A stretch of DNA of 64,000 nt from Chloroflexota bacterium (GTDB taxonomy: Bacteria; Chloroflexota; Anaerolineae; Aggregatilineales; Phototrophicaceae): the NCBI GenBank assembly GCA_016223085.1, contig JACRPS010000014.1:199269-263268 (forward strand), in the 5' to 3' direction. A program made the translations under genes and the position numbers. The notes beneath the pieces were generated by a model, which saw only the letters and a list, made by a program, of their open reading frames with translations, had not been told where the DNA came from and did not search any database. Positions 1 through 64,000 of this stretch are shown in pieces. Within the stretch, counting starts at the first letter, position 1, and each line of letters begins with the position of its first letter.

Positions 1-1774
1 GCGCCGGGTTCACTTCGTTGGAAGTGGTGCCGTCGCCAAAGTCCCAGACATGGGTCAGATTCTGGCCGGAGGACTGGTTGGTGAACTGCACCGTTAGCGG
101 CGCATTGCCCTCCGCCGGGTTGGGGGTAAACGCGGCATCCGGTGCAGCAATGGGCTGGGCGGCTGTAACCGTTCCCTGAGCATCGTCCGTGCCGCCGGGG
201 CCAGTTACCGTCAATGTGACAGTATACGTTCCTGGCGTAGCATAGGTATGGCTCGGATTCTGTGTATCACTCTGCGTGCCGTCGCCAAAATCCCAGCGAT
301 AGGACGTAATCTGCCCGGTTGACTGATTGGTGAACTGGACAGTCAGCGGCGCGTTACCGGAAGTCGGCGTTGCCACAAAACCTGCCACTGGCGCGTTGGG
401 TTTCTGGGTGACAGTGATGATCTGCTGCGCGGTGTTCTGGCCGCCGGGGCCGACCACCGTCAGGCGAGCCGTATACGTGCCCGGATTGTTGTAGGTATGC
501 GCCGGGTTTGCGTCGGTGCTGGTTGTGCCATCGCCAAAGTCCCAGTTAAAACTCTGCATCTGGCCGGTGGACTGGTTGATAAACTGCACCGCAAGCGGAG
601 CATCCCCACTGGATTTATCGGTGCGGAAGGCGGCGACCGGTGGCGGAATGACCGGGTCTTCCACCGTGATTTTGCGGGTCACCGACGATGAACCGCCGGG
701 ACCGGACACCGTCAAAATCACGTTGTAGGTGCCAACGGTGGTGAACTGGTGCGTTGGCGACTGTTCCGCACTCTGTGTGCCATCGCCGAAGTTCCAGTTA
801 TAGGTGGTGATCTGGCCGGTGGACTGGTTCGTAAACTTCACCGTCAGCGGGGATGGGCCACTGACACGATCCTGGGTGAAGGCTGCAACCGGGGCAGAAG
901 CCCCCTGGACGTTGATCTGACGCGAGACATTCGACGAACCGCCAGGGCCGGTTACGGTCAGGGTGACGTTAAACACACCCGGTGACCGGAAGGTGTAGGT
1001 GGGGTTTGGGTCGGGGCTGGTGCCGCCGTCGCCGAAGTTCCAGCTATAGCTGCTGATCTGGCCGCTGGACTGGTTGAAGAAGCGCACGACCAGCGGCGCC
1101 TGGCCGTTGGCGCGATCCTGCGTGAATGCGGCGATGGGGCGCTGGACATTGGGTGTATTGGACGGCACCGGCGTGGGCACCTGGTTCTGGATGCGAATGT
1201 TGTTCACAACCGTGTACAGGCTGCTGCCATCACGCAGGTAAACGCGCAGGCGTAACTGGTAAACCGCATCCTGAACGGCGGTGGTATTCCAGATACCCAG
1301 CAGGCCGTTTATAACGGGCGTCTGAACGATGCCGGTTGCCGGGAACCACAGATTGCCAGGATTGGGGTCCGGGCCGTATTCAAGCTGGTACTGCAAGAAC
1401 TGTGGATGGATGGCCGAACCCAGCACCTGAACCGCACCCGCGACCACATTGCCGGGGATGGGGGACAGAATGACAATGCTGATCGGCAGCGGGGTGCTGG
1501 TTGGGGCGGACGCCACCCACGTGGGCGGCAGGATGACGGTCGTCGGCGGGATTTGGCCTGGACGGGCAGTTGGGATAACAAAGCGTGTCAGCGGCAGAGT
1601 GGTCGGCAGACCAGCCGTCGGCAGCAGGGTTCGGGTTGGCTGCGCAGTGGTGGTAGCGACCTCGGTGAGCGTAATCTGCTCCTCTGGCGCGCTGGTGAGG
1701 TTACAGGCGGCGGCCAGGAATGTGATGACCAGCAACAGTAGCATCACATACCTGGGCTTCGATAATTTAGCCAT
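1..1774 (-). CDS. PKD-repeat lipoprotein, truncated by window edge
   Basis: The frame is open from an ATG at 1774 to the left edge of the window, so the C-terminus is missing (591 codons seen). The N-terminus has a basic start, a hydrophobic stretch and a lipobox LAAAC with the lipid-attachment cysteine at about residue 24, so a surface-anchored lipoprotein is expected. Residues 25-80 are Thr/Pro-rich linker. From about residue 210 there are at least five PKD (immunoglobulin-like) repeats, each marked by a W-x-F-G-D-G core. The cores lie near positions 1028, 780, 528, 279 and 30, a period of about 83 residues. PKD arrays act as extracellular spacers or in carbohydrate and protein binding. What this protein binds cannot be told. 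It is divergent from the response regulator at 1955. Confidence 0.85.
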   Translation of the reverse strand, partial: MAKLSKPRYVMLLLLVITFLAAACNLTSAPEEQITLTEVATTTAQPTRTLLPTAGLPTTLPLTRFVIPTARPGQIPPTTVILPPTWVASAPTSTPLPISIVILSPIPGNVVAGAVQVLGSAIHPQFLQYQLEYGPDPNPGNLWFPATGIVQTPVINGLLGIWNTTAVQDAVYQLRLRVYLRDGSSLYTVVNNIRIQNQVPTPVPSNTPNVQRPIAAFTQDRANGQAPLVVRFFNQSSGQISSYSWNFGDGGTSPDPNPTYTFRSPGVFNVTLTVTGPGGSSNVSRQINVQGASAPVAAFTQDRVSGPSPLTVKFTNQSTGQITTYNWNFGDGTQSAEQSPTHQFTTVGTYNVILTVSGPGGSSSVTRKITVEDPVIPPPVAAFRTDKSSGDAPLAVQFINQSTGQMQSFNWDFGDGTTSTDANPAHTYNNPGTYTARLTVVGPGGQNTAQQIITVTQKPNAPVAGFVATPTSGNAPLTVQFTNQSTGQITSYRWDFGDGTQSDTQNPSHTYATPGTYTVTLTVTGPGGTDDAQGTVTAAQPIAAPDAAFTPNPAEGNAPLTVQFTNQSSGQNLTHVWDFGDGTTSNEVNPA

Positions 1775-1954
1775 AAAACGGCCTTTCTCAGGATTCCCAT
1801 AATACAAACAATACCATGCAGATTATAGCAGTTCTTGCGCTGGACAACCTGACGGTCAACCGGCTATTGAGCGTTAACTTGTCGTCAGGTTGATGTGATG
1901 CTACACTGATTTTTAACCAGGGTTAGCCATGATGGACATAGGAAGACGTTCCTG

Positions 1955-2659
1955 ATGAAAGTGCTGATCGTTGATGACGAGCAGGCAATCCGCGACGCGC
2001 TGGGGCGCAAACTGCGCCGCGAAAACTTTGAAGTGGTGACGTGTGGTGATGGTCTGGAAGGGCTGCGGGCGTTCCATGCCGAGCGGCCTGATCTGGTGAT
2101 TCTGGACATTATCATGCCGGGCAGTATGGATGGGTTAACGGTCTGCCGGCGGATTCGGGAGATCGCCGATACGCCGGTGATGATGTTATCGGCCCAGGCG
2201 GTGACGGAAGACGATGTGATCCAGGGGCTGAACGCCGGGGCAGACGAGTATCTGACCAAGCCAGTGCGGCTGAACGAATTTGTGGCGCGGGTGAATGCGC
2301 TGCTGCGGCGGGCGCAGCTTTCGGTGGCGGAAACCGAGCAGGGGTACAACGACGGTTATCTGAGCATTGATCTGCACCGGCGGCACGTTCATGTCAACGG
2401 GCGGCGTATCCACCTCACGCCGACGGAATTTAAGCTGCTGGCCGTGCTGCTGGAAAACTCCGGGCGGGTAGTACCGCAGCGTGACCTGCTGGAACAGGTT
2501 TGGGGGCGGGAGTACATTGACGACGTATATTATCCCCGTGTGTACATCAGCCAACTGCGGCGCAAGGTCGAACCGGACCCCGCAAACCCCATCTATATCC
2601 TGACTGAACATCGGGTTGGCTACCGCTTTGAGAAACAGGCTTCCGCCAAACTCCAGTAA
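1955..2659 (+). CDS. OmpR/PhoB-family response regulator
   Basis: This is a 234-residue two-domain DNA-binding response regulator. The receiver domain (residues 1-115) has the acidic pair D7/D8, the phosphoacceptor D51 in the ILDIIMPG context, S79 and K102. The C-terminal half (about 140-230) is a winged-helix Trans_reg_C domain ending in the typical VGYRFE wing. The ATG at 1955 sits after a GGAAGA-like Shine-Dalgarno. The membrane histidine kinase starting about 35 bases downstream is the likely partner, so the two genes form a classic two-component pair. The target genes and the signal are not visible here. Confidence 0.93.
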   Translation: MKVLIVDDEQAIRDALGRKLRRENFEVVTCGDGLEGLRAFHAERPDLVILDIIMPGSMDGLTVCRRIREIADTPVMMLSAQAVTEDDVIQGLNAGADEYLTKPVRLNEFVARVNALLRRAQLSVAETEQGYNDGYLSIDLHRRHVHVNGRRIHLTPTEFKLLAVLLENSGRVVPQRDLLEQVWGREYIDDVYYPRVYISQLRRKVEPDPANPIYILTEHRVGYRFEKQASAKLQ

Positions 2660-2692
2660 ACCCCGCCGGACAAGCGCTTCGGGCGGAACGGG

Positions 2693-4918
2693 TTGATGAC
2701 GAGCCTCAACGTTATCACATTGCTGTTTAATGGAATAACCCTGGCGCTGGCGCTGGGGTTCTTGATTATTGTGCTGTGGCAGGATGCGCGTAAGGAACTG
2801 AACCAGTTTTTTGCCATCTTCCTGTTTCTGGTCACGCTGTGGAACATGGGGTCATTGATCGCGCTCGGCGTGCTGCTGATTGATGACACGTCGGTATTGC
2901 TAGCGCTTGCCAGCAGCATTATGGAGATTGGCTTTACCGGATCGAGTATTGCGATTTATACCTTAACTGCTGTACTGGTCGGGGTGCATACGCGGCGATT
3001 CCGCTGGCTGGCGTTTGCGAGTCTGGTGCTGGTGCTGGGGTACCAAGTGTTCCTCATCCTCAATCAGGCACCGGTGCCGCTGCAACTGCGCGAGGAGGGT
3101 GTTGTCCAGTACCGCTTTCAAAACCTGTCAGCCCTGTTTTACCTGACGTTTGACGGGCTGACCTTTTATCTGATCTGGCGTTACCAGCGAAAAATTCGCC
3201 CAGTTGGGTTATTCCTGGGACTTAACCTGTTTGTCATCGGGCAGAGTCTGGGTTTTCTAAATCCGGCCCTGGGAATTACAGCGGCTTCGATCAACATCAG
3301 TTCACTGGCGGCGCTGGTCATTAGTTTTGCGGTGCTGAAACGGGAGATTATCAGCCCACTGGCAGAGCGTATTACCCAACTGGAAGCCATTCACAAGGTG
3401 AGCCTGGCGATTACCAGCCAGATCAGCCTCGAACGGGTGCTGGAACAGATTGCGATTCAGGCCGCAGGCTGGCTGGATGCTGATGCTGCCGGCATCTTTC
3501 TGGTGGACGAGGGATGTTTGCGGCTGGCAACCGTCCATAATCTGCCGGCCAGCTTCATCCATTCAACACTCGACTGGGGGTGTGGCGTTGCCGGTACGGT
3601 GGCGCAGACGCGGCAGTCCATTTATCTGGAAAATTACGGACGTGACTGGAAAGGCGCGGCTGATCTGCCGCTGGCGCGTGAAACGTTTGGCTCGGTGATC
3701 TCCGTGCCGCTAATGTACGGTAATGACGCCATCGGCGTTTTGATGGTGATTTCCGGTCGGCAGGGGCATATGTTCCGGCGGGAAGATGTACGCCCGCTGG
3801 AACTGCTGGGCGCACAGGCGGCGGTAGCGATTGCGCATAGTCATTCATTTGCGGAACAGAACAAGTTAACGGCGCAGGTGGAAGCCGCCCGAAGCCAGCT
3901 TGAGACGGTATTAACGAGCACGGAAAACCCGGTCATCGCCATTAACCGCCAGTTCCGGCTGATCTTCGCCAATCCCGCCGCACAAAATCTGTTCATTCGA
4001 AGGCTGGACGATGAATCGCCGTCCATCACCAGGTTGCTGCCCGCCAATATGCTGCCAGAAGATTACCGCGAAGTTTTAAAACAGCTCAAACGCAGCGGCT
4101 CATATATTTATGAGGTGTCGCTTCGAGGGCAGGTGTTTTTATGCCATGTCGGTCAGCTTGGCCGGCCACGACCGGCAGGGTGGGTGGCCGTCTTGAATGA
4201 CGTAACGCAGTTAAAGGAACTGGACCGCCTGAAAAGCGAAATGGTGCGCATGACCAGCCATGATCTCAAGAATCCGTTACAGGCGGCGATGGCAAATCTC
4301 GAACTGCTGGAAGAAGACGTGGCGGCCTTCGATAACGTGGAAGTTCATACATCCGTTGCCACGATTGGCAAGCAGTTACTACGTATGAACCGGATCATCG
4401 CCGGCATTCTTGATCTGGAACGCCTGAAGGCCGGCACACTGGCAATGGTGGCCTGCCATCCCCGGCAGATCATTGATAATAGCCTGGATGAAGTAGTACA
4501 CATCGCTACCGACAAACGCATCACGTTACAGGCTATGGTTAGCGAGGATGTTCCGTGCTTCCTGGCAGACCCCGGCCAGTTCGAACGTGCCTTGATCAAT
4601 CTGCTTGAGAACGCGGTCAAGTTTACGCCTGAGGGTGGGCAGGTAACGGTACGGGTGCGACATGAAGCGGATTCTGTGGTGTTTGAAGTGGAGGACAACG
4701 GTATCGGTATCCCGGCCAATTTGCAGCCGGTGGTATTTGATCGCTTTGTGCGTGGCGGACAGCGCGGGCAGAAGGGTGCCGAGCATATCAGTGGTTCAGG
4801 GTTGGGCTTAAGTATCGTCAAGACAATTGTTGAGAACCACAATGGCGAAGTATGGCTGTGTAGTACGGAAGGACTGGGAACGACCTTTTATATACGGGTT
4901 CCGGCAGCGATGGGGTAA
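2693..4918 (+). CDS. membrane sensor histidine kinase (7TM-like, GAF, PAS, HisKA, HATPase)
   Basis: The protein is about 741 residues. Residues 1-230 form about seven hydrophobic helices without a signal peptide, like the 7TM sensor module of many Chloroflexota and Firmicutes kinases. A GAF domain (about 240-375), a PAS-like segment (about 395-490), a HisKA domain with the phosphoacceptor His near residue 523 (SHDLKNP) and a HATPase_c domain follow. N (ENAVKF), G1 (DNGIGIP) and G2 (GSGLGLSI) boxes are visible in the ATPase domain. The frame can begin at TTG 2693, but the ATG at 2696 next to it is the more likely start. It is co-oriented with the OmpR-type regulator upstream and probably phosphorylates it. 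The signal is unknown. Confidence 0.92.
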   Translation: MMTSLNVITLLFNGITLALALGFLIIVLWQDARKELNQFFAIFLFLVTLWNMGSLIALGVLLIDDTSVLLALASSIMEIGFTGSSIAIYTLTAVLVGVHTRRFRWLAFASLVLVLGYQVFLILNQAPVPLQLREEGVVQYRFQNLSALFYLTFDGLTFYLIWRYQRKIRPVGLFLGLNLFVIGQSLGFLNPALGITAASINISSLAALVISFAVLKREIISPLAERITQLEAIHKVSLAITSQISLERVLEQIAIQAAGWLDADAAGIFLVDEGCLRLATVHNLPASFIHSTLDWGCGVAGTVAQTRQSIYLENYGRDWKGAADLPLARETFGSVISVPLMYGNDAIGVLMVISGRQGHMFRREDVRPLELLGAQAAVAIAHSHSFAEQNKLTAQVEAARSQLETVLTSTENPVIAINRQFRLIFANPAAQNLFIRRLDDESPSITRLLPANMLPEDYREVLKQLKRSGSYIYEVSLRGQVFLCHVGQLGRPRPAGWVAVLNDVTQLKELDRLKSEMVRMTSHDLKNPLQAAMANLELLEEDVAAFDNVEVHTSVATIGKQLLRMNRIIAGILDLERLKAGTLAMVACHPRQIIDNSLDEVVHIATDKRITLQAMVSEDVPCFLADPGQFERALINLLENAVKFTPEGGQVTVRVRHEADSVVFEVEDNGIGIPANLQPVVFDRFVRGGQRGQKGAEHISGSGLGLSIVKTIVENHNGEVWLCSTEGLGTTFYIRVPAAMG

Positions 4919-4966
4919 AATAGAGAGGTGGTTAAATTCGCGTAGTCATAACAGACCGAGGATATA

Positions 4967-5926
4967 ATGAGATTCTACCCTATCACCGCCAGCTTTATCC
5001 TTTTAACCCTCCTAACACTCACACCTATCCACATTCATGCACAGGAAACCACCCCATCATCAATATCCGACATAAAAGCCGTTAAAATCAGCCAGCCATT
5101 CACACAGGCTGATTTATCCGTCATCACTGCCAACACCCAACGACCCAACGGCATGACCTGGCACAACAACAAGCTCTACACCGTTTGCAGTGGCGACTGG
5201 ACCGTCTATGAAATTGATTCTACCAATGGCGAGACCGCCCAGTACATCTACGGGGTCAGAAACGCCCATTCACTTCTAGCAAGTGATTCCAACGAAGGAA
5301 TCCAACTTCTCATACCCGATTTCCAAACCGACTCATTGATTCGGATTCAACGAGGTGTTACAGAGAATATCGCCACAGGACTCAACGGCCCTTGGGGGAT
5401 TACATCGCTCAATCCGGAAACCCTCATCGTAACGAACCTCAAGGCGAACAATGCTGTCGCCATCTCCGGGAACGAGACCAGTGAGATTATCACTAACCTC
5501 CGCTCTCCAACCGGAATCGCCGTTAATAGTCAGTATCTATTTATCGCCAATACAGGTAGCGCCAGACGGGCTATTGAATGGTTCGACCTATCACAACTAC
5601 CCTCAGGGGAGCGAGACACCCCACTCAAAGCAGATGAAGAAGGAAAGCCTCTCGTCAGTGGCCTCCAGAACACCACCGGGATCACACTTGGACCCGACGG
5701 TCTATTGTATTTTGCCTATGCTTTGGGAACACGTGGTATTGTAGGACGAGTTGACCCGGAAGTTTGCATCAACAACGGTGGATGCAGTAACGACCAGATT
5801 GAAACAGTTGTTTTTACCGAACTGCCCGTACCACTGGCCGGACTAACTGTTTCACCAGATATGCGCCTGTTCGTCCACAGCATGTACAGCCCGGAACTGT
5901 ACTGGCTACAACTGCCAACTGAATAA
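4967..5926 (+). CDS. secreted NHL/ScyD-like beta-propeller protein
   Basis: The product is 319 residues and starts at an ATG preceded by GAGGATATA. Residues 1-25 form a signal peptide ending near HAQE. The mature part contains repeated short segments of the beta-propeller kind, such as RPNGMTWHNNKLY, SPTGIAVNSQYLFIANT and TTGITLGPDGLLYFAY. These are the 'G-hydrophobic...G-LY/ADT' signatures of NHL and ScyD/SMP-30-like propellers. A CxxNGGC element near residue 265 may form a disulphide. Catalytic residues are not obvious, so binding or scaffold roles are as likely as enzymatic ones. Codon use looks more AT-rich than in its neighbours. A strong terminator follows directly. Confidence 0.7.
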   Translation: MRFYPITASFILLTLLTLTPIHIHAQETTPSSISDIKAVKISQPFTQADLSVITANTQRPNGMTWHNNKLYTVCSGDWTVYEIDSTNGETAQYIYGVRNAHSLLASDSNEGIQLLIPDFQTDSLIRIQRGVTENIATGLNGPWGITSLNPETLIVTNLKANNAVAISGNETSEIITNLRSPTGIAVNSQYLFIANTGSARRAIEWFDLSQLPSGERDTPLKADEEGKPLVSGLQNTTGITLGPDGLLYFAYALGTRGIVGRVDPEVCINNGGCSNDQIETVVFTELPVPLAGLTVSPDMRLFVHSMYSPELYWLQLPTE

Positions 5927-5929
5927 GCC

Positions 5930-5968
5930 GAGGGAGGACTTCTCCACGCTGCGGAGAAGTCCTCCCTC
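5930..5968. terminator. bidirectional intrinsic terminator
   Basis: A perfect 16-bp inverted repeat (5930-5945 with 5953-5968) encloses a 7-base loop between two convergent genes that stop at 5926 (+) and 5986 (-). T-runs are weak on both sides, but the stem is long and exactly where a shared terminator is expected. Confidence 0.75.
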
Positions 5969-5985
5969 TGACCCTATGGAACCAA

Positions 5986-6732
5986 TTACAGAATCTTGCT
6001 GAGGAAACTTTTTAGACGTTCATGCGACGGGTTATTAAATAGATCGTACGGCGTTGTATCCACGATCTTTTCCCCATTGTCCATAAAGATGATCCGATCC
6101 GCCGCCGCGCGCGCAAAACCCATTTCATGAGTGACAACCACCATTGTCATGCCTTCCCTAGCAAGGTTCAGCATCACGTCCAGTACTTCCTTAATCATTT
6201 CCGGGTCGAGTGCCGACGTTGGCTCGTCAAACAGCATGATTTTGGGGTGCATCGCCAGCGCGCGGGCAATCGCCACCCGCTGCTGCTGTCCGCCGGACAG
6301 TTTAGCCGGGTAAACATGCGCCTTTTCCGGGATGCCGACCTTCTGTAACTGCTCAAACGCAATCCGTTCCGCTTCAGCCTTGCTGCGCTTTCGCACGATT
6401 TGCTGCGCCAGCATGACATTTTCCAGTGCCGTCAGATTCGGGAACAAGTTAAACTGCTGGAATACCATCCCAACTTCGGTGCGAATTTTATTAATGTCCG
6501 TAGAGCGATGGGTCAGGTGAATACCGTCCACCCAGATATCCCCTGTATCATGTGTCTCCAGATGATTGATACAGCGCAGCAGCGTACTTTTACCGGAACC
6601 GCTTGGTCCAATAATAACAACCACTTCACCAGTATGAACGTCCAAGCTCACATTCCGCAAAGCATGAACACGCCCAAATGATTTGGACACATTCTGTATC
6701 TGAATAATCACATTCGATGACCCGCTGCCCAT
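5986..6732 (-). CDS. polar amino acid ABC transporter ATP-binding protein (GlnQ/HisP type)
   Basis: This 248-residue cytoplasmic ATPase energises amino acid import. Walker [10 protein letters not shown] is at 42-50, the Q-loop FQQFNLFP at 91-98, the signature LSGGQ at 145-149, Walker B IMLFDEP at 165-171, and the H-loop lies in VVVTHEM. The length and the FQQFNLFP form of the Q-loop are typical of the polar amino acid uptake (PAAT) family. It is the last gene of a minus-strand operon (binding protein, permease, ATPase) and starts 5 bases after the permease stop. Confidence 0.95.
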
Positions 6733-6737
6733 CTCTT

Positions 6738-7679
6738 TTAATCCTCGCGTTTATCTGCCTGCAGGCGGCGTTCCAGATAATAGGCCGCCATCGAAAGCAA
6801 AATCGTCAGGTTGGCATAGATGAACGCGAGTATCAGCAGTCCTTCCGGGTAACGGAAACGGTTGCTGGAATACTGGCGTGTGAGATACGAAATCTCCGGC
6901 ACCGCGACTACCGATGCCAGCGACGTATCCTTCAGCAAAAACACAAAGTTATTCACCAGCGCGGGCAGAACGTTGCGAATAGCCTGCGGCAAAATCACGT
7001 ACCGCATCGCCTGGAGATAGGTCATACCCAGCGACCGCGCCGCCTCCATCTGACCGCGCCCGATGCTCTCAATACCCGCGCGAAAGACTTCCGTCATAAA
7101 GGCGCCATAGGTCAGAGCAAAGGCAAACATGATACGCCACATCGGGTCAATATCGCGTGTCCGCAGAGTGGTAGTGTCTATGTTTTCTTCAGGAACTCCC
7201 ACCATCCGCTGTAGCAGGTTATCCAGAAACGGAACATTTGGCGCTGCTGGCGCCGCTGCCTGCTCATCACCAGCGCCCGTTATCCAGTCTACAAAACCAG
7301 GGGTAATCACGAAGGCAAAGATGAGGATAATCACCAGCAGCGGCAGCCCGCGAAAGATTTCCACGTAAAAGGTTGAAAGGTTATAGATAATGATGTTTTT
7401 GGAGATACGCCCAAAGGCAGCGATTAAACCAAACAGCATGGCAAACAGAAACGACACCATCGTCATCTGCATCGTCGCCGAGATACCCGGCACAATATAA
7501 TTCCAGGTTTCAATCAAAACAGGGCTGGTGCTGATCGCATAAACGAGCAACACATCTATAACAATAAACGCAATAAACCAGCTCTGCCGCTGAATCAGGC
7601 CACGTGTAAAGGCGCGAACATCCAGAAACTGCCGGGAAGGTACATCAAGCTGCGATGGGGTAACACGAGTTGAGGACAT
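6738..7679 (-). CDS. polar amino acid ABC transporter permease
   Basis: The product is a 313-residue inner-membrane permease. There is a hydrophobic helix near residues 35-55, then several TM segments, with a hydrophilic, Ala/Pro-rich insertion around residues 130-165 ([12 protein letters not shown]). The EAA loop that contacts the ATPase is recognisable near residues 232-250 ([21 protein letters not shown]). A single permease gene suggests that it works as a homodimer. The insertion makes it longer than the usual 220-250 residue family members. Confidence 0.93.
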
Positions 7680-7704
7680 GAATCATCCCTTGCTGATAAA
7701 CACG

Positions 7705-7729
7705 GCGGGGTGAGCCACGCCCACCCCGC
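7705..7729 (-). promoter_or_regulatory. intercistronic hairpin between binding protein and permease
   Basis: A perfect 8-bp GC-rich stem (7705-7712 with 7722-7729) with a 9-base loop lies in the 74-base gap between the binding-protein stop and the permease start. Read on the minus strand it is not followed by a strong T-run. A partial terminator or mRNA-stabilising hairpin, which would favour the binding protein, is likely. This is inference from structure and position. Confidence 0.5.
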
Positions 7730-7753
7730 ATTTTACGAAACCACCAAATGAGC

Positions 7754-8563
7754 TTACTCGCTACCCTCGGATGCAAACCACTTGGCGTATACTTCCTCCC
7801 AGCGCCCACTCGCTTCCAGCGCCGACATCGCCGCGTTAATCGGCTTTACCAGATCACTACCGGGTGGGAAAGCAAAAGCCAGACCTTCCAGACCGGCCAG
7901 CGATTCCGGCAGCGTCTTCATCGCGCCACTGCGTTCCTCAATCCAGCCTTCCGCCGCCGGGCGATCAACCACCACCGCATCCACGTCATCATTCAGCAGC
8001 GCTTCAATCGCTGCCCCAAACACGTCGTAGCTCTGGACGTTATCCACGCCGAAAATTTCATGCGCCGTAATTTCATTGGTTGTCCCGATTTGCGTAGCAA
8101 CCCGGTAATCAGGTAGCGCCAGCAACTCCTCAACCGTTGAGAAACGCGTTTCATCAGCACGTACGAGAAGCGTTTCATCATATGCCTGGTAAAGCTGTGA
8201 GAAATCTACCGTCTCGTCACGCTCTTTTGTATACGTGATGCCGTCCGCAGCCACATCAAACTCACCGCGCCCGATAGCAGCCAGCATCCCGTCCCAGGTT
8301 GTCTGCACAAACACCGGCTTACAGTTCAGCAGATGACAGATATCGCGAAACGTATCATAGTCCCACCCAACTGCCTCACCATCTTCATTAATAAAGTTAT
8401 AGGGCGGATAAGCATTTTCCACCGCGACGGTAATCTCACGGCCACCCAGATCAGGCCAGCGCACCTTGTCACTGACTTCATCTTCCTGAGCCACCACCAT
8501 AATCACCGGCAACAGGAGCACCAGCAGCAGGAACAATAACCATTTTAAGCGGGACACGTTCAT
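7754..8563 (-). CDS. polar amino acid ABC transporter substrate-binding protein
   Basis: This 269-residue protein has a signal peptide (MNVSRLKWLLFLLLVLLLPV..., cleavage near VVAQ) and a family-3 solute-binding (SBP_bac_3) fold. The start of the fold (REITVAVENAYPPYNFINEDGEAVGWDYD) and the signature region GEFDVAADGITYTKER are characteristic. It captures an amino acid outside the membrane and delivers it to the permease encoded downstream. The exact amino acid cannot be assigned. There is no lipobox cysteine, so anchoring, if any, is by an uncleaved signal helix. It is the first gene of the three-gene operon, with the ATG at 8563. Confidence 0.94.
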   Translation of the reverse strand: MNVSRLKWLLFLLLVLLLPVIMVVAQEDEVSDKVRWPDLGGREITVAVENAYPPYNFINEDGEAVGWDYDTFRDICHLLNCKPVFVQTTWDGMLAAIGRGEFDVAADGITYTKERDETVDFSQLYQAYDETLLVRADETRFSTVEELLALPDYRVATQIGTTNEITAHEIFGVDNVQSYDVFGAAIEALLNDDVDAVVVDRPAAEGWIEERSGAMKTLPESLAGLEGLAFAFPPGSDLVKPINAAMSALEASGRWEEVYAKWFASEGSE

Positions 8564-8661
8564 CTCTCACTCCTTAACAAACCGAAAGGATACGCGACTA
8601 TTAAACGGAAACCAGCCAGACTTCGCAAGTGTACAAAACGTTTATAAATGTAACCCACCGT

Positions 8662-9750
8662 TTAGTCAAGTTCAACAAACGGCAGATCGTGATAGGCAGC
8701 ACGACGACCTACCAGGCGTAATTTGGATTCGCGCGTCTGGCGCTTGAAGGCCGCTTCTGCCTTCAGGGCCGCCGAACGGTTCGGACAGCGCCAGGCAGCA
8801 ACCAGTCGAACCGGACGGCGGACGGCTGTGTAGGCCGCGCCCCGACCCGCATTATGAATATCCACCCGGCGGCGTAAATTGGTAGTAATACCGGTATAGA
8901 GAGACTGGTCACTACATTCCAGCACGTACAGATACCACGCTTCCGGCTGCCGCAGCACATACCAGCAGTGGCCCTCCCTCACGACAAAATCCGCCGCATA
9001 CCAGCCCTGCTGGAAGGCCGACAGCAGCACGTCCCGCAGTGCCAGCCGCCACTGCAAGGCAGCAGCCGGACTGGCGCGTTTAAGCGCGGCCAGATCGAAG
9101 GGGATTTCCACAAAACAGGCTGGTGGTGCCAAAGCGAGGACATCGGTGGCCTGCACCGGGCAGCCATCCTCACCCGACAAGAGTGCTACCGCGTCCGATG
9201 GAACTCTAACGGGAGAGTCCATCGTCTGACCGTCTGCCAGCGCCTGAACACGCCGGTCGCGCAGTTTCCAGGTAACTTCCAGACGGTCAGACGGCAGCCC
9301 AGCATTAATCGCGTCGGTCATTTCGCCATAAAAATTAACGTGATAAACGTTCGCAATCGCGCCCAGGCGATGCAAATTGAAGTTCGCATTGCCTCGCTGC
9401 AACGGATCATACGTCCAGCCGATGGTATCGTAGTCATGTTGCAGCGCCCAGGAACGCTGAAACTGTTTCAAGGCAAAACCAACGCCCTGTCCCTGATAGT
9501 CCGGGTGTACCGCTGCCATATGCGACCACAGCAGCCAGTTCCGCCCACGCCGGCCCGGCAGCGCCAGCGCCATCCCCACCATTGTCGCACCATCATAAGC
9601 GCCAACCGCCAGACCGCCATTTAAGACGATGGCATGGATGATGCTGGACGCAACCGCATCACGCTCGGTTAAGCCCCAGACAAGGATTTCAAGAGCAACA
9701 ACCTGTTCGTATTCACGAACATCGTGCAGGATTCGGTAGTCCAGCGACAC
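8662..9750 (-). CDS. GNAT acetyltransferase fused to a GIY-YIG nuclease domain
   Basis: The frame is open from 9789. The likely start is GTG 9750, because GGGGAAG lies 6-12 bases upstream and the preceding gene stops at 9755-9757. The N-terminal 175 residues are a GNAT-type acetyltransferase of the COG3375-like class; the acetyl-CoA loop is seen as VHPDYQGQGVGFALK. The C-terminal 90 residues are a YhbQ/UPF0213-type GIY-YIG domain (YLYVLECSDQSLYTGIT, then LRRRVDIHNAGRGAAYT), with the GIY/YIG Tyr residues, Arg and a later Glu (AEAAF) present. Both domains are complete in one frame. The combination is unusual; the role, perhaps nucleic-acid maintenance, is inference. Confidence 0.85.
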   Translation of the reverse strand: MSLDYRILHDVREYEQVVALEILVWGLTERDAVASSIIHAIVLNGGLAVGAYDGATMVGMALALPGRRGRNWLLWSHMAAVHPDYQGQGVGFALKQFQRSWALQHDYDTIGWTYDPLQRGNANFNLHRLGAIANVYHVNFYGEMTDAINAGLPSDRLEVTWKLRDRRVQALADGQTMDSPVRVPSDAVALLSGEDGCPVQATDVLALAPPACFVEIPFDLAALKRASPAAALQWRLALRDVLLSAFQQGWYAADFVVREGHCWYVLRQPEAWYLYVLECSDQSLYTGITTNLRRRVDIHNAGRGAAYTAVRRPVRLVAAWRCPNRSAALKAEAAFKRQTRESKLRLVGRRAAYHDLPFVELD

Positions 9751-9754
9751 AGCA

Positions 9755-10006
9755 TCACTTCCCCAGGGGTTCAGCCAGCAGCAGTCCAATCAACGCCAGC
9801 AGAATCCCCACATTCTGGAACACCACCGCCAGCAGCCGTAGGGCTTGGGAAACGGCGTACACATCCACTACTTGCAGCACAAAGCTGACAACCACCAGCA
9901 GAATTCCAATCACTACCGGCAGGCCGCGCCGCCGCGCCAGAAAGGTAGACAACCGCTCAATCCACCGCGCCAGAAAAGGGGAACGATCAATGCGTCGGAA
10001 CATCAT
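9755..10006 (-). CDS. small two-helix membrane protein
   Basis: The product is 83 residues, with an Arg-rich N-terminus and two hydrophobic helices (about residues 29-48 and 55-77). The ATG at 10006 overlaps the hflX stop as ATGA, so translation is coupled to hflX, and the downstream GNAT/GIY-YIG gene follows within a few bases. No family is recognised. It could be a membrane adaptor for neighbours in the operon, but that is speculation. Confidence 0.75.
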   Translation of the reverse strand: MMFRRIDRSPFLARWIERLSTFLARRRGLPVVIGILLVVVSFVLQVVDVYAVSQALRLLAVVFQNVGILLALIGLLLAEPLGK

Positions 10007-11316
10007 AACACCCGGTATGCCTTAAATCGCTCAAGCAGGGATGGGGGGAGCTTGACGGTGAGCATGACACCCGCTTCAACATGCTCCTGGCTTTCAACAG
10101 TCGCCGCTTCGTACAGGAGCGACACCAGATCACCGCGCTGATAGGGCAGCAGCAGCCGAACCCGCTTCTCATAGGAAGCGAGAATGTGCTCCATCGCCCG
10201 CAGGAGATCGGGAATACCTTCACCCGTCTGCGCTGACACCACGACGGCAGCAGCATACCCCTGCGGGTCCGGTAGCTGCGGCAGTGGCTGGTTACCCCAA
10301 CGGTCCAGCTTGTTCCAGACCAGAATTCGCGGCACCGGCGGGACTTCGATCTCCGCCAGCGTGTCCTCAACCGTTTCGATCTGCTGGATGACATTAGGGT
10401 GAGACGTATCCACCACATGCAGCAGCATGTCGGATTCAGCTACTTCTTCCAGCGTCGCGCGGAAGGCAGCGATCAGCGTTGTCGGCAGCTTCTGGATGAA
10501 ACCGACAGTATCCGTAACAACAACGTTGCGACCAGAGGGCAAATCCACCCGACGCGACAGGGGGTCCAGCGTCGCAAAGAGCTGGTCAGCGATATACACG
10601 TCACTGTTGGTCAGCGCTTTCAACAGGGTTGATTTACCGGCATTGGTATAACCGACCAGCGATACCACCGGCACACCGGCCCGGCTGCGTTGCTGGCGGT
10701 ACTGGCTGCGGTGCTGTCGCACCCGTTCCAGTTCTTCCTTCAGTTTGGCAATCCGACGGCGAATATCACGGCGATCTACTTCAAGCTGGGTTTCGCCCGG
10801 GCCACGCAGGCCGACACCCCCTGTACCACCCCGCGCCGCACCACCACCAGCCTGCCGTGCCAGATGCGTCCACTGGCGGGTGAGCCGGGGCAGGCGATAT
10901 TCGTACTGCGCCAGTTCAACCTGCAACGCCCCTTCGCGGGTGTGGGCGTGCTGGGCAAAAATATCGAGAATCAGCGCCGAGCGGTCCAAAACCCGCACTT
11001 CGTCGCCAAACGTTTTTTCCAGTTCGCGGAGGTGGCGCGGGGACAGTTCATCGTCAAAAATGACCACCTGCGCCCCGGTCGCTTCCACCGCCTCGTGGAT
11101 TTCCTCGACCTTACCCGGCCCAATAAAGGTATTGGGGTCAATGCGCTGGAGATGCTGGCTGGCCTGCCCGACGACTTCCATCCCTGCCGTATCTGCCAGC
11201 AGCGCCAGTTCCCGCAGTGAATCCTCCAGCTTCAGCAGGGGACGACTGCTGCGAACATCCGCGCCGACCAAAAATGCCTTTTCGTGTTCAAAGTTGACAA
11301 CCTGATAGTCTGACAT
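10003..11316 (-). CDS. hflX: ribosome-associated GTPase HflX
   Basis: This is a GTPase that splits or rescues 50S/70S ribosomes under stress. The HflX N-terminal domain (GPGKVEEI, FDDELSPRHLRELEK) is followed by a coiled linker, a Gly-rich segment (AGGGAARGGTGGVGLRGPGE) and the G domain. The G domain has P-loop GYTNAGKST, DTVGFI and NKLD motifs. The frame extends to GTG 11340, but ATG 11316 is chosen. It lies just after the aminotransferase stop (11322), has GAGGG close upstream, and gives the conserved start MSDYQVV. About 437 residues is normal for the family. Confidence 0.95.
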   Translation of the reverse strand: MSDYQVVNFEHEKAFLVGADVRSSRPLLKLEDSLRELALLADTAGMEVVGQASQHLQRIDPNTFIGPGKVEEIHEAVEATGAQVVIFDDELSPRHLRELEKTFGDEVRVLDRSALILDIFAQHAHTREGALQVELAQYEYRLPRLTRQWTHLARQAGGGAARGGTGGVGLRGPGETQLEVDRRDIRRRIAKLKEELERVRQHRSQYRQQRSRAGVPVVSLVGYTNAGKSTLLKALTNSDVYIADQLFATLDPLSRRVDLPSGRNVVVTDTVGFIQKLPTTLIAAFRATLEEVAESDMLLHVVDTSHPNVIQQIETVEDTLAEIEVPPVPRILVWNKLDRWGNQPLPQLPDPQGYAAAVVVSAQTGEGIPDLLRAMEHILASYEKRVRLLLPYQRGDLVSLLYEAATVESQEHVEAGVMLTVKLPPSLLERFKAYRVL

Positions 11317-11321
11317 AACCC

Positions 11322-12491
11322 TCAACGCTGCCTGTACCACTGCTTAAGACGATTAAGCGCCTCTTCCAGCCGGGCATCCGGCACGCCAAGGCTGATACGA
11401 ACGTAATCCCGGCCACCCGGCCCGTAGATCAGCCCCGGCGCTATGGCGACGTGAGCCTGAGCTAACACCGCGTCGGCATAGCTCACACCATCACCGTTTT
11501 CCACCCGCGCCCAGATATAGAGCGAACCCTTTGGCCTGTGTGCCCGCAGCCCGATGTCTGGCAGCACGCTCATGATCTGATCGCGCCGGCGCTGGTACAC
11601 ACGGTTTCGTTCCTCAATCCACGACGGAGTGGTTTGATCTATCGCCGCGATACCGGCATCATAAATGGCGCGGAAGTGGCCGCTGTCTACGTTGCTTTTT
11701 ATCTGTAGCAGATTTTTCAGCGCGCCTGCGTTGCCAACCGCCGCGCCCAACCGCCAGCCACCCATATTATAGGTTTTGGAAAACGACATAAATTCAACGG
11801 TACAGTCCATCGCGCCATCCACCTGCAGCACGCTTGACGCCCGATAGCCGTCAAAAGTGACATCCACGTAGGGATTGTCCGACGCCAGCAGAAGATCGTG
11901 TTCGCGACAGAAATTCACCAAACGGGCATAATCCCCCGGTTCGGCGATCGCGCCGGTCGGGTTGTTCGGGTAGTTTATCCATAGCAGCTTTGCCCGGCGC
12001 AGTACCTCCGACGGGATCGCCTCCACATCGGGTAGATAGCCATTTTGCTCGGTGACAGGCAGCCAGTAGACGTCACCGCCAGCCAGTCGCGCCCCCATCG
12101 AATACGAGGGATAGGCGATGTCCGGCACCAGCGCCAGATCACCCCGGTCCAGGTAAGCCAGCGCCAGGTTAACAATCCCTTCCTTACTACCGATCAGCGG
12201 CAGCACTTCCCGGTCGGGGTCGAGTGTTACCGAAAAGCGCCGCTGGTAGTAGCGGGCCACCGCCTGACGAAACGCGGGGATACCCTTATAACCGGAATAA
12301 CCGTGATGGTTGGGATGGCTGGCTGAAACGGCAATCGCTTCAATCACCGGCGGTGGCGGCGGTAAATCGGGGCTGCCGATGTCCAGGCTAATCACGTCAA
12401 TGCCGCTGACGATCATCTGCTGGATACGCTGCCCCTGAACGGCAAACGGATAGGGCGGTAGATTGTTTAAACGATGGGCTGGAGCAGGCAC
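11322..12491 (-). CDS. class I/II PLP aminotransferase (LL-diaminopimelate aminotransferase-like)
   Basis: This 389-residue fold-type I aminotransferase has the PLP lysine in SFSKTYNMGGWRLG, the substrate loop NYPNNPTGA, and a conserved Arg in DYVRISLG near the C-terminus. The sequence style matches the DapL/AspC-like group that makes LL-diaminopimelate or transaminates aspartate and aromatic acids. The substrate cannot be fixed from motifs. GTG at 12491 overlaps the kinase stop by one base (TAGTG), indicating translational coupling. Confidence 0.88.
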   Translation of the reverse strand: MPAPAHRLNNLPPYPFAVQGQRIQQMIVSGIDVISLDIGSPDLPPPPPVIEAIAVSASHPNHHGYSGYKGIPAFRQAVARYYQRRFSVTLDPDREVLPLIGSKEGIVNLALAYLDRGDLALVPDIAYPSYSMGARLAGGDVYWLPVTEQNGYLPDVEAIPSEVLRRAKLLWINYPNNPTGAIAEPGDYARLVNFCREHDLLLASDNPYVDVTFDGYRASSVLQVDGAMDCTVEFMSFSKTYNMGGWRLGAAVGNAGALKNLLQIKSNVDSGHFRAIYDAGIAAIDQTTPSWIEERNRVYQRRRDQIMSVLPDIGLRAHRPKGSLYIWARVENGDGVSYADAVLAQAHVAIAPGLIYGPGGRDYVRISLGVPDARLEEALNRLKQWYRQR

Positions 12492-13720
12492 TATAAATCA
12501 TTATCCTGTAACGCACTCATGGCCGATACATCCACCATTTTATCACCAGATACCACGGGACGCATTGGCAGCATGATGTGAAAGATACTGCCAGGGCAGG
12601 CCACTTCGTCGTAACCGTCACTCTCCGCCCAGATCGTACCACCGTGCGCTTCAATAATGCCCTTAGCAATCGGCAAACCCAGTCCCGGACCGCCTCCCTT
12701 AAACTTGGTTTTGCCACTGGAATGCAGCGAGGCATCGCCAAGCGCCGAAAACGTGTCGAAGATGTGCGGAAGGTTCGACAACTCAATGCCGATACCGGTG
12801 TCCATAACCATGATGTCGGTGAAACCGGGAAGTTCACGCGCGCGCAGCACCACCTGGCCGCCATCCGGCGTATACTTCACCGCGTTCATCAGCACCTTCT
12901 CGACCGCTTGCAGCAGGCGGTCGGAGTCCGCGTAGACCGGCTGCACTGGAAATGTTTCCTGCTCGATCACCACCTCCACCTGCCGGCTGCCCAACACCTT
13001 ACGCACATTCCGTTCTGCCGCATTCAGGATATGTAGCAGCCACACCGGCTGAATGTGCAGTTCCATCAGCTTCAGGTCAAGCAGCGAAACATCAATCAGG
13101 TCATTAATGATCTGGCGCAGCCGCCTTGTGCCGCTGTTAATACCATCCAGCAGCAGCGGCACCTGGGCATCGGTTTGCGCCCAACTGGTATTGGCGATCA
13201 TGTCGGCATAACCTTCAACCAGCGTCAGCGGCGTGCGCAGTTCATGGGCTGCCACAGCAATGAAGTTGGACTTGCTCTTGTCCAGCCGCTTCACGTGCGC
13301 TTCCGCCTTACGGAGTTGGGCGCGCATATCAGACAGCAGCGCGTCCGCTTCCAGCTTGGTCAGGTAGATCAGCGCATCGGTAAAAATCATGTCGGACGCC
13401 ATCAACAGGCTGACCGCCTGCTGTAGGGGAATTGAACTCAGAATCTGCTCAGCCGTGACCTGCTTAAGCGTGGTCAGCACCGGCACAAAAGTGGACAGTT
13501 CCAGTTCAGCCGGGGCACTGCTGCTTTCAACCCAATCAATGAGGATAGCATTCAGCGGCAACGGACTGCCGTTTACCAGCGTCCGCAGCAGACCGTCGTA
13601 AAATGCCTGGATTGACTCCACCAGTTCCGACTTCAACGCTTCGTTCTGGGACAGACGGGCAACCGCTGTATCCACCAGGGCTTCCATATTGGCCTGCAAC
13701 CACTGCACCAAACTCACCAT
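12491..13720 (-). CDS. soluble sensor histidine kinase
   Basis: The frame opens at ATG 13729, but AGGAGG sits directly against that codon and at an ideal distance from the second ATG at 13720, which is chosen (409 residues). The N-terminal 130 residues are all-helical without membrane segments. A HisKA domain follows with the phosphoacceptor His at about 159 (AAHELRTPLT), then a HATPase_c domain with MNAVKYTP, DTGIGIE and GPGLGLPI boxes. No response regulator is adjacent, so it is an orphan. It lies between trmFO and an aminotransferase in one transcription unit. Confidence 0.9.
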   Translation of the reverse strand: MVSLVQWLQANMEALVDTAVARLSQNEALKSELVESIQAFYDGLLRTLVNGSPLPLNAILIDWVESSSAPAELELSTFVPVLTTLKQVTAEQILSSIPLQQAVSLLMASDMIFTDALIYLTKLEADALLSDMRAQLRKAEAHVKRLDKSKSNFIAVAAHELRTPLTLVEGYADMIANTSWAQTDAQVPLLLDGINSGTRRLRQIINDLIDVSLLDLKLMELHIQPVWLLHILNAAERNVRKVLGSRQVEVVIEQETFPVQPVYADSDRLLQAVEKVLMNAVKYTPDGGQVVLRARELPGFTDIMVMDTGIGIELSNLPHIFDTFSALGDASLHSSGKTKFKGGGPGLGLPIAKGIIEAHGGTIWAESDGYDEVACPGSIFHIMLPMRPVVSGDKMVDVSAMSALQDNDL

Positions 13721-13765
13721 GCCCGCCATCCTCCTGTGAAGTCATGGCTGATCCCACTCTTTCAA

Positions 13766-15145
13766 TTATAACGTCGAGCCGCGTTCCATGCCCGCCGCTG
13801 CTGAGGATGACGTCCAGTAGAGATCGTTCGCTTCAGCCAGTGAAGTTTCGAGATCGGCCAGCGCCCGCTCGACGTAAGCAGCATAGCGGTCGCGTTTGTT
13901 TTTGATCGGACGTGGCATCTCCGGCAGGATGCCAAAGTTGGCCTTCATCGGCTGGAAGTGTTCGGGTTCAGCATGGGTGACATAATGGCACAGCGCGCCG
14001 AGCATAGTCGTCGGAGGCAGCACCCACTCTGACTGACCGGACAGCCGACGGGCGAGGTTAACCGCTGCGACCAGACCGGTAGCAATATTGCCAACGTAGC
14101 CTTCCACGCCGGTGATCTGCCCGGCAAAGTACAGGTCGTCACGGTGGCGGAACTGCATCGTTGGATGCAGCAGGGCAGGGGAGTTGATAAACGTATTGCG
14201 GTGCATTTGCCCCATTCGTACAAATTCCGCGTTTTCCAGCCCCGGTATCAGCCGCAGAATCCGTTCCTGCTCACCCCAGCGAATGTTGGTCTGGAACCCA
14301 ACCAGGTTGTACAGGCTTCCGGCCAGGTTATCGCGGCGAAGCTGAACCACCGCATACGGCTGTTTGCCAGTACGTGGGTCACGCAGGCCGACCGGACGCA
14401 TTGGACCATACGCCAGCGCCTCGTCACCCCGCGCCGCAAGCTGCTCAATCGGCAGGCAGCTTTCAAAAAAGTGCGGGTCTTCACGCTCAAAATCGCGCAG
14501 TTCGGCTGTCTCGGCTGTCCGCAGCGCCTCAACAAAGCGCAGGTACTCATCCTTTGACATCGGGCAGTTGATGTAATCTCCCCCATCTTCTTCACCGCGA
14601 CCATAGCGGCTGGCACAAAAGGCAATCGCCATATTGATGCTGTCCGCCGTTACAATCGGCGCGATGGCATCGTAGAAATACAGGTAATCCTGCCCGGTGA
14701 GGCGCGCAATGTCCCGCGCCAGCGTTTCCGCTGTCAGCGGGCCGGTAGCGATGATCGTTGGGCCGTCCGGTACGGCAGTGACCTCTTCTCGAATCAGCCG
14801 CACATTAGGATGATTTTGCAATGTGGCGGTAACAGCGGTAGAGAAGGCTTCCCGGTCAACCGCAAGCGCGCCACCCGCCGGAACAGCAGCCCGTTCTGCC
14901 GCCGCCAGCAGCATGGAATGCAGCCGCTTCAGTTCGGTTTGCAGCAGGCCGGTGGCCCGGTCAGGCAGTTTGGAGCCAAGAGAATTACTGCATACCAGTT
15001 CTCCCAGCTGATCAGTTACGTGAGCGCCGGTTGTTTTATGCGGGCGCATCTCGTACAGTTCAACCACAAAGCCCCGTTCAGCAAGCTGCCAGGCTGCTTC
15101 CGAACCAGCCAGACCGCCGCCAATCACTTTTACAGTTGGTAACAT
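13766..15145 (-). CDS. trmFO: tRNA (uracil-5-)-methyltransferase TrmFO, folate/FAD-dependent
   Basis: This 459-residue flavoprotein forms m5U54 in the tRNA T-loop using methylene-tetrahydrofolate. The N-terminal FAD-binding loop is [19 protein letters not shown], followed by the family signature [20 protein letters not shown] and CSNSLGSK. The second conserved region includes the [12 protein letters not shown] stretch. Length and motifs fit the family throughout. The ATG at 15145 lies 22 bases after the stop of the TPR gene, and the histidine kinase follows. Confidence 0.96.
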
Positions 15146-15167
15146 GGGGTAATCCTCACCCTAAAAC

Positions 15168-15776
15168 TCAAATCCGTTCCTGCGCATAATCCAGATAGGT
15201 ACGTATCTTGTCAACATCGGCGTTGGGCGGCGCCAGTTGCAGCGCCTGCTGATAGGCTTCCGCCGCCCGATCGTATTTGCCCAACGCAAACTGGGCACTG
15301 CCGAGCAGATCATACACCCGGTAATCATCCACCGGCTGTCCATCGGCGCGGGCGGCAGCCAGGAGGTTTTGAATAGTTTCGACCGTTTCCTGATACGCCC
15401 GCTGGTGGTAATAACTGCGGGCAATCCGGTACAGCAGCGACACCTCCCAGGGATGATCGGGGTTAAACTGAAGTGCAGCCCGGTATGCCATCGCCGCCTC
15501 ATCATACTGGCCGAGGTTAAAATAGGCATCCCCCAGAATTTCATGGGCGCGCGACCAGGTGACGTCCACCCCTAGTGGCCGCTTCGAGGTTTGCGCAAAC
15601 TGGTGGAGATAGTTGACAACCTCCCGGTCACGGCGGCCAATCGCCGCCAGCAGCTCTGCGATAGTGAGCAGCGTTTCCGCCAGCGCCGGTTTGCCCTCAC
15701 TGCTGCCCGAACCCAGCCCCAGTGCTGTCTCCGCCGCCTTCAGAGCCGCCTCATAATCGTGCATCTGCCGCAGCAC
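15168..15776 (-). CDS. TPR-repeat protein, C-terminal part of a frameshifted gene
   Basis: The reading frame (202 residues from ATG 15776) consists of tetratricopeptide-like helices such as AHEILGDAYFNLGQYDEAAMAYRAALQFNP and YDLLGSAQFALGKYDRAAEAYQQALQL. The frame stays open upstream past 15776 and encodes LRRSRVLRQM, which continues the sense of the upstream reading frame (15751-16407). This indicates a one-base frameshift near 15790-15800. It may be a real pseudogene, a sequencing error, or two coupled proteins. The TPR fold suggests protein-protein interactions; no partner is known. Confidence 0.75.
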   Translation of the reverse strand: MLRQMHDYEAALKAAETALGLGSGSSEGKPALAETLLTIAELLAAIGRRDREVVNYLHQFAQTSKRPLGVDVTWSRAHEILGDAYFNLGQYDEAAMAYRAALQFNPDHPWEVSLLYRIARSYYHQRAYQETVETIQNLLAAARADGQPVDDYRVYDLLGSAQFALGKYDRAAEAYQQALQLAPPNADVDKIRTYLDYAQERI

Positions 15777-16407
15777 CCGGCTGCGGCGTAGGTGCGTTTG
15801 GATTAGCCAGATACGCCACTGCCCGGTTCAGGAACCCCAGCGCCTGGTCCAGATCACGCCACTCGTAAAATGCAATAAACCCAAGCCGTTCGTAACAATA
15901 AGCGGTCAGAACATTGACATGACTGGGACTCAGCAGTGCCTGTTGAAAGTGGTTTACAGCCTGGTCAATCTGACGGCTTGCCATTGCGATCCGGCCAAGC
16001 TGGTAATAAACCCAGCCCAGATTGCCGTAGCGGGGGAACCGCTGCACAATCTGCTCGTAGGTCTGCTGCGCCTGGAGCAGGAAGCTACGGTCGGCAAAAC
16101 CGACACTCGCCAGTTCAAACCGGGCGAAAAAACAGTCAGCCAGCAGTTCGTGATTCTGCGGCGTTTCAAACGCCTCACCCAGCAGCGCGTGAACAGCCGT
16201 CAGGTCTTCCAGCGCATCTTCCGGGCGGGCGCTGAGCAGGCGAACGCGCGCCCGGCGCAGTAGCAGCGCCGCCTGGTCGTCCGCCGGTAGCCGGGCGCGC
16301 AGTGCCCGCGCGATCAGGACTTCCACTTTTTTAAGATCACCCCTGGCAAGCAGCGCATCCACCTGGTTGAGTTTTTCGTGCATCACACTCTCACAAATCG
16401 TTTTCAA
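15751..16407 (-). CDS. TPR-repeat protein, N-terminal part of a frameshifted gene
   Basis: This 218-residue frame contains helical TPR-like repeats (LARGDLKKVEVLIARALRA, WVYYQLGRIAMASRQIDQAVNHFQQAL). It ends in about 14 atypical Pro/Ala-rich residues (APTPQPGAAADARL) that look like out-of-frame translation. The alternative frame at that point reads LRRSRVLRQMHDYEAA and joins smoothly with the next TPR frame, so a full-length protein of about 410 residues is likely the ancestral product. A -10-like TATAAT on the minus strand (16419-16424) lies just upstream. Confidence 0.75.
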   Translation of the reverse strand: MKTICESVMHEKLNQVDALLARGDLKKVEVLIARALRARLPADDQAALLLRRARVRLLSARPEDALEDLTAVHALLGEAFETPQNHELLADCFFARFELASVGFADRSFLLQAQQTYEQIVQRFPRYGNLGWVYYQLGRIAMASRQIDQAVNHFQQALLSPSHVNVLTAYCYERLGFIAFYEWRDLDQALGFLNRAVAYLANPNAPTPQPGAAADARL

Positions 16408-16435
16408 ACACCGCCCTTATTATACGGGAAACAAA

Positions 16436-16456
16436 CGCGCGGTTCATCACCGCGCG
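16436..16456 (-). terminator. intrinsic terminator of the plsX-fabF unit
   Basis: A perfect 8-bp GC-only stem (16436-16443 with 16449-16456) with a 5-base loop lies 35 bases after the fabF stop. On the minus strand it is followed by TTTGTTT. Confidence 0.75.
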
Positions 16457-16490
16457 CCAGTCCATTCAACTCAAGTGGGGTAGGGGACGG

Positions 16491-17753
16491 TTAAATCGCA
16501 CCCAGCACGATGGAAGCGTTTTGCCCACCCAGGCCAAAACTATTTGACAGGATGTATTTAAGCCCCTTCGCGTCGCGCGCGACGTTCGGCACATAATCCA
16601 GGTCACATTCCGGGTCTGGCGTTTCATAATTGATGGTGGGGTGGATAACCTGCTCAAACAGCGTCAGCGCGCAGGCAATCGCCTCGATGGCGCCGGAACC
16701 AGCCAGCGCATGACCGATCATGCTCTTGGTTGAACTGACCGCCAGGTTGTAGGCATGTTCGCCAAACACGCGCTTGATCGCCAGCGTTTCCATCGCATCG
16801 TTCGCTTTGGTGGATGTGCCGTGCGCGTTGATGTACTGGATATCTTCCGGGTTCAGGTGCGCGTCTTCCAGCGCCCACCGCATCGAGCGCATGGCGCCGC
16901 CGCCATCCGGGTCAAGCGCGGCGATATGATAGGCATCGGAAGCCGATGCATGGCCGAGCACTTCAGCGTAAATCCGCGCGCCACGTTTGAGCGCGTGCGC
17001 CAGACTTTCGATAATTACAATGCCGCAGCCTTCGCTGAAAACAAAGCCGGAACGATTAGCGTCAAATGGGCGGCTGGCCGCTTCAGGATTATCGTTGTAC
17101 TCACTTGCCAGCGCCTGCATGGCGTCAAAACCGGCCAGCGCGTAATCCTGCAACACCGATTCTACGCCGCCGGTGATAACCATGTCTGAGCGACCGTTTT
17201 TAATCAGTTCGCTGGCTTCACCGATGGACTGCGTACCCGCCGCACAGGCGGTTGAGGGGGCATTCAGTGGCCCCAGCGCGCGCAGAAAGCGGCTGACATA
17301 ATGCGCCGGCATGTTGGGCAGCGAGTTAATCAGAGATAGCGGATTTGGCTTCGCGTAGTTGCTCGTTTTGTACTTAAACGTACTCTGTTCCGACATCTCG
17401 TGTGCGCCGAGCGACGAACCAATGACCACACCAACACGTTCGCCTTCCGCTTCCACGTCCTCGACCTTCAGACCGGCATCTTCCAGCGCCATATGCGCCG
17501 CCGCCACTGCAAAGTGCGAGGCACGTCCCATCCGCCGCGCTTCCTTGCGCTCGATGTACTGCGTCGGGTCAAAGCCACGGACTTCGCCGCCAATCTTCAC
17601 CGGCACATGCTCAATCGGAATGGTTTCAATCCGCCGGACACCGGAGCGCCCGGCTTTCAAACTCTCCCAGAGCGATTTTACCGGCCCCAGCGCCGTAACG
17701 GCGCCCAGACCCGTAATGACCACGCGCGGGCGGCCATTTCGCAGCAATTCCAT
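16491..17753 (-). CDS. fabF: beta-ketoacyl-ACP synthase II FabF
   Basis: This thiolase-fold condensing enzyme elongates fatty acids from malonyl-ACP. The catalytic Cys is in STACAAG (residue 176 counting from the first possible Met), with His in NAHGTST (317) and in KSMIGH (354). The length of about 420 fits. The frame can begin at ATG 17771, which overlaps the plsX stop as TAATG. The second ATG at 17753 has AGAGG five bases upstream and gives the usual family N-terminus, so it is chosen. It is translationally coupled to plsX, tying condensation to phospholipid precursor supply. Confidence 0.95.
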   Translation of the reverse strand: MELLRNGRPRVVITGLGAVTALGPVKSLWESLKAGRSGVRRIETIPIEHVPVKIGGEVRGFDPTQYIERKEARRMGRASHFAVAAAHMALEDAGLKVEDVEAEGERVGVVIGSSLGAHEMSEQSTFKYKTSNYAKPNPLSLINSLPNMPAHYVSRFLRALGPLNAPSTACAAGTQSIGEASELIKNGRSDMVITGGVESVLQDYALAGFDAMQALASEYNDNPEAASRPFDANRSGFVFSEGCGIVIIESLAHALKRGARIYAEVLGHASASDAYHIAALDPDGGGAMRSMRWALEDAHLNPEDIQYINAHGTSTKANDAMETLAIKRVFGEHAYNLAVSSTKSMIGHALAGSGAIEAIACALTLFEQVIHPTINYETPDPECDLDYVPNVARDAKGLKYILSNSFGLGGQNASIVLGAI

Positions 17754-17770
17754 AGTAGCCTCTTTCTCCA

Positions 17771-18814
17771 TTACCCCTTGTTGGACTGATTTTCCAGCCC
17801 GCTAACCGATGCACTGACTCCAGTTTGCTGGCGCAGTCCGGTTTGAATCCGGTCAATGATCTGGCCGGAAACGGCCAGCCGCGCCTGACGTATGGCGTTT
17901 TTGATGGCTTTGGCGTTTGAGCGCCCGTGACCTATAATCACAACACCATTCACACCCAAAAGAGGCGCGCCGCCAACCTCAAACGGGTCAATCTGCTTGT
18001 AAACCCGCCGGAAAGCCCGGCGCGCCAGCAGACCGCCGAGGGTCGAAAGCGGGTCGCGCTTGATTTCCGTTCGAATCAGATCAAACATCGTCCCAGCAAT
18101 CGCTTCAAACGATTTGATGGCAATATTTCCTACAAATCCATCGGAGACCACCACATCCGCCTGGCCGCGCAACACGTCCTTGGGTTCAACGTTTCCAACG
18201 AAGTTGACGTTAAGCTGTTTGATAACGGTCTGCGCTTCTCGAATCAACGCATTGCCTTTTTCTTCTTCCTCACCGTTGGATAGCAGCGCAATCCGAGGGC
18301 TGCTGATACCCAGCGCATTTTGCGCATAGATTTTCCCCATCAGCGCAAACTGGCCGAGCCACTCCGGCTTGGTGTCCGCATTGGCGCCAATGTCCAGCAG
18401 GATCACTGAACGGTCGCCAACGCGGACGATGGAACTGAGCGCGGGGCGCTTGACCCCCTGTATGCGGCGCAGGGTGTACAGCGTGGCAATCGCCATCGCG
18501 GCGCCGGTGTTACCTGCCGTCACAAAAGCATCGGCGCGACCGTCCTTCACCAGATTCATGCCAACGTGCATGGATGAGTCGGGCTTTGCTTCGCCGACCA
18601 CACCGGGTTTGTCAGTCATGGTGATGACGTCTCTGGCAGGCACGACTTCCAGTTTTAGCCCGGTCGTATCGTGCTGTCCCAGTTCCTGCCGGATGCGACC
18701 GGGATCGCCCACCAGATAAATCGTGTCACCCCATTCCCGCGCTGCCTGCACCGCGCCGCTGACATCTGGAACGGGGAAATGATCGCTGCCCATCGCGTCA
18801 AGCGCGATTCGCAT
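17771..18814 (-). CDS. plsX: phosphate acyltransferase PlsX
   Basis: This enzyme makes acyl-phosphate from acyl-ACP, the first step of the PlsX/PlsY route to phosphatidic acid. The family start MRIALDAMGSDHFP and conserved stretches TAGNTGAAMA, LLDIGANAD, SNGEEEEKGN and VSDGFVGNIAIKSFEA are all present. The frame extends to 18844, but ATG 18814 has AAGGA eight bases upstream and gives the canonical N-terminus. It is the first gene of a two-gene operon with fabF. Confidence 0.96.
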   Translation of the reverse strand: MRIALDAMGSDHFPVPDVSGAVQAAREWGDTIYLVGDPGRIRQELGQHDTTGLKLEVVPARDVITMTDKPGVVGEAKPDSSMHVGMNLVKDGRADAFVTAGNTGAAMAIATLYTLRRIQGVKRPALSSIVRVGDRSVILLDIGANADTKPEWLGQFALMGKIYAQNALGISSPRIALLSNGEEEEKGNALIREAQTVIKQLNVNFVGNVEPKDVLRGQADVVVSDGFVGNIAIKSFEAIAGTMFDLIRTEIKRDPLSTLGGLLARRAFRRVYKQIDPFEVGGAPLLGVNGVVIIGHGRSNAKAIKNAIRQARLAVSGQIIDRIQTGLRQQTGVSASVSGLENQSNKG

Positions 18815-18915
18815 GTTTTTATCCTTACGCCGTATCCGCTCCAACGAACGCTATAGGATAGCAGAAGACCGGCAGTAAGGCTATGGCGGGGACAAAAAAC
18901 GGCTATCACCGAGGA

Positions 18916-18943
18916 TTGACAGCCGGGAGGGGAGGGGTATAAT
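18916..18943 (+). promoter_or_regulatory. sigma-70-type promoter of tRNA-Leu
   Basis: TTGACA (18916-18921) and TATAAT (18938-18943), both full consensus, are separated by 16 bases. The mature tRNA starts 12 bases after the -10 box. Confidence 0.9.
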
Positions 18944-18954
18944 TATTTCACAAT

Positions 18955-19035
18955 GCCTCGGTGGTGGAATGGCATACACAGCAGGTTGAGGGCCTGTGCC
19001 CTTTGGGCGTGGAGGTTCGAGTCCTCTCCGAGGCA
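18955..19035 (+). tRNA. tRNA-Leu(GAG)
   Basis: The acceptor stem GCCTCGG pairs with CCGAGGC, and the discriminator is A. The D-stem is GTG/CAC. The anticodon loop TTGAGGG, read inside a 5-bp stem, gives anticodon GAG. The long variable arm (GCCC-TTT-GGGC) marks a class II tRNA, and the T-arm GGAGG-TTCGAGT-CCTCT is normal. CCA is not encoded. It reads CUC/CUU leucine codons. Confidence 0.95.
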
Positions 19036-19047
19036 ATATTCGAGCGG

Positions 19048-19077
19048 AACCCATTCAATGACGAGTGGGTTTTTTTG
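19048..19077 (+). terminator. intrinsic terminator after tRNA-Leu
   Basis: AACCCA (19048-19053) pairs with TGGGTT (19066-19071) and is followed by a run of Ts to 19076. It lies 12 bases after the tRNA and ends the single-gene transcript. Confidence 0.8.
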
Positions 19078-19163
19078 TTGCCAGGCTGCTTGCATCCGAA
19101 CCCGGTTAAGGGTAAACTGCGTAGCAGTGAATTGGCGTCCACATCCCGCGATGGGAGAGTACA

Positions 19164-20384
19164 ATGAACGACCAGACCCAGCAGGCGCTTGCGGAGGCTT
19201 TTGAGCTGATCGAAGCGGACAAGCTCGATGAGGCACGCGGAATCCTGAAGCCAATGCTAACCACGCACCGCGATAACCCCGATGTCTGGTGGTTGTACGC
19301 CCACGCAGTCACTGAACCCGAAGAAGCGCGTACGGCGCTGAACCAGGTTCTACGGCTCGACCCCAACTATCCCGACGCAGCGCAACTGCTGGACCGGCTG
19401 GAAAGCCAGGCCGCGCCACGCCGCGCCGGCGTGACGGTGGTCGAAACCGAACCCCGCTACCTGGCGGACATTCCACCCACACTACCCGATTTGCCTGAAC
19501 CGGAAGATGAAGAACTAGCGGACATCGTTGATCTTGATGCTGAACGAAAAATCGAAGCCGAGGAACCCTCGCGGACACGGCTGCTGCTTCTTGGTGCGCT
19601 TGGGCTGATCGCGCTGGCGGTGATCGTCGCCATCGCCGTGCTGACCTCGCAGCCCCGCCGCGCGACACCAACCCCAACCAGCGAAGGAATCGCTGCTGAG
19701 CCAAGCAACACACCGCTGGCCGCGCTGCCCGAAATTACTGAAGCCGCAACCAGTGAGGTATTTACGACTGTCGAAGCGACCGAAGCCGGTACCGAAGTAG
19801 TGGTAATTACCGCCGAAACCGCTGATGTTTTGACCGAAGTGGTCGGGCCTACAGCTGTTGTCGAGGCGACCGACGCAGTCGTTGAGCCATCAGCGACGCC
19901 GACACGACCACGCCCAACCGTACGTCCGACCGAAGCAGCCAGCGCAACGCCGGAGCCATCGGCCACCCCGACACAGGCTGCGACCCCCACAGCCGAAGCG
20001 AACACGGCAGCACTGGCTACTGCCAGACCAACAACTGCCGTTCAATCCGCCGGTGGGCCGCTCGATGCCTACATTCAGGCGTTGATTCCGTATGGAATTG
20101 CCCCTAGTGGCGTCGGTGTTGAACAAACGACGCAGGGGAACACTGTCATCGCCAATATCTGTGCTGCCCCCGGCCCGGAAGTGCGCTCCAAACTGCCGGA
20201 AGTGATGGACGCGATTGCGCGCCAGCCGGTGGGGATGCCAGTAGATGCCGTTGGCGCGCGGATGGTGAACTGCGCCGACAACAGCGCGCTGCTGCTGATT
20301 GTGGTGCCGTTCAGTGATGCCCAGGCTTATGCCAGCGGCAGCCTGAGCGAAGAAGATTTCCAGGCACGCTGGAAGTCACTCTGA
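19164..20384 (+). CDS. TPR/membrane protein with Thr/Pro-rich extracellular linker
   Basis: The protein is 406 residues. Residues 1-85 are TPR-like helices (LIEADKLDEARGILKPML, ALNQVLRLDPNYPDAAQLLDRLE), probably cytoplasmic. One TM helix is at about 139-161. Residues 165-300 are a low-complexity linker rich in Ala, Thr, Glu and Pro (ATPTPT, SATPTRPRPTVRP). Residues 305-406 form a compact C-terminal domain with two or three cysteines (ANICAAPG, VNCADN). The architecture resembles other Chloroflexota surface proteins; function is unknown. It overlaps the convergent kinase gene by 9 bases. Confidence 0.8.
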   Translation: MNDQTQQALAEAFELIEADKLDEARGILKPMLTTHRDNPDVWWLYAHAVTEPEEARTALNQVLRLDPNYPDAAQLLDRLESQAAPRRAGVTVVETEPRYLADIPPTLPDLPEPEDEELADIVDLDAERKIEAEEPSRTRLLLLGALGLIALAVIVAIAVLTSQPRRATPTPTSEGIAAEPSNTPLAALPEITEAATSEVFTTVEATEAGTEVVVITAETADVLTEVVGPTAVVEATDAVVEPSATPTRPRPTVRPTEAASATPEPSATPTQAATPTAEANTAALATARPTTAVQSAGGPLDAYIQALIPYGIAPSGVGVEQTTQGNTVIANICAAPGPEVRSKLPEVMDAIARQPVGMPVDAVGARMVNCADNSALLLIVVPFSDAQAYASGSLSEEDFQARWKSL

Positions 20385-22016
20385 GATCGCCGTCGTTGAA
20401 CCTGTGTGTATGGGCAGCCGGATAATGAACGTAGTACCAACACCGACGTGGCTGTTCACTTCGATCATCCCATGATGGCTTTGGATGATGCCATAGCTGA
20501 CAAACAGTCCCAGACCAGTGCCGGTGGGTTTGGTTGAATAAAACGGGTCGAAGATTTTATTAAGCTGCTCCGGTGGGATACCGTGCCCGGTATCGCTGAA
20601 CTGGATAACGATGTCGTTCTGGTCGGCGCGGGCGCGGATTTTTAGCCGGCCACCACGTTTCATAGCTGACTGCGCGTTGAGCACCAAATTCATAAAGACC
20701 TGTTCCAACTGGTCTTTATTGCCATAGATCTCCGGTAGCTGCTCCAGTTCAGCTTCGATTGATAAGCCCTCTTTTTCGAAAAACTTGCGGTTCAGGGTGA
20801 TGATCCCCTCCAGGATTTTGGTAATGTCCAGCCGCTGCAAATCGGTATTGGTGGTGTTCCGCTTACCGGCGAATTCCAGCAACTGGCTGACAATCCGGCG
20901 AATCCGGTCTACGCTCTCCTGAATGGTCTTCACATCGCGGATATCTATCGGCAGTTTACGCTGAATATCTTCCTGCATGTCGTCAAGAATCGTGCGAATC
21001 GGCTGCAGCGGGTTGTTGATTTCATGGGCGATGCTGGCCGCCAGGTGTCCAATCGCTGCCAGCTTTTCCGCTCGTATCAGCAACTGCTGCGCCGACTGAA
21101 GTTCTGCTGTCCGGGCAGCAACCATTTCTTCCAAATGCTGCGCGTAATTCATCTGGACTTCATAAAGCTGCGCATTTCGCAGCGAGAGCGCGGTCTGGCG
21201 ACCAATCCCCTTAAACAGTCGCAGGTGGCTCTCATCGTAAACCACATCAGGTGACAGCAGCATCAGCATCCCCAGCACGGCGTCGGCGTGCTGCAGGGGC
21301 ACGACCATACCACTGGGGAACGCGGGCATCAGTGCCTGTTCGCCCGGCCACAGCAGGGGTTGGCCGGACTGCATAAAGCGGTCTACAACCGCCTGCGTGC
21401 CTAATGCTTCCGGGACGCCGGAACCGTTTTTGGACTCAACATGGAAGTTCACCAGACGACCTGCTTCATCCACCTGATAGATTGCTGCCGCGGTGCCAGG
21501 CAGCAAATCAAGAACGAGGTAAGGGACAAGATTCAGCAGCTCACCAACTTCCACGTACTGGTTCAGTTCTTCGCCCACGCGTAGCAGGGCTTCCAGTTCC
21601 TGCGTGCGGCGCTGCAGGGCTACCTCAAGCTGGTACGAGCGGATTTTGCTCTGCACGCGGGCTACCAGTTCACGCGGCTCAAACGGCTTCTGCACGTAGT
21701 CGTCCGCGCCCAGATTCAAACCATGCGCCACATCCGCTGGCTGACGGGCTTTAGCGGTAATCAGAATGGTCGGAATCATCGTCGTATGGGGATTCTGTCG
21801 CAGCGACCGCAGCACGTCGAAGCCGTTCATGCCGGGCATCTGGATATCCAGCAGAATCAGGTCAGGCATCAGCCGCTGCGCCGCTTCCAGCGCCGTTACG
21901 CCATCGTGAACGCTCTGCACCCGGAAGCCTTCACGCTCAAAAATGCGCTCCAGCATAATTGTTGTATGAACTTCGTCATCCGCTACCAGCAGCAGCGGTT
22001 CCGTCTGTTCAGCCAT
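20376..22016 (-). CDS. hybrid response regulator / GAF / histidine kinase
   Basis: This 546-residue cytoplasmic signalling protein has an N-terminal receiver (acidic pair D13/D14, phosphoacceptor D57, K110). A short coiled segment, a GAF domain (about 150-285), a second coiled coil, a HisKA with His331 (ASIAHEINNPLQP) and a HATPase_c domain (NLVLNAQSA, DTGHGIPPE, GTGLGLF) follow. The receiver-first order is typical of kinases that read another kinase's output. No cognate kinase or regulator is adjacent. It is convergent with, and overlaps by 9 bases, the TPR/membrane gene. Confidence 0.92.
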   Translation of the reverse strand: MAEQTEPLLLVADDEVHTTIMLERIFEREGFRVQSVHDGVTALEAAQRLMPDLILLDIQMPGMNGFDVLRSLRQNPHTTMIPTILITAKARQPADVAHGLNLGADDYVQKPFEPRELVARVQSKIRSYQLEVALQRRTQELEALLRVGEELNQYVEVGELLNLVPYLVLDLLPGTAAAIYQVDEAGRLVNFHVESKNGSGVPEALGTQAVVDRFMQSGQPLLWPGEQALMPAFPSGMVVPLQHADAVLGMLMLLSPDVVYDESHLRLFKGIGRQTALSLRNAQLYEVQMNYAQHLEEMVAARTAELQSAQQLLIRAEKLAAIGHLAASIAHEINNPLQPIRTILDDMQEDIQRKLPIDIRDVKTIQESVDRIRRIVSQLLEFAGKRNTTNTDLQRLDITKILEGIITLNRKFFEKEGLSIEAELEQLPEIYGNKDQLEQVFMNLVLNAQSAMKRGGRLKIRARADQNDIVIQFSDTGHGIPPEQLNKIFDPFYSTKPTGTGLGLFVSYGIIQSHHGMIEVNSHVGVGTTFIIRLPIHTGSTTAISE

Positions 22017-22113
22017 CCCGAACGTCCTTCGTCAAACCGTCACCCCCTGTTGGGTTTGGGGATGCAATGATACAATGTGGGCGGGGCATAGTAGAACATA
22101 CAATCAGGTTGGA

Positions 22114-22491
22114 ATGCAAGCACTTTCAAGAAGCGTTCAATCCTACAAACGATCCATCATAATCGGCGTCCTGGCGGGCGTCAGCCTGGCCGTAATGTTT
22201 GCCGCCGGTTTCTTCTTCCACAGTCTGGTGGACTTCCCGACAGTCGCGGCATCCGCACCGGAGACCAGGTACAGTTACCCGCTGCTAGATGAAGTTCAGA
22301 CGCTGCTCGATCAGCATTACCTGCGCCCACAGCCGGATTATACCCAGCGGCAGTACGCTGCTGTACGAGGGTTACTGGGTTCACTCAACGACCGCTACAC
22401 GTTCTTTATTGACCCGCCGGTCGCCCAGAGCGAGACGGATGTGCTGGCCGGAACTTATGGCGGTACGGGCTGCGCGAGGGTGACATCCTGA
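22114..22491 (+). CDS. S41 (CtpA-like) protease, N-terminal fragment
   Basis: From ATG 22114 (an upstream ATG at 22075 is possible) the frame encodes a membrane anchor (SIIIGVLAGVSLAVMFAAGFFF) and the N-terminal helical domain typical of carboxy-terminal processing proteases (LLDQHYL, AVRGLLGSLNDRYTFFIDPP). It reaches LAGTYGG, the family signature that begins the PDZ domain, then ends after six frameshifted residues. The PDZ front half is absent. The second fragment starts directly after. It is most simply an inactivated gene carrying an internal deletion, or an assembly error. Confidence 0.75.
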   Translation: MQALSRSVQSYKRSIIIGVLAGVSLAVMFAAGFFFHSLVDFPTVAASAPETRYSYPLLDEVQTLLDQHYLRPQPDYTQRQYAAVRGLLGSLNDRYTFFIDPPVAQSETDVLAGTYGGTGCARVTS

Positions 22492-22496
22492 AACAG

Positions 22497-23249
22497 GTGA
22501 ACGACACGCCCATCACGCTCGACCTGCAGCAGGACATGATTGACCAGATGCTGCGCGGCGAGGTGAAGGAAGGCAACGGCGTCACCGTTACGGTGGTTCA
22601 CGCCAATGGCGAGGAATTCACCGTGTTCATCCCGTTTGCGGTTATTAATGTACCGTCAGTGATCTGGCGTGCTATCCCGCAAAATGAACAGTTGGGTTAT
22701 ATTCAGATTGTCCGCTTTACCAGCCGGACGCCCGACGAGTTAAAAACGGCGATACAGGAACTGCGTCATGCCGGTGTGAAAGGGTTGGTCATTGATCTGC
22801 GGAATAATGCCGGTGGTCTGCTGCAGGAGTCAATTGCCGTTGCCAGCCAGTTTGTTGGCGAGGGGGCAATTGTTTACGAAAAGACGAACCAGAATGAACG
22901 GGCGATCAACGCAGAAACCGGCGGGCTGGCAACTGATCTGCCACTGGTGGTGATCGTCAACCAGGGAACGGCCAGCGCGGCAGAACTCGTTGCCGGCGCT
23001 ATCCGTGACCACGAGCGCGGCCTGCTGGTGGGGCAGACGACATATGGCAAAGGCACGGTGCAGCAGATTTTTCGCCTCTCTGATGAGTCGTCCATCCACA
23101 TCACCTCGGCAGAGTGGTTAACGCCCAGTCGTCACCATCTCGATGGCGTTGGCCTGGAGCCGGATATCACCATGATCCCTGACCCCAACGGGCGTGATGT
23201 CGAGATGGGGGAAGCGATCCGGGCGCTGGAAGCCACCCTTCAATCGTAG
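22497..23249 (+). CDS. S41 (CtpA-like) protease, C-terminal catalytic fragment
   Basis: GTG 22497 is the first start in a frame that is open further upstream and encodes LREGDILKQVNDTPI, the second half of a PDZ domain. The catalytic core follows, with the nucleophile Ser160 in NQGTASAAELV and the general base Lys185 in TYGKGTVQ, both intact. The missing segment relative to the family is roughly 25-35 residues at the start of the PDZ domain, and the junction is out of frame. If expressed alone, this part lacks the membrane anchor. It stops 14 bases before smpB. Confidence 0.78.
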   Translation: MNDTPITLDLQQDMIDQMLRGEVKEGNGVTVTVVHANGEEFTVFIPFAVINVPSVIWRAIPQNEQLGYIQIVRFTSRTPDELKTAIQELRHAGVKGLVIDLRNNAGGLLQESIAVASQFVGEGAIVYEKTNQNERAINAETGGLATDLPLVVIVNQGTASAAELVAGAIRDHERGLLVGQTTYGKGTVQQIFRLSDESSIHITSAEWLTPSRHHLDGVGLEPDITMIPDPNGRDVEMGEAIRALEATLQS

Positions 23250-23263
23250 GACAATGGCACAAC

Positions 23264-23731
23264 ATGGTCAAAAACACCGACATTAAAGTAGTTGCCAGAA
23301 ATAAGAAAGCCTATCACGACTATCACATTGAGGACACCTACCAGGCAGGACTGGTGCTGCAAGGCTCGGAGATCAAATCCATCCGCGCCAATAATATCAG
23401 CCTGCAAGAAGGGTATGTGGAAGAGCGCGGCGGCGAACTGTGGCTGGTGGGCGTGCATATCGCGCCCTATGAGCAGGCCAACCGCTTCGGCCACAGCGAT
23501 CCGCTGCGTCCACGCAAGCTGCTGCTGCACCGGCGCGAAATCGCCCAGTTGATTAGCCGGATGCGCGAACGTGGGTATACCGTCGTGCCAACGATGGTTT
23601 ATCTGGAACGCGGTCTGGCAAAGGTCGAAATCGCCCTTGCCAAAGGCAAAAAGCTGTATGACAAGCGCGCGACCATCGCCAAGCGTGACTCTGAGCGCGA
23701 AATCCGCCGGGCGCTGAAGGAAGATTATTAG
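23264..23731 (+). CDS. smpB: SsrA-binding protein SmpB
   Basis: This 155-residue partner of tmRNA in trans-translation rescues stalled ribosomes. Family landmarks are the N-terminal NKKAYHDYHIEDTYQAGLVLQGSEIKSIR, the GYVEERGGELWLVGVHIAPY core and the basic tail KLYDKRATIAKRDSEREIRRALK that enters the mRNA channel. Length is normal. It probably shares a transcript with the protease remnant upstream and the unknown gene 4 bases downstream. The tmRNA gene is not in this window. Confidence 0.97.
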   Translation: MVKNTDIKVVARNKKAYHDYHIEDTYQAGLVLQGSEIKSIRANNISLQEGYVEERGGELWLVGVHIAPYEQANRFGHSDPLRPRKLLLHRREIAQLISRMRERGYTVVPTMVYLERGLAKVEIALAKGKKLYDKRATIAKRDSEREIRRALKEDY

Positions 23732-23735
23732 GCTT

Positions 23736-24530
23736 ATGGACAACATCTGGCCGCGTTCAATTCGTGAAATCAACGACCTGCCCGAACCTCAGAAGCGAGA
23801 TATCTACCGGACACTGCTGCCGGACTGGCTGTTCACGGACTACGGCGTAGATTACCAGACGTTGACCATAGACGGCCAGTTGGTGGTTTATTTTCGCTAT
23901 CCGGCTGGCAGCCGCGCCATGGAAATCACCGTTAAACGCTGTACAACCGATATTGACCCCATGTTATATCTGAACATGGCGGATACGTTTAATAACCAGC
24001 TTATGGTGCTGCTGGTGGTGATTAACGATCTGAATTCGCCACGCTTTAATATTGATGTGGATGAGCACGGTAATCCCACCCATCTGGGCACCACCGGGCG
24101 CAACCTGGCTGCCGAGGAAGCAGCCATGAAGGCCGGACTGTCACCGGGGCAGATTCGCGCCGGGCTACGGTCGTTTAAACGCGCTGTACCCGTGTTTGAG
24201 GAGTTTGTCAGGAAGATGGGGCACGACCTGTTCCTCATCGAGCCACTGGCCTACCACAATGCCATCGTCTTTGAACGATACGGCTTTAACTACATTCGCG
24301 GCTACCGGGAAATGGTGCGGATCAACGAGGAATTCCGGCCCGGTGGCGAACTATATTTGCGATTGTCACCGGATAAGGTGTTTCGCCAGCCGGAGGCATG
24401 GAAAAGCGTACGCGGACGCTCCTGGGCGATTCACGACGGTATCCTGGGACATCCGTTTACCGGCTTCCAGATGTACAAACGCATCGGAATCAACGCTGGC
24501 CTCAACACGTTTCCTAACGCGATCTGGTAA
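23736..24530 (+). CDS. conserved protein of unknown function next to smpB
   Basis: This 264-residue soluble protein is not recognised as a known family. Visible features are an N-terminal acidic/aromatic region (IWPRSIREINDLPEPQKRDIYRTLLPDW), a middle segment with strands (LVVYFRYPAGSRAMEITVKR), a helix pair around 130-165, and a C-terminal aromatic-rich part ending FPNAIW. There is no signal peptide, TM segment or metal-binding cysteine cluster. The position four bases after smpB implies co-transcription. A strong terminator follows at 24581. The protein looks well folded and under coding constraint; function is not assigned. Confidence 0.75.
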   Translation: MDNIWPRSIREINDLPEPQKRDIYRTLLPDWLFTDYGVDYQTLTIDGQLVVYFRYPAGSRAMEITVKRCTTDIDPMLYLNMADTFNNQLMVLLVVINDLNSPRFNIDVDEHGNPTHLGTTGRNLAAEEAAMKAGLSPGQIRAGLRSFKRAVPVFEEFVRKMGHDLFLIEPLAYHNAIVFERYGFNYIRGYREMVRINEEFRPGGELYLRLSPDKVFRQPEAWKSVRGRSWAIHDGILGHPFTGFQMYKRIGINAGLNTFPNAIW

Positions 24531-24580
24531 GCCGCGGCTTTTGGTGAGTGTTTAACTTGTGTACCGGGCGCAGATACCAT

Positions 24581-24613
24581 CCTGCCGCTGTAACAGGCAC
24601 AGCGGCAGGTTTT
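24581..24613 (+). terminator. intrinsic terminator of the smpB unit
   Basis: A perfect 11-bp stem (24581-24591 with 24599-24609) with a 7-base loop is followed by TTTT. It lies 50 bases after the upstream stop and before the tRNA promoter. Confidence 0.85.
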
Positions 24614-24618
24614 GGCAG

Positions 24619-24646
24619 TTGACCGGTGTCGAATCTGCGTTATACA
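24619..24646 (+). promoter_or_regulatory. promoter of tRNA-Arg
   Basis: TTGACC (24619-24624) and TATACA (24641-24646) are spaced by 16 bases; TACAAT at 24643 with an 18-base spacer is the alternative. The tRNA starts 13 bases downstream. Confidence 0.75.
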
Positions 24647-24659
24647 ATAGAGTTCTCCA

Positions 24660-24732
24660 GCGCTCATAGCTCAGTGGATAGAGCACCAGTCTTCGGAACT
24701 GATGGTCGGGGGTTCGAATCCCCCTGGGCGCA
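24660..24732 (+). tRNA. tRNA-Arg(TCG), integration target
   Basis: The acceptor GCGCTCA pairs with TGGGCGC, with discriminator A. The D-arm is AGCTCAGTGGATAGAGC. The anticodon loop CTTCGGA gives anticodon TCG (CGA codons). The T-arm is GGGGG-TTCGAAT-CCCCC. The first anticodon-stem pair is a C-A mismatch. CCA is not encoded. The 3' half overlaps, in antisense, the end of the serine recombinase gene, and near-copies of the last 16 bases occur at 35111 and 36498. Confidence 0.95.
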
Positions 24733-26482
24733 AAAAATGACCATCACTAAGCATGGCCTGTATTTCGTCGTCTGTCGCTTCTGGATAGGCGGCTTTTAAT
24801 TCCTGATACAGCCTATCAGCCTCTAATGCGGCTTGGGTTTCGGCCTCTAACCCCTCTTGGGTTATAACTTGCTCATCTGCAAGGTGGTCTATCAACTCCA
24901 CTTTACCCCCAACATAGAACCGGGCTACGTCCGAACCGTAGTGTAAAACCGCGTGACAATCGGCCTTAAACATGAGTGCCACAACCCGCTTACCCTGTAT
25001 AAAAACCCGTTCCAAGATACGGCGGATAAGCTGATTTTGCGCGTCAATATCCCCGCCACAAGCGTCAAAGTGCGACGAAAAGTTGTCTATCAAGTCGGCG
25101 GCAACCTCTAGTAAGTTGGTATCAGCGGCGGGTTGGAGTTTTTCTAGCTCTTGCTGTAACTCCATACGCTTTGTGAGAAATTCGGTTTTGTCAGTGACAA
25201 GTCCAAAATCAAAGCGATAGTCCATCCGCTCAATTACCGCTTTAATTTCTTCTAGCCGTTTCTCTATGCTTTCATCCCGCATTTCAAGGGCTACGGCTTT
25301 TACCAGCTTTGCCCGCCAATCGGCGGGTACTCTCAGGTTACGGAGTATAAACAAAACCTGTTCGTCTACGCCCTCTACGGCAACTTCCGCTTGCTTACAT
25401 TGGTAGCCCCGGTTTCGCGCCATACATTTGTACCGCTTGTATTCGTGTCTGTTGCCGCGCCCCAAGTTCGTCCGACAGTGCATTTTCGCCCAAAAGGGGG
25501 CTTTCCCCTCTACCTCATCACTCCGGCTATAGCAATCCCAACAATAACAAAGCCCCTGTAGCATGTACCCCCCGTGTTTATTTGCCCCCCGCTTGACAAC
25601 CGTTCGGCGGGCTTTAACCTCTTGAACCTTATTCCATAGCTCAAGCGGTACAATCGGTTCATGCCGTCCGTTGCTTTCCTCAATCGGGTTATCGTATAGC
25701 CGCTTTCCTCTTGCATCGTAGCGGCTTTCCTGATGTCTCAGCTTGCCAATATAGATCGGATTGCAAAGTAGCTCTTTCATGCCGTCATGCGAAAAACGCC
25801 GCCCCTTGATCGTGCGATACCCCGCCTCATTCAGCAGGTGGGCAATATCGTTGTAGGAGAATTTTCCGGTACTGTATTGCTCATACGCCAGCAATACGCC
25901 TTGTCGTTCGTGTTCGTTGATAACTAGCTCATTTCGTCCGATTTGCTTCCCGGTTAAGGGGTCTATATCCTTCTTGATGTTGTAGCCGAAAACCCGTGTT
26001 GAACTCGTGTAATACCCCTGTAGAAACAACTCCCGATAGGCATTACGGTATTTTTCGCTTAGTTCGTTGGAGTAGTATTCGGCCTGTACTTCCATTATGC
26101 CCTCAATAAAGCCGCCCATACTACCATCATGTTCTGACATCTCCGTAGCCGAAAAAACGGGTATGCCATAATCGCGGCGAAACTGTGTTTTTACCGCCCT
26201 TGCGTCTGTCCGGTTGCGGTTAAGCCTTGACCAATACGCCACTACAACGGCCTGAAACAAGCCCTCTTTTGCGTCTATCTGCATTTGCTTAAATTCGTCT
26301 CTCTTGGTGGTACGGGCGGATTGCGCCTCATCTGTATAGATTTTGACGATTACCCCGCCCCGGTTCTGGACAAACTGCTGAATGACACGCAGTTGAACAT
26401 CAAGGGACATATTGCCGCGTTGTTCCTCATGGGAATAACGGAGATAGGCCGCAAAGGTCACGGGCTGTTTCTGTACTGGCAT
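24671..26482 (-). CDS. large serine recombinase/integrase
   Basis: The product is 603 residues. The N-terminal resolvase domain has the catalytic Ser17 in YLRYSHEEQ, then DEAQSARTTKRDEF and YWSRLNRNRTDA with conserved Arg residues. A Recombinase domain (FGYNIKKD onwards), a zinc ribbon (CYCWDC ... CMARNRGYQC) and a coiled coil (about 440-490) follow, the usual layout of phage or element integrases. The last 20 residues (LRPGGFEPPTISSEDWCSIH) are encoded antisense within tRNA-Arg. The ATG at 26482 has AAGGA eight bases upstream. A palindrome at 26499 may regulate it. Confidence 0.93.
   Translation of the reverse strand: MPVQKQPVTFAAYLRYSHEEQRGNMSLDVQLRVIQQFVQNRGGVIVKIYTDEAQSARTTKRDEFKQMQIDAKEGLFQAVVVAYWSRLNRNRTDARAVKTQFRRDYGIPVFSATEMSEHDGSMGGFIEGIMEVQAEYYSNELSEKYRNAYRELFLQGYYTSSTRVFGYNIKKDIDPLTGKQIGRNELVINEHERQGVLLAYEQYSTGKFSYNDIAHLLNEAGYRTIKGRRFSHDGMKELLCNPIYIGKLRHQESRYDARGKRLYDNPIEESNGRHEPIVPLELWNKVQEVKARRTVVKRGANKHGGYMLQGLCYCWDCYSRSDEVEGKAPFWAKMHCRTNLGRGNRHEYKRYKCMARNRGYQCKQAEVAVEGVDEQVLFILRNLRVPADWRAKLVKAVALEMRDESIEKRLEEIKAVIERMDYRFDFGLVTDKTEFLTKRMELQQELEKLQPAADTNLLEVAADLIDNFSSHFDACGGDIDAQNQLIRRILERVFIQGKRVVALMFKADCHAVLHYGSDVARFYVGGKVELIDHLADEQVITQEGLEAETQAALEADRLYQELKAAYPEATDDEIQAMLSDGHFLRPGGFEPPTISSEDWCSIH
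24717..24732. repeat. putative attL core (tRNA-Arg 3' end)
   Basis: AATCCCCCTGGGCGCA is the last 16 bases of the tRNA. It is the left copy of the repeat found at 35111 and 36498. Confidence 0.6.
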
Positions 26483-26498
26483 GGTGGTTGTCCTTTCG

Positions 26499-26512
26499 TC
26501 GTATAGATACGA
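26499..26512. promoter_or_regulatory. palindrome upstream of the integrase (possible operator)
   Basis: The sequence TCGTAT-AG-ATACGA is a perfect 6+6 palindrome 17 bases upstream of the integrase ATG. Its position suits a repressor site. No direct evidence exists beyond the symmetry. Confidence 0.4.
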
Positions 26513-26520
26513 TCAAGCCG

Positions 26521-26650
26521 CCCGCTAGGGGATAGCATTGGAACGGCTACAAAAAGGACAGTAGAATAAGTGTAGCCGATTACAGCTTATACCTGTAAGG
26601 CGGTTAGTCCCTAGCGGGTGTCTCGTCACTCGTTAGGGACGTTTTTATTT
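26521..26650 (+). promoter_or_regulatory. structured leader/small RNA with terminator and competing helix
   Basis: A 14-bp stem with two G-U pairs (26607-26620 with 26627-26640) and a 6-base loop is followed by GTTTTTATTT, a strong plus-strand terminator. Its left arm contains CCCTAGCGGG (26609-26618), the exact complement of CCCGCTAGGG at 26521-26530, so the two pairings exclude each other. That is the architecture of an attenuator or of a regulated small RNA. No ORF of useful size lies between 26483 and 26607. Confidence 0.55.
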
Positions 26651-26731
26651 CCCCTCAGTATAGGGCTACCGTCCTATTTCGTCAACGATTTAGGCAAGTC
26701 GAAAATTTAACAAGTTCTTAACAAAAAATGC

Positions 26732-26760
26732 TTGCTTTTCTGCATTTCAGGGTGTAGAAT
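26732..26760 (+). promoter_or_regulatory. likely promoter of the element's rightward operon
   Basis: TTGCTT (26732-26737) and TAGAAT (26755-26760) have a 17-base spacer. The gap 26483-26851 holds this promoter, the structured segment before it, and an imperfect CGCCCCG...CGGGGCG hairpin followed by TTTT near 26790-26830 that could attenuate the leader. Confidence 0.5.
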
Positions 26761-26851
26761 TAGTATAGTAAGTAGTTCACACACATGAGCGCCCCGCGAA
26801 CATTTAACAACTTTGTTCCGGGGCGTTTTCTATTCCGAAAAAGGGGGATGT

Positions 26852-27046
26852 ATGCGAGACCCATTGTATAAGGCCGCCCGCCGCGTGATAGCCGCCCGTA
26901 AATACCGGGCTAGGCTAGTAGCACAAGGGGCTGAACCGAGACGGTTGGCAAGAGTAGAGCGAACAATCGCCCGCAACTTGCGCCAGCATCGGGCTATCAA
27001 AATTCTGATGGTTGAACTTGAAGGGGGTGAGGAACTTGGTAAATGA
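26852..27046 (+). CDS. small basic protein of unknown function
   Basis: It is 64 residues from ATG 26852, which has AAGGGGG seven bases upstream; the frame also reaches TTG 26813. The product is highly basic (MRDPLYKAARRVIAARKYRARLVAQ...) and predicted helical, with a short acidic end (VELEGGEELGK). It might bind nucleic acid. It is the first gene of the element's rightward operon and overlaps the next gene. Confidence 0.65.
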   Translation: MRDPLYKAARRVIAARKYRARLVAQGAEPRRLARVERTIARNLRQHRAIKILMVELEGGEELGK

Positions 27047-27929
27047 CCTAAAGCGACAACTGATAGAGCAAGGGGTTAAGCCCGCTGAGATACGCAAACT
27101 AGAAGCGCAAGCCCGCAAACAGGCCGCGAAACGACAGGGCGAAATAAAAGCGGTTTTAGAGGCAAGTCAACCCGAATGGGCAAGGCAAGCCAAACAAGCC
27201 GCCGCTGAGGTAACAGCAAAATTCGGCGTGAAGGCCGTCAATTGGCTTACCTCTCGCAACAGCCCCCTCACGTTGGTTCTTATCCTGATAGCTGAGTATA
27301 TCACCTTAGCTGAGGCGTTTGGGTATCTTGCCAGTGTCCCTATCGCTTTGATCTTAGCCGGGGCGGTTCTGACGATGTTGGTTTATCTGGTATTCCGCCG
27401 CGCCGTGTTGGAGCATAGCACCCAACGGGGCAACCGCGAACGGGAATACCCCTCAGTGTGGTTAGCGTTACGGCGCGGCTGGCGTTTGATCGTCGGCGGC
27501 AAGAGGCCGCGCAACGAAACCGAACTAGACCAACTAGACGCGGCAGTAAGCGGGTTTATCCTGCTGCAAGTGTTAGGTTCGCTCTATGCGCGGCTACACG
27601 GGGTGATCGTGAAGTACAACGGGCGTTCGTTTACTGAGGCGATAGAGGGCGTTTTCGCCAGTGACTTGAATACCCTGTTTTTGACCCTGATAGCGGTACT
27701 GCTAACGGTACGGCTTATCAGCAGTTTGGAGCATGTCGCTCACCAAGCGGCGGCAACGTTTGTTAGGGTAGCGGGTAAGGATGGCCTAGACGACAGTTTT
27801 TTAGCCTCATTCGATATGCCATCACTGGAAACGTTGGAGCAAGAGGAATTGAGCAAGCTGTTGCAAGAGGCGGTTTGGATGCACTCGTTACCGAACAGCA
27901 GCGAACCAACGAACTACTCCAAAGCCTGA
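27036..27929 (+). CDS. membrane protein of unknown function with basic helical N-terminus
   Basis: The start is uncertain: TTG 27036 and GTG 27027 both lie behind a GGGGGTGAGG-type Shine-Dalgarno, and the frame extends to 27012. The product is about 300 residues. Residues 1-70 are charged and helical (coiled-coil-like). There are two or three TM segments around 85-130 (LTLVLILIAEYI, VPIALILAGAVLTMLVYLVF), another near 180 and one near 225-245. No catalytic motif is seen. The fold might be a mobility or partition accessory, but there is no evidence for either. Confidence 0.7.
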   Translation: MVNDLKRQLIEQGVKPAEIRKLEAQARKQAAKRQGEIKAVLEASQPEWARQAKQAAAEVTAKFGVKAVNWLTSRNSPLTLVLILIAEYITLAEAFGYLASVPIALILAGAVLTMLVYLVFRRAVLEHSTQRGNREREYPSVWLALRRGWRLIVGGKRPRNETELDQLDAAVSGFILLQVLGSLYARLHGVIVKYNGRSFTEAIEGVFASDLNTLFLTLIAVLLTVRLISSLEHVAHQAAATFVRVAGKDGLDDSFLASFDMPSLETLEQEELSKLLQEAVWMHSLPNSSEPTNYSKA

Positions 27930-28147
27930 TAACCCTAGTGGAAAATGGAAAATTTTCCATTTTCCAGCCCACAAGAGAGGGCGTTAAGAAACGTTCCCCC
28001 AAAGTCGAAAGGGTCAAGGAATGGTTAAAAGCCAACCCTGACAAAGCCAAGCTATCAAATCGTGAAATAGCACGATTGTTAGATGTCACACACCCCACAG
28101 TAGCACAAGCAAAAGCCGATGTTATGGGCGGGGGTGTTACGGATTAG
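27875..28147 (+). CDS. small helix-turn-helix protein
   Basis: The 90-residue frame starts at TTG 27875 with AGAGG four bases upstream and overlaps the end of the membrane-protein gene by 55 bases in another frame. The N-terminus is helical (LVTEQQRTNELLQSLITLVE). The C-terminus has a clear HTH (LSNREIARLLDVTHPTVAQAKADV) of the kind that reads DNA with its last helix. It may regulate the operon or bind the element's origin. Either role is inference. Confidence 0.7.
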   Translation: MDALVTEQQRTNELLQSLITLVENGKFSIFQPTREGVKKRSPKVERVKEWLKANPDKAKLSNREIARLLDVTHPTVAQAKADVMGGGVTD

Positions 28148-28197
28148 ATCAAAACAGTAACAGACGGGCGAGTAACGCCCAAAGGAGAAAAACAACA

Positions 28198-28710
28198 ATG
28201 TCAGCAGAAAGCAAGAAATTACGCGATATGGCGGCAAAGGCGCGACAGGATTACGCCGATCAAGTGGGGGCTGTAGAGACAGCTATCGCGTTCTACACGC
28301 AAGCCCTACGGCAGAATATGGACGCGCAAGCTGTATTTGACGCGAAACGGTACTTACCCAAGCTATACGAAAAGCAAAACGATCTTGCGTTTATGCGGGC
28401 GTACAACGAAAAAGTGTGGGAACACTGGGAGAACCAAGCGGGGGCTATCGAACACGGCGAACGGGTACAGGCCGGGCAAGCGGCAATCGAAAGTGAGGCC
28501 GCCCGCATTGACGCCCTGCTAAACAATGCATTAGGCGTTAGCACGTTACCGAAAGCAGAAAGGGCGCGGGCTGTCCAGAAATTACTTGACGGCGAAGGTA
28601 GTAAACGCCTTGATGGTAGCAGCTTTATTGTCACTACCGGGGCGCATGGTCTTTCGGAAAGGGTCACATTGGCAGCGGACGGCAGTTCAGTAAGTTTTAG
28701 TTCGGAATAA
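28198..28710 (+). CDS. unknown 170-residue element protein
   Basis: A good Shine-Dalgarno (AAAGGAG) lies ahead of the ATG. Residues 1-110 are predicted alpha-helical and charged (YADQVGAVETAIAFYTQALRQN, WENQAGAIEHGERV). Residues 120-170 (LLDGEGSKRLDGSSFIV..., ending VSFSSE) resemble the C-terminal half of the next gene product. No known family is recognised. There are no cysteines and no membrane segments. It is the first of three closely spaced small genes ahead of the primase-helicase. Confidence 0.75.
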   Translation: MSAESKKLRDMAAKARQDYADQVGAVETAIAFYTQALRQNMDAQAVFDAKRYLPKLYEKQNDLAFMRAYNEKVWEHWENQAGAIEHGERVQAGQAAIESEAARIDALLNNALGVSTLPKAERARAVQKLLDGEGSKRLDGSSFIVTTGAHGLSERVTLAADGSSVSFSSE

Positions 28711-28722
28711 GGAGAAACGCCA

Positions 28723-28938
28723 ATGAACGAAATTATCGAAACGATGTTGCTAAACGCTACGGGTGATAACCCGCTTGCGTGGGATGAAAGTAAGGCCGCA
28801 ATTGCCCGCCTCTTGAATGGGGCGGGAACGGTGAAAGATGCTAACGGGACACGGGTTTTACGGGTTGTAGGTAATCGGGGTATTGCGGTTTGGGTTAGCT
28901 TGGATGCTGAGGGTCAAGTCAGCTTTGAAACGGAATAG
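28723..28938 (+). CDS. unknown 71-residue element protein, relative of the preceding one
   Basis: The ATG follows AAGGAG by eight bases. The product aligns with the last 50 residues of the upstream 170-residue protein (LLNGAGTVKDANG... VSLDAEGQVSFETE against LLDGEGSKRLDG... VTLAADGSSVSFSSE), so the two share a small beta-rich domain, probably by duplication. No function is assigned. Confidence 0.7.
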   Translation: MNEIIETMLLNATGDNPLAWDESKAAIARLLNGAGTVKDANGTRVLRVVGNRGIAVWVSLDAEGQVSFETE

Positions 28939-28944
28939 CGCCCC

Positions 28945-29361
28945 ATGAAAAGAGAACGATTTGAGGCTGACATTCTCCTGACAGGAGAGTTTCGCTATGT
29001 ACGTAACATCTCGTACCGCCGAATGGTTGAAATCTTGAGAAGGTTATGGGGTGAACTGGAACGGGCGTATCAGCAAACGGGGCAAGCGCGGGTTGAGTAC
29101 CGCAACTTGGCGGCAAGAGGTAATCCCCATCGGATTATCACAGTTTTGAACTGGCAACCGATATGGGGCATTGAAGAGTTCGCTGAGTTCAAAACTCTCA
29201 ATTTTCCCGATAGGGACACGGTTTTGATCGTGAAAGACATCCCTATGAACACATACGGAATTCTCGAAACGCGGTTAATCGAAAACCCGGCGAAACTACA
29301 GAACCAGCTAAGGCCGCTTATCGAAAGCGAACGATCTAGGCCGGATTTGCCAGAAGCGTAA
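28945..29361 (+). CDS. unknown 138-residue element protein
   Basis: The ATG lies 6 bases after the previous stop. The sequence mixes strands and helices (RRMVEILRRLWGELERAYQQTG, ILTVLNWQPIWGIEEF-like centre, LIVKDIPMNTYGILETRLI). No catalytic signature, cysteine cluster or TM segment is visible. It closes the small-gene cluster; a hairpin follows at 29368. Confidence 0.7.
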   Translation: MKRERFEADILLTGEFRYVRNISYRRMVEILRRLWGELERAYQQTGQARVEYRNLAARGNPHRIITVLNWQPIWGIEEFAEFKTLNFPDRDTVLIVKDIPMNTYGILETRLIENPAKLQNQLRPLIESERSRPDLPEA

Positions 29362-29367
29362 AACGAA

Positions 29368-29401
29368 AACCGCCCCTAGTACGCACATACCGGGGGCGGT
29401 T
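29368..29401 (+). terminator. hairpin between small genes and primase-helicase
   Basis: AACCGCCCC (29368-29376) pairs perfectly with GGGGCGGTT (29393-29401) around a 16-base loop. There is no clear T-run, so partial termination or attenuation upstream of the replication gene is more likely than full termination. Confidence 0.5.
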
Positions 29402-29431
29402 CATCCCACAATGAAGGGGGAAAATCTATCT

Positions 29432-32400
29432 ATGTCTAAGTCTATTATAACACGTCTTTTCGCTATGTCTATGCGGAATGACATCCATCTGAAACAGAGC
29501 AAAGGCGTTGACCTAGCAAGAGGCTGGAAAGCCGTCAACTGGACAATGAGCGAACTTGCCGCGCATTGTGCCAGCGGTAAGGCTATGGGGGTATCTGTCT
29601 GGAAAGGCGGCTACCGGAAAGCCGAAAACGTCCTAGAAACCCACATCTTGGGGCTAGACTTTGAGAACGGCGGAAAAACCGCCGAAATGCTGGCAACAGA
29701 TGAATGGCTAAAACCGTTCGCTGGCGTAATCATGCCAACGGCCTCAGACACGCCAGAAGCCCCAAGAGCTAGGGTATTCATCCCTTTAACACGAAGCGTT
29801 ACGAGTGATGAGTACAAGCGTTTGTACACTGTTTTTGTATCTCGCTATGAAGGTTCGATTGATCGTTCTACAAGCGATACAGCTAGGTTTTTCTTTGGCG
29901 CGTGTCCAGACCCTAGCCGGGTTTTCGTCAACGATTATGCTTTGCTTGACGTTGATAAGTTCCTGCTAGAACACCCTTTAGACGAACAAAAAGGGCGCAA
30001 ATTAGGGCGCAACACAATTGCAAGTGTAGTAACGCCACAATCGTTAGAAAACGCCTTAAAACGCGATTTTAAGCCTGTAGCGATACATGGCGGCAACGAG
30101 GTAGAGCGAGAGGTTTTAGACCTACTTCAATACGCGGCTAGGTTATGGGCGGGGGATGAAAAACCGCCCTACGATACTTGGCTTAGTACGGTGTTCGCTG
30201 CACATCACGCAAGCAACGGCAGCGCCCTTGTAAGGGATTACATAGCGTCTAACCCGCTTTTCTGGCGTTGGAACGATAACGCGGGTTTTGTCGAATGGTG
30301 GAACACGGCGGTAAAAGACGAAACGGCAGAACCGATAACCATAGGGACACTCAAGCATTACGCCCGTTTAGCGGGTTGGGGTACGCATACTCAGTTTGCG
30401 CTCAAGCGCGTTGATAAGGTGGTTAACGGGCGTTACCTGTCTGACGTGCTTACGCCCGATGATCTACCAAGCGGGGCTAACGTCCTGATTAAACAGCAAA
30501 CGGGCGGGGGTAAAACAACGTTCGCTTTTGAGGCCGCGAAACGGTTTCATCCTAGCAGGGTGCTGTATATCGCGCCGTTTATCACGCTCAATTTTGATCT
30601 TGCGGGCAAGAGTAGCATCCCGACGAACGTCTACAAAGATCAAAACAACTGGAATGAAAAAGGGGCGCTGGCGGCTACGTTCCAATACCTAACTGAAAAG
30701 GGCTATGACCCCGCCAGATACGGCCTCATCGTGATAGAGGAAATTCATCAGGTGCTAGGTCACTTGCTCTTAAAATCGCACATGAAACCCAACGAAATTG
30801 TCAAAGCCCTGTTGTTCCTACGGGATGCACTCAGGAGCAAGGCAACGGTTCTCATGGTGGATGCTGGCATTAACGCCAATACTGTTGAATTTATCGAAAG
30901 GCTTTCCGGCGAACAGGCTTACGTAATCGTAAATGAGCATGTCCAGCCGAAAAGCCCCGTAACGCTGATAGACCCTGACACGGCGCTAGGGATGCTGCTA
31001 CAGGCAAGCGGCAAAGGGGTAGTAGCAGCGGACGGGCGAAAGACGGCTAGGCTGTATCACGATTGGCTAGGCGGGCGGGGGATGCTCATCACGGGCGAAA
31101 CGTCAAACCAAGCCGGGGTACGGGCTTTCATGAGAGACGTTGAAAACGGCGCTAGAACGGCCTCTAGCGTGGTTTACAACGGGGCTATGGGTAGCGGGGT
31201 TAGCATCAGTGAGACAATGCCCGATTTGCTCATTCAGGTTTGCGAACACTGGGGCGCGTCAACACAGATACAGCTATTGAACCGCTACCGTAATCAGCCT
31301 GAGAACGTCTACCTTGTCTACAGCGTGAAAAAGCACACGCGCATTGATGAAACAACCGCCCGCGCAAGCGTTGATCGTAAATATGCGGCGGAATACGAAA
31401 GCCTGCAACGCTTAATCGGCGCAACGGCGGGCGAAAAAAGCGACATAGCCAAGATCGTAGACGATCTACACGTCAAGCTGTTGATCGAACAAAACGAACA
31501 ACTGATAGACCCTCTCGCATACTACCGCGAAACGCTCAAAGCAGACGGTAGAGAACTGCTAGGGCAAGGGGCGGCTACAGCATCGGAAACGATCAAACAG
31601 CTAAGGGCGGCAGACAGAGAGGCCGTGAAACGAGAGTATCCAAACTGGCGCTTAGGCGTAGTGCTGGACAGGGAAAGCGAACAGGAGATAGCGGACATGG
31701 ATAGGGTAGACCTGATTAGAAGCGGCCTACACACAACGGTTTTTGAAGTGTTCAAACGTGACCCCGTAGCGGGCGGAAAATGGAACGACATAGAACTGTA
31801 CCTAGCCGCCAACCGCTACCAAAAAGGGATAGGCCACATAGAACGCGCCCTGTCGCCGCATGTGGATGTCACTTCCAGCCTGTTAGTAATTGCGAGTGCC
31901 GATAGCGCGAAACATCAAGCGCGGTTATGGGCGGCGGTTTATCTGTTACTCAAATCGTGTGCCTTTCTCTTGCCCGATTTGAGAGGACGGCTTACCCATG
32001 AGGCGTTACAAGAGGGCGCGGGGAAGTTCATAGGCATGATTGAAAACCTTGAAAAGCAGTACAACGCCGTTGTAGATCGTAGCCGCGATTACCTGAGTAA
32101 CCTTGCCCTTGAGCAAGAGGGGGCGGAATTGGCCTTGACCCTGCTTAACAAGGTTTTGGGCAAGGTGGGGATTAACCTCAAGGCCGTACCGCGTAGGCAA
32201 CGGGTAAACGGCAAACCGGATTACGCCCGTGATGCAAACGGCAAACGGATTAATGACTACGTGGTAGAGGACGTTGACCTACTGGTAGAGATTTTGGCAC
32301 ATCGGAAAGCCGTAGCCGAAAGCAAAGATGAGGTTGTAGCCGATGTGGTCAATACCGTGTGGTCAGACGGGGCTACCGATATAGAGGACTACATAAACGA

Positions 32401-32521
32401 ACTCGTCAAAAGCGGGAAACTAGTCGAATGGGCTACGAAAGTACAGGCCGAAACGGGCGGTAACAAACGGCGGGAACAACTGGCGTTAGACCTGTTGTAC
32501 CCCGATGATGTGCTGTACTAA
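29432..32521 (+). CDS. primase-helicase replication protein (AEP-like plus SF2-like)
   Basis: The frame opens at ATG 29411, but ATG 29432 is the one preceded by AAGGGGG. With 29411 numbering (1036 residues) the parts are as follows. An archaeo-eukaryotic primase-like domain has D83-x-E85 in GLDFENG, an R-x-FIPL strand near 121-126 and D151...AR159. A PriCT-like helical segment with paired Trp (WW 296-297) follows. The helicase has Walker A QTGGGKTT (363-370), a DEAH-type IEEIHQ (442-447), YNGAMGSGVS and an NRYRN motif near 640. This resembles replication proteins of integrative plasmids (CyRepA1/origin-binding-protein-like helicases). It probably primes and unwinds the element's own origin. 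Confidence 0.8.
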   Translation: MSKSIITRLFAMSMRNDIHLKQSKGVDLARGWKAVNWTMSELAAHCASGKAMGVSVWKGGYRKAENVLETHILGLDFENGGKTAEMLATDEWLKPFAGVIMPTASDTPEAPRARVFIPLTRSVTSDEYKRLYTVFVSRYEGSIDRSTSDTARFFFGACPDPSRVFVNDYALLDVDKFLLEHPLDEQKGRKLGRNTIASVVTPQSLENALKRDFKPVAIHGGNEVEREVLDLLQYAARLWAGDEKPPYDTWLSTVFAAHHASNGSALVRDYIASNPLFWRWNDNAGFVEWWNTAVKDETAEPITIGTLKHYARLAGWGTHTQFALKRVDKVVNGRYLSDVLTPDDLPSGANVLIKQQTGGGKTTFAFEAAKRFHPSRVLYIAPFITLNFDLAGKSSIPTNVYKDQNNWNEKGALAATFQYLTEKGYDPARYGLIVIEEIHQVLGHLLLKSHMKPNEIVKALLFLRDALRSKATVLMVDAGINANTVEFIERLSGEQAYVIVNEHVQPKSPVTLIDPDTALGMLLQASGKGVVAADGRKTARLYHDWLGGRGMLITGETSNQAGVRAFMRDVENGARTASSVVYNGAMGSGVSISETMPDLLIQVCEHWGASTQIQLLNRYRNQPENVYLVYSVKKHTRIDETTARASVDRKYAAEYESLQRLIGATAGEKSDIAKIVDDLHVKLLIEQNEQLIDPLAYYRETLKADGRELLGQGAATASETIKQLRAADREAVKREYPNWRLGVVLDRESEQEIADMDRVDLIRSGLHTTVFEVFKRDPVAGGKWNDIELYLAANRYQKGIGHIERALSPHVDVTSSLLVIASADSAKHQARLWAAVYLLLKSCAFLLPDLRGRLTHEALQEGAGKFIGMIENLEKQYNAVVDRSRDYLSNLALEQEGAELALTLLNKVLGKVGINLKAVPRRQRVNGKPDYARDANGKRINDYVVEDVDLLVEILAHRKAVAESKDEVVADVVNTVWSDGATDIEDYINELVKSGKLVEWATKVQAETGGNKRREQLALDLLYPDDVLY

Positions 32522-32539
32522 GTATTATAAATCTATAAT

Positions 32540-32593
32540 GTAGTCGCAAATTGGCCGTTATATCTAACGTTCGTAAAGCCAATTTGCGACTAC
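32540..32593. repeat. 16-bp perfect inverted repeat after the replication gene
   Basis: Arms 32540-32555 and 32578-32593 are exact complements around a 22-base spacer that itself holds CGTTA-TATC-TAACG, giving a branched or cruciform shape. No T-run follows. It may be a replication origin feature, a recombination site or a terminator. Confidence 0.65.
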
Positions 32594-32616
32594 AGATTGT
32601 CACTGAGGGGGATAAA

Positions 32617-32739
32617 ATGTTTAATTGTTACGAGTGTGGCCGCCCCGTAAAAGAACGCGGGCAACGGTATTGTAAACAGTGTCTAACGGGTATCAGACGG
32701 CGCAAGGGCAAGCGGAAAGGCCGGAAACAAATCAGGTAG
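32617..32739 (+). CDS. 40-residue zinc-ribbon protein with basic tail
   Basis: ATG 32617 is preceded by GAGGGGGATAAA. The product MFNCYECGRPVKERGQRYCK... has two CxxC pairs (YECG at residues 4-7 and CKQC at 19-22), then a Lys/Arg tail (RRRKGKRKGRKQIR). A small nucleic-acid-binding zinc ribbon is the natural reading. Its size is below usual annotation limits, but the Shine-Dalgarno and motif support it. It lies downstream of the large inverted repeat. Confidence 0.6.
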   Translation: MFNCYECGRPVKERGQRYCKQCLTGIRRRKGKRKGRKQIR

Positions 32740-33086
32740 CCCGCTGGCGTAAGCCGTCAGAGGGTGAAACTTCCCTATTAGTGTAGGGGGGTCAAGGGGT
32801 GGTAACAAACATTGTACTGCTGGTTCGTATCTCATCTCGCTATCACCCCCTTTCCTAATCTTTTCTCTCTCTCTCACTTTGTTAACTCTCCTGTTACTAT
32901 CTCTCTCGTTTTGCTCCTGTTGTCTCAGCTTGCCGTGTTCTCTCTGTCTCATTCTCATCTCTCTGAGTTGTAATCTAAGCCCGTTTCTTGTAATTGTCTC
33001 TTGCTTGTTTTCGCTCTTTTTGTGTCGTATAATCACAGGTATACAACACATTCTCAAAACTGAGAACAAAACAGGAGAGAAACGAC
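32740..33086. other. gap with pyrimidine-rich tract and integrase promoter
   Basis: No gene is seen. From about 32826 to 33025 the plus strand is strongly C/T-rich, with runs such as TCTCTCTCTCTC. At the end, TTGTTT (33005-33010) and TATAAT (33028-33033), spaced by 17, form a good promoter for the tyrosine recombinase. A GGAGAG Shine-Dalgarno near 33073 precedes its start. Confidence 0.6.
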
Positions 33087-34064
33087 ATGCTACAGCCCGC
33101 CCCTACCAACCCAAGCAAGCCAAGCCCCGTTAGCAGCATCGGCAACGTACCGCCTAGCTACTACCCCGCCTCTATGACACGCACAGTAAAGAACCGCCTT
33201 GCTACCTACGCGCACTATGTTGGAAACAGCGGCGGCAAATGGGAGAGGCACAACTTAGAAGCATATGCCCTGTTTCTTTCTCAGTCTCTACAGCCTAACA
33301 GCGTCAAAGCACACTTGAGTACCGTTAGACAAGCCCTTGCCCGCCTTGCCCGTGATAGAGACTACTGGTACTCATACACGCAAGGTATGCCGATGCTTGA
33401 GGCTAAGGCCGCCGTTGATGAGATTGTTACCCGGTTGAGAGACGCGGTAGAGCCGTTCAAAGTCCCTACGAAAATCAGCCAAGAAACCCCCGATGATACA
33501 TTCAAGCGGCTAACCCTAGCAGAACAACGGGAATTACTCAGCAAGCCCGATAGAGACACGTTAGCAGGGTTAAGAGACGCGGCAATCATCGGCATGGCAT
33601 TGGCTACCGGGCTTAGGGCTGATGAGCTATGTTCGCTCATTGTTGCGGACTTGCGCCGATACGTCGGGGGTGAACTAGCCGTACACGTCAGAGAGGGCAA
33701 AGGCGGCAAGGAAAGGTTAGTACCCTACGGCGCGGAAAAGGGTGTTTTAGTGTTGGTTGATCGTTGGCTTGCGCGGGCGGGCATTACTGAGGGGGATGTA
33801 TTCAGGGGCGTTACGAAGGGCGGGGATGTGTTGCCTACGGGCATTGACCCTAACACCTTTGCCCGCCGATTGGCGCGGTATGCCGATGTGAACCCCCATG
33901 ATTTAAGGCGTACCTACGCGAAAACCCGGTATCAACAGGGTATGGACTTGCTGGCGATACGTGACAATCTAGGCCATGCTGATATACGCACAACACAAGG
34001 ATACATCGGCACGATTGATGTTAGTGAGCGTGTTCCTACGGCGGGTTTGGATTACGGGGGGTAG
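33087..34064 (+). CDS. tyrosine recombinase/integrase (XerC/D-like)
   Basis: This 325-residue site-specific recombinase has an N-terminal SAM-like DNA-binding domain (about 30-110) and a C-terminal catalytic domain. All catalytic residues are in place: R177 (ATGLRADEL), K208 (KGGKERLVP), H271 and R274 (NPHDLRR), H297 (LGHADI) and the nucleophile Y306 (QGYIG). It could integrate the element at tRNA-Arg, as tyrosine integrases typically use tRNA 3' ends, or resolve dimers. It has its own promoter at 33005-33033. Its coexistence with a serine integrase is unusual. Confidence 0.93.
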   Translation: MLQPAPTNPSKPSPVSSIGNVPPSYYPASMTRTVKNRLATYAHYVGNSGGKWERHNLEAYALFLSQSLQPNSVKAHLSTVRQALARLARDRDYWYSYTQGMPMLEAKAAVDEIVTRLRDAVEPFKVPTKISQETPDDTFKRLTLAEQRELLSKPDRDTLAGLRDAAIIGMALATGLRADELCSLIVADLRRYVGGELAVHVREGKGGKERLVPYGAEKGVLVLVDRWLARAGITEGDVFRGVTKGGDVLPTGIDPNTFARRLARYADVNPHDLRRTYAKTRYQQGMDLLAIRDNLGHADIRTTQGYIGTIDVSERVPTAGLDYGG

Positions 34065-34568
34065 GTTAGTGATAGCAATACTTAGAAGTTATTTAACAAA
34101 TTACTTAAATAATTCATAAAATGGTTTCTATACTGAGTTTAGATGACTTAATTATCCATTAATGCAAGGTAAGTAAGTGTTTCATTAACATATATTTCCA
34201 TAATATAAATCCTATTTTAGGTAAAACTAAATAATTGTTTAACTAAATTTAATATTGAATTTAACTATGGTTAAAATTTGCCCTCTTAGAGCGTGTGCAT
34301 CACGTCAGACCCCCGTTGTCTCTATATCCGTTGCGGATATATGTTATCGTTAACATATGCTGCCCCTCTTTCCCCTCTTATTGATACTTTGTCTCAATTA
34401 GAAAGCCCCCTAAACGTTGCACTTGCTGGCGCTAATTGAGTGAAAAAATCTTATTAATCTATAACAGGCGCGCAAATGGCAAAGTATCTAATACATACTA
34501 TGCCATTTATGCGCCGAATTACGAACTATTACAACAAAAAGCCCCTTATCGGGGCGCTTGTTACTCGC
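34065..34568. other. AT-rich palindromic region, possible origin or regulatory zone
   Basis: There is no convincing gene. The plus strand is very AT-rich from 34080 to 34275. Then come two overlapping palindromes: TATATCCG-TTG-CGGATATA (34323-34341) and ATATGTTA-TCGT-TAACATAT (34339-34358). A 9-bp inverted repeat follows (CTCAATTAG 34393-34401 with CTAATTGAG 34432-34440). Such AT-rich DNA beside palindromes suits an origin or an operator cluster. Confidence 0.5.
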
Positions 34569-34934
34569 CTATGTGTTACTTTTCCGTTTCCGATAGGCCG
34601 CTTGCTTGCAGGCATTTGAGCAATACCGATGTAACGGCGCGGCATTTCCATCACGCCAGTATTCCTTACCACAATGCTCACAAGTCAGTTTATGGGCTTG
34701 CGCGGCCTTTGTTTCCGCCCCTCTTTTGGCCGCTTCTCTGTGCGACACCGCCCGCCCGTGTGCCATGCGGTAGGACTTCTGTTTACACGCATCAGAACAG
34801 AACCGCGTATCCCTACGGGGTGAACCGAAATAGAGGCCGCAAACCTCACAGGTTATTCCCCAACGCCCATGAGCTAACCCCTGTTTATGGCGGGGTAGGT
34901 TGTGCCAGTGTTGCCAATCAAAGGGGTTTGCCAT
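34569..34934 (-). CDS. protein with two FCS-like zinc fingers
   Basis: ATG 34934 has GGAGAG eight bases upstream and is chosen over the longer frame that begins at 35000 (121 residues). Two tandem zinc modules are seen: CEVCGLYFGSPRRDTRFCSDACKQ and CEHCG...HRYCSNACKQ, each with CxxC...CxxxC spacing followed by K-Q-x-x-YR. The tail is basic. The repeats look like an internal duplication of an FCS/MYM-type finger that binds nucleic acid. It is the only element gene besides the serine integrase on the minus strand. The longer plus-strand frame on top of it lacks any such pattern. Confidence 0.75.
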   Translation of the reverse strand: MANPFDWQHWHNLPRHKQGLAHGRWGITCEVCGLYFGSPRRDTRFCSDACKQKSYRMAHGRAVSHREAAKRGAETKAAQAHKLTCEHCGKEYWRDGNAAPLHRYCSNACKQAAYRKRKSNT

Positions 34935-35010
34935 AATGTTACTCTCCGAAGTGTTACCGCTATGATCGAAAGGGTAACACATCTGACCGTAACAAGTCAA
35001 GAGGAAATAA

Positions 35011-35040
35011 AAAACCCCGGTTGTTCAGGCCGGGGCTTTT
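35011..35040. terminator. bidirectional terminator-like hairpin
   Basis: A 6-bp GC stem (35015-35020 with 35030-35035) has As before it and CTTTT after it on the plus strand, and the mirror arrangement on the minus strand. Confidence 0.6.
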
Positions 35041-35110
35041 CTCTCTCTAGTTTTTGCTGAATGGGGGGATTATCAGCATAATTTCATGTGGTGGTAGTTT
35101 CTTGCGCCCC

Positions 35111-35126
35111 AATCCCTCTGGGCGCG
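35111..35126. repeat. putative attR 1 (tRNA-Arg 3'-end copy)
   Basis: AATCCCTCTGGGCGCG is identical to 36498-36513 and differs from the tRNA end at two positions. It is likely the right end of the 10.4-kb element. Confidence 0.55.
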
Positions 35127-35273
35127 TTCACGGAAGTCCGACTTAATCTATTCGCTCTATTAGGCTCAGCGGTGATGAGCAGGATTACCGCTGGCTCGTT
35201 GTTGGTGTAATGCTGCTTGTTATACACTGAATATAAGTACTTGGATGTTTTTACTCAGGAGTTGTTTGGTACC

Positions 35274-36371
35274 ATGCGTAATTTATATCCAATAATCGTT
35301 CTTTTCGCTCTTTTGAGTATTGTAGCCTCATCAAAGGTTGCCTCTAGCCAATCCGATGTGATGGAATGCCTGAATTCTCGGGCAGGTATCACTGTCGAAG
35401 AAGCTATAAAGACAATGACCGCTGAAGAAATTCTGATGCATCGTCCCTTCGTGCCAACAGATATTGAGCTTTTTAACCCGTCTGTCTATCCTGATGGATC
35501 TGAAATGCAGCCTCCCAGGGGCGAAGGACCCACTGAATCTGAAGTGCTTAACCTGCTGAGAGATTATCTTGAGGACGAATTTCCGCAGGACCAACAAGCA
35601 CAGTTAACGTCCCTTGTGCTGTTTAACGACCCTGACGCTGTTGCCACAATACCGAGTCCGACGTTACGGGCAGGAATGGTTGCCTTGCGCGCAACGCTGG
35701 CAGAACCCGCCATTGACGTGATCCTGCATGGGGAGACCGCAAATGGTAAGGCTTTGGTCGCCAGCGTTCAGTTTAATGATGATTTGCCATCAAACGTGTT
35801 TGGAACCGTATCTTATATTGACCCAATGACAATTGAAATCAATGGATTTGGTCGAGCCGATTACCCTTTCATGTTTACTCGGACGTTAGCGCATGAACCC
35901 CTTCATAGTGATTCCTTTAATGGGGTATACGAAGAAGGTATTCTGACTGCCCTGGATACGCTTGTTTATTTGGAACAACTGTCTCGTCACCCTGAAATGG
36001 CAACGATCGGAACTCAGTTTGCTCGTTTTCACAATGCAAATGCGCTTGCTCGGCTCAATTCAGGTACGGGTTCGGACTTGGGGCTGTATAAAACGAACGG
36101 CGGTATACAAATCTTTCCTTGCAGTGCTACGATCACGTTTACATCTTTCTGGGAGCGATATCGAGATAATCCAGCCTTTGAGGTGTCGCCCGGTAATGAG
36201 CTATTGGGACTGTATTTGGAACGGTTACAGGAACCTGGTAAACCGGTCTGCTTAGCCGACAAGTTCGACAAGGGGCTGGTGGATTGTATTGACCAGAATC
36301 AGAACGCGGTTACTGATGAAGAGATAGTCGCGGCGGCGGCAGCACTCAAGTTGGCTCTTCCGGCTGAATGA
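35274..36371 (+). CDS. secreted protein with HExxH motif (putative metalloprotease)
   Basis: The frame begins at 35217, but ATG 35274 gives a proper signal peptide (MRNLYPIIVLFALLSIVASS) and has AGGAG upstream; the product is 365 residues. Residues 207-211 are HEPLH, fitting the zinc-protease HExxH pattern, with EE 220-221 downstream as possible third ligand. The C-terminus has an EF-hand-like calcium loop (DQNQNAVTDEE). Cysteines suggest disulphides. The family is not recognised, so protease activity is inference from the motif. It is the only gene between the two right-hand att-like repeats, so it is likely cargo. Confidence 0.7.
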   Translation: MRNLYPIIVLFALLSIVASSKVASSQSDVMECLNSRAGITVEEAIKTMTAEEILMHRPFVPTDIELFNPSVYPDGSEMQPPRGEGPTESEVLNLLRDYLEDEFPQDQQAQLTSLVLFNDPDAVATIPSPTLRAGMVALRATLAEPAIDVILHGETANGKALVASVQFNDDLPSNVFGTVSYIDPMTIEINGFGRADYPFMFTRTLAHEPLHSDSFNGVYEEGILTALDTLVYLEQLSRHPEMATIGTQFARFHNANALARLNSGTGSDLGLYKTNGGIQIFPCSATITFTSFWERYRDNPAFEVSPGNELLGLYLERLQEPGKPVCLADKFDKGLVDCIDQNQNAVTDEEIVAAAAALKLALPAE

Positions 36372-36497
36372 GCACATAAATGACTTCGATATGGTCAGGT
36401 GTCCTTTTTGTCGGTGATGTTGGGTGGCGACGTGCTATAATTGCGTAAGTTGCGTCCACACTGGAATTTTGAAGGAATGCACTGTATTTGATCTTTG

Positions 36498-36513
36498 AAT
36501 CCCTCTGGGCGCG
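36498..36513. repeat. putative attR 2 (tRNA-Arg 3'-end copy)
   Basis: AATCCCTCTGGGCGCG matches the copy at 35111 exactly. The preceding TTTG also echoes the tRNA TTCG. It marks the outer right border next to trpS. Confidence 0.55.
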
Positions 36514-36543
36514 CTGCAACGTTATACGACTATAGTAAAAGAA

Positions 36544-36561
36544 ACCCCGCCGCAGCGGGGT
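36544..36561 (-). terminator. intrinsic terminator of trpS
   Basis: ACCCCGC (36544-36550) pairs with GCGGGGT (36555-36561) around CGCA. On the minus strand it is followed by TTTCTTTT, and it lies 33 bases after the trpS stop. Confidence 0.85.
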
Positions 36562-36593
36562 GTGTGTTTGTGAGCTGCTCAGCTTAGTACGGC

Positions 36594-37610
36594 TCATTTC
36601 CCGTTGGGCAGGACAAAGCCCATCCGTTCCTTTGCCAACCGGAGCGTTTTTTCCGCCACCACACTGGCGCGTTCGGCGCCGTTTGCCAGAATCTGGTCCA
36701 GATACCCCGGCTCATTAATGTAGCGGTTGTATTTCTCCTGCAGCGGCTGCAACCGATTATTGATCTGCTCCACAACCGCCTTCTTGAGATCGCCATAGCC
36801 TTTACCGGCAAAGTGTTCCTCAATGTCCGCATTGGATTGATTGGTCAGCGCCTGGTAGATGGTCAGCAGATTGTTGACGCCGGCGCGCTCCGGTTCGCTG
36901 CTGAAGCGAATCTCACCAAACGAGTCCGTGACGGCGCGCATCACTTTCTTCTTAACCATGTTCGGCGCGTCCAGCATATAAACAGCATGATACTCGGACG
37001 CTTCGCTTTTGCTCATCTTGGCAGTTGGGTTATCCAGCCCCATGATGCGCGCGCCGGCTTTCGGAATCATCGCTTCCGGGATGATGAAGGTGTCACCATA
37101 CAGCGCATTAAACCGCTGTGCCAGATCGCGGGTGAATTCCAGATGCTGCCGCTGATCGTCACCAACCGGCACGGCGTGCGCCTGGTACAGCAGGATATCC
37201 GCTGCCATCAGCGCCGGGTAATTCAGCAGTCCCGCGCCGACGGAATCCTGCTGCTGCTTGGCCGCTTTGTCCTTAAACTGCGTCATGCGGTACAGCCAAC
37301 CCAACGGCGACTGGCAAATCAGGATCCAGCCCAGTTCGGCATGGGCGGGCACGTGCGATTGGACAAAGATCGTCACCCGTTCCGGATCCAGACCAGAGGC
37401 GAGATACAACGCGGCCACTTCGCGGGTTTTAGCGCGTAGCGAACCCGGGTCCTGCTGCACTGTGATGGCGTGCATATCCACGATACAGAAGTAACACTCG
37501 TAGGAGTCCTGTTCGACAACCCACTGGCGCAACGCACCCAGATAATTACCAATTGTCAGATTGCCAGACGGTTGAATACCGGATAACACCCGTTTCTTTG
37601 ACTGTTCCAT
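36594..37610 (-). CDS. trpS: tryptophanyl-tRNA synthetase
   Basis: This class I synthetase (338 residues) charges tRNA-Trp. The HIGH-like motif PSGNLTIGNYLG (14-25) and KMSKSEAS are present. Residues for Trp recognition in the Rossmann fold (LMAADILLYQAHAVPVGDDQRQHLE) are normal. The frame is open to 37733, but the ATG at 37610 yields the conserved family start (MEQSKKRVLSGIQPSG), while the extension looks like random translation. It is downstream of the decarboxylase operon with an 80-base gap and may be read from it. Confidence 0.96.
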   Translation of the reverse strand: MEQSKKRVLSGIQPSGNLTIGNYLGALRQWVVEQDSYECYFCIVDMHAITVQQDPGSLRAKTREVAALYLASGLDPERVTIFVQSHVPAHAELGWILICQSPLGWLYRMTQFKDKAAKQQQDSVGAGLLNYPALMAADILLYQAHAVPVGDDQRQHLEFTRDLAQRFNALYGDTFIIPEAMIPKAGARIMGLDNPTAKMSKSEASEYHAVYMLDAPNMVKKKVMRAVTDSFGEIRFSSEPERAGVNNLLTIYQALTNQSNADIEEHFAGKGYGDLKKAVVEQINNRLQPLQEKYNRYINEPGYLDQILANGAERASVVAEKTLRLAKERMGFVLPNGK

Positions 37611-37689
37611 AAGTGAGACGCCTTGATGTGTCGTAATGAAGCCACGCAAGCGGCAGGATTGTAGCATCGCGGAAGCCTGGTAATCAATA

Positions 37690-38823
37690 CTAACCGCCCA
37701 GAACACCAGTAACCAGCGCCAGCAGCACGCCACCGGCCATCACGCTCCCTAACTGTCCGGCAGTATTGGCGCCCATTGCGTGCATCAGCACCATGTTGTC
37801 AAAGTCTTCGTCCAATGCCATTCGGGCAACCAGCCGGCCAGCCATCGGGAAAGCACTGATACCGGCTGCGCCCAGCAGCGGGTTGATGGTGCGGCCACTG
37901 AGCACGCACAGGATTTTGCCAAAGATCAGGCCAGCGACAGTATCCAGTACAAAGGCAAACAGACCCAAAAGCAGAATGGCAATCGTCTGGGTATTCAGAA
38001 AGCTGCCCGCGCTCATGGTTGAACCAATAGTCAGTCCCAGGAACAGCGTAGCAATATTGATGATTTCGTTCTGTGCGGCCTTGCTTAGACGCTCAACCAC
38101 GCCGCTTTCTCGCAGGAGATTGCCCAACATCAGCATACTGATCAACGGCGTCGCGTCCGGTACCAGAATGCCAACGACCAACGTTACCAGCACTGGAAAC
38201 ACGATGAGCGTGCGGCGCGAAATCGGTCGCGGCGCGTAAGCCATCCGTATCCGGCGTTCCTCGCTGGTGGTCAGAAGGCGCATCAGCGGCGGCTGGATGA
38301 TCGGAATCAGACTCATGTATGAATAAGCGGCGACTGCAATCGGCGCCAGAAGCTGCGGTGCCAGCTTGGTTGCCACAAAGATGGATGTTGGACCATCAAT
38401 CGCGCCGATTACGCCGATGGAAGCGGCCTCGTTGAGTGGGAAGCCGAGTAACGTTGCCAGGATGAGCGTTGCAAAAATGCCAAACTGGCCGGCTGCGCCT
38501 AGCAGCGCCATACGCGGCTGCGCCAGCAGCGGGCTAAAGTCAATCATCGCGCCCACGCCGATAAAAATCAGCAGTGGGAACAGTTCATTGGCGATGCCGG
38601 CGTTATAGAGTACGGCAAACAGGCCCTTGCCCTCGGTCATGCCGGTCATGGGGATATTCGCCAGAATGCAGCCAAACCCAATTGGCAGCAGCAAAACCGG
38701 CTCGTACTCCCTGGCGACGGCCAGGTAAATAAGCAGGCCGCCGACAACCAGCATTACTACATGACCTGTTGTTAAATTGCTAACACCTTTGCTTAGTTCC
38801 AGGAACAGTTCGTTGATGTTCAT
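37690..38823 (-). CDS. mmdB: Na+-translocating decarboxylase beta subunit
   Basis: This 377-residue polytopic membrane protein belongs to the OadB/MmdB/GcdB family, which couples decarboxylation of a carboxybiotin to outward Na+ movement. Signature segments include GVGAMIDFSPLL, GAIDGPTSIFVATKLAP, the NTQTIAILLLGLFAFVLDTVAGL stretch and MGANTAGQLGSVMAGG. ATG at 38823 overlaps the biotin-protein stop as ATGA. It is the last gene of a four-gene operon. Confidence 0.95.
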   Translation of the reverse strand: MNINELFLELSKGVSNLTTGHVVMLVVGGLLIYLAVAREYEPVLLLPIGFGCILANIPMTGMTEGKGLFAVLYNAGIANELFPLLIFIGVGAMIDFSPLLAQPRMALLGAAGQFGIFATLILATLLGFPLNEAASIGVIGAIDGPTSIFVATKLAPQLLAPIAVAAYSYMSLIPIIQPPLMRLLTTSEERRIRMAYAPRPISRRTLIVFPVLVTLVVGILVPDATPLISMLMLGNLLRESGVVERLSKAAQNEIINIATLFLGLTIGSTMSAGSFLNTQTIAILLLGLFAFVLDTVAGLIFGKILCVLSGRTINPLLGAAGISAFPMAGRLVARMALDEDFDNMVLMHAMGANTAGQLGSVMAGGVLLALVTGVLGG

Positions 38824-39254
38824 TGGGCGTATTCCACCAAGGGGTCATGATGTTTGACCTGTTGCCCAACGGTTACATATACCGCGCCGATTTGGCCGCT
38901 ACGCGTGGCGCGGATGGCATTTTTCATCTTCATTGCTTCCAGTACACACAGTTCCTGCCCAAAGGCGACTGAATCGCCAACCTGCACGCTGATAGACACA
39001 ATCGTACCGGGAATAGGAGACAGCACCTTCATCTGATCGGTACTGACAGCCGACGGTGCACCGCCAGCGGGGAATTTCTCATGGGGACTGGCCTGTTTCG
39101 GTAAGGTAGGGGGGGTGGTCGAAATGGCCGGAGCAGACTCCTGCGGCCAGACTTCAATCCGCTCACCATTTACCAGGGCAATCACCGGGCGGGCATTGAT
39201 GTCCTGGACTTCAACGTCAAAGACACGATCTTCGATTTTGATCTGATATTTCAT
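38820..39254 (-). CDS. mmdC: biotin carboxyl carrier subunit of decarboxylase
   Basis: This 144-residue carrier starts at ATG 39254, which overlaps the OadG-like stop as ATGA. An N-terminal strand region and a Pro/Ala-rich linker (about 40-72) lead to a biotinyl domain with the biotinylated Lys109 in EAMKMKN. It shuttles CO2 from the carboxyltransferase to the membrane beta subunit. The longer frame to 39302 would only add an unlikely extension. Confidence 0.93.
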   Translation of the reverse strand: MKYQIKIEDRVFDVEVQDINARPVIALVNGERIEVWPQESAPAISTTPPTLPKQASPHEKFPAGGAPSAVSTDQMKVLSPIPGTIVSISVQVGDSVAFGQELCVLEAMKMKNAIRATRSGQIGAVYVTVGQQVKHHDPLVEYAQ

Positions 39255-39577
39255 CGCGGGCCTCGTCGCTGGAGTTGGGTTGAGCGAGTGACAGCCTGCC
39301 ACGCGCTGACAATGGCAGTCGGGGGTAGGGGGAACGGGTATACCAGAGATTTATGGTCAGCCTGTTGTGCCAACGCAACGGCAACGGCGATAGCTGCCGC
39401 CTGCTGCTTCCGATCATGATCCATCTGTGTGTCACGGGTGTTTGTTTCATCGTTTTCAGGCTGGGATGTAACGCGAACCAGCGCTGCCATTAAGCCCCAC
39501 AGCAGGATAATCGCAGCAAAGACCAGACTCATGCCGATGAAAGTAATCTGGAGCGCCAGGCCAATGTCAGGTTGCAT
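39251..39577 (-). CDS. mmdD: small OadG-like decarboxylase subunit
   Basis: This 108-residue protein has one N-terminal TM helix (LALQITFIGMSLVFAAIILLWGLMAALV) and a charged cytoplasmic tail rich in Ala/Gln. That is the layout of the OadG/MmdD subunit that helps assemble the Na+ pump complex. It sits between the carboxyltransferase and biotin protein genes, and its stop overlaps the next ATG. Confidence 0.88.
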   Translation of the reverse strand: MQPDIGLALQITFIGMSLVFAAIILLWGLMAALVRVTSQPENDETNTRDTQMDHDRKQQAAAIAVAVALAQQADHKSLVYPFPLPPTAIVSAWQAVTRSTQLQRRGPR

Positions 39578-39600
39578 GTAGGTATTCCTGTGCTGTCATT

Positions 39601-41151
39601 CTAAACCGGAATATTGCCGTGTTTGCGCGGTGGGGCAGGGGCATATTTATCGCGCAGTGCTGCCAGCGAGGTAATGATCTTGGCGCGCGTTTCGCGTGGT
39701 TCGATAATGTCGTCAATGTAGCCAGCGCCGGCAGCATGATAGGGGTTGCTGAACTGACGGCGGTATTCCTGTACCAACCGTTCGCGTTCAGCCTGCGGAT
39801 CGGCAGCGGCGGCAATCTGGTTGCGATACACGATATTCACTGCGCCCTCCGCGCCCATGACAGCGATTTCGGCGCTGGGCCAGGCGTAATTCACATCCGT
39901 GCCCAGGTATTTGCTGCTCATGACGACATAAGCGCCGCCATAGGCCTTGCGGGTGATGACGCTGATCTTGGGTACGGTTGCTTCGGAATAGGCGTACAGC
40001 ACCTTGGCACCGTGCCGGATGATACCGGCGTGTTCCTGCCCAACACCGGGTAAAAAGCCAGGTGAATCAACAAACGTGACCAGCGGGATATTAAAACAGT
40101 CGCAGAGCCGAACAAAGCGGGTCATTTTATCTGATGCATTAATATCTATGACACCTGCCATAATACTGGGTTCCTGAGCAACGAGACCTACGGCGTGGCC
40201 ACCGAGCCGGGCAAACCCAACGACCGCGTTCTGTGCCCAGTCCGGCTGTAGCTCCAGAAACGAACCATGATCCACCACGCTCTCGATCACGTCGTGCATC
40301 CGGTAGGCAACACCTGGGTCGAGCGGAACAATCGAATTCAGGCTGTCGTCCATACGCAGCGGGTCATCCAAGGGTGTAACAAATGGCGGGTTTTCGACAT
40401 TATTCGACGGCAGATAGCTTAAGGCGCGGCGGCACAACGCCAAGGCCTCGACTTCGGAGGGAGCTACAAGCTGGGCAGTGCCTGTTAATGCCGCGTGTAC
40501 AACCGCGCCGCCCAAGGACTCAGCGTCTATAATTTCCCCGGTAACGGTCTTGATGACCTCTGGGCCAGTCAGGAACATATACGAGTTTTTCTCGACCATG
40601 ATAATCAGGTCAGTAAGGGCAGGGGAGTAAGCGGCGCCACCGGCACAGGGGCCTAGCAGGACGCTAATCTGAGGTACAACCCCCGAATATTGCACATTTC
40701 GGCGAAATATTTCCGCATAAGCGCCTAAGCTTTTTACACCTTCCTGGATACGGGCGCCACCTGAATCGAGCAAACCAATGATCGGGACACCATTTCGCAG
40801 TGCCAGGTCCATCACCCGACAGATTTTGTGCCCGTGCATTTCGCCCAGCGTACCACCGTAAACGGTAAAATCCTGGGCATATACGTACACCGTCCGTCCC
40901 TCAATCTGCCCGTAACCGGTGATAACGCCATCACCCAAATGCCGTTCCACGCTGGCAGTATCGTTCAATTGGTGCGTGATGAAGGGTTCAAGTTCGTTAA
41001 ATGTGCCGGCATCCAGCAGCAACTCCAGCCGTTCGCGGGCGGTCAGCTTGCCTTTGGCGTGCTGGCGGTCAATACGCTCAACGCCGCCGCCTAGACGCGC
41101 TCGTTCGCGGATCGCACGGAGTTCCAGAATACGGTGATCGTCCTGGGCCAT
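39601..41151 (-). CDS. mmdA: methylmalonyl-CoA decarboxylase carboxyltransferase subunit
   Basis: This 516-residue protein carries the paired crotonase-fold acyl-CoA carboxyltransferase domains, transferring the carboxyl group from methylmalonyl-CoA (or related acyl-CoA) to biotin. Oxyanion-hole and CoA-binding stretches include GLLDSGGARIQEGV, LGPCAGGAAYSPAL and FVDSPGFLPGVGQEH, the latter with GGAYVVMSSKYLG. Downstream genes for a biotin carrier and OadB-like pump make a methylmalonyl-CoA decarboxylase the best reading; a propionyl-CoA carboxylase beta chain is the alternative. ATG 41151 has GAGG upstream. Confidence 0.93.
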   Translation of the reverse strand: MAQDDHRILELRAIRERARLGGGVERIDRQHAKGKLTARERLELLLDAGTFNELEPFITHQLNDTASVERHLGDGVITGYGQIEGRTVYVYAQDFTVYGGTLGEMHGHKICRVMDLALRNGVPIIGLLDSGGARIQEGVKSLGAYAEIFRRNVQYSGVVPQISVLLGPCAGGAAYSPALTDLIIMVEKNSYMFLTGPEVIKTVTGEIIDAESLGGAVVHAALTGTAQLVAPSEVEALALCRRALSYLPSNNVENPPFVTPLDDPLRMDDSLNSIVPLDPGVAYRMHDVIESVVDHGSFLELQPDWAQNAVVGFARLGGHAVGLVAQEPSIMAGVIDINASDKMTRFVRLCDCFNIPLVTFVDSPGFLPGVGQEHAGIIRHGAKVLYAYSEATVPKISVITRKAYGGAYVVMSSKYLGTDVNYAWPSAEIAVMGAEGAVNIVYRNQIAAAADPQAERERLVQEYRRQFSNPYHAAGAGYIDDIIEPRETRAKIITSLAALRDKYAPAPPRKHGNIPV

Positions 41152-41480
41152 ATGTACCTCAGTCGTTTATCAGGATATGCAGCAGTAAAACCGCAGTGAC
41201 GCTGCTGCCGCAGAATCCGATGGAAAGCTATAAATAGGGCCACTAACAGCCGCCTACAGTATAGGTCGTTGAGACGTTTTTCTGTATGGATGGATGTCAT
41301 CTTCAGTTTGGTCGAATGGCACTGACGCATGATACCAACGTGCTGTACTCTTTCAAGATTACTCGTGATAATACAACTTATCATGAAGTAATCTGTTTTT
41401 ACCCCTTTCTGGTGCTGTTTCCGGTGCTGGACGAAGGGCGAAATCTGGTGTCAAATTAAAGCAGCACATGGAGGGAGTGT
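41152..41480. other. divergent intergenic region
   Basis: This 329-base gap lies between the mmd operon and the queuosine transporter. Both sets of promoters must lie here. TATA-like stretches occur (TATAAATA near 41231, TATAGG near 41260) but none has a convincing -35 partner. Nothing else is recognised. Confidence 0.4.
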
Positions 41481-42191
41481 ATGCATAACAAATCGTACCA
41501 GTATTATGATCTGGTGATGGCGTCGTTTGTGACGATGCTGCTGCTGAGCAATCTGTTGAGTAGCGCCAAGCTGATTGATCTTGGCATCCACATCGGTTCG
41601 CTCAAACTGATCTTCGACGCCGGCACGCTGGTTTTCCCGATCTCGTATATCTTCGGTGATATTCTGACCGAGGTATATGGTTATGCCCGTTCCCGCCGCG
41701 TCATCTGGACCGGGTTCGCCACCACAGCCCTCATGGGATTCTTTGTCTGGCTGGCCGGTGTGTTACCGGGTGATGCTGACTGGCAGCAGTATGCCGGTCA
41801 ATCCGCTTACGATGTTATCCTGGGGGGAATCAGCGGTCTAATCATCGCCAGCCTGTGCGCGTACTGGATTGGTGAGTTTAGCAACAGCTATGTGCTTGCC
41901 AAACTCAAAATCGCTACCCGAGGCCGCTGGGTTTGGCTGAGGACAATCAGCAGCACACTCGTTGGCCAGGCAGTGGACACGATTACCTTCTTTACAATAG
42001 CAGTTGCCTTAGGCGTGTTCCCCGCCAATGCCATGCTGTCGCTGGTGGTAACCAATTACATTCTCAAGGTTGGCATTGAGGTCATTTTTACACCGCTTAC
42101 ACTCCAGACCATCCAGTGGCTGAAGCGGGCCGAACAGGAGGATTACTACGATTACAACACCGAGTTTAACCCCTTCCATATTCAGTTATAG
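41481..42191 (+). CDS. queuosine precursor transporter (YhhQ/VUT family)
   Basis: This 236-residue inner-membrane protein has six or more TM helices. Typical family stretches are FVTMLLLSNLLSSAKLID, LVFPISYIFGDILTEVYGY and STLVGQAVDTITFFTIAV, with conserved charged residues within the membrane (D/E in GDILTEVYGY and GQAVDT). The family imports queuosine precursors such as preQ0/preQ1 for tRNA modification. GGAGGGAG lies just upstream of the ATG. It is monocistronic or followed by the ATPase operon after 75 bases. Confidence 0.9.
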   Translation: MHNKSYQYYDLVMASFVTMLLLSNLLSSAKLIDLGIHIGSLKLIFDAGTLVFPISYIFGDILTEVYGYARSRRVIWTGFATTALMGFFVWLAGVLPGDADWQQYAGQSAYDVILGGISGLIIASLCAYWIGEFSNSYVLAKLKIATRGRWVWLRTISSTLVGQAVDTITFFTIAVALGVFPANAMLSLVVTNYILKVGIEVIFTPLTLQTIQWLKRAEQEDYYDYNTEFNPFHIQL

Positions 42192-42265
42192 GACAATTCC
42201 AGTGGTAAAAATCGCACTTTTGTGCTATTATCAGTCGCGCATCAGGCGACGGTCAGGGACTCTCA

Positions 42266-43414
42266 ATGGTTAAAAATTCTCGCACGCGAAGTCAACCGAT
42301 CACCTTCAGGCAGGAAGAAGTGGGCTATGTCATGGAACGCTGGCGTGCCTCCGAGTCCTGCTCGCTGATCGGCGTTGGTAGCGTTGGCAAATCTAACCTG
42401 CTCCAACACCTGGCCGACCCGGAAGTTCAGGCATATTATATGAAGGATGTTGCACAGGGCAAGCCGTTCAAAGCCATCATCATTGACCCCAGCATGTTAG
42501 GCCCCCTGCCCTCTGACACGCCAGATGCCGAACAGGTCCGTTGCTGGGCAGGTTATGAACTGATGATGCACCGGCTGTTCCTGGCCTTCTACCCATTTGA
42601 AATTCTGGGGTCGGACGACGCGCGCGTTTTCTATGAAACGTATCAAACCCTGCAGGACGGCACCAACCCGCTGTATGCCTACATGGGCCTGCGCTACTTC
42701 GAATTGGGTCTGGAACTGTTTATGAAACGCGGCATCCAGATCGTGTTTATGTTTGATGAGTTTGAGGAGATGCTGCGGGAGATGCCGGTCAAGTTTTTCC
42801 TGACCCTGCGTGGTATCCGCGACAGTAACAAAAATCAGCTTTCATACCTGACGTTCACCCGCGCCTCGATCAGCGAAGTCGCCGAATCGTTTGGCATGCA
42901 CCCGCTAGACATTGAGCCGTTCGCGGAGTTGTTTACCGACAATATTTATTACGTTGGTCCTTACAATGATAGTGATGCGCGGGATATGCTGAGTCTGCTG
43001 GCGCGACGTAATAACAGGACCTACGACGAGTACACCGCCAATTTCCTGCTATGGGCCACCGGGCGCTATGCCGGGCTGCTGCGCTCCGGTTTTCGGACGC
43101 TGGAAAGCCTCGGCCCACTGGATGCGGATACGGTGATGACCAAGGGCGATCAAGTCGTGCGTCAACTGGCGCTCAAACGTCCCGTCCGCGCGGAGTGCAA
43201 AACCATCTGGGCGAGCCTCACACCAATGGAACAGTTTGTCCTGCGCCAGTTGGCCGCGCCAGAACCGAAACTTGATAGTAACGACCTGGCCGTCAAACAG
43301 GCCTTTGCCGCCCTCACGCAGAAACAGCTGGTGCGCATCCAGGGTAACCGGCTGGCGATTGAGCCGCCGGTATTTCAGGCTTTTGTTGCCACCAATCCCG
43401 ATATGGAAGTGTAG
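42266..43414 (+). CDS. P-loop ATPase (AAA/STAND-like)
   Basis: This 382-residue cytoplasmic protein has Walker A GVGSVGKSN (36-44), and Walker B FMFDEFEE (161-168) with the Glu for hydrolysis. A helical region with a winged-helix-like C-terminus (about 300-380, LTPMEQFVLRQLAAPEP...) follows. The layout resembles STAND/Orc1-like ATPases that bind DNA or effectors. It begins an operon whose next genes encode AddB- and UvrD-like proteins; the gap to the next start is 3 bases. A role with these helicases is inferred from position. Confidence 0.82.
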   Translation: MVKNSRTRSQPITFRQEEVGYVMERWRASESCSLIGVGSVGKSNLLQHLADPEVQAYYMKDVAQGKPFKAIIIDPSMLGPLPSDTPDAEQVRCWAGYELMMHRLFLAFYPFEILGSDDARVFYETYQTLQDGTNPLYAYMGLRYFELGLELFMKRGIQIVFMFDEFEEMLREMPVKFFLTLRGIRDSNKNQLSYLTFTRASISEVAESFGMHPLDIEPFAELFTDNIYYVGPYNDSDARDMLSLLARRNNRTYDEYTANFLLWATGRYAGLLRSGFRTLESLGPLDADTVMTKGDQVVRQLALKRPVRAECKTIWASLTPMEQFVLRQLAAPEPKLDSNDLAVKQAFAALTQKQLVRIQGNRLAIEPPVFQAFVATNPDMEV

Positions 43415-43417
43415 ATC

Positions 43418-45436
43418 ATGACCCGACTCCCGGAGATCCATCGTTCGCTATTTCTGGAAGGCCCCGCCGGGAGCGGGAAAAGCACGGCTGCCAGCCAGTA
43501 TTTGCGGCAGGTGCTGGCCGACCAACAGGCCGCGCCGGAGAGCGTTCTTGTCCTTGTTCCCCACCCTGCCCTGTCTGCTCCATACGCGCAGGTCTTAAAC
43601 ACGCTGGCACTGCCGTACGCGCCGCATGTTATCACTGTCAGTGGATTTGCCCGGCTGGCGCTACGACCGTTCTGGCCGGTAGTTGTAAAGGAACTGGGAC
43701 TGAACCCGGCGTTAACCGCACCAACCTTCCTGTCGGCAGATTTGGCGCAGTACCATCTGGGGCGCATCCTGCAACCCTACTGGGAGATAGGCGCGTTTGA
43801 TAGCATCCGGCTGCCCAGGTATCGCGTGATCGGGCAGATTCTCGACACTATCAATAACGCCACGCAGGCCGGCTTTTCGCTGGATGAAACCGAATCCCGG
43901 TTGATCGCCGCCTGGGGGGAGCGCCACTCCAGCCGCGTTACCGTCTACCGCACGGCGGCAGAAATCGCACGCAGGTACCAGACGTACTGCCTGCAGCACG
44001 GTCTACTGGACTTTGCCCTGCAACTGCACCTGTTGGTGAACATCCTTGTGGATAACCCGGAGTTCCAGTACAGCTTCAGCGGGCAGTTTCAGTATCTGAT
44101 TGCCGATAACGTGGAGGAAATGGGCGCGCTGGTGCATGATTTTATCTTCTGGTGCCTGGAAACCGTGCCTAAAACGCTGCTTATTTGCGACCACGACGGT
44201 GGTTTCCGGTCGTTTCAGGGGGCTGACCCGGCTAATGCGCTGCTGCTGCGTGACGTCTGCCTGCAGCGCGTAGTTTTTGACGATCTCATCGGGCAGACCG
44301 AGCCGATTAAGTCACTGGTTGCCGCTGTTGCAGCCTCCCCTACCCCAGCCGATGTTGTTCCACAGCCGGCAACACCAGCGGTTCAATTCACTAGCACTAC
44401 GTTTTATCCGCAGATGATCGAAAGCTGCGTCCAGCAGGTGCAGCAGCTTGTCCTTAAGCAGCAGGTTAAACCTGCGCAGATCACGATTGTTGCGCCATAT
44501 CTGCACGATGTGCTGCTGTTTGCGTTACAATCGCGCCTACAACAATTGCAGATTCCCTCGATTTATTACCGCCCTTCACGACCGCTTAAGGGTGAACCCG
44601 TGATTCAGATGCTGCTTACGCTCCTGCAGCTGGCTGCCACTGAAATACGGACACCCGCAGAAATCGCCCAGGCGCTGGAACTGGCGATTGACGGCCTCGA
44701 CCCGGTGCGCGCCAGTCTGCTGGCCCACGCGGTTCACCGACCGGAAGGGCTGCTGGCGTATGAAACGTTACCGCCCGTGATGCAGGAACGGATAACTCTG
44801 CCCATTGGCCTGCGTTATAATCGTCTGCGGCAGTGGCTGGCCGATCACCCTGTAGCTGGACAACCACCCGACCGGTTTTTCGCTCAACTGCTGGAGGAGG
44901 TGCTCACCCAGCCGGGATATGGTCTGTTTGAGAATGTCAGCGCGGACAGTACGGTTGCAGGTTTCCTGAACGCAGCAGAAGGCTTCTGCCGGACGTTCGC
45001 TGGGGACACGGTAGATCAGACACAGGCGTTTTTGCAGTTTGTACGCGAGGGTTTTGTCACGTCGGACTGGGAGGTCGAACGCCCGGACGCCGTTCTGATT
45101 GCGACAGCGCATACTGTTTTGACCCGCGATCTGGCTTCCGATTACCAGTTCTGGCTGGATGCCGGTGACAGCGGCTGGTTTGAACGAATTGAACAGCCGC
45201 TGACCCATCCCTTTGTGCTGCGCCGGGGTACGCCACCTGATACGGTATGGACGGACGACATGGAGGACGCACTTCAGACGACGACGCTGCGCCACCTCAT
45301 TCTGGGGCTGCTACGCCGCTGCCGCAAGGGGTTGTTTGTCCATGCCTGCGACATCAGCGCCAACGGCTACGAACAGCGCGGCCAACTACTGCTGTGGCTG
45401 CATCTGGCAGTACCGGCCCTTCAGGAATCCGCATGA
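43418..45436 (+). CDS. AddB/UvrD-like P-loop protein
   Basis: This 672-residue protein has a Walker A (GPAGSGKST, 15-23) and scattered helicase-like strands (VLVLVPHPALSAPYAQVL, TLLICDHDGGFRSFQGAD, ITIVAPYL). This pattern recalls AddB/RecC-type UvrD relatives. The C-terminal iron-sulphur cysteines and PD-(D/E)XK nuclease motif of AddB are not seen. Together with the next gene it might form an AddAB-like heterodimer without nuclease. The stop overlaps the next ATG (ATGA). The assignment to the AddB group is moderate in certainty. Confidence 0.75.
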   Translation: MTRLPEIHRSLFLEGPAGSGKSTAASQYLRQVLADQQAAPESVLVLVPHPALSAPYAQVLNTLALPYAPHVITVSGFARLALRPFWPVVVKELGLNPALTAPTFLSADLAQYHLGRILQPYWEIGAFDSIRLPRYRVIGQILDTINNATQAGFSLDETESRLIAAWGERHSSRVTVYRTAAEIARRYQTYCLQHGLLDFALQLHLLVNILVDNPEFQYSFSGQFQYLIADNVEEMGALVHDFIFWCLETVPKTLLICDHDGGFRSFQGADPANALLLRDVCLQRVVFDDLIGQTEPIKSLVAAVAASPTPADVVPQPATPAVQFTSTTFYPQMIESCVQQVQQLVLKQQVKPAQITIVAPYLHDVLLFALQSRLQQLQIPSIYYRPSRPLKGEPVIQMLLTLLQLAATEIRTPAEIAQALELAIDGLDPVRASLLAHAVHRPEGLLAYETLPPVMQERITLPIGLRYNRLRQWLADHPVAGQPPDRFFAQLLEEVLTQPGYGLFENVSADSTVAGFLNAAEGFCRTFAGDTVDQTQAFLQFVREGFVTSDWEVERPDAVLIATAHTVLTRDLASDYQFWLDAGDSGWFERIEQPLTHPFVLRRGTPPDTVWTDDMEDALQTTTLRHLILGLLRRCRKGLFVHACDISANGYEQRGQLLLWLHLAVPALQESA

Positions 45437-47745
45437 CCACTCCACTCCATCCTCTTTTTCGACAGGCGCAGCAGGAAATCGTTCACTATAAGTCGGGGCG
45501 ATTGGCTGTGATAGCTGTGCCTGGTAGTGGCAAGACCTTCACCCTGACGCACCTGGCCGCCGGACTGGTGAACAAACTGTCCGCCAAGGAGGTGCTCAAC
45601 AATACCGAAATCCTGATCGTCACCTTCAGCAACAGCGCCGTTTACACCCTGCGGCGGCGTATTGCCCAGATTTTGCAGCAGAACCGAGGACTGCTGCCCT
45701 ATGTTGGCTATCGGGTGCGGACGCTGCACGGGCTGGCGCATGACATCGTGCGCGAACGACCGGCGCTGGCCGATTTAAGCGACGACTTCGCCATTCTCGA
45801 CGAGCAAAGCTCACGCCAGATGATTCGGGAAATTACGCAGGGTATGCTGCGGGCAGACCAGACCTGGTATGAAGCTTATCTGGCGCAGGGCGTGCTGGAG
45901 AACCGTTCCCGCCACCGCGAGGTTTACGAGCATCAGCTTCCCGATCTCGCCGTGCAGTTGTGCGAACGGTTTATCAAATACTGTAAGGATAACCGGCTTT
46001 CGCCCGGTGAACTTTACGGCTTGGATTTGCCGGCGCAGTCGGCGCTGGTGCGGTTTGTCAGCCGCGTGTATGACGAATACCAGCGGCGTCTGGCCTACCA
46101 GGGCGCGGTGGACTTCGACGATCTGATTCTAAACGCGCTGCGGATACTGGAAGAAAACGCCGATTTCCGCAGACGGCTGCAAAAACGCTGGCCCTACGTT
46201 CTGGAAGACGAAGCGCAGGACAGCAGCCAATCGCAGGAGCGGCTGCTGCGCCTGCTGACCGACGGCAAAAACTGGGTGCGGGTGGGCGACCCAAATCAGG
46301 CTATCAACACCACCTTTACCACCGCCAATCCACAGTATCTACGCGATTTCGCGCAGGAATCGGGTGTGCGCTGTGTGCGGTTGCAGCAGTCGGGACGTTC
46401 AGGCCGACCGATTGCCGATCTGGCAAACGCGCTGGTGAGATGGACTGCCCGAATGCACCCGGTCCACGAACTCCGCCAGACCTTCGAAAGCAGCGTCATC
46501 GAACCTGCGCCGCCGGGAGATGCCCAGGCGAATCCCACCTTTGCCGAAACGACGGTGTATATCCACTATCAGGAAGGCAGGGCGATTAATCCTGACGATG
46601 AACTGCGGCTGGTGGTCAGCAGCCTGACGCGCTGGCTGCCGGACAACGGCGATAAAACGGTCGCCGTGCTCGTGCCGGAAAACCGGCATGGCTACCGCCT
46701 GCTTGACCTGTTACAGCGCCAGCATATCGCCAGCGAGGAACTGCTGCAAAGCACGTCCAGTGTGCGTCAGGTAGCCAAGACTTTGGAAACTGCGCTGAAC
46801 TTCCTCGCCAACCCGACCAATCCAGCCCTGCTTTCCCGGCTGTATGCCGATGTCTGGTGGCAGCAGCGGCTGGGTAACACCGCCGAGATCGAAGCAACAC
46901 GCGAGGAAACAGAGCGTGAACGCACGTACCGCGAGATAGTCGGCGCGCTCAATCGCTGCCGTCAGGTTGAAACCTTTTTGTGGCCGGCAGGAGGCGCTGA
47001 CTGGAAAGCGGCACTCAACCTTACGCCAGATCCACTCTTTGCGGATAATCTGGAGCAGTTCCGTGTTATGCTGCAACACTGGCTTAAGGCCGGCTACATG
47101 CCTGCTGACCAGCTCACGCTGACACTGGCGCAGGACCTGTTCCGCGCCCCGGCTGAATTGGCGTTGAGTTACAAAATCGCGCTGTCGCTGCGGTCGGCCC
47201 AGGAAGCCGCCAGCGCCTGGTCACTGCCGCACATGGTAAACGAGGTGAAAGCCATCGGCGACAACCAGCGCCGCTTTCTGCGCTTCGAGGAAGTAACTGG
47301 CGGGTATGCGCCGCGCCCCGGCGTTGTCACCGTTGCCACCATGCACGCTGCCAAAGGGCTGGAGTGGGACCGGGTTTACCTGCTGTCCGTTAACAGCTAT
47401 TCTTTCCCATCGGCTCAGCCGGAAGACACTTACATCGGCGAACGCTGGTTCGTCCGTGCCCAGCTCAATATCGAAGCTGAACTGCTGGCGCAGATCAACG
47501 CGCTGAAAACAGGTGAACCCTATGTTGAAGGCGAAGCCACGCGACAGGCACGGCTGGACTATGCCGCCGAACGCCTGCGGCTGCTGTACGTTGCCATCAC
47601 CCGCGCGCGCCGCGAGTTAATTATGTTGTGGAACACCGGCCACTACTGGGCGCAGGGCGGCTCGATGGTGGCACGCCCTGCCCTGCCGCTGATCGCCCTG
47701 CACGAATACCTGGACGGTACGTTGTCCCTACCTGCCCAACCATGA
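45433..47745 (+). CDS. UvrD/Rep-family DNA helicase
   Basis: This 770-residue SF1A helicase starts at ATG 45433, overlapping the previous stop; the frame is open further upstream. Motifs are Walker A AVPGSGKT (28-35), Ia (LIVTFSNSAVYTLRRRI), Walker B LEDEAQD (257-263), GDPNQAIN, TMHAAKGLEWDRVYL and YVAITRARRELIML. It has no C-terminal nuclease domain. It unwinds DNA in the 3'-5' direction according to the family. It is coupled to the AddB-like gene and to the YigZ gene, both by ATGA overlaps. Confidence 0.93.
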   Translation: MTTPLHPLFRQAQQEIVHYKSGRLAVIAVPGSGKTFTLTHLAAGLVNKLSAKEVLNNTEILIVTFSNSAVYTLRRRIAQILQQNRGLLPYVGYRVRTLHGLAHDIVRERPALADLSDDFAILDEQSSRQMIREITQGMLRADQTWYEAYLAQGVLENRSRHREVYEHQLPDLAVQLCERFIKYCKDNRLSPGELYGLDLPAQSALVRFVSRVYDEYQRRLAYQGAVDFDDLILNALRILEENADFRRRLQKRWPYVLEDEAQDSSQSQERLLRLLTDGKNWVRVGDPNQAINTTFTTANPQYLRDFAQESGVRCVRLQQSGRSGRPIADLANALVRWTARMHPVHELRQTFESSVIEPAPPGDAQANPTFAETTVYIHYQEGRAINPDDELRLVVSSLTRWLPDNGDKTVAVLVPENRHGYRLLDLLQRQHIASEELLQSTSSVRQVAKTLETALNFLANPTNPALLSRLYADVWWQQRLGNTAEIEATREETERERTYREIVGALNRCRQVETFLWPAGGADWKAALNLTPDPLFADNLEQFRVMLQHWLKAGYMPADQLTLTLAQDLFRAPAELALSYKIALSLRSAQEAASAWSLPHMVNEVKAIGDNQRRFLRFEEVTGGYAPRPGVVTVATMHAAKGLEWDRVYLLSVNSYSFPSAQPEDTYIGERWFVRAQLNIEAELLAQINALKTGEPYVEGEATRQARLDYAAERLRLLYVAITRARRELIMLWNTGHYWAQGGSMVARPALPLIALHEYLDGTLSLPAQP

Positions 47746-48350
47746 CCACCTATCGCATCCCGGCAGAAGAATGCCGCGTCACCACAACCGTTTCCAATTC
47801 ACGTTTTGTCACAACGATTGGTCGTGTCGCGTCCACCGACGACGTGAAGGCGTTCTTAAACCGCATCCGCCACGAAATGCCCGACGCAACGCATCACGTA
47901 TATGCCTTCCGCGTCGGACATGGCAACAGCGTAATCGAAGGCATGAGCGATGATGGCGAACCATCCGGTACGGCTGGACCGCCGGTCATGGCCGTGCTGC
48001 GTGGGTCAGATATTGGTGATGTGATCGTGATGGTCACGCGCTACTTCGGTGGGACAAAACTGGGGATGGGCGGACTGGTGCGGGCTTATGGTGATGCTGC
48101 CCGCGCCGGTCTGGCTGCCCTGAAGACCGAGGAAAAGAGACTCCGGCACACTCTGGGTGTCGAAGTCTCTTATGCCGCCTATGAACTCGTCAAACGCCTG
48201 ATCGCCCGTCACGAAGGTGAGATCGAGGACGAAACGTTTGCCGGCGATATTACGCTGATCTTCCGCCTGCCCGCCGAACATTACAAACCTTTCGTCCGTG
48301 ACCTCAGCGAACTCACCGCCGGGCGGGCGCAGCCCGTTATTCTGAGTTAA
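47742..48350 (+). CDS. YigZ/IMPACT-family protein (UPF0029)
   Basis: This 202-residue protein has an N-terminal IMPACT-like domain (KAFLNRIRHEMPDATHHVYAFRVG...SDDGEPSGTAGPPV, then VTRYFGGTKLGMGGLVRAYGDA) and a C-terminal DUF1949-like ferredoxin-type domain (EVSYAAYELVKRLIARHEGE). ATG 47742 overlaps the helicase stop; the frame extends further upstream without support. The family is linked to translation control in eukaryotes, and its bacterial function is unclear. It overlaps the convergent TPR gene by 14 bases. Confidence 0.92.
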   Translation: MTTYRIPAEECRVTTTVSNSRFVTTIGRVASTDDVKAFLNRIRHEMPDATHHVYAFRVGHGNSVIEGMSDDGEPSGTAGPPVMAVLRGSDIGDVIVMVTRYFGGTKLGMGGLVRAYGDAARAGLAALKTEEKRLRHTLGVEVSYAAYELVKRLIARHEGEIEDETFAGDITLIFRLPAEHYKPFVRDLSELTAGRAQPVILS

Positions 48351-50394
48351 GCGCGCGGGCGATATAGGCCCGTACCTCCGTCAGCGCCGGATGGCGCGGG
48401 TCAAGCGCCTCGGCGCGGGTCAGGAACAGTCGCGCATCCTCATCCTGTCCGTTATCAAACAGATAACGTCCTGTTGTTGTCAACAGCGGCACGTGGTTCG
48501 GGTTGCTCTTTAACCCCTTGTTCAGATAATCCAGCGCCAGTTCCTTTTCGCCGGCTTCCCACAGTACGCGGCCTAATAATGTCAGGATGTCCGGCTCGTC
48601 GGGAAAACGCCGCTGCCCATCGAGCAGCACTTCCAGCGCGTCGTCATTTTCGCCCCACTTCAGGTAGGCGCTGGCTAACAATGTGTACAGCGCCGCGAAG
48701 TCCGGCGCCTGATCGAGCGCGTCTTCCAGATACTCCACATCGGCAGCATTTAACGCGCTTCCGGCGCTTACCAGGTCGCTGATTTCGCCGAACCGGGCCT
48801 CAAACTCAGGGTCGTCCACCGACAGCATCAGGCGGTCAACTTCGGACTTCACCAGCAAGCTATCACTCCTCCGGGCGGCGGCGTCGAGTTGCGTCCGGGC
48901 GGCGTCAGGCTGGTCATCCATCAGGTACAGCGCGGCCAGACTCAGGCGCAAATCCACCCGGTCAGGCTGGGCTGCAATCGCCTGTTGCAGCACCTCAATC
49001 GCAGGCGACACCTCCTCCAGACCGTTCAGGGCATCTACCACATGGCGCACACGCTCACCATCGCGGTCCAGTTCGATCAACCGCGCCAAATCATCCCAGA
49101 GTTGATCGGCATCCAGGTCAATCAGCAGGATCAGTAGCTGATACAAAACTTCCACATCGTCGGGGGAGGTTTCCAGCGCGGCGCGGTAGGCTTCGGCTGC
49201 TTCCCAACGCAGCCAGTCACTTTCGGTCGCTTCCGGGTCAATCAGGATAAACCCCTCCACAAACGACCGCCCGGCGACGGTATGCTGGCGCGCCCCCACG
49301 CCATAGGGGATGTTCTGTGCGTCCAGCAGCAGGAGCAGTTCGGCATAGCCGGTATACAGGTCTTCAGCCGTTACATCCGCCTCAATTGCGCGCTGGTACG
49401 TATCTATCGCCGCCGGCAGTTCGCCACCGCGCAGGTAAAGCTGCGCCAGCATCAGCCACGACAGGGCATCGTCAGGATAACCGGCGATGTTATTTTCCAG
49501 CAGGTCGTAGGCTTCAGTTCGGTAATCGAGTTGATGCAGCGGCGCCGCGAGAAAGGCTGCGGTAAAAGGCGCGTCGAAGGTTTCAACAATCTGCGGCACC
49601 AGCGGGATCAACACCTCCCCTATCGGGCTGAACATCGGCAGCAGCGCGCGGCCCATCGCTCTGGCGACCACCCACGCCCCGAATTCTCCGCCAACCGCTT
49701 CGCCCGCTTCAATCAGTTGTTGTCTGGCGCTGGTCACTGCCTCATCCGGCCACGCTTTGCCCCACAGCGACAGATACAGATTCAACTCCCACCGGAAAAG
49801 CTGTTCCAGCAGGGCTTTGAGCCGATTCTCATCCCAGCTACCCGCCGAATACGCTGGCAGAACGGGGTCACCCGCATCCAGATACTCTGCGATCTGCGCG
49901 CTGGCCTCCGGCAGCCGTGCGACCAGTTCGCTTAACGAACCGGCACTGTACTGAAACGACCGTGTATCGTCGCCCGCTTCAGCCAGATCATTTTCGATTT
50001 CCAGCGTAAGCTGCCACTGGTTTCCGTCGCGGTTGAGCGTCCCCCAGACAGCCACGTTCTCGTCCAGGTTTTCCAGTTCCCAGTCATCCACACTGAACTG
50101 GGATTGCTCCATCGTCCACTGATAGGCGTTCGGTTCGCCCTCCACCCGTGCCAGCAGGCGGTATACCCGCATGTCGCGCCAGCGTTCCAGCAGCGCGGCC
50201 AGCAACATACCCATACCCAGCGCCACCTCCGGCATGGCGCTGCTTTGCACCGGCCACAGTCCGATCTTCAACCGTGGGCCGCTGGCCTCCAGCGTCTGAC
50301 TCATGCTTGCGGCAGAGCCAAAGACCGCCGACAGTGCGCCGGGATTGCTAGGACGCTGCAAGCCCTTCAGCCGGTTTGCCAATTCTTCTGTCAT
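48337..50394 (-). CDS. large TPR-repeat protein
   Basis: The 685-residue protein has no signal peptide. Residues 1-250 form a mixed domain with a short hydrophobic patch (VALGMGMLLAALLERW). From about residue 290 on there are multiple TPR repeats (SWLMLAQLYLRGGELPAAIDTYQRAIEAD, LYTLLASAYLKWGENDDALEVLLDGQRRFP, LTLLGRVLWEAGEKELALDYLNKGLKSNP). Composition is acidic. TPR arrays mediate protein assembly; the partner is unknown. It lies downstream of an SH3-domain gene but is separated from it by a terminator. Confidence 0.85.
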   Translation of the reverse strand: MTEELANRLKGLQRPSNPGALSAVFGSAASMSQTLEASGPRLKIGLWPVQSSAMPEVALGMGMLLAALLERWRDMRVYRLLARVEGEPNAYQWTMEQSQFSVDDWELENLDENVAVWGTLNRDGNQWQLTLEIENDLAEAGDDTRSFQYSAGSLSELVARLPEASAQIAEYLDAGDPVLPAYSAGSWDENRLKALLEQLFRWELNLYLSLWGKAWPDEAVTSARQQLIEAGEAVGGEFGAWVVARAMGRALLPMFSPIGEVLIPLVPQIVETFDAPFTAAFLAAPLHQLDYRTEAYDLLENNIAGYPDDALSWLMLAQLYLRGGELPAAIDTYQRAIEADVTAEDLYTGYAELLLLLDAQNIPYGVGARQHTVAGRSFVEGFILIDPEATESDWLRWEAAEAYRAALETSPDDVEVLYQLLILLIDLDADQLWDDLARLIELDRDGERVRHVVDALNGLEEVSPAIEVLQQAIAAQPDRVDLRLSLAALYLMDDQPDAARTQLDAAARRSDSLLVKSEVDRLMLSVDDPEFEARFGEISDLVSAGSALNAADVEYLEDALDQAPDFAALYTLLASAYLKWGENDDALEVLLDGQRRFPDEPDILTLLGRVLWEAGEKELALDYLNKGLKSNPNHVPLLTTTGRYLFDNGQDEDARLFLTRAEALDPRHPALTEVRAYIARALNSE

Positions 50395-50416
50395 ACTGAA
50401 CCTCCATAAAGCAAAA

Positions 50417-50447
50417 GAACGCCCTGGCCCAGATCGCCGGGGCGTTC
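50417..50447 (-). terminator. intrinsic terminator of SH3-protein gene
   Basis: An 11-bp stem with one G-U pair (50417-50427 with 50437-50447) encloses a 9-base loop and is followed on the minus strand by TTTTGCTTT. It sits 29 bases after the stop. Confidence 0.8.
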
Positions 50448-50475
50448 TCCCTCAAACAAACCGGGTTGTCCGCGT

Positions 50476-52017
50476 TTAACCGACGATGGGCACCAGGCTC
50501 AGGTCGCCCCGGACGATCACCTGAGATGCCACTACCCAGCCGAAGCCGCGCGCCGTGTTCAGTTGCAGCCACTGGCCGTCGGCGGTCCGCGCCACAACGG
50601 GTACTTCAATCGGTCCGGGCAGGCTGCCAATCGTACCGAAGTTGGTTCCCGGCGCGGCGTACAGGGTAACGGCGCTGCCCGCTACAATCGCCACCGGCGC
50701 GGTAATCGTACCCACGAAGTCATGGATGATCGGCACCACGTCAATGCTGCCCCGGAACAGCGTGAACTCGCTGTTCACCCAACCGCGACCAAACGGCCCC
50801 TGCACGAGGAACCATACGCGGTCATCAGCCATCGCCAGCACCGGCAGTTCCGTGCCACCTGGCACCGTGACGACGACGCTGTACTGCGCCCCCGGGCCGC
50901 TGCGGATGTTCAGGTTGCCCGTATTAATCACGATATGCGGGATATCGAAGCCAAACGACTGGGGAAAGGCGGTCGTTGGTGTCGTTGGCGTTGTTCCAGG
51001 CGGCACGACCACTACCGGCGCGCTGGGGATGGCCGCCAGATCAATCTTGTCGGTCGGTGTATCGGTACGGTGAGTGATGGCACCGATTGGCAGCCAGCCT
51101 TTTAACCCGCCGCCCAGTTCAACCTGCACAAAGTTGCCTTCCCGGTTCACACCGATGAGGAACCCTTCTTCGCCACTGCTCAAAACCGGCAGATTGTTGC
51201 CGCTGCCGCTTGGCGCATCCAGCAGGGAAATATTTGCGGATGACACCACAACGACCTGACCGGCCAGGCGGGACAGACGAATGCGGGTCTTCGGCGCTTC
51301 AACCCAGCCAGTGCCCAACTCAGGATGGTCAATCTCGAACCACTCCACCCCGCGCGAATCACGCGCGCTGCTCACCAGCGTATAATCATTGCTCGGGTCC
51401 AAAAACAGTGTGCCCAGCGCCGGGGCATCAATGTTCGGTTGGGTGCGCAGATTCATCGCCTCGGTGTTCAGCACCACGCGGAAGCGTTCGCCCGGTCGCA
51501 CCGATGTCACCCGCTGTCCCCGGTCATACGTCACCCGGATGAAATTCCCCAGTGTCGGCGCGGTTGACGCCGCGGCCACCACCGGCAGCGACGGCACCCC
51601 CACACCGCCGCCCTGCCCGTCTACCAGTCCCAGCGTCGCCGGCATGTTGGGCAGGATGGTTATTCCACCAATGGTTCGTGTATCTACCACCGGCACGGTT
51701 TCAAATGAGCCGCGCGGCAGGGTGTACTGAATATTGACCCAACCGACACCTATGACCGTTGACACCTGAAACCAGACGTTATCCTCAGCTCGCGCCAGCA
51801 CCGGCAGTTCGGTGCCGCCCACCACCGTCAGCAGGACACTGTACTGGATGCCAGGGCCGCTACGAATATTTAAGAAGCTGGTGTTTACCACCAGCCGGGG
51901 CGTGGCGAATTGCACCTGCTGCTGGGTGTTTCCAGCCAGCACACTTTGCCCGACAAGACCGAGCAATAAAACCGAGAGCAACAAAACCCGCAAGAGCAAC
52001 CGCAATTGTAGTTTCAT
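50476..52017 (-). CDS. secreted protein with five bacterial SH3 domains
   Basis: ATG 52017 is preceded by CAGGAGATATTCA; the longer frame to 52059 lacks a Shine-Dalgarno. The 513-residue product has a signal peptide (MKLQLRLLLRVLLLSVLLLGLVGQSVLA). At least five SH3b-like repeats follow, best seen in NTSFLNIRSGPGIQYSVL and its near copy NTGNLNIRSGPGAQYSVV, then VGWVNIQYTL-type strands. The first and fourth repeats are most alike, suggesting recent duplication. Pro/Thr-rich linkers separate repeats 3 and 4. SH3b domains usually bind cell-wall peptides, so a wall or surface role is likely. It is divergent from an L,D-transpeptidase. Confidence 0.88.
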   Translation of the reverse strand: MKLQLRLLLRVLLLSVLLLGLVGQSVLAGNTQQQVQFATPRLVVNTSFLNIRSGPGIQYSVLLTVVGGTELPVLARAEDNVWFQVSTVIGVGWVNIQYTLPRGSFETVPVVDTRTIGGITILPNMPATLGLVDGQGGGVGVPSLPVVAAASTAPTLGNFIRVTYDRGQRVTSVRPGERFRVVLNTEAMNLRTQPNIDAPALGTLFLDPSNDYTLVSSARDSRGVEWFEIDHPELGTGWVEAPKTRIRLSRLAGQVVVVSSANISLLDAPSGSGNNLPVLSSGEEGFLIGVNREGNFVQVELGGGLKGWLPIGAITHRTDTPTDKIDLAAIPSAPVVVVPPGTTPTTPTTAFPQSFGFDIPHIVINTGNLNIRSGPGAQYSVVVTVPGGTELPVLAMADDRVWFLVQGPFGRGWVNSEFTLFRGSIDVVPIIHDFVGTITAPVAIVAGSAVTLYAAPGTNFGTIGSLPGPIEVPVVARTADGQWLQLNTARGFGWVVASQVIVRGDLSLVPIVG

Positions 52018-52268
52018 TGAATATCTCCTGGATGTGGCCTTTCCAATCCGGTCAGGCATTAACCGAGCGCGACACGATTAAGTATAGGGTAAAAAAGCAA
52101 ACTGCGCTGTCATATCATGGAGTATAAAGCGAGACGGTAAATGTCGCAATCCAATCGTAACCGGGCAAAGGTACTAATATCGAATGTGGAGCGATGGCTG
52201 TCCGTCAGGTTTGGCGCACATGATGTTTTTAGAATACAACTAATGAACCAGTCGCTACAGGTGCCAAC

Positions 52269-53309
52269 ATGAAAACCCGTGCAATTATCATTCTGCTCCT
52301 CGTCATTCTGCTCCTTGCTGCTGTTCCAGCCATCGCCGCCCAGCCGGACTGTATCACCTGCCTCGGCGGCATTGCGGCAGCCGAAATCGCAGCTTACCCT
52401 GAACCCGAAGTTGAAGTTCTGCCGGTAGATACTGGCATCCTCTATGATCGCTGGTACCAGCGGGTCAACGGCACAGTACAGGTGTACGATGCGCCCAACG
52501 GGAATCCAGTGCGTGTCATAGACGGCGGCTTTAACTTCGTGACGGCTCTGGGAACACAGGATGGCTGGACACAAATCAATCCTGGTGAATGGGTGCAGTC
52601 CGCCGTGCTAGCCGATAGCTCCGGTATCGTATCCCATTTCTCCGGCGTGCTGCTGCCGTCGGAACCACTGCCCTACCCGATGGCCTGGGCGCTTATCAAC
52701 CTGTACCCCAGCCGCACCCCTGGCGGCGATCCCAGCGAATCCAACCGGCTGGTGTATCGTTATACCCGACTGAACCTGTATGCGTCGGTTCAGGTGGACG
52801 GCGCGACCTGGTATCAGGTCGGGGTGGATGAATGGGTACACCAGCATCATGTCGCCAAGATCATCCCGGTTCAACGCCCGTCCGAAGTAGACACTGACCG
52901 CTGGATCAGCATTGATCTGTACGAGCAGGTGCTGGTGGCGTATGAAGGCGATCAGCCGGTGTTCGCCACGCTGGTGGCCTCCGGCCAGTCCATCTGGCCG
53001 ACCAACGAGGGGTTGTATCACATCTACTTCCGCCGCACACGGAAGGACATGAGCGGTGGCAAGGTGGGTGACGACTATTATTATCTTGAAGAAGTCCCCT
53101 GGACAATGTTCTTCGACGAAGGCCGGGCGCTGCACGGCGCATACTGGCACGATGGCTTTGGCTACCGCCGCAGTCACGGCTGTGTCAATTTGGCGATCAC
53201 GGACGCCCACTGGCTGTATAACTGGGTTGCGGAGGTGATGGACACCCGCGTCTCCGCCGACAAGGAGGATGGCCCTGCCGTGTTTGTCTACAGCAGCGGG
53301 CAATATTAA
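52269..53309 (+). CDS. L,D-transpeptidase (YkuD family)
   Basis: This 346-residue secreted enzyme has a signal peptide (MKTRAIIILLLVILLLAAVPAIAAQ), two SH3-like segments (about 65-195) and a C-terminal YkuD domain. The catalytic His289 (ALHGAYWHD) and Cys305 (RRSHGCVNL) match the HG...SHGC signature. It forms 3-3 peptide crosslinks or attaches proteins to peptidoglycan, consistent with a peptidoglycan-like wall. It is divergent from the SH3-repeat gene, with a 250-base shared promoter region in which I see no clear boxes. Confidence 0.93.
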   Translation: MKTRAIIILLLVILLLAAVPAIAAQPDCITCLGGIAAAEIAAYPEPEVEVLPVDTGILYDRWYQRVNGTVQVYDAPNGNPVRVIDGGFNFVTALGTQDGWTQINPGEWVQSAVLADSSGIVSHFSGVLLPSEPLPYPMAWALINLYPSRTPGGDPSESNRLVYRYTRLNLYASVQVDGATWYQVGVDEWVHQHHVAKIIPVQRPSEVDTDRWISIDLYEQVLVAYEGDQPVFATLVASGQSIWPTNEGLYHIYFRRTRKDMSGGKVGDDYYYLEEVPWTMFFDEGRALHGAYWHDGFGYRRSHGCVNLAITDAHWLYNWVAEVMDTRVSADKEDGPAVFVYSSGQY

Positions 53310-53339
53310 GACTATTGCCCTGGCAAAAAGCGCGTTATC

Positions 53340-54749
53340 ATGGTGGCCGGTCTGCACACGGAGCCGGATGACGTGAACCAAACCGAACGCGAACGGCAGG
53401 TTCGCCTACTGACACAGCATCTGCATGAATATATGAGCCGCTACGGTTATCAGGTGACAGAAGTGCCGGTGATCGAAGCGGCTGATCTGTTTTTGATTAA
53501 AGCCGGCGACCAGGTGGTCAATCGCCTGTTCACCTTTGAACGACACGGCCAGCAGCTTGCCCTGCGACCGGAATTTACGGCGGCTGCCGCCCACCGTTAC
53601 CTCCAGAACAACGGTGAGTCGGTAGTACGCTGGCAGTTCAGCGGCGCGATTTTTGAGGATGACCCCGGCGACACCGGTCGCCATTATCAGCGTCACAGTA
53701 TCGGCGCGGAACTGATCGGCATGGCGGGCGCGTCCGCCGATGCCGAGATCATCGGCATGGCCGCGCAGGGGCTTGCCGGCCAGGGGATACAAAGCTGGCA
53801 TGTGGCGATTGGGCATATCTGGCTGCTGCGGTTGGTGCTGACGGAATTTGGCCTGGACAGCCGCACCGAACGGTTTCTCCTGCACGCGGTCCCGGCCTTG
53901 CGCGACCCTACGCGCGGCAAAAGCTACGTGCTGGACCAGCTTGACAAGCTGCTGCTGGGGATGCCAGACAAGAGCCAGACCTGGACACCGGACGCACTGG
54001 CGGAACCCAACGCCCGGCACCTGCTGGACGTACTGCTGGATACTACCGGGCGCGGCGCAACGATGGGCGGGCGGACGCGCCATGACATCGCGCGGCGGCT
54101 GCTGCAAAAACGTCAGCGTGCGGCAGAACGCGGGCAGATTGTGGCCGCGCTGGACGCGCTCGAACGCTGGTGCGCCGTGAGCCTGCCGCCGCAAGATGCT
54201 TTCACCACCATGCATGACATGAGCGACGCTCCGGCTATCCGGCAAACGCTGGCAGACTGGCAGCAGATGGTTGATCTGCTGGATGCTTATGACATCGCAC
54301 CTGAGCAAATACAAATCCAGCCCGGGTTGGTGAGAAGCTGGGAGTATTACACCGGTATGGTGTTTGATCTCATGGCCGGCGATACCAGTCTCGGCGGCGG
54401 CGGGCGTTACGATGAACTGGCGCGGCTGATCGGCGGCCAGCATGACGTGCCGGCAGTGGGCTTCACCTACTATGTAGATCGGGTGATCGCGGCGCTGCCC
54501 ATGTTACAGGACTCACATCCTGCTGCCCTGGCGATTGCTCTCACGCCAGAGAATGCAGCGGCAGCGGCGCGGTGGGCGAATCAACTCCGAGGTCAAGGCC
54601 TGACCGTGTACCTACTGCCACTGGAAACCTTGCCATCGCCGCTGCCGCTCACTATAGATGATCGGGGCTACGCGAGTTTCAACAGCAACGTTTATACGCT
54701 GGCGGACAGCGACGTACTGGTTTATGACCTGAAACGAGTTGAAGCGTGA
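53340..54749 (+). CDS. hisZ: ATP phosphoribosyltransferase regulatory subunit HisZ-like
   Basis: This 469-residue HisRS paralogue lacks the tRNA-binding end. HisRS-like motif 2 (GRHYQRHSIGAELIGM), the His-binding region (LVRSWEYYTGMVFDLM) and motif 3 (GGGGRYDELARLIGG) are visible. The adjacent hisG supports HisZ rather than an authentic HisS. ATG 53340 is used; GTG 53373 has a better Shine-Dalgarno (GGAG, nine bases away) and may be the true start. The gene overlaps hisG as GTGA, giving coupled translation. Length is greater than the usual 380-400. Confidence 0.85.
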   Translation: MVAGLHTEPDDVNQTERERQVRLLTQHLHEYMSRYGYQVTEVPVIEAADLFLIKAGDQVVNRLFTFERHGQQLALRPEFTAAAAHRYLQNNGESVVRWQFSGAIFEDDPGDTGRHYQRHSIGAELIGMAGASADAEIIGMAAQGLAGQGIQSWHVAIGHIWLLRLVLTEFGLDSRTERFLLHAVPALRDPTRGKSYVLDQLDKLLLGMPDKSQTWTPDALAEPNARHLLDVLLDTTGRGATMGGRTRHDIARRLLQKRQRAAERGQIVAALDALERWCAVSLPPQDAFTTMHDMSDAPAIRQTLADWQQMVDLLDAYDIAPEQIQIQPGLVRSWEYYTGMVFDLMAGDTSLGGGGRYDELARLIGGQHDVPAVGFTYYVDRVIAALPMLQDSHPAALAIALTPENAAAAARWANQLRGQGLTVYLLPLETLPSPLPLTIDDRGYASFNSNVYTLADSDVLVYDLKRVEA

Positions 54750-55747
54750 CGACGACTCTGGCTTTGCCCAGCAAGGGCGCGATTGCCGACCCAACCCTGG
54801 TATTTCTGCGCGACTGCGGCCTACGGGTGGACAAACCCAACCAGCGCCAGTACACTGGCGCGCTGCCGGCTGTTCCCGGCATGGCTGTGCTGTTCCAGCG
54901 CGTCACCGATGTGCTGTATAAGGTGGCCGATGGCACCGTGCAGGTGGGCATTACGGGACTGGATGTTGCGCGCGAACACCCGCATCAGGATGTAATCGTT
55001 ATTCACGACAGCCTCGGTTACGGGCAATGCAGCCTCGTTGTCGCCGTGCCGGAGGCGTGGGTAGATGTAGACAACATGGTTGATCTGGCGGACGTGGCGC
55101 TGGATTTGCGCGAGTTCCAGCACCGCAACCTGCGCGTGGCAACCAAGTTCCCCACCCTTACCCGCCAGTTCTTCTACCGTCACGGGCTGCACCATTTCAC
55201 TCTGGTGAACGCCGAGGGTGCGATTGAAGCCGCGCCGACGCTCGGTTACGCTGACATCATCGTTGATCTGACGCAGACCGGCACCACGCTGCGCGAGAAT
55301 CACTTAAAGGTGCTGTCCGACGGGATTATCATGGACTCGCAGGCGTGCTTGATCGGCAACCGGCGCGCGCTGCGGGACAACCCCGCAACACTGGACAGCA
55401 TTCGTGTGCTGCTGGAATATCTGGACGGTGCGCTGATCGGGCGCGGCTTTTACCAGCTTACGGTGAACATCCAGGGCGATGACGCCGAAACCATCGCGCA
55501 AAGGGTGCTGAATAATCCGGCAACACGCGGCCTGCAGGGGCCAACCATCGCGCCGATCTATGGCCTGAACAACACCGGACAGTGGTACACGGTGACCATC
55601 ATCGTGCCATCGAAGGAACTGCTGCGCGCCGTTGACCACGTGCGCAGCATCGGCGGCACGCAGACCAGCGTCACGCCGGTGCGCTACGTTTTTCTGGAGC
55701 AATCGCCCACCTTCGCGCGGCTGCTGGAAATGCTAAAAACGGACTAA
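54746..55747 (+). CDS. hisG: ATP phosphoribosyltransferase HisG, long form
   Basis: This 333-residue enzyme catalyses the first committed step of histidine biosynthesis. The catalytic part has LPSKGAIADPTLVFLRDCGL and the PRPP loop region (GYADIIVDLTQTGTTLRENHL). The C-terminal about 90 residues (ATRGLQGPTIAPIYG ... VDHVRSIGGTQTSVTPVRYVF) look like the ACT-like HisG_C regulatory domain of long-form HisG. Long-form enzymes normally do not need HisZ, so the pair is odd. GTG 54746 overlaps the hisZ stop. Confidence 0.92.
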   Translation: MTTTLALPSKGAIADPTLVFLRDCGLRVDKPNQRQYTGALPAVPGMAVLFQRVTDVLYKVADGTVQVGITGLDVAREHPHQDVIVIHDSLGYGQCSLVVAVPEAWVDVDNMVDLADVALDLREFQHRNLRVATKFPTLTRQFFYRHGLHHFTLVNAEGAIEAAPTLGYADIIVDLTQTGTTLRENHLKVLSDGIIMDSQACLIGNRRALRDNPATLDSIRVLLEYLDGALIGRGFYQLTVNIQGDDAETIAQRVLNNPATRGLQGPTIAPIYGLNNTGQWYTVTIIVPSKELLRAVDHVRSIGGTQTSVTPVRYVFLEQSPTFARLLEMLKTD

Positions 55748-55810
55748 CCGCCAAGATACCAAGAGCGCCAAGAAAAGGAAAAACCTGGTGTTCTCTGCGT
55801 CTTGGCGGTT
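55746..55810. repeat. intergenic palindromic repeat
   Basis: AACCGCCAAGA (55746-55756) is the exact complement of TCTTGGCGGTT (55800-55810). The interior has CCAAGA/GCCAAG direct repeats. The shape suggests a dispersed palindromic element between convergent genes, and it could also act as a transcription stop. Confidence 0.55.
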
Positions 55811-57036
55811 CAAATCTGTCTTTCGACCTCATCCAGTACAGCATCAATCCGGCTGCGTTTGCCCTGGCTTTCCGCGCCCATTTCAACGGCCATTGCCAGC
55901 CCCAGCAGGCTGATTTCCGGCGGGAACTTCTGGCTGTCAGTCAGGTTCATCGTCAAAAATGGGCAGCAGAACAGCGCGCTTTTGAGATACGTGCGCCAGT
56001 CGTCGCGCAGCCAGGCGCGGTCCTTAAGTTCTTGCAGCGTCGGAATCAGCACCCGCTCGATCTTGCTGCGCAGGAACATTTCGCGCACCGGAGGCAGCGC
56101 ATAATCGTATTCGATGCGCCATAAATCGCCGTCAGGGGACAGCGCGATCTTCGTTTGCCGGTATTTCTCGAGCGGGAAGTACAGCCACATGGCAAAGACG
56201 TTGTGGAACAGCGGCTTGGTCAGGTCCAGCAGCGGGTGATGCCGCCCGGCGAAGGCCGGGTCGAAATACAGCAGCGAGCCATCGGCACGGAAAAAGACGT
56301 TGCCATTATGCGCGTCGCCGTGACCGACCACTGATGGGCCACTCTGAGCCGGATTCAGCCGATGTATGCTGCGCTCGATGATGTCATCCAGCGTATCGGC
56401 ATACACCTGCCCGTTGATTTCCCACCGCGCCTGCCGCACCTCGCGCATCGTGCAGCTTGTTCCCGGCAGTGTGATTGCTACGTCCGGCGCATAAAACCGC
56501 GCCAGCCGCCCGCCCATGAGCCGGTGATAAAACAACTGGTGAATCGGCGCTTGCGCCGCCTGTGCACCAGGTTGCATTTCCAGCGTTTGTCGGTAGATGG
56601 CGAGTAGATGATCGTCCGCCACGTTCTGCGCCGCCGTGAGCGCGGGCAGCGCGTCCGATTGCCCGGTTTCAACCGCCCAGGCAACATCAAACACCGATGG
56701 CGACTCGATCACATCGTAGACGAGGAACTGCTTGCCGGCTTCCGTCGAACTGAAAATCGGTCGAATGACCAGGTATCCAGCCTGCGCCAGCGCCGCCGCA
56801 TTGTAGTACTCATGGATGACAGTATCCGGCTCGGTGTGCGTCTTAAAAAACAGGCGTTTGCCGTCGGCCAGCGTCATGAACCCGTTAAACGAGTTCAGTG
56901 ACACGGCCAGCGGGCGCAGTTCGACGGCGGCCACGTCTGGCGCGTAAATCTCACGCACGAAATTCAGGAGCAGGGCTTCCGCCCCGCTCCGGTTCGTAAA
57001 TTGAAGCTGCTGAATCTGCTGCAGCAGGTCACTCAT
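55810..57036 (-). CDS. aminoglycoside-phosphotransferase-like kinase
   Basis: This 408-residue APH/choline-kinase-like protein has the catalytic loop HGDAHNGN (H239, D241, N244) and the metal-binding D259 (YFDPAF). Upstream Lys/Glu pairing is seen in LFFKTHTEPD and HEYYNAAAL. The substrate is unknown: small-molecule kinases of this type phosphorylate sugars, homoserine or antibiotics. The gene is co-directional with, and overlaps by about four bases, the SqdB-HisD fusion. Confidence 0.82.
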   Translation of the reverse strand: MSDLLQQIQQLQFTNRSGAEALLLNFVREIYAPDVAAVELRPLAVSLNSFNGFMTLADGKRLFFKTHTEPDTVIHEYYNAAALAQAGYLVIRPIFSSTEAGKQFLVYDVIESPSVFDVAWAVETGQSDALPALTAAQNVADDHLLAIYRQTLEMQPGAQAAQAPIHQLFYHRLMGGRLARFYAPDVAITLPGTSCTMREVRQARWEINGQVYADTLDDIIERSIHRLNPAQSGPSVVGHGDAHNGNVFFRADGSLLYFDPAFAGRHHPLLDLTKPLFHNVFAMWLYFPLEKYRQTKIALSPDGDLWRIEYDYALPPVREMFLRSKIERVLIPTLQELKDRAWLRDDWRTYLKSALFCCPFLTMNLTDSQKFPPEISLLGLAMAVEMGAESQGKRSRIDAVLDEVERQI

Positions 57037-59552
57037 GATAAGCCGATAATCTGGTTGCGCTTGCGAATCGCCAGTGCGTGCGCCGGAAAATCTTCATAGT
57101 CGGCCAGCGTCGCGGTGATTCCCTGCAAGCGTTCGTAACCTTCCCGCGACAGGTAGCCCACGCCGCTTTTTTTCAGGAAGTCCTGCACGCTCACGGACGA
57201 AAAACTCCGGGCGAAGCCGCCGGTAGGCAGAATCGCGTTTAAGCCCAGGCAGTAATTGGCAGTCGGAATCGGCGTCAGCGAACCGAGCAGGATTTCCCCC
57301 GCGTTTTTGATTTTGTTCAGCGTCACAAACGGCTCGGCGGTCAGCACTTCCAGGTGTTCCGGCGCATAGTCGTTCACAAACCGAATCGATTCGTCCAGGC
57401 TGCTGGTCAGCAGCACGCCGCCATAGTTGGACAGCACCTGCCTGATGAAGTTCTGCCGCCATTCCGGCAGTTCCGCGATGTATCCCGGCAGCACGTCCAG
57501 CGCCTTTTGCGCCACCTCGCGGCTGTGCGTCACCAGAATCGCCGCCGAGTCCGGCCCATGTTCCGCTTCAACCAGCAGATCAAGTGCCGCCAGCCGGGGG
57601 TCAACGTGTTCGTCGGTCAGGATGATGGATTCGCTTGGTCCGGCAGGCAGCCCTACATCCACGATGCCGTACAGCAGGCGCTTGGCTGCCGACACATAGC
57701 TGCTTCCGGGACCGATGATCTTCTGCACGCGCGGGATGCTCTCCGTACCATAGGCCAGCGCCGCCACCGCCTGCATCCCGCCGACGACGTAAACCTCATC
57801 CACGCCGCAGATTTCCGCCGCGACTAGCGAGGCGGCGTCCGCCTTGCCTTCCGGCGTGGGCGGTGTGACCACCGCTACACGCGGTACGCCGGCAACCCTG
57901 GCGGGGACGGCCAGCATCAACATCACCGATGGAAACGCGCCCTTGCCACGCGGCACGTACAATCCGGCGCTGGACACGGGAGACACTTTTTCCCCGGCCA
58001 TAATCCCCGGCTGCACCTCGACGAACCACAGCGGTTCGGGCATCTGCTCCTCATGGAAGCGGCGGATGTTGTCATGTGCCTGCTGAATAGCGTCAATCAC
58101 CTCTTTGCTCAACGCCTGCCGAGCCGATGCAAAATCGGCGGGTGTCGCGCACAGCATGGAAGCATTAAAATTCTTCGCGTCATACCGGCGGGCATAGTCC
58201 ACCACTGCCGCGTCGCCTTCCTGGCGCACGCGGTCAATCACTTCCTGCGCCAGCGGCAGCAGATTGCGGATGTCGGTTTCCGCGCGGCGCATGATTTTGG
58301 AGAGCTGGTCGGGGGTAAGCTGGCCGTACTCCCAGAACTGGATCACGATAATTGCTCTTTTGGCCGGCTCGTCAAGGATGTGCGACCGGCGGCGCGTGCC
58401 GTCCCAGCGGATGTCCGGCACAAGGATGTCCCGTTTGGCGGCAATTCGCTCTTTGTGCGGAAGCAGATCGGACAGCATAATCCGCAGTTCGGCTTTTACG
58501 TCGTGGGTCGGCTGGTAGCCCAGGTTAATCAGGTGGTTACGGTCGGGGTTGAAATAATGTTTGTCGAGTTCCTTACGCGGGTTATCGTAGTGGTGAACTT
58601 CGACATTTAAGCCCAATTCGTTACCCACCGCCTGCACCAGATACGCCAGTTCTTCGACCGTGTAACACTCCTCGAACTGGTTAAACACACGGTATTCACT
58701 GGCTGCCGGCGGGTTTTCAATCGCAATCGTTAAACACTGCACCGAGTCGCGCAGCGGCAAAAAACCGCGCGTTTGCCCGCCCGCGCCGTAGAGCGTCAGC
58801 GGATGGCCGATCACGGCCTGGCAGCAGAAGCGGTTGACCGCCGTGCCAAAACACTGGTCAAAATCCAGCCGGCTGCGCAGGCGTGGGTCGTCGCCCATCT
58901 GATCAATGCATGTGCCAAACACGACGCCCTGCATGATGTCGGTTGCCTTTAGTCCCCAGATTTTGCAGGCGAACATGGTGTTATTGGAGTCATGGACTTT
59001 GCTCCAATGGTAGAAGCTGCCGGCCTGCCGCGGGAACGGCAGCATATCTTTCCGCCCGCGAAACTCGACTTCAAAGAAGCCTTCGGGAATATCAATATTG
59101 GGCGTGCCGTACTCGCCCATCGTGCCCAGCTTGACCAGGTGCACCTGCGGACAGACCTCTTTCATCGCCCACAGCAGATTGAGGCTACCGATCACGTTGT
59201 TGTGCTGCGTAAAAGCGGCGTGAGCCTGATCCATCATCGAATATGGCGCGGACGGCATCTCCGCCAGGTGGACGATGGCATCCGGCTGGAAATCAGCCAG
59301 GAATTGTTTCAGGAAGGCGTAATCCAGCATATTGCCCTGACGGAATAGCAGGTCACGCCCGTAATGTTCCCGGAACGTCTGCCGCCGTTCGTCCATCCCA
59401 TACACCGGGATGGCGCTGTGGCTGCCGACTTCCTCCACCCACTGCCGCCGGTAAAACATATCGTTGCCGGCTACGTCGTGACCACGCGCGGCCAGATACT
59501 GCGCCAGCGGCCAGCCCAGATACCCATCCAGTCCTGCGATAAAAACCCTCAT
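57033..59552 (-). CDS. SqdB-like UDP-sulfoquinovose synthase fused to HisD-family dehydrogenase
   Basis: ATG 59552 has GGAG seven bases upstream; the longer frame to 59720 is unsupported. The 839-residue product has two complete parts. Residues 1-390 match SQD1/SqdB: an NAD loop (GLDGYLG), SAPYSMMD, TQHNNVIGSLN, KLGTMGEYGTPNID, and catalytic Y181/K185 in YHWSK. Residues 400-839 are a HisD fold: EAEHGPDS, PEHLE, LPTGG and HALAIRKR. At HisD zinc-site positions the fusion keeps H665 and H825, but has E662 for Gln and N766 for Asp. A773 replaces a conserved His. No stop or frameshift separates the halves. Confidence 0.88.
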   Translation of the reverse strand: MRVFIAGLDGYLGWPLAQYLAARGHDVAGNDMFYRRQWVEEVGSHSAIPVYGMDERRQTFREHYGRDLLFRQGNMLDYAFLKQFLADFQPDAIVHLAEMPSAPYSMMDQAHAAFTQHNNVIGSLNLLWAMKEVCPQVHLVKLGTMGEYGTPNIDIPEGFFEVEFRGRKDMLPFPRQAGSFYHWSKVHDSNNTMFACKIWGLKATDIMQGVVFGTCIDQMGDDPRLRSRLDFDQCFGTAVNRFCCQAVIGHPLTLYGAGGQTRGFLPLRDSVQCLTIAIENPPAASEYRVFNQFEECYTVEELAYLVQAVGNELGLNVEVHHYDNPRKELDKHYFNPDRNHLINLGYQPTHDVKAELRIMLSDLLPHKERIAAKRDILVPDIRWDGTRRRSHILDEPAKRAIIVIQFWEYGQLTPDQLSKIMRRAETDIRNLLPLAQEVIDRVRQEGDAAVVDYARRYDAKNFNASMLCATPADFASARQALSKEVIDAIQQAHDNIRRFHEEQMPEPLWFVEVQPGIMAGEKVSPVSSAGLYVPRGKGAFPSVMLMLAVPARVAGVPRVAVVTPPTPEGKADAASLVAAEICGVDEVYVVGGMQAVAALAYGTESIPRVQKIIGPGSSYVSAAKRLLYGIVDVGLPAGPSESIILTDEHVDPRLAALDLLVEAEHGPDSAAILVTHSREVAQKALDVLPGYIAELPEWRQNFIRQVLSNYGGVLLTSSLDESIRFVNDYAPEHLEVLTAEPFVTLNKIKNAGEILLGSLTPIPTANYCLGLNAILPTGGFARSFSSVSVQDFLKKSGVGYLSREGYERLQGITATLADYEDFPAHALAIRKRNQIIGLS

Positions 59553-59632
59553 GGTGTGTCTCCAAAATGTATACCCTACCCATCCCCTAAAACCCGCCAC
59601 GGGCAGGTAGGGTACGCCATTTTGTGCAGAAA

Positions 59633-60733
59633 TTACAGTACGCTCTGCGCCTGTGCCAGTGGCTGAAAGTCGACCAGCAGCCCCTGCGCTGCCAGTAGTT
59701 CCGCATTCAGGATACTGCATCCTGCCGCACCGCGGATCGTATTATGCGACAGTGCCGCAAATTTGTAACCCAGCAGCGGACACTCGCGCAGCCGCCCAAC
59801 CGATGTTGCCATGCCGCTGCCCGCATTGCGGTCACGGCGCGTCTGCGGACGGTCAATCTGCGGCAAATACTGCACCGGCTGTTCCGGCGCACTGGGAAGC
59901 TGCGGCACGGGCTGCGGTCCGCGGAATCTGTCCCACGCCGCACAAATTTCATCCAGCGATGGCCGCGCTTCCAGTTCAACCGACACCGTCACCAGATGGC
60001 CGTCCACCACCGGCACGCGGTTGCACGACGCGCTGACAACGGCGTCCAGCCACTTTACGCGGTCGCCGTCCAGACTGCCGAGCATTCGCAGCGTTTCGGT
60101 TTCCAGCTTTTCCTCGTCACCGCTGACATAGGGGACGATGTTATCAAGAATATCCAGCGACGCGACGCCGGGATACCCTGCCCCGCTGACCGCCTGCGCG
60201 CTGACAACAAAAATCTTTTTTACCCCAAACGGACGCAGCGGCGCGAGCGCCATCACGACCGGCATGGCCGTGCAGTTGGAGTTGGCGATAATCGCGCCCG
60301 TCCTCCAGCCACGCCGCGCGCGCTGGATTTCAACGAGGCGTACGTGGTCGGCGTTGGCTTCTGGCAGCAGCAGCGGCACGTCCTCAACCATGCGGTTGAC
60401 CGAGGCGTTGGTGCAGACCACGTGTCCCGCCGCCGCCAGTTCAACCTCGCGCGTTTCAGCAGCGTCTTTCGGTAGTGCCGAAAATACCAGCGGCGACGAC
60501 AACTCGTCCTCGAGCGCCTTCACCGTGAGGTGTGACACGGATGCCGGCGGGCTGCCATCCAGCACCCAGTTGGCCGCTTCGCCATAAGGCCGCCCGGCGG
60601 TGCGGCTGGAGCCGATCACTTCCACCACGTGAAACCAGGGATGGTTTTCCAGCAGTTGCACAAACCGCTGGCCAACCGCGCCGGTTGCGCCTAATACCGC
60701 AACATCGAGTTTACGTGCAGGTTGATGGTTCAT
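59633..60733 (-). CDS. asd: aspartate-semialdehyde dehydrogenase
   Basis: The 366-residue enzyme reduces aspartyl phosphate in the Lys/Thr/Met pathway. The NADP loop LGATGAVGQRFVQLL (14-28), catalytic Cys154 in NSNCTAM, the substrate region VSAQAVSGAGYPG and the second-domain His near 255 in VDGHLVTVSVE are present. The style fits the archaeal/fungal-type Asd subgroup. It is followed downstream by the SqdB-HisD fusion and preceded by pheA, with spacing of 2 bases between pheA and asd. Together they look like one amino-acid biosynthesis operon. Confidence 0.95.
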   Translation of the reverse strand: MNHQPARKLDVAVLGATGAVGQRFVQLLENHPWFHVVEVIGSSRTAGRPYGEAANWVLDGSPPASVSHLTVKALEDELSSPLVFSALPKDAAETREVELAAAGHVVCTNASVNRMVEDVPLLLPEANADHVRLVEIQRARRGWRTGAIIANSNCTAMPVVMALAPLRPFGVKKIFVVSAQAVSGAGYPGVASLDILDNIVPYVSGDEEKLETETLRMLGSLDGDRVKWLDAVVSASCNRVPVVDGHLVTVSVELEARPSLDEICAAWDRFRGPQPVPQLPSAPEQPVQYLPQIDRPQTRRDRNAGSGMATSVGRLRECPLLGYKFAALSHNTIRGAAGCSILNAELLAAQGLLVDFQPLAQAQSVL

Positions 60734-60735
60734 GG

Positions 60736-61578
60736 TTATATTCCTACGGATTCACGTCCGGTCTTCACGGCAGGATACGAACCGAGCATCTTCACAAACG
60801 AGGCGCGCTGAAGCAACCGTGCCAATGCTTCCTGAAACACCGGGTCCTGCCAGTGACCTTCCACGTCGAGGTAAAACACCGGCTCCCAGGGGCGGTTGCG
60901 CCGGGGGCGGGATTCGATCTTGGTCAGATTTAGGCCGCGTGTGGCAAACTCCCCCAGACAGTCATACAGGGCAGCGGGCCGGTGGCGCGTGGCAAACACC
61001 AGCGATGTTTTATTGTAATCGGCGCGCGGCGGGTCATCATACCCGAGGATAAAAAACCGGGTGAAGTTAAACGCCACGTCCTCTATCTCTGTCGCCAGAA
61101 CCTCGAGTTGATACAACTGCCCCGCGAGTTCGCTGGCAATCGCGCCAGTGTTGGGCACCGGTTCCTGCGACAGATCGTGCGCCGCGCCGGCGGTATCGTA
61201 CCAGGGAACGCCTTTTAGCCCGTTCCGCCGCAGGAATTGTTCGCACTGGGCGAGCGCCTGCGGGTGCGAACGCACCTGCTTGAGATTGTCCAGCGTTTGG
61301 CCGGGCGGCGCGAGCAGCGCATGATGCACGTGCAGCACCACGTCAGCCTGGATGCGCAGATCGGAGTCCATCAGCAGTTCATAGGCCTGGTTCACCGCCC
61401 CCGCCAGCGCGTTTTCTACTGGCAGAATCGCATACGTTACCCGGCGGGAATGGACCGCCTCGAACAGATCGGTCAGCGTCGGGCAGGGATGAACATCTAC
61501 GGTATCACCAAAATGCTGGCGGATAGCCTGTTCCGAATAGGCGCCGTGTATCCCCTGGAAAGCAACTGTGTCGCGCAC
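60736..61578 (-). CDS. pheA: prephenate dehydratase
   Basis: This enzyme converts prephenate to phenylpyruvate. The catalytic domain (VAFQGIHGAYSEQA, ILPVENALAGAV, TRFFILG) and a C-terminal ACT domain with the Phe-sensing ESRP motif (TKIESRPRRN) are complete. The frame extends to GTG 61623, but GTG 61578 has AAGGA six bases upstream and the conserved start lies right behind it, so it is chosen (280 residues). The untranslated leader then contains a perfect hairpin (61605-61623). Confidence 0.92.
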   Translation of the reverse strand: MRDTVAFQGIHGAYSEQAIRQHFGDTVDVHPCPTLTDLFEAVHSRRVTYAILPVENALAGAVNQAYELLMDSDLRIQADVVLHVHHALLAPPGQTLDNLKQVRSHPQALAQCEQFLRRNGLKGVPWYDTAGAAHDLSQEPVPNTGAIASELAGQLYQLEVLATEIEDVAFNFTRFFILGYDDPPRADYNKTSLVFATRHRPAALYDCLGEFATRGLNLTKIESRPRRNRPWEPVFYLDVEGHWQDPVFQEALARLLQRASFVKMLGSYPAVKTGRESVGI

Positions 61579-61604
61579 GAGGTTTCCTTCATCCAATACA
61601 AAAC

Positions 61605-61623
61605 GTGGAGCAACGCGCTCCAC
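61605..61623 (-). promoter_or_regulatory. hairpin in the pheA leader
   Basis: A 7-bp perfect inverted repeat (61605-61611 with 61617-61623) with a 5-base loop lies about 27 bases upstream of the chosen pheA start. It may affect translation or stability. No leader peptide is obvious. Confidence 0.4.
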
Positions 61624-61822
61624 GCTTCCATTTGTCAGCCTTTTATCGTGTTATATTGCATTTGACATGCCGACCCTGACAATGATAGACTTTTTAAGAT
61701 GAGGGTAAGCAATATTGAGGGCGAAATCCAAATTTCTTCGTCCCGGACATCGCGGGTAAGAGTATAACCCGCCTTCAGCAGCAAATCAAGCACCCACACC
61801 CAGATAGAGGATGGGTTTAATT

Positions 61823-62446
61823 ATGCAGGAAACACGACAGCACATTCTCGATATCCTGAAAGAACGCGGCGAAGCCACCGTAGACGACATCGTTGAAGAC
61901 CTGCGGAAACGCCGGGGGACGATTACCGCCGTCACCGTCCGGCACCACCTATCCCGCTTGCAGGAAGAAAACCTGATTACCACGCCGCAGCTTCGCCACC
62001 GCAACGCGCCCGGTCGCCCACAGCATATTTATACGCTTACCGAGGAAGCGAAAGAATATTTCCCGAATAACTACAAGCCGCTGGCCTCGCACCTGATTGA
62101 ACAATTGGCGCAGCAGCTTCCGGCACGGCAGGTGAACGTCATTCTGGAAGGTGTGGCGGATCAGATGGCCGCCGACGCCAACATCGGCGATCTTCCGCTG
62201 CCGGAACGGCTTGATCTGGCGGTGGAGTACCTGAACCAGCACGGTTATAAAGCCCGGTGGGAAAAACATCCTGACGGCTACCTGCTCCAGACCACCAACT
62301 GCCCGTACCATCACATTTCGGAAAACAACCCAGCGCTGTGTGATATGGACATGCGGCTGGTGTCGTCCATTCTGGGCGTGGTGCCCCGGCTGCTGTCGCG
62401 GATGTCGCGCGGCGATCATGCCTGCGCCTACATCATCCCGGCCTGA
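61823..62446 (+). CDS. SufR-like helix-turn-helix regulator with cysteine cluster
   Basis: It starts at ATG 61823 (an upstream start at 61811 is possible) and is about 207 residues. The N-terminal 75 residues are a DeoR/MarR-like winged HTH (GEATVDDIVEDLRKRRGTITAVTVRHHLSRL). The C-terminal part has three cysteines spaced C164-x12-C177-x27-C205, counted from the upstream Met. SufR, the Fe-S-sensing repressor, has a similar arrangement with a fourth Cys at a position that is Val191 here. It is followed by an A-type Fe-S carrier, so regulation of Fe-S assembly is likely. Confidence 0.85.
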   Translation: MQETRQHILDILKERGEATVDDIVEDLRKRRGTITAVTVRHHLSRLQEENLITTPQLRHRNAPGRPQHIYTLTEEAKEYFPNNYKPLASHLIEQLAQQLPARQVNVILEGVADQMAADANIGDLPLPERLDLAVEYLNQHGYKARWEKHPDGYLLQTTNCPYHHISENNPALCDMDMRLVSSILGVVPRLLSRMSRGDHACAYIIPA

Positions 62447-62477
62447 GCCGCCATTATGACGATAAGCATCTATTAAA

Positions 62478-62506
62478 TTGACGCTCATCGTCAAGCCTGT
62501 TATAAT
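62478..62506 (+). promoter_or_regulatory. promoter of the Fe-S carrier gene with overlapping palindrome
   Basis: TTGACG (62478-62483) and TATAAT (62501-62506) have a 17-base spacer. The -35 box is the left arm of a perfect palindrome TTGACG-N5-CGTCAA (62478-62494). A repressor bound there would block RNA polymerase. The adjacent SufR-like protein is the obvious candidate, by inference. Confidence 0.7.
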
Positions 62507-62555
62507 CGTAACCAAAATAGCTAAGTAACCCCGAGGTTGAGGAGATTTTAGGCGC

Positions 62556-62981
62556 ATGGTCGCATTTGAACAGCACAACACGCAGACGGACACCGTTGAA
62601 ACTACACCCGTTCTGGCGGTGACTCCCGCCGCCGTTCAGGTCATTCGTAACCTGCTGGAGCAGCGGCAGATTCCGAACCACGTCCTGCGGGTGTTTGTCT
62701 CCGGGGGGGGTTGCTCTGGCTTGCAGTACGGCATGGCGTTTGAAGCCGAACCGCGTGATTTTGACACAGTGGTGGCGACGGAAGGCGTCCGCCTGGTGAT
62801 TGACCCGACCAGCCTGATGTACCTGCAAGGCGCGACGATTGACTTTATTGACAGCCTGATGGGCGGTGGTTTCCGTATTGATAATCCCAATGCCGTTTCA
62901 AGCTGCGGCTGCGGCCACTCATTTAAGACCGCTGACAGCGGCGAAGCCTCCGAGGCGGGCTGCGGCAGTTGCAGCCACTAA
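62556..62981 (+). CDS. A-type iron-sulphur carrier (IscA/ErpA family)
   Basis: This 141-residue protein delivers Fe-S clusters to apo-proteins. The three canonical cysteines are C53 (GGGCSG), C117 and C119 (SSCGCG). A 20-residue C-terminal tail adds C136 and C139 (GCGSCSH), which standard ErpA/IscA proteins lack and which could bind a metal. The ATG follows GAGGAG by nine bases. It has its own promoter and a strong terminator. Confidence 0.93.
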   Translation: MVAFEQHNTQTDTVETTPVLAVTPAAVQVIRNLLEQRQIPNHVLRVFVSGGGCSGLQYGMAFEAEPRDFDTVVATEGVRLVIDPTSLMYLQGATIDFIDSLMGGGFRIDNPNAVSSCGCGHSFKTADSGEASEAGCGSCSH

Positions 62982-62998
62982 ACTTCTGATCGGAAATG

Positions 62999-63029
62999 AA
63001 AACAGCCTGCCGTACTGGCAGGCTGTTTT
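62999..63029. terminator. strong bidirectional terminator
   Basis: A perfect 13-bp stem (62999-63011 with 63017-63029) with a 5-base loop has A-runs on the left arm and TTTT on the right. It lies between convergent genes stopping at 62981 and 63035. Confidence 0.9.
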
Positions 63030-63034
63030 GTTGT

Positions 63035-63883
63035 CTAGCGACGGAAGGAACTGACTGCCAGCCCCAATACCCCCATCGCCCCCAGCAGCAGAATTGGCAC
63101 GATCGGCGGTATGTTCGCCGGACTGGGCAGCGGCGTCAAATCAACTGCCTCCGTCGGTGTCACGACGGCAGCGACGGCTAAGGCTTCGGTCGGTGTGGCC
63201 GGAACGAAGTTGGGTGGAAAGGTGAACGTCGGTAGCAGTGTGGGGCCGACCGGCAGGGGGAACGCCTCGGCTGTGCCTTCTGGGCCGACGACCGCCGGAT
63301 TGCTGCTCTCGGCCAGGCCGGGCAGCGGCGGCGCCGGGATGGAAATCACGCGGGCATTGGCGGTCGCGGTTTGCGCACCGCCGGGAACAAGCGTGATCGC
63401 TTCGGCGGTCACCGTCTGTTCGAGCAGCGCCGGGTCGGTCGTGGGCACAGCCTCCGCGCTTAAATCGCGGATGACCGACGCATCCCCCACGATTTCAACC
63501 AGTTCGTCAAATACCCAACCTGTGCCACTTGGCGACTGATCATACTGGAATTGCAGCCAGCGGAAATAGCGTCCGATCACGGGGTACAGGACGCCGGCGC
63601 GAATCGTGCCCAGCCGTTCGGATTCCGGGTCGGGTTGGGCGCGGACATTGGCTTCCGTGATGGCTTGCAGCATCGCCGGACCGACCGGCGTGGGCGTGCG
63701 TGTGGCGGTCGGTGCGGTAGCAGGCCCGGCCTGTGTTACCTCGGCAAATGGGATAGGACTGGGGATGCTGATACTCACCGGCGTCGGACTTACGGGCACC
63801 TGTCGAACTTCATCTGCCCGTGCGCCGGCAACCAGCGCGAAGGCAGCGCCGATACTCACCAATACAGTTACCGATTTTTTCAT
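63035..63883 (-). CDS. SH3-domain surface protein with C-terminal membrane anchor
   Basis: The 282-residue product has a signal peptide (MKKSVTVLVSIGAAFALVAGARA) and a Thr/Pro-rich stretch (about 30-70). One SH3b-like domain (about 72-135: ANVRAQPDPESERLGTI...GTGWVFDELVEIVG) and a long Ala/Thr/Pro-rich linker follow. A C-terminal TM helix ends in RR (IPPIVPILLLGAMGVLGLAVSSFRR). This is a sortase-like topology without an LPXTG. It is likely attached to the outer face of the membrane. Function is unknown. An upstream TATAAT on the minus strand near 63920 could be its -10. Confidence 0.82.
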   Translation of the reverse strand: MKKSVTVLVSIGAAFALVAGARADEVRQVPVSPTPVSISIPSPIPFAEVTQAGPATAPTATRTPTPVGPAMLQAITEANVRAQPDPESERLGTIRAGVLYPVIGRYFRWLQFQYDQSPSGTGWVFDELVEIVGDASVIRDLSAEAVPTTDPALLEQTVTAEAITLVPGGAQTATANARVISIPAPPLPGLAESSNPAVVGPEGTAEAFPLPVGPTLLPTFTFPPNFVPATPTEALAVAAVVTPTEAVDLTPLPSPANIPPIVPILLLGAMGVLGLAVSSFRR

Positions 63884-64000
63884 GTCTCACGTTGCAACTT
63901 ATCCAGCAAACGGGGGGTGATTATAGCAGCGATTGTCACCACGAAACACGGTTGTCCGGCGCGAGCCGCCCCTGTTCGGCATTGCGCCGTTCGTTGCCGT

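What the first reader, a model, noticed from the sequence alone, without database searches (positions are those of the whole stretch)
29432..32521. Primase-helicase fusion as the element's replication protein
One protein combines an AEP/PrimPol-like domain (DxE, R-x-FIPL, D...AR) with a P-loop DEAH-type helicase and a PriCT-like linker. It resembles self-replication proteins of plasmids and satellites. It is 1,029-1,036 residues and its long C-terminal 350 residues have no recognised domain. This could define a new replicon family.
Basis: partly seen in the sequence, partly recalled or inferred. Interest (0 to 1): 0.65.

Follow-up and report, generated by a model that had tools for sequence, protein, structure and literature searches.

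The report
Plasmid replication protein with swapped primase
A small mobile element inserted in a bacterial chromosome carries one protein that probably starts the element's own DNA copying; its helicase half is related to known plasmid replication proteins, but the primer-making half is of an unrelated enzyme type, and relatives in the same bacterial family carry one type or the other.

Summary
The gene at 29432-32521 encodes an intact 1029-residue protein. Residues ~31-183 are modelled as an archaeo-eukaryotic primase (AEP; best solved match cyanophage S-2L PrimPol, Z 11.1). A weak PriCT-2 stretch, an SF2 helicase of the CyRepA1/UL9 kind (~345-680) and a C-terminal region follow. The C-terminus has no Pfam name but has homologues. 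The gene lies in an 11.8-kb insertion between tRNA-Arg and trpS with a serine and a tyrosine recombinase; no capsid, relaxase or partition gene was recognised. Most likely it is the replication initiator/primase of an integrated plasmid. It is not a CyRepA1 (94.7 bits against a cut-off of 200; AEP instead of DUF3854), and AEP proteins with UL9-like helicase parts were reported in 2018: a new variant of a known kind. The interesting part is modularity: in this bacterial family the same helicase/C-terminus carries either an AEP or a TOPRIM-like N-terminus (one pair has 49% identical helicases and unrelated N-termini), and one TOPRIM-like version sits on a probable circular 17.2-kb plasmid. The inverted repeat beside the gene is not shared by relatives. 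Replication itself is untested, and this protein is very divergent.

The parts
29432..32521 (+). rep gene: AEP primase + PriCT-2-like + SF2 (UL9/CyRepA1-type) helicase + C-terminal region, 1029 aa (ORF opens at ATG 29411, 1036 aa)
29522..29980 (+). AEP primase domain (aa 31-183): motif I D76xE78, Arg (R114) and no His at motif II, motif III D144, R152
30158..30364 (+). PriCT-2-like stretch (aa 243-311), weak
   Evidence: Pfam PF08707 E 0.0013, below cut-off; homologous stretch of G411 protein 1.8e-10
30464..31471 (+). SF2 helicase core (aa 345-680): Walker A G360-K361-T362, EEIH (E437), D477, G587, motif VI Q614..R618.R620
   Evidence: these residues are invariant in an alignment of this protein and six relatives
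31472..32518 (+). C-terminal region (aa 681-1029), homologous to the C-terminus of CyRepA1-type Reps; proposed origin-binding part (inferred)
24660..24732 (+). tRNA-Arg(TCG), target gene whose 3' end now differs from that of relatives
24717..24732 (+). attL repeat at tRNA 3' end
36498..36513 (+). attR: matches the tRNA 3' end of relatives, next to trpS
35111..35126 (+). third att-like copy inside the insertion
24671..26482 (-). large serine recombinase, 603 aa; gene overlaps tRNA-Arg by 62 nt; likely integrase
33087..34064 (+). XerC/D-like tyrosine recombinase, 325 aa
34081..34280 (.). 20% GC tract, candidate origin/unwinding element or recombinase arm sites (inferred)
32539..32594 (.). perfect 17-nt inverted repeat, 22-nt loop, just after the rep stop; role unknown
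27875..28147 (+). small ORF with weak HTH matches, contains a 28-bp perfect palindrome 27939-27966

Best explanation
The protein is the replication initiator and primase of a plasmid-like element that is integrated at the 3' end of tRNA-Arg. Shown by sequence and model: an AEP domain, an SF2 helicase of the UL9/CyRepA1 kind, a C-terminal region shared with other such Reps, and att-like repeats at the ends of an insertion. Inferred: after recombinase-mediated excision the C-terminal region binds the element's origin, the helicase opens it (the 20% GC tract at 34081-34280 is the best candidate), and the AEP lays the first primers for the host polymerase. Related Reps carry a TOPRIM-like N-terminus instead of the AEP on the same helicase/C-terminus, so the helicase and C-terminus, not the primase, look like the part that defines this kind of Rep.
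For: Domains. Helicase+C-terminus aligns with that of L099 over 664 columns (24%, E 1.2e-18) and with CyRepA1 of Tolypothrix over 274 (E 1.9e-12), in a set of 10 sequences. CyRepA1 is required for pSYSA to stay an independent replicon (PMC9978351, passages). A named AEP-type relative lies on a plasmid of Ca. Chlorohelix and is annotated CyRepA1 family. A same-genus TOPRIM-like relative (L109) lies on a 17,383-bp contig with an exact 141-bp terminal overlap, as expected of a circle, with an actin-like (ALP, ParM-type) gene. Integration: tRNA-Arg adjoins trpS in 3 of the 11 loci of other genomes fetched for this tRNA (G401, G412, G403), and 36498-36513 reads like the tRNA end of relatives. Primase exchange: L108 (AEP) and L109 (TOPRIM-like) helicase+C-termini are 49% identical over 673 columns while their N-termini have no match under E 0.01; L108's N-terminus is 40% identical to L107's, whose helicase is only 27% identical. 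AEP types as one clade rejected (p-AU 5e-55); L108+L109 sisters at 100/100.
Against: No replication, priming or unwinding was measured. This protein is very divergent: highest identity 21% in the tree alignment, end branch 3.46, so its own place is unresolved; against Chlorohelix its helicase reaches only E 5e-4. Its own matches to Pfam helicase models are under their cut-offs. Motif II has no His. The model of helicase+C-terminus is unusable (mean pLDDT 40.9), so DNA binding by the C-terminus is only analogy. The AT-rich tract has no repeated words beyond shuffles, and 6 of 7 relatives' loci have no 200-bp window under 31% GC. No genome was seen with smpB, tRNA-Arg and trpS all in the empty order: the left neighbours come from G433 (L010), the right ones from three others. 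Full-length TOPRIM-like relatives also occur in viral contigs. No partition or transfer gene was recognised in the element.
Confidence: 0.75

Rival explanations
1. The element is a phage satellite or cryptic prophage and the protein is its phage-type replication protein, with packaging supplied by a helper phage.
For: The AEP module is related to that of phage primases, where it is fused to a VapE helicase; the serine recombinase matches PHROG integrase 95 (3.7e-78) and the 143-aa ORF phage HNH-type families; UL9-type helicases occur in a Leptolyngbya phage and as full-length proteins of 1240-1259 aa in viral contigs (5 of the 6 loci; the sixth is cut by its contig end).
Against: No structural or packaging family among the 9 element proteins scanned with PHROGs. 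The AEP-type relative with a named setting is on a plasmid, and 12 of the 14 plasmid records matched are from cyanobacteria or Chlorohelix and match in the helicase.
Confidence: 0.15
2. Defence or repair enzyme carried as cargo rather than a replication protein.
For: AEPs also work in repair and in CRISPR adaptation (recalled; the CRISPR-associated CAPP and Prim-PolC are among the structural matches).
Against: No PADLOC match for 8 element proteins; the UL9/CyRepA1 helicase partner is known from replication initiators.
Confidence: 0.04
3. A relic: an old integrated plasmid whose Rep no longer works.
For: Long branch, no motif II His, a single copy in the genome, three att-like copies suggesting old tandem events.
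Against: A 1029-codon frame without stops, both recombinase genes open, motif I/III and Walker residues kept. AEP families without the His exist (PMC5862659, passages).
Confidence: 0.2

Closest known systems
CyRepA1/CyRepA2 replication proteins of cyanobacterial plasmids (NCBIfam NF042913)
   Same: SF2 helicase of the same kind (E 6e-27 over 351-678) and a homologous C-terminal region; plasmid setting; a tyrosine recombinase gene beside it in Nostoc pC052_A
   Different: N-terminus is AEP, not DUF3854/TOPRIM; 94.7 bits against the 200-bit cut-off; the five cyanobacterial proteins fetched are 1049-1191 aa
All3500-family AEPs with C-terminal SF2-like domains akin to UL9 (Kazlauskas et al. 2018, PMC5862659)
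   Same: Same order: AEP then a UL9-like helicase part; carried by integrated mobile elements
   Different: All3500 members have a characteristic His in motif II (passages read); this protein has none there. Direct sequence comparison with their examples was not made
Ca. Chlorohelix plasmid Rep WP_341471863.1 (1007 aa)
   Same: AEP + UL9/CyRepA1 helicase + C-terminus, same phylum, named plasmid
   Different: 24% overall identity; its helicase passes the CyRepA1 cut-off (326.9 bits)
Phage AEP-VapE primase-helicases (PHROG 256, e.g. Corynebacterium phage StAB gp47)
   Same: Related AEP module
   Different: Helicase is VapE (PF05272), not UL9-like SF2
Herpesvirus origin-binding protein UL9 (PF02399)
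   Same: Distant SF2 helicase similarity (E 1.4e-3; relatives pass the cut-off)
   Different: UL9 has no primase domain (recalled); relation of the two C-termini not tested

Membership tests
AEP superfamily | AEP fold | tested here: met
   Model core aa ~31-180; 6zp9 S-2L PrimPol Z 11.1, rmsd 3.9, 133 aligned, the only Z of 8 or more; other AEPs at Z 4.1-7.5, mixed at Z 6.8 and below with non-AEP rows such as HP0184 and pMV158 RepB; Foldseek E 4.5e-4, the only match under 0.001
AEP superfamily | Motif I hhhDhD/E | tested here: met
   L-G-L-D76-F-E78; D76 invariant in 27 AEP rows
AEP superfamily | Motif III hD/E | tested here: met
   I-D144, invariant in 27 rows
AEP superfamily | Motif II sxH | tested here: not met
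   No His between residues 98 and 120; R112 and R114 invariant in 27 rows. PMC5862659 (passages) says this His is family-specific and is Arg/Lys in DR0530-like AEPs, so the superfamily assignment rests on fold and motifs I and III
All3500 family (PrimPol-PV1) | His in motif II | tested here: not met
   as above; not filed as All3500
PrimPol-PV1 supergroup | Motif IV Rh arginine | tested here: inconclusive
   R152-F: the Arg is invariant in 27 rows, but its place in the flange strand was not checked on the model
CyRepA1 (NF042913) | score over curated cut-off 200 | tested here: not met
   94.7 bits, E 6.3e-27, aa 351-678
CyRepA1 | N-terminal DUF3854 (TOPRIM-like) | tested here: not met
   No DUF3854; a profile from 5 cyanobacterial N-termini finds only those 5 of 20 proteins
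CyRepA1 | homologous helicase and C-terminus | tested here: met
   C-terminus weak: 3.8e-5 against a profile of nine Reps trained without it (set of 20), none of 500 shuffles reported at E<=10
SF2 helicase | Walker A, DExH, motif VI arginines | tested here: met
   G360-K361-T362, E437 (box reads EEIH), Q614, R618, R620 invariant in 7 aligned proteins
UL9 / PF02399 | Pfam gathering score 20 | tested here: not met
   17.2 bits; relatives L002, L099, L108, L109, L110 pass, L107 has no PF02399 match
PriCT-2 (PF08707) | Pfam gathering score 22 | tested here: inconclusive
   19.4 bits; homologue G411 41.5 bits
Plasmid replication initiator | required for autonomous replication | not testable with these tools
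   no experiment

The most novel reading that the evidence does not exclude
In Chloroflexota mobile elements one Rep family (UL9-type helicase + C-terminus) is a platform on which non-homologous primases are exchanged: AEP, TOPRIM-like and at least one unassigned N-terminus (L110). The swaps happened repeatedly and in part recently (49% identical helicase halves with unrelated N-termini), so origin recognition and priming chemistry evolve independently within one protein.
Probability: 0.65. Interest if true: 0.6.

Novelty: new variant of a known kind. Interest (0 to 1): 0.48.

Why it matters
Bacteria use DnaG-type primases for their chromosomes, archaea and eukaryotes use AEPs, and how one type could displace the other is an old question. 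A Rep family in which both types sit on the same helicase, within one bacterial family, gives natural matched pairs to test whether the primase can be exchanged without changing the origin. It also points to plasmid replicons for Chloroflexota, a phylum with few genetic tools (the last point is recalled).

Tried and rejected
Searches that found little: single-protein scan of viral contigs, no pattern match; AEP-pattern scan of viral contigs with A2, 160 stretches, none confirmed; first genome-contig scan with A2, 80 stretches, none confirmed; second, with L108+L109, 86 stretches and 2 loci, which are those two records themselves; same query in viral contigs, none of 170. The helicase scan of viral contigs gave 6 of 118; the phage-AEP scan gave 563 of 595, best 80 kept, of which 25 went into the AEP alignment. 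The single sequence matched 4 of 400 phylum genomes, this one included. So how widespread AEP-type Reps are outside the Chloroflexota genomes searched is not known.

NCBIfam CyRepA1 across 400 phylum genomes: 173 have a match at E<=0.001 but 1 of 400 is over the cut-off; 5 of 14 control genomes also match, none over it.

Inverted repeat as a shared origin: rejected; 11 other rep genes were examined, of which L099 has only 217/239 bp of flank and Nostoc C052 none upstream. As a terminator: by eye no T run follows it on either strand. Sigma-70 scan: 11 sites against 11.0 expected, so the 11-of-12 site on the minus strand at 29471-29444, which would give an antisense RNA over the rep start as described for pSYSA, is only a lead. 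Rfam: only the tRNA and a sub-threshold match on its other strand. Helicase+C-terminus model: too poor to search. Combined full-length alignment A9 was dropped because helicase fragments were drawn over the AEP region.

Tree labels: L110, the Leptolyngbya phage protein and the truncated Chlorohelix L005 were left unlabelled; G411, G457 and G410 (AEP without this helicase) were left out. TOPRIM for L099 and L109 rests on Pfam matches under the cut-offs (24.6 bits against 27.2; 16.2 against 22.1) and on their mutual N-terminal match (1.8e-11); for vL085, vL088 and vL089 it was read by eye. G736 and G792 match in the AEP part and were not followed. E-values of my own scripts are for sets of 10-20 sequences (or one locus set) and are not comparable with database E-values.

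Literature: no report of AEP-for-TOPRIM exchange on one Rep helicase was seen in the listings or in the four papers read in passages; the held library lacks most subscription journals.
Full report
What is there. The ORF 29411-32521 (+) is open over 1036 codons; ATG 29432 (1029 aa), 10 nt after GAAGGGGGA, is the likelier start. It is the only match in its 6.0-Mb genome. The genome belongs to Chloroflexota, by kinship: in the search's own grouping G409 is of the same genus, and the stretch of record JAIOHM010000231.1, 'Anaerolineae bacterium', that was fetched (L115) is contained in G409's contig C183.

Primase. A profile built only from 25 phage AEPs was run on 20 proteins and finds seven: this protein at E 6.2e-15 and, more weakly, G410, Chlorohelix, G457, L108, G411 and L107; it finds none of L099, L109, L110, the five cyanobacterial CyRepA1s, the Leptolyngbya phage protein, L005 or the viral L085/L088/L089 proteins. 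The AlphaFold2 model of aa 1-345 from 27 rows has mean pLDDT 62.0; ten-residue blocks from 31 to 180 lie at 69-94, the rest mostly under 60. The best solved match is the AEP domain of cyanophage S-2L PrimPol (Foldseek E 4.5e-4; Z 11.1, rmsd 3.9, 133 residues). Next come Prim-PolC and LigD at Z 7.3-7.5, and further down RepB', CAPP, AsfvPrimPol and Pri1, mixed with some non-AEP rows such as HP0184 and the pMV158 RepB initiator. D76, T103, R112, R114, D144 and R152 are invariant in the 27 rows. The motif II His is absent; by the account in PMC5862659 (passages) this His is family-specific and is Arg or Lys in DR0530-like AEPs. PriCT-2 is sub-threshold here, but the G411 protein, whose residues 83-385 match residues 2-322 of this protein (blastp E 9e-21) and which shares the ITIGTL stretch, has it at 1.8e-10.

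Helicase and C-terminus. CyRepA1 (NF042913) matches aa 351-678 at 6.3e-27, below its cut-off. SF2 motif residues are invariant in an alignment of this protein and six relatives. The C-terminus is not orphan: a profile of nine other Reps' C-termini, trained without this protein, reports it at 3.8e-5 in a set of 20 while none of 500 shuffles is reported at E<=10; the match is weak next to those of the other Reps in that set. Pairwise with L099 the helicase+C-terminus alignment runs over 664 columns at E 1.2e-18.

Relatives. With a profile of this protein and Chlorohelix's, 8 of 98 family genomes and 5 of 396 class genomes match at E<=1e-6, this genome counted in both. Full-length helicase relatives of 1018-1048 aa: G402 (L107) and G449 (L108) with AEP, G458 (L099) and G409 (L109) with a TOPRIM-like N-terminus, G705 (L110) with an N-terminus that matches neither. 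G457, G411 and G410 match only in the AEP part.

Primase exchange. Among ten N-termini, matches under E 0.01 occur only within three sets: {this protein, Chlorohelix, L107, L108, G411}, {L099, L109}, {two cyanobacterial CyRepA1s}; L110 matches none. Among the helicase+C-termini, this protein and its eight relatives (Chlorohelix, L107, L108, L110, L099, L109, two CyRepA1s) are all connected, and the G411 C-terminus matches none. L108 and L109 are 49% identical over 673 columns of helicase+C-terminus and have no match before it; L107 and L108 are 40% identical in the N-terminal module but 27% in the helicase. In the tree of 17 rows L108+L109 are sisters at 100/100, and holding the four AEP types together costs 248 log-likelihood units (p-AU 5e-55); starred branches force at least 3 changes of the AEP label. 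That result leans on the L108/L109 pair; this protein's own long branch is unplaced. An assembly chimera could make one such pair, but each ORF is continuous and both types have further examples in the same bacterial family.

The element. The 11.78-kb stretch 24733-36513 has 49.8% GC against 57.8% in the rest of the window. Its left end is tRNA-Arg(TCG). The sequence AATCCCTCTGGGCGCG, which is the tRNA 3' end and next base in several relatives, is found at 36498-36513 next to trpS, while the tRNA here ends CCCCCTGGGCGCA. Of 11 loci of other genomes fetched for this tRNA, three (G401, G412, G403) have trpS within about 100 bp of it, the empty right side; G433 (L010) has smpB and the 264-aa ORF before it, as here; none shows both sides at once. 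A third copy at 35111-35126 divides the stretch into ~10.4 kb with all the mobility genes and a ~1.4-kb piece with one 384-aa ORF, as if two insertions lay in tandem (inference). The serine recombinase gene overlaps the tRNA by 62 nt. Of its ten relatives fetched at about 38% identity or more, nine run convergently into a tRNA gene (Val or Asp), seven of them overlapping it by 27-64 nt and two ending 38 and 70 nt short; of three more distant ones two lie next to tRNA-Asp. One search lists many more distant matches that were not examined. It is therefore the likelier integrase, and the XerC/D-like tyrosine recombinase may resolve multimers or act in excision (inference). The 200 bp at 34081-34280 have 20% GC, the lowest in 463,267 bases of this genome scanned together (next 34%); four other stretches of the genome go down to 30%. 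It is a candidate origin, unproved.

Mechanism and comparison. The best-supported account is the one given under Best explanation. It works like CyRepA1, which by PMC9978351 (passages) is needed for pSYSA's independence, but it fails two CyRepA1 membership tests (cut-off, DUF3854). The fusion type as such is known (PMC5862659, section 17 read whole: All3500 AEPs whose C-terminal parts are homologous to phage families of which one is most similar to UL9). DUF3854 in CyRepA is described as possibly TOPRIM-related in PMC10079941 (passages). PMC10899382 was read in passages. All other papers were seen only in search listings.

Verdict. Observation confirmed; interpretation right about what the protein is, too strong about a new family and about the inverted repeat. 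The protein alone is moderately interesting; the repeated exchange of unrelated primase modules on one Rep helicase raises it.

Noticed in passing
window 24671-26482; L030-L035, L037-L039, L027, L029: Large serine recombinases whose genes run convergently into tRNA genes (Arg here; Val and Asp in relatives): 9 of 10 close relatives, 2 of 3 distant ones examined. The Islander abstract (PMC4383910, seen in a listing) credits tRNA islands to tyrosine integrases.
   Followed up: partly
window 35111-36513: Third att-like copy and a 1.4-kb segment with one 384-aa ORF without a Pfam, NCBIfam or PHROG match, possibly a second, tandem insertion.
   Followed up: partly
window 27939-27966: 28-bp perfect palindrome TGGAAAATGGAAAATTTTCCATTTTCCA inside a small HTH-like ORF; may be an operator or origin box.
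   Followed up: no
window 29444-29471, minus strand: 11-of-12 sigma-70-like site with extended -10 pointing antisense across the rep start; the number of such sites in the region is no more than chance.
   Followed up: no
window 29368-29401: 9-nt inverted repeat (AACCGCCCC/GGGGCGGTT) in the short gap before rep; possible leader structure.
   Followed up: no
L109 (G409:C183), 17,383 bp: Probable circular plasmid (141-bp exact terminal overlap) with a TOPRIM-like UL9-type Rep and an actin-like gene, in the window's genus.
   Followed up: partly
L085-L090 (viral contigs): Proteins of 1240-1259 aa (L086 cut by its contig end) with, by eye, a TOPRIM-like N-terminus and a UL9-type helicase.
   Followed up: partly
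L046 (G403): Genes that look like a CRISPR-Cas locus (by eye, no family search) beside a tRNA-Asp serine recombinase.
   Followed up: no
window 34569-35000, minus strand: 143-aa protein with paired zinc-ribbon motifs, similar to phage HNH-type families (1.9e-9).
   Followed up: no
L112 (G411): 926-aa protein with the nearest AEP-PriCT-2 module to this Rep's but a C-terminus that matches none of the Rep helicases: the primase module also has other partners.
   Followed up: partly
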